From contig SXHM01000290.1 in NCBI GenBank assembly GCA_005773695.1, positions 1 to 5,937 of the forward strand: a stretch of 5,937 nt of DNA, in the 5' to 3' direction. A program made the translations under genes and the position numbers. This stretch comes from Bacteroidota bacterium (GTDB taxonomy: Bacteria; Bacteroidota; Bacteroidia; SXHM01). The notes beneath the pieces were generated by a model. It did not search any database, was not told the origin of the DNA, and saw only the letters and a list, made by a program, of their open reading frames with translations. Each line of letters starts with the position of its first letter. Position 1 is the stretch's first letter. Shown in pieces: positions 1 through 5,937 of this stretch.

Positions 1-3000
1 GCTGTATTTAGCAGGAAGCAGCAATGCACGCAACCCCGTAAAACTATCGGATGTTAGCAAGCCGCACGACACCAATTCATTCATTGCTTCCTCAGCCTGC
101 CCGCGCATCAAGCCTGTCTTTTCGGTTATTTCATTAAAGAACATAGCACCGTATTGACTGAGTACGTCCTGTATTTTTTTTGCGTTGTGCGAAAGTTCAA
201 ACGGTTTTTCTGTATTGCTTTCTGCTTTCCAGATACCAAGCGCAGGGCGTGAAACAATAGAAATGGGTGTGGTTTTTACAGGCCCTGAATTTTTACTGTT
301 GTTGTTTATTCTGAATCTTCCCCACGCAAATTTTCCACTTAGACAAAGAACATCCAGCCAGTGATGGTCATAATCATTTACCCGCATGGTAAGTATATCG
401 CTTTCCCACGCTGCTGCCTGTGCTTCGTAGCCTTCCAGTTGTTCCAATACTTTTTCCAAAGCCTGCGGACCTTCACTCTGTGTGCCTGTTTCAACCTGTT
501 GCCATTGAAATAGGAAACGCATAAAGTCTGCTGCATTTACGGGCTGCACTTCGCTGCGCAGTTTCTTCAATGTATAACGATGAATACGGGCTAACAATCT
601 GCGTTCGCACCACTCTAATTCGGTTTCATCAGGATTAAATTGTCCTCGAAAAACAAAGCCTTCATTTTCTAAAACAGTTAATGCTAAATCCACATCAGCC
701 AAAGGCAATCCCATTGTTTCAGCAATGGAAGAAGCCGTTACAGGTCCCAGTATTTCTAATCTGCCGCGAATAATTTCTGCCAGAGAATTCTGGTTCATCG
801 GAAATGAAGATTGTATCTTTTCAGGAATAGTTACGGTTGGGTTTAATATTGCTGAAGGATAAACTTTCAGCAGCTGCGGCAGGCGTTCAACGGGTGTCCA
901 CAAGCGGATATGCAGGTGTTGTAAAACGGTTGCACGCTTGGCAATCACCAATTCATCAAAATACTTTTTCCAGTTGTTGGCTTCTCCTTCATTTTCGGTG
1001 ATGAAACCCGAAAGCACCAAGGCATCATGCAACTCATCATAATTTTCTGCTTCAGGAAAAGCTTCTTTTTTTACCGCTTCTATTGCCGCTTCATCTAATT
1101 TTCCTAAATCTTTTGCCTGCTCAGGGTCCATCCATCTTCTGTTTTTCACAGCATTGGTTCGTCTTTCTTCCAGCGGTGCATCATCTAAGAAAGCATAAGG
1201 ACGAGCATTCAATATTCCATGTGCAAAAGGCGAAGGCTCTTTTAAATCTTTGGCAACTAAATTCAGTTCTCCTGCTTTGATGGAGCACAGCAAATTTTCC
1301 AAACGTTCAATATCCATTGCTTCATAGAGGCAATCGTGGATGGTTTGATTTACCAAGGGATGATCGGGTACTTCGCGCTCGCCCTGTATGTTTTCAAAAC
1401 AAGCTAACTGGTCGGGAAACACAAGCGCAATCAGGTCTTCGCTGTTCATGCGTTGAATTTGCGGAGGCACTTTTTTTCCTGCTCTTCTGCGCAACACGGC
1501 CAATGCCCGGGATGCATTCCAACGCCAACGTATTTCAAACATGGGCGAATCCAGCAGTGCCTGTATCAACACCGTGCGCACGGTCTGTGCATTCAGGTAT
1601 TGAAAAACTTCTTCCAGAGGAAAACTATGAGTAGAACCTAATGAAAGAATAATAGCATCTTCCGTTGCGGCAGCCTGTAATTCAAAATTAAATTTCTTGC
1701 AGAAACGTTTCCGTAATGACAAGCCCCATGCTCTGTTCATGCGGCTTCCGTATGGTGAATGAATAACCAGGTGCATATCACCCGCTTCATCAAAGAAACG
1801 TTCCATCACCAATGTTTCCTGCGTTGGCATTACTCCCAATGCCGCTTGTGCAGATGCGTAAAAGTTTACCAACTGCTCAGAAGCAGAGGATGATAATCCC
1901 AAGTCTTCAGTCAGCTTTTGAACGGTTTCTTCTATTTGTAAATCATGATTACTTCCTAATTTATCCGAAACTTCAGCACGTAATCTTGAAACGGCCTTCG
2001 ATAATTCCACCGTTCTGCCCGGTGCTTCTCCCAGCCAGAAAGGAATAGTAGGAGACAAACCTCCTGCATCTTCCACCCGCACTTTTCCGGTTTCTACATT
2101 CAGTATTCTCCAAGATGTATTTCCCAATTGAAAAATATCACCTGCCATGCTGTCAATTGCAAAATCTTCATTCAGTGTGCCGAGATATGTGCCGCTTGGT
2201 TCTAATATAACATCGTAGTCAAAATTGTCCGGTATTGCTCCGCCCGAAACAATTGATGTTAGCTTTGCGCCTTTGCGGGCGCGGAGTGTATCGTTCACCA
2301 TATCGCGGTGCAGGTAAGCGCTGCGCCTGCCTCGCTTTGTAGCAAAGCCATCGGAGAGCATGGTTACCAGCTCATCAAATTCCTTGCGCTCAAGATTGCG
2401 ATACGGGTAGGCTTTCTTTACCAGCTCAAACAAATCATCTTCCTTATATTCATCACACGAAACCTCCGCAACCATTTGTTGTGCAAGTATGTCGAGCGGC
2501 TTGTCGGGGATAATTATTTTGTCCAGTTCACCTCGTTTTACAGCATCTAAAATGGCAACACTTTCTGCGAGTTCATCTAAATTAAGAGGAAACAAACGCC
2601 CTTTCGGAGTTCCTATAACACTGTGTCCCGAGCGACCTACCCGTTGAAGAAATGCAGCAATAGAACGTGGCGAACCCACCTGACAAACCAAATCAACGGA
2701 GCCAATATCAATACCTAATTCTAATGAAGCAGTAGCACCCAATGCCCGCAGCGAACCGTTCTTCAAGCGTTGCTCGGCATCAAAGCGGTGGTCTTTGCTC
2801 ATGCTTCCGTGGTGCGCGGTTACAGCATCCTCGCCTAATCTTTCAGTTAGTGTATGCGCCAATCGTTCTGCTAATCTTCGTGTGTTTACAAAGATGAGTG
2901 TGGTCTTATGTGAGAGAATTAACTCTTCCAGTTTCTGGTAAATCTCGCCCCATACTTCGTTGGCCATTACTGCTGAAAGTGGTGAAGGCGGTACTTCTAT

Positions 3001-3711
3001 GGCAATATCCAATTTGCGTTTATGACCTGCGTTTACAATCACAGCAGGGTATTCTTTTCCATGTGTTCCGGTCAGAAATTCAGCAACCTGTTCAATCGGT
3101 TTCTGTGTTGCCGAAATGCCGATGCGCTTTAATCTGTTCTTTGTCAGAACTTCTAATCGCTCTAAAGAAAGTGCAAGGTGCGAGCCTCTTTTGTCACCCA
3201 CCAGTGCATGTATCTCATCTACTATAACAGTCTGCACTGTGGATAATATTTTGCGACCGTTAACAGAGGTCAGCATCAGGTAAAGTGATTCAGGAGTGGT
3301 AACTAAAATGTGCGGAGGATTTTTAATCATCTCCGTGCGTTCTGCCTGTGGCGTATCGCCTGTGCGAACACTAACACGTATTCCGGGAGGAAACAAACCT
3401 TGCTCTTCCAACTCCTTTTGTATTCCCGAAAGGGGCACATTCAGGTTGCGTTCTATATCATTGCTTAAAGCTTTTAAAGGAGAGATGTAAACCACCTGCG
3501 TAGTATTCTCTAACCGAAACTCAAGATTTAGTTTTACCAGATCATCTATAGCTGAAAGAAAGGCAGCCAGTGTTTTACCCGAACCTGTGGGAGCAGCAAT
3601 AAGTGTATTGTTGCCTGCTTTTATTTCTTTCCAGGCAAGGCGCTGCACTTCGGTAGGCTCACCAAGGTTTTTTGCAAACCAGGATTCAACGGTAGGGTGG
3701 AAGAGTGACAT
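1..3711 (-). CDS. lhr: Lhr-type superfamily 2 ATP-dependent helicase, C-terminus cut by window edge
   Basis: This is a DNA-repair-associated 3'-5' helicase of the Lhr (large helicase-related) family; known members translocate on single-stranded DNA and unwind DNA or RNA:DNA hybrids. The frame is open for 1237 codons. The start is fixed: an in-frame TAA lies at 3715-3717, three bases before the ATG. Visible motifs are PTEVQ near residue 19 (Q motif), APTGSGKT 40-47 (Walker A), PLKAL 78-82, TTPESL 138-143, DEIH 165-168 (Walker B), SAT 200-202, IFVNTRR 273-279, [12 protein letters not shown] 326-337 and QRVGRSGH 356-363. After the two RecA lobes come the Lhr winged-helix region, a barrel-like part with [10 protein letters not shown] near 557-566, and a DEAD/H-associated region with [14 protein letters not shown] at 651-664. 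[17 protein letters not shown] begins near residue 835. [12 protein letters not shown] (1034-1045) and FMRFLFQWQ (1063-1071) belong to the Lhr C-terminal domain, which is related to AlkZ-type winged-helix proteins. E. coli Lhr has about 1538 residues, so a few hundred residues are probably missing. The gene diverges from the his operon. Family assignment is very secure; its role in this organism is inferred. Confidence 0.97.
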
Positions 3712-3720
3712 GAGTTAGGC

Positions 3721-3725
3721 TTCCT
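3721..3725 (-). promoter_or_regulatory. Possible ribosome binding site of lhr
   Basis: On the minus strand AGGAA lies nine bases before the lhr ATG, a workable Shine-Dalgarno position. Such sites are often weak or absent in Bacteroidota. If the -7-like element just upstream is the real promoter, transcription would begin very near or inside this stretch, so the site might not be on the mRNA. The two calls partly compete. Confidence 0.4.
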
Positions 3726-3726
3726 G

Positions 3727-3734
3727 CAAAAATA
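3727..3734 (-). promoter_or_regulatory. Possible lhr promoter, -7 element only
   Basis: The minus strand reads TATTTTTG here, matching the Bacteroidota -7 consensus TAnnTTTG. I found no TTTG or TTG at the usual distance upstream: the nearest TTTG copies on this strand (3744-3747 and 3770-3773) are too close and too far. A start site about seven bases downstream would leave only about ten bases of leader before the ATG. It is a weak call resting on one short element in AT-rich DNA. Confidence 0.35.
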
Positions 3735-3770
3735 GGGATAAATCAAATGATACTTCTGAAACCCTGCTTC

Positions 3771-3801
3771 AAACTGAATATTTTATAAAATCCTTCAGTT
3801 T
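3771..3801. repeat. Inverted repeat upstream of lhr
   Basis: AAACTGAA (3771-3778) is perfectly complementary to TTCAGTTT (3794-3801). The 15-base spacer contains the AT palindrome ATTTTATAAAAT (3780-3791), so the unit could extend into a longer imperfect hairpin. Neither strand has a T-run directly after it, so it does not look like an intrinsic terminator. It lies 60-90 bases upstream of the lhr start, where an operator would be plausible. Function unknown. Confidence 0.55.
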
Positions 3802-3909
3802 ATTGACATATAAAATTTGAAGCAAATTAAATTGTGACAGCCCTTGTAGACTGGAAACACTCCTAAGATTGTGAAATGTTCCTGCAATTGCAAAGACTGA
3901 TATTAATAC

Positions 3910-3944
3910 AATGTTTCCTAAACGATTAAAATTAGTGAAACATT
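3910..3944. repeat. Long inverted repeat upstream of the his promoter
   Basis: AATGTTTC (3910-3917) pairs perfectly with GAAACATT (3937-3944). Inside it CTAA (3918-3921) pairs with TTAG (3932-3935), leaving one unpaired T at 3936 and a ten-base loop. That gives 12 pairs in total. No T-run follows on either strand. GAAATGTT at 3873-3880 is complementary to 3939-3946 and could be a related half-site. The element ends about 40 bases before the his -33 element, a position that fits a regulator binding site, but no regulator can be named. Confidence 0.55.
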
Positions 3945-3982
3945 TCCTGTGGTAATAGATCTTAGCATGATCTTAAACAATT

Positions 3983-4010
3983 TTTGTTTTCGGAAAACCT
4001 TTTATATTTG
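3983..4010 (+). promoter_or_regulatory. Bacteroidota-type promoter of the his operon
   Basis: TATATTTG at 4003-4010 matches the -7 consensus TAnnTTTG exactly, and TTTG at 3983-3986 fits the -33 element. The spacing between them is 16 bases, slightly shorter than usual. Transcription would start around 4015-4018, only a few bases before the leader-peptide ATG at 4022, so the mRNA would be almost leaderless. Its position directly before the attenuator supports the call. Confidence 0.7.
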
Positions 4011-4021
4011 CAGTCTTATAA

Positions 4022-4072
4022 ATGAAAATAGCTAACACTCATCACCACAGCCATCATTCACACAAAGTGTGA
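4022..4072 (+). CDS. hisL: Histidine operon leader peptide
   Basis: This is a 16-residue open frame, MKIANTHHHSHHSHKV, followed by TGA. Residues 7-14 contain six histidines (codons CAT, CAC, CAC, CAT, CAT, CAC), a density expected only of a his leader. The peptide itself probably has no function: it is a sensor, in which a ribosome stalls on the His codons when charged histidyl-tRNA is low. A Bacteroidota promoter lies just before it, an overlapping antiterminator/terminator pair just after it, and hisG 74 bases beyond its stop. There is no Shine-Dalgarno sequence, and the predicted 5' leader is only a few bases, so initiation may be leaderless or nearly so. The analogous E. coli HisL is also a 16-residue peptide and has seven consecutive His. 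Homology by sequence cannot be claimed at this length; function is inferred from composition and position. Confidence 0.92.
   Translation: MKIANTHHHSHHSHKV
4058..4072 (+). promoter_or_regulatory. Possible pause hairpin at the end of the his leader frame
   Basis: TCACAC (4058-4063) and GTGTGA (4067-4072) form a perfect 6-bp stem with an AAA loop, ending exactly on the leader stop codon. In classical attenuators an early hairpin pauses RNA polymerase until the first ribosome catches up, and this element is in the right place. A three-base loop is tight and the stem is coding sequence, so it may be coincidence. Confidence 0.45.
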
Positions 4073-4074
4073 GA

Positions 4075-4109
4075 GGATAGCTATTGTATACTATACAATG
4101 AGGGCTTCC
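4075..4109 (+). promoter_or_regulatory. Antiterminator hairpin of the his attenuator (predicted)
   Basis: The segment folds into a stem of 13 pairs: 4075-4077 with 4107-4109, 4079-4082 with 4103-4106 (one U:G), and 4083-4088 with 4094-4099. The loop is 4089-4093, U4078 is bulged, and GAG at 4100-4102 forms a bulge. The core is the near-perfect palindrome ATTGTATA-C-TATACAAT (4083-4099). The fold uses the 5' arm of the terminator (4100-4106), so the two structures exclude each other. It starts three bases after the leader stop codon. A ribosome finishing the leader would therefore cover its 5' arm and let the terminator form, while one stalled on the first His codons would leave it free. Confidence 0.7.
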
Positions 4110-4134
4110 CATGATGGTTAGCCCTCTTTTTTTT
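4100..4134 (+). terminator. Intrinsic terminator of the his attenuator
   Basis: GAGGGCT (4100-4106) and AGCCCTC (4120-4126) form a perfect 7-bp GC-rich stem, followed immediately by eight T (4127-4134). Two inner C:G pairs are also possible around the loop. It lies between the leader peptide and hisG, on the same strand and only 12 bases before the hisG ATG, so its role must be conditional termination. The 5' arm is shared with the antiterminator at 4075-4109. Confidence 0.92.
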
Positions 4135-4146
4135 AACAGAAACAAC

Positions 4147-5004
4147 ATGAACAAACTAAGAATTGCAATTCAGAAATCAGGCAGACTGCACGAAGACAGT
4201 ATAAGAATACTGCGCGAAGCAGGAATAGAATTCAATAACGGTATCAATAAATTAAAGTCAGAGGCGTTTAACTTTCCATGGGAAGTACTTTTTCTGCGAG
4301 ATGATGATATTCCGCAATATGTAGAAGACGGTGTAGCCGACATAGGAATAATCGGTCAAAATGTATTGGTTGAAAAAAACAAAAATGTTAAGACAATTAA
4401 TGCACTTGGGTTCGGAAAATGTCGTTTAAGCATTGCTGTTCCAAAGGCAAAGCAATTTAATTCCTCAGCCAATCTTAACGGAATGAAAATCGCAACTTCT
4501 TATCCCCATATTCTTGGGAATTATTTAAAAGAAAGCAATATTTCTGCTGAAATTCACGAAATCAGTGGCTCGGTAGAAATTGCACCCGGCATTGGACTTG
4601 CCGATGCCATCTGCGATCTGGTTAGTTCAGGAAGCACCCTATTCATGAATGGTTTAAGAGAAGCGCAGGTGATTTTCAAATCGGAAGCAGTGCTTGTTTC
4701 GGGAAATAATTTGTCAGCTGAAAAGCAGGAAATCATCAACCGATTAGTCTTTCGTTTAAATGCTGTTAAGAAAGCGAAGAATAACAAATACATTTTACTA
4801 AACGCACCAAATAACAAATTAGATGAAATCATAAAGATATTGCCGGGTATGAAAAGTCCCACTGTTCTGCCACTTGCAGAAGAAGGCTGGAGTTCTGTTC
4901 ATTCTGTAGTCAATGAAAATGATTTCTGGGAAATAATTGAAAACCTTAAACTAAATGGTGCACAAGGTATTCTGGTTGTTCCGATTGAAAAGATGATTCT
5001 TTAA
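4147..5004 (+). CDS. hisG: ATP phosphoribosyltransferase, long form (EC 2.4.2.17)
   Basis: HisG catalyses the first step of histidine synthesis in the cytoplasm: ATP + PRPP gives phosphoribosyl-ATP + pyrophosphate. The 285-residue protein begins MNKLRIAIQKSGRL, as the family does. It carries RDDDIP (51-56), DIGIIGQNVL (65-74), KIATSYPH (114-121), SGSVEIAP (140-147) and the PRPP-binding segment GLADAICDLVSSGSTL (150-165). Residues from about 211 on, starting with NKYILLNAP and ending in VVPIEKM, form the ACT-like regulatory domain of long-form enzymes. It should therefore be feedback-inhibited by histidine and not need HisZ; E. coli HisG has 299 residues. I chose the ATG at 4147: the in-frame ATG at 4111 lies in the attenuator terminator loop and would add 12 residues the family lacks. 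There is no clear Shine-Dalgarno sequence. Expression should depend on the upstream histidine attenuator. Confidence 0.98.
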   Translation: MNKLRIAIQKSGRLHEDSIRILREAGIEFNNGINKLKSEAFNFPWEVLFLRDDDIPQYVEDGVADIGIIGQNVLVEKNKNVKTINALGFGKCRLSIAVPKAKQFNSSANLNGMKIATSYPHILGNYLKESNISAEIHEISGSVEIAPGIGLADAICDLVSSGSTLFMNGLREAQVIFKSEAVLVSGNNLSAEKQEIINRLVFRLNAVKKAKNNKYILLNAPNNKLDEIIKILPGMKSPTVLPLAEEGWSSVHSVVNENDFWEIIENLKLNGAQGILVVPIEKMIL

Positions 5005-5005
5005 A

Positions 5006-5937
5006 ATGAAAATCGTTATCAATCCTGACCAACAGCATCAGCAGGCACTAATTGTCCGACCATATTTTGATTCAACTTCACTTCATACCAGCGTTTTAGA
5101 AATAATAGATAACGTGAAAGTAAATGGCGACAAAGCTTTACGAGAATATGGACTACGTTTTGATAAAACCGAACTCAATGAGCTTCAGGTAAGTGAAAAA
5201 GAATTCTCGGAAGCAGAACAACAAATTTCTGAAGAATTAAAAGAAGCTATCAAAGAAGCAAAAAGGAATATCTCATCCTTTCACACAGCTCAAAAAGAAG
5301 AAGAAAAAATTATAGAAACATCTTCAGGAGTATTTTGCTGGCGTAAATCTGTGGGAATTGAAAAAGTTGGATTATATATTCCTGGTGGCTCTGCACCATT
5401 GTTTTCAACTGTTCTGATGCTAGCAGTTCCAGCAAACATTGCTGGCTGCAAAGAAATTATTTTGTGTTCACCTCCGGGAAAAAATGGCAAGATTCATCCT
5501 GCGATTTTATATGCAGCAAAACTATCCGGAGTAAAAAATGTATTTAAAGTAGGCGGTGCTCAGGCGATTGCTGCCATGGCATTCGGAACAGAAAGTATAC
5601 CTTCGGTATACAAAATCTTTGGCCCTGGAAATCAATATGTAACTACTGCCAAGCAACTCATAAACTCAAAAGGAATTGCAATAGACATGCCGGCTGGTCC
5701 ATCGGAAGTGCTTGTTTTTGCTGACGATACATGCATTCCAGCATTTGTTGCAGCAGACCTGCTGTCACAGGCAGAGCATGGTGCAGACAGTCAGGTAATT
5801 CTTGTTTCAAATTCTCAGAATGTTGTTGACAATGTATTGACAGAATTGAATAAACAACTTGCTGTTTTGCCGCGAAAAGATATAGCAGAAAAAGCTTTGA
5901 TAAACAGTCTGGCAGTAATTTTTGATAAAACTAATAA
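5006..5937 (+). CDS. hisD: Histidinol dehydrogenase (EC 1.1.1.23), C-terminus cut by window edge
   Basis: HisD is a zinc-dependent cytoplasmic enzyme. It carries out the last two oxidations of histidine synthesis, L-histidinol through histidinal to L-histidine, using two NAD+. The 310 visible codons are about 70 percent of the usual 430 or so. Family segments are VGLYIPGG (121-128), KVGGAQAIAAMAFGT (181-195), FGPGNQYV (205-212), DMPAGPSEVLV (227-237) and LLSQAEHGADSQV (252-264). By alignment with E. coli HisD, Q255 and H258 match the zinc ligands Q259 and H262. The catalytic Glu-His pair and the remaining zinc ligands would lie just past the right edge, so their presence cannot be checked. 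The ATG is one base after the hisG stop, which implies one mRNA and probable translational coupling. Further his genes are likely downstream. Confidence 0.98.
   Translation, partial: MKIVINPDQQHQQALIVRPYFDSTSLHTSVLEIIDNVKVNGDKALREYGLRFDKTELNELQVSEKEFSEAEQQISEELKEAIKEAKRNISSFHTAQKEEEKIIETSSGVFCWRKSVGIEKVGLYIPGGSAPLFSTVLMLAVPANIAGCKEIILCSPPGKNGKIHPAILYAAKLSGVKNVFKVGGAQAIAAMAFGTESIPSVYKIFGPGNQYVTTAKQLINSKGIAIDMPAGPSEVLVFADDTCIPAFVAADLLSQAEHGADSQVILVSNSQNVVDNVLTELNKQLAVLPRKDIAEKALINSLAVIFDKTN

Follow-up and report, generated by a model that had tools for sequence, protein, structure and literature searches.

What governs the his operon carried by the window, that is, the whole stretch of 5,937 nucleotides from a Bacteroidota bacterium that was analysed here, in which a short His-rich open reading frame precedes hisG and hisD? 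The initial annotation proposed ribosome-mediated attenuation, a reading that is now supported by the anatomy of the leader, its conservation, compensatory base changes and the fold behaviour of its RNA. The window very probably holds a classical ribosome-mediated transcription attenuator of the his operon, with a His-rich leader, an intrinsic terminator found in both sequence and folding, and an exclusive antiterminator that ribosome stalling frees in folds, with exceptions. The pairing logic of segments 1:2, 2:3 and 3:4 is that of the trp attenuator and is common to both systems, although His codons here take the place of Trp codons and, unlike in the trp system, a Shine-Dalgarno-type start is not expected in Bacteroidota. 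Ribosomes of this phylum do not recognise Shine-Dalgarno sequences, according to PMC9976891.

Relatives were obtained by a HisG search of a genome collection, from which the best 80 of 230 loci were kept, two of them (L021 and L055) without upstream DNA. The window group comprises the GTDB genus and family of genome G001, with seven genomes, five of which carry hisG.

Architecture of the leader region

The features of the region are collected in Table 1. The leader peptide described in the initial annotation, 16 codons with six His within eight, is present at 4022–4072, and all six His codons lie inside 4040–4063 (CAT CAC CAC AGC CAT CAT TCA CAC). Sequence and folding likewise confirmed the claim that a terminator (4100–4126 and eight T), mutually exclusive with the antiterminator, stands directly before hisG.

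Table 1. Coordinates of the attenuator region and its genes in the window
Feature	Position	Strand	Evidence or remark
Putative -33 element of the Bacteroidota promoter, TTTG (predicted)	3983..3986	+	
-7 box, TATATTTG, fits TAnnTTTG (predicted)	4003..4010	+	box match
hisL-like leader ORF, MKIANTHHHSHHSHKV	4022..4072	+	ATG 4022, stop 4070-4072 (UGA)
1:2 hairpin, arms 4049-4063 and 4067-4082	4049..4082	+	folding alone
2:3 antiterminator, 14 pairs	4075..4109	+	folding; appears in stalled-ribosome folds
3:4 intrinsic terminator, 4100-4126 with U8 tract 4127-4134	4100..4134	+	folding; compensatory changes in relatives
hisG, ATP phosphoribosyltransferase (controlled gene)	4147..5004	+	Pfam PF01634 1.3e-53, PF08029 2.8e-29
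hisD, histidinol dehydrogenase, continues past window end	5006..5937	+	Pfam PF00815 1.1e-117

For the terminator, the 33-nt stretch 4097–4129 folds at -16.3 kcal/mol (z -4.34), with none of 200 shuffles equally good. A simple terminator scan of the window does not have 4100–4126 on its list, presumably because that scan admits loops of 3–8 only. For the antiterminator, the annotated position (4075–4109) was borne out and the pair count was not, since 14 pairs rather than 13 were counted. It folds at -9.8 kcal/mol (z -1.98), with 7 of 200 shuffles equally good, and its inner-shuffle z is -0.80. Across the 79 loci native antiterminators were moderately better than swapped halves (-16.4 vs -14.7), a modest effect in the right direction, and z fell below -1.5 in 39 of them.

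A third hairpin, 1:2, folds alone at -11.6 kcal/mol (z -3.62; 1/200 shuffles equally good). Its 5′ arm lies in the Ser-His-His-Ser-His codons, and its 3′ arm takes in the stop codon together with most of segment 2. The hairpin would complete the 1:2, 2:3, 3:4 scheme. Folded without a translating ribosome, the window, L001 and L115 favour this hairpin, and L002, L003 and L113 favour another fold. The 113-nt fold of 4022–4134 prefers to pair 4028–4034 with 4078–4084 over the 1:2 hairpin. The first of these stretches, ATAGCTA, was considered as segment 1 and set aside, because its letters are not kept in L001–L003, L113 or L115, while three of the six group members form the 4049–4082 hairpin when folded untranslated; this choice is a judgement rather than a proof.

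The short distance between terminator and gene invites a different explanation, in which the leader ribosome governs access to the hisG start and leaves transcription alone. The hisG AUG lies only 12 nt 3′ of the U tract, as such translational attenuation could use. However, the terminator hairpin and the U8 tract that follows it both end 5′ of the hisG start, folding of the stretch between the end of the leader and the hisG AUG leaves everything after the terminator hairpin unpaired, the AUG included, and the distance from terminator to the beginning of the HisG match ranges from 17 to 194 nt in 75 relatives. Translational attenuation is on these grounds unlikely, and transcription attenuation is retained as the reading of the window.

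Promoter and predicted RNA start

The RNA is predicted from sequence to start near 4015, about 7 nt 5′ of the leader AUG. The TTTG at 3983 is presumably the -33 element, and the -7 box assigned to the window is of the type that occupies -12 to -5 in the promoters mapped for Flavobacterium psychrophilum (PMC9723704, in the passages available). In 64 of 79 loci the strict motif TAnnTTTG occurs at most 28 nt from the start of the leader, compared with 10 of 404 background windows of 40 nt. With TTYG permitted, a relaxation adopted post hoc after inspection of the data, the count rises to 78/79 loci (all but L038), with predicted 5′ UTRs of 0–16 nt, and the background to 13/404. Leaderless mRNAs account for 5.5% of those with mapped starts in F. 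psychrophilum, again from passages of PMC9723704. A leader peptide that begins almost at the 5′ end of the RNA would couple ribosome loading directly to promoter escape. Both this very short predicted 5′ UTR and the 1:2 hairpin had been overlooked in the first reading, which also understated how widely the arrangement is spread; its core interpretation is supported. Upstream of the promoter, an intergenic 26-nt imperfect inverted repeat (73% complementary) spans 3765–3824 of the window.

Conservation of the leader peptide and terminator

The search for His-rich leaders and covarying stems in relatives was carried through, and for the leader its outcome was uniform: a leader with at least four His in eight codons precedes hisG in every one of the 78 usable relatives (from the best 80 of 230 loci). 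These leaders are 12–23 codons long and have ATG starts where available, only that of L038 being read from GTG. Similar His leaders are found in all five hisG-bearing genomes of the window group (L001, L002, L003, L113 and L115), where CAT and CAC interchange at the third position and a single His is replaced, by Asn in L115.

This conservation bears on the proposal that the structure is an ordinary intrinsic terminator, ending upstream transcription or a small RNA, next to an ORF that is His-rich by chance, a proposal that is very unlikely: the terminator is strong by itself, yet the upstream neighbour, an Lhr-like helicase gene, is divergent on the minus strand, and against the leaders in 78/78 relatives stand only 14 His-rich cases (at least four His in eight codons) among 8409 short ORFs elsewhere in the same 79 sequences (ATG, 8–60 codons, nested starts counted separately, both strands).

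For the terminator, a scripted search succeeded in 75 of 79 loci and in 78 of 1580 shuffled regions; the four misses (the window and L001–L003) arise because their 13-nt loop exceeds the limit of the script. When a sequence profile was derived from 75 relatives, with the window group excluded, it matched three of the six group members in the correct orientation, and weakly (E-values of 1.2e-5 for L113, 9.1e-5 for L002 and 9.2e-5 for L003), leaving the window, L001 and L115 unmatched. Several profile matches fell on the wrong strand, an effect of the near-palindromic terminator.

Covariation of the stems

Among 79 aligned sequences, 76 of them distinct, the RNAalifold terminator has 10 pairs, five of which show two-sided compensatory changes, and those of the outer three pairs occur across several clades; since the 3′ ends of the alignment were fixed by the terminator scan, pairing is favoured there. 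The 1:2 stem is paired in 85.5% of cells, compared with 27–51% in slid controls, and its covariation score of 0.143 is attained by 1/500 shuffles. Two-sided changes affect four of its seven pairs, a count that two of six slid controls match, and in two of the four changed pairs the two-sided change is carried by the window group alone. There the hairpin reads TCACAC/GTGTGA instead of CTTACC/GGTAGG and keeps its register with the stop codon.

The lower stem of the antiterminator is paired in 98.5% of cells (22–52% in slid controls) and shows two-sided changes in one of seven pairs, its score being reached by 11 of 500 shuffles. As this stem is nearly invariant, it carries little covariation signal. 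The comparison anticipated in the initial annotation was positive for the His-rich leader and for covariation of the terminator. Outside the window group, in Chitinophaga-type relatives, segments 1-2 (CTTACC..GGTAGGC) and 3-4 (GGCTTACC..GGTAAGCC) nearly repeat each other in direct orientation, and the alternative pairings are thereby plain to see.

Ribosome position and proposed mechanism

The dependence of pairing on the leader ribosome was modelled in eight loci, on RNA ending with segment 3 and with a ribosome that covers 9 nt past the A codon. Whichever His codon occupied the A site, segments 2 and 3 paired in all eight (6 or 7 pairs, 6 in the window), and with the ribosome at the stop codon this pairing was nil in 8/8 loci. 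Under other footprints the window lost the antiterminator at the first His codon (+6) and at the last His codon (+12, +15), and at +6 in the stop state three pairs remained in L002, L003 and L113. The geometry of leader and antiterminator put forward earlier stands in folds at footprints of 6–15 nt, with these exceptions at the first and last His codons.

In untranslated folds the antiterminator formed instead of the 1:2 hairpin in three of the eight loci (L002, L023 and L046), so that fail-safe termination is not general; within the window group the same was seen in three of six members. Equilibrium folds of the whole stretch gave the terminator in every ribosome state of the window and in most states elsewhere, with exceptions in L046 and L080. 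Since the terminator wins at equilibrium, the switch has to work kinetically, like that of known attenuators.

From these features we infer translation of the leader, an RNA start just upstream of it, termination before hisG, a response to histidine and a role for the 1:2 hairpin. Briefly, RNA polymerase would start at the predicted position, about 7 nt 5′ of the leader AUG, and a ribosome would begin the leader at once. When charged His-tRNA is ample, this ribosome would reach the UGA stop and cover segment 2 (4075–4082), whereupon segment 3 would pair with segment 4 and transcription would stop near 4134, inside the U tract. A shortage of charged His-tRNA would stall the ribosome on the His codons, so that it masks the 5′ arm of hairpin 1:2 and segment 2 stays free; segments 2 and 3 would then pair before segment 4 exists, and hisG-hisD would be transcribed. 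If the ribosome is absent, the 1:2 hairpin may favour termination.

Relation to known attenuators

The mechanism itself is already known, being of the his/trp type, and it is well supported that the attenuator in the window is a new instance that Rfam does not recognise. The enterobacterial his attenuator, represented by RF00514 His_leader, is generally known. It likewise places a His-rich leader and competing antiterminator and terminator before hisG (PMC9413887, available passages), but differs from the window, which gives no RF00514 match up to E 5 and has a very short predicted 5′ UTR. In ten other loci only L142 matches RF00514, at 36 bits against a gathering score of 49. With the His_leader cut-off reached in none of the 11 scanned loci, annotation pipelines probably miss many such leaders. 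A Thr_leader match of Rfam lies over the His leader region of L004 (2316–2432; 32.5 vs 55 bits, below the cut-off), which indicates that attenuator models resemble one another. The sole Rfam match in the window, to a snoRNA model (E 2.7, 3762–3895), was taken as chance.

The same scans bear on the possibility of another His sensor on the same leader, either a T-box or a protein repressor. Control of his genes by such means is described for Firmicutes and other groups in the passages seen of PMC9413887, but T-boxes are absent among Rfam matches of the window up to E 5 and of the ten other loci up to E 1; a sensor of this kind has very little probability as the explanation of the leader, and a repressor could act additionally to the ribosome-mediated attenuator.

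Aside from enterobacteria, his attenuators of Firmicutes have a His-rich leader followed by antiterminator and terminator (PMC9413887, PMC2965389, in part); they belong to a different phylum, and the likeness is one of architecture. An AUG that coincides with the RNA start or adjoins it, as predicted here, also occurs in the leaderless leader peptides of Streptomyces lividans, although these belong to a different phylum (Actinobacteria) and concern other amino acids, and RNA starts were mapped there and are predicted here (PMC8079986, in the passages available). Closest in phylogeny is F. psychrophilum, a member of the same phylum, for whose amino-acid operons 'strong clues' of upstream leader-peptide attenuation have been reported; the his operon is unnamed in the available passages of that source (PMC9723704). 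Leader-like short ORFs are mentioned for Bacteroides thetaiotaomicron in a passage of PMC7366714. In PMC8305728, which treats the his genes of the Bacteroidota superphylum, 'leader' occurs nowhere and 'attenuation' once, in the introduction. No description of a Bacteroidota his leader was found in the literature covered, namely titles, beginnings of abstracts and main-text passages in a collection with few subscription journals. A comparative study of 2010 by Lopatovskaya and others may cover Bacteroidetes. The window adds a testable his attenuator to a phylum for which the literature, as far as covered, only hints at such control.

Distribution and variants in the phylum

HisG is present in 332 of 395 phylum genomes. 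A sample was formed from 110 of 150 listed places, one of them too short, which were chosen by best HisG scores and are hence biased, and which include G001 and other kin of the first relative set. In this best-scoring sample an ATG leader with at least four His in eight codons was found at 83 of 109 places, and on reverse strands at 0/109. Predicted 5′ UTRs of these 83 leaders are at most 16 nt in 27 and 17–32 nt in 25, with no box in 31, so that a near-leaderless start is not the rule across the phylum.

A terminator was detected by script behind 57 of the 83 leaders and in 22 of 83 reverse-strand regions, a control that is inflated because terminators are nearly palindromic. The remaining 26, including L084, L086, L097, L104, L105, L116, L124 and L127–L129, have no scripted terminator, and their post-leader stretch is rich in C (0.246) and poor in G (0.118) relative to that of the 57 (0.169 and 0.166; p ~1e-9, uncorrected for relatedness). 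In the same terminator-free leaders, C minus G is 0.034 upstream vs 0.128 downstream (p 2e-4). These leaders are possibly a Rho-dependent or translational variant, the Rho type being a guess.

An exact search for the segment 2-3-4 pattern gave 30 matches in 29 of 298 genomes from the order of G002, and one match with the reversed pattern as control; the pattern is strict and misses most genomes of that order. Twenty-six of the 30 matches lie 20–543 nt before hisG on the same strand. At L196 the match is accompanied by a His leader and the contig ends, and the match at L225 looks like chance. L208 and L213 combine the module with Lys/Arg-rich leaders before a class I/II aminotransferase gene. 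Among homologue loci of this aminotransferase, 27 of 30 were readable, with gene starts placed by a crude motif, and one of the 27 (L247) supplied a third case of the Lys/Arg-leader module. Of the best 25 NCBIfam models, none reached its cut-off with the aminotransferase of the Lys/Arg loci. The modules at L208, L213 and L247 are possibly re-coded copies of the his attenuator.

A broader view, which we advance tentatively and with rather less than even confidence, is that attenuation by His codons upstream of hisG arose early in Bacteroidota and extends across the phylum. It would exist in at least three designs, namely a terminator with a near-leaderless start (the window and its Chitinophaga kin), a terminator with a longer 5′ UTR, and a terminator-free, C-rich and G-poor form like a Rho loading site, in addition to the module re-coded to Lys/Arg leaders before an aminotransferase gene.

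A minor observation concerns other amino-acid pathways of the window group. In G001, G399, G400, G402 and G403, matches to leuA and trpE are partial and weak, and three of five PF04715 matches in the trpE search lie barely above the cut-off (23.2–25.4 vs 23 bits). By these matches, the group may lack the synthesis of leucine and tryptophan and yet keep its his genes.
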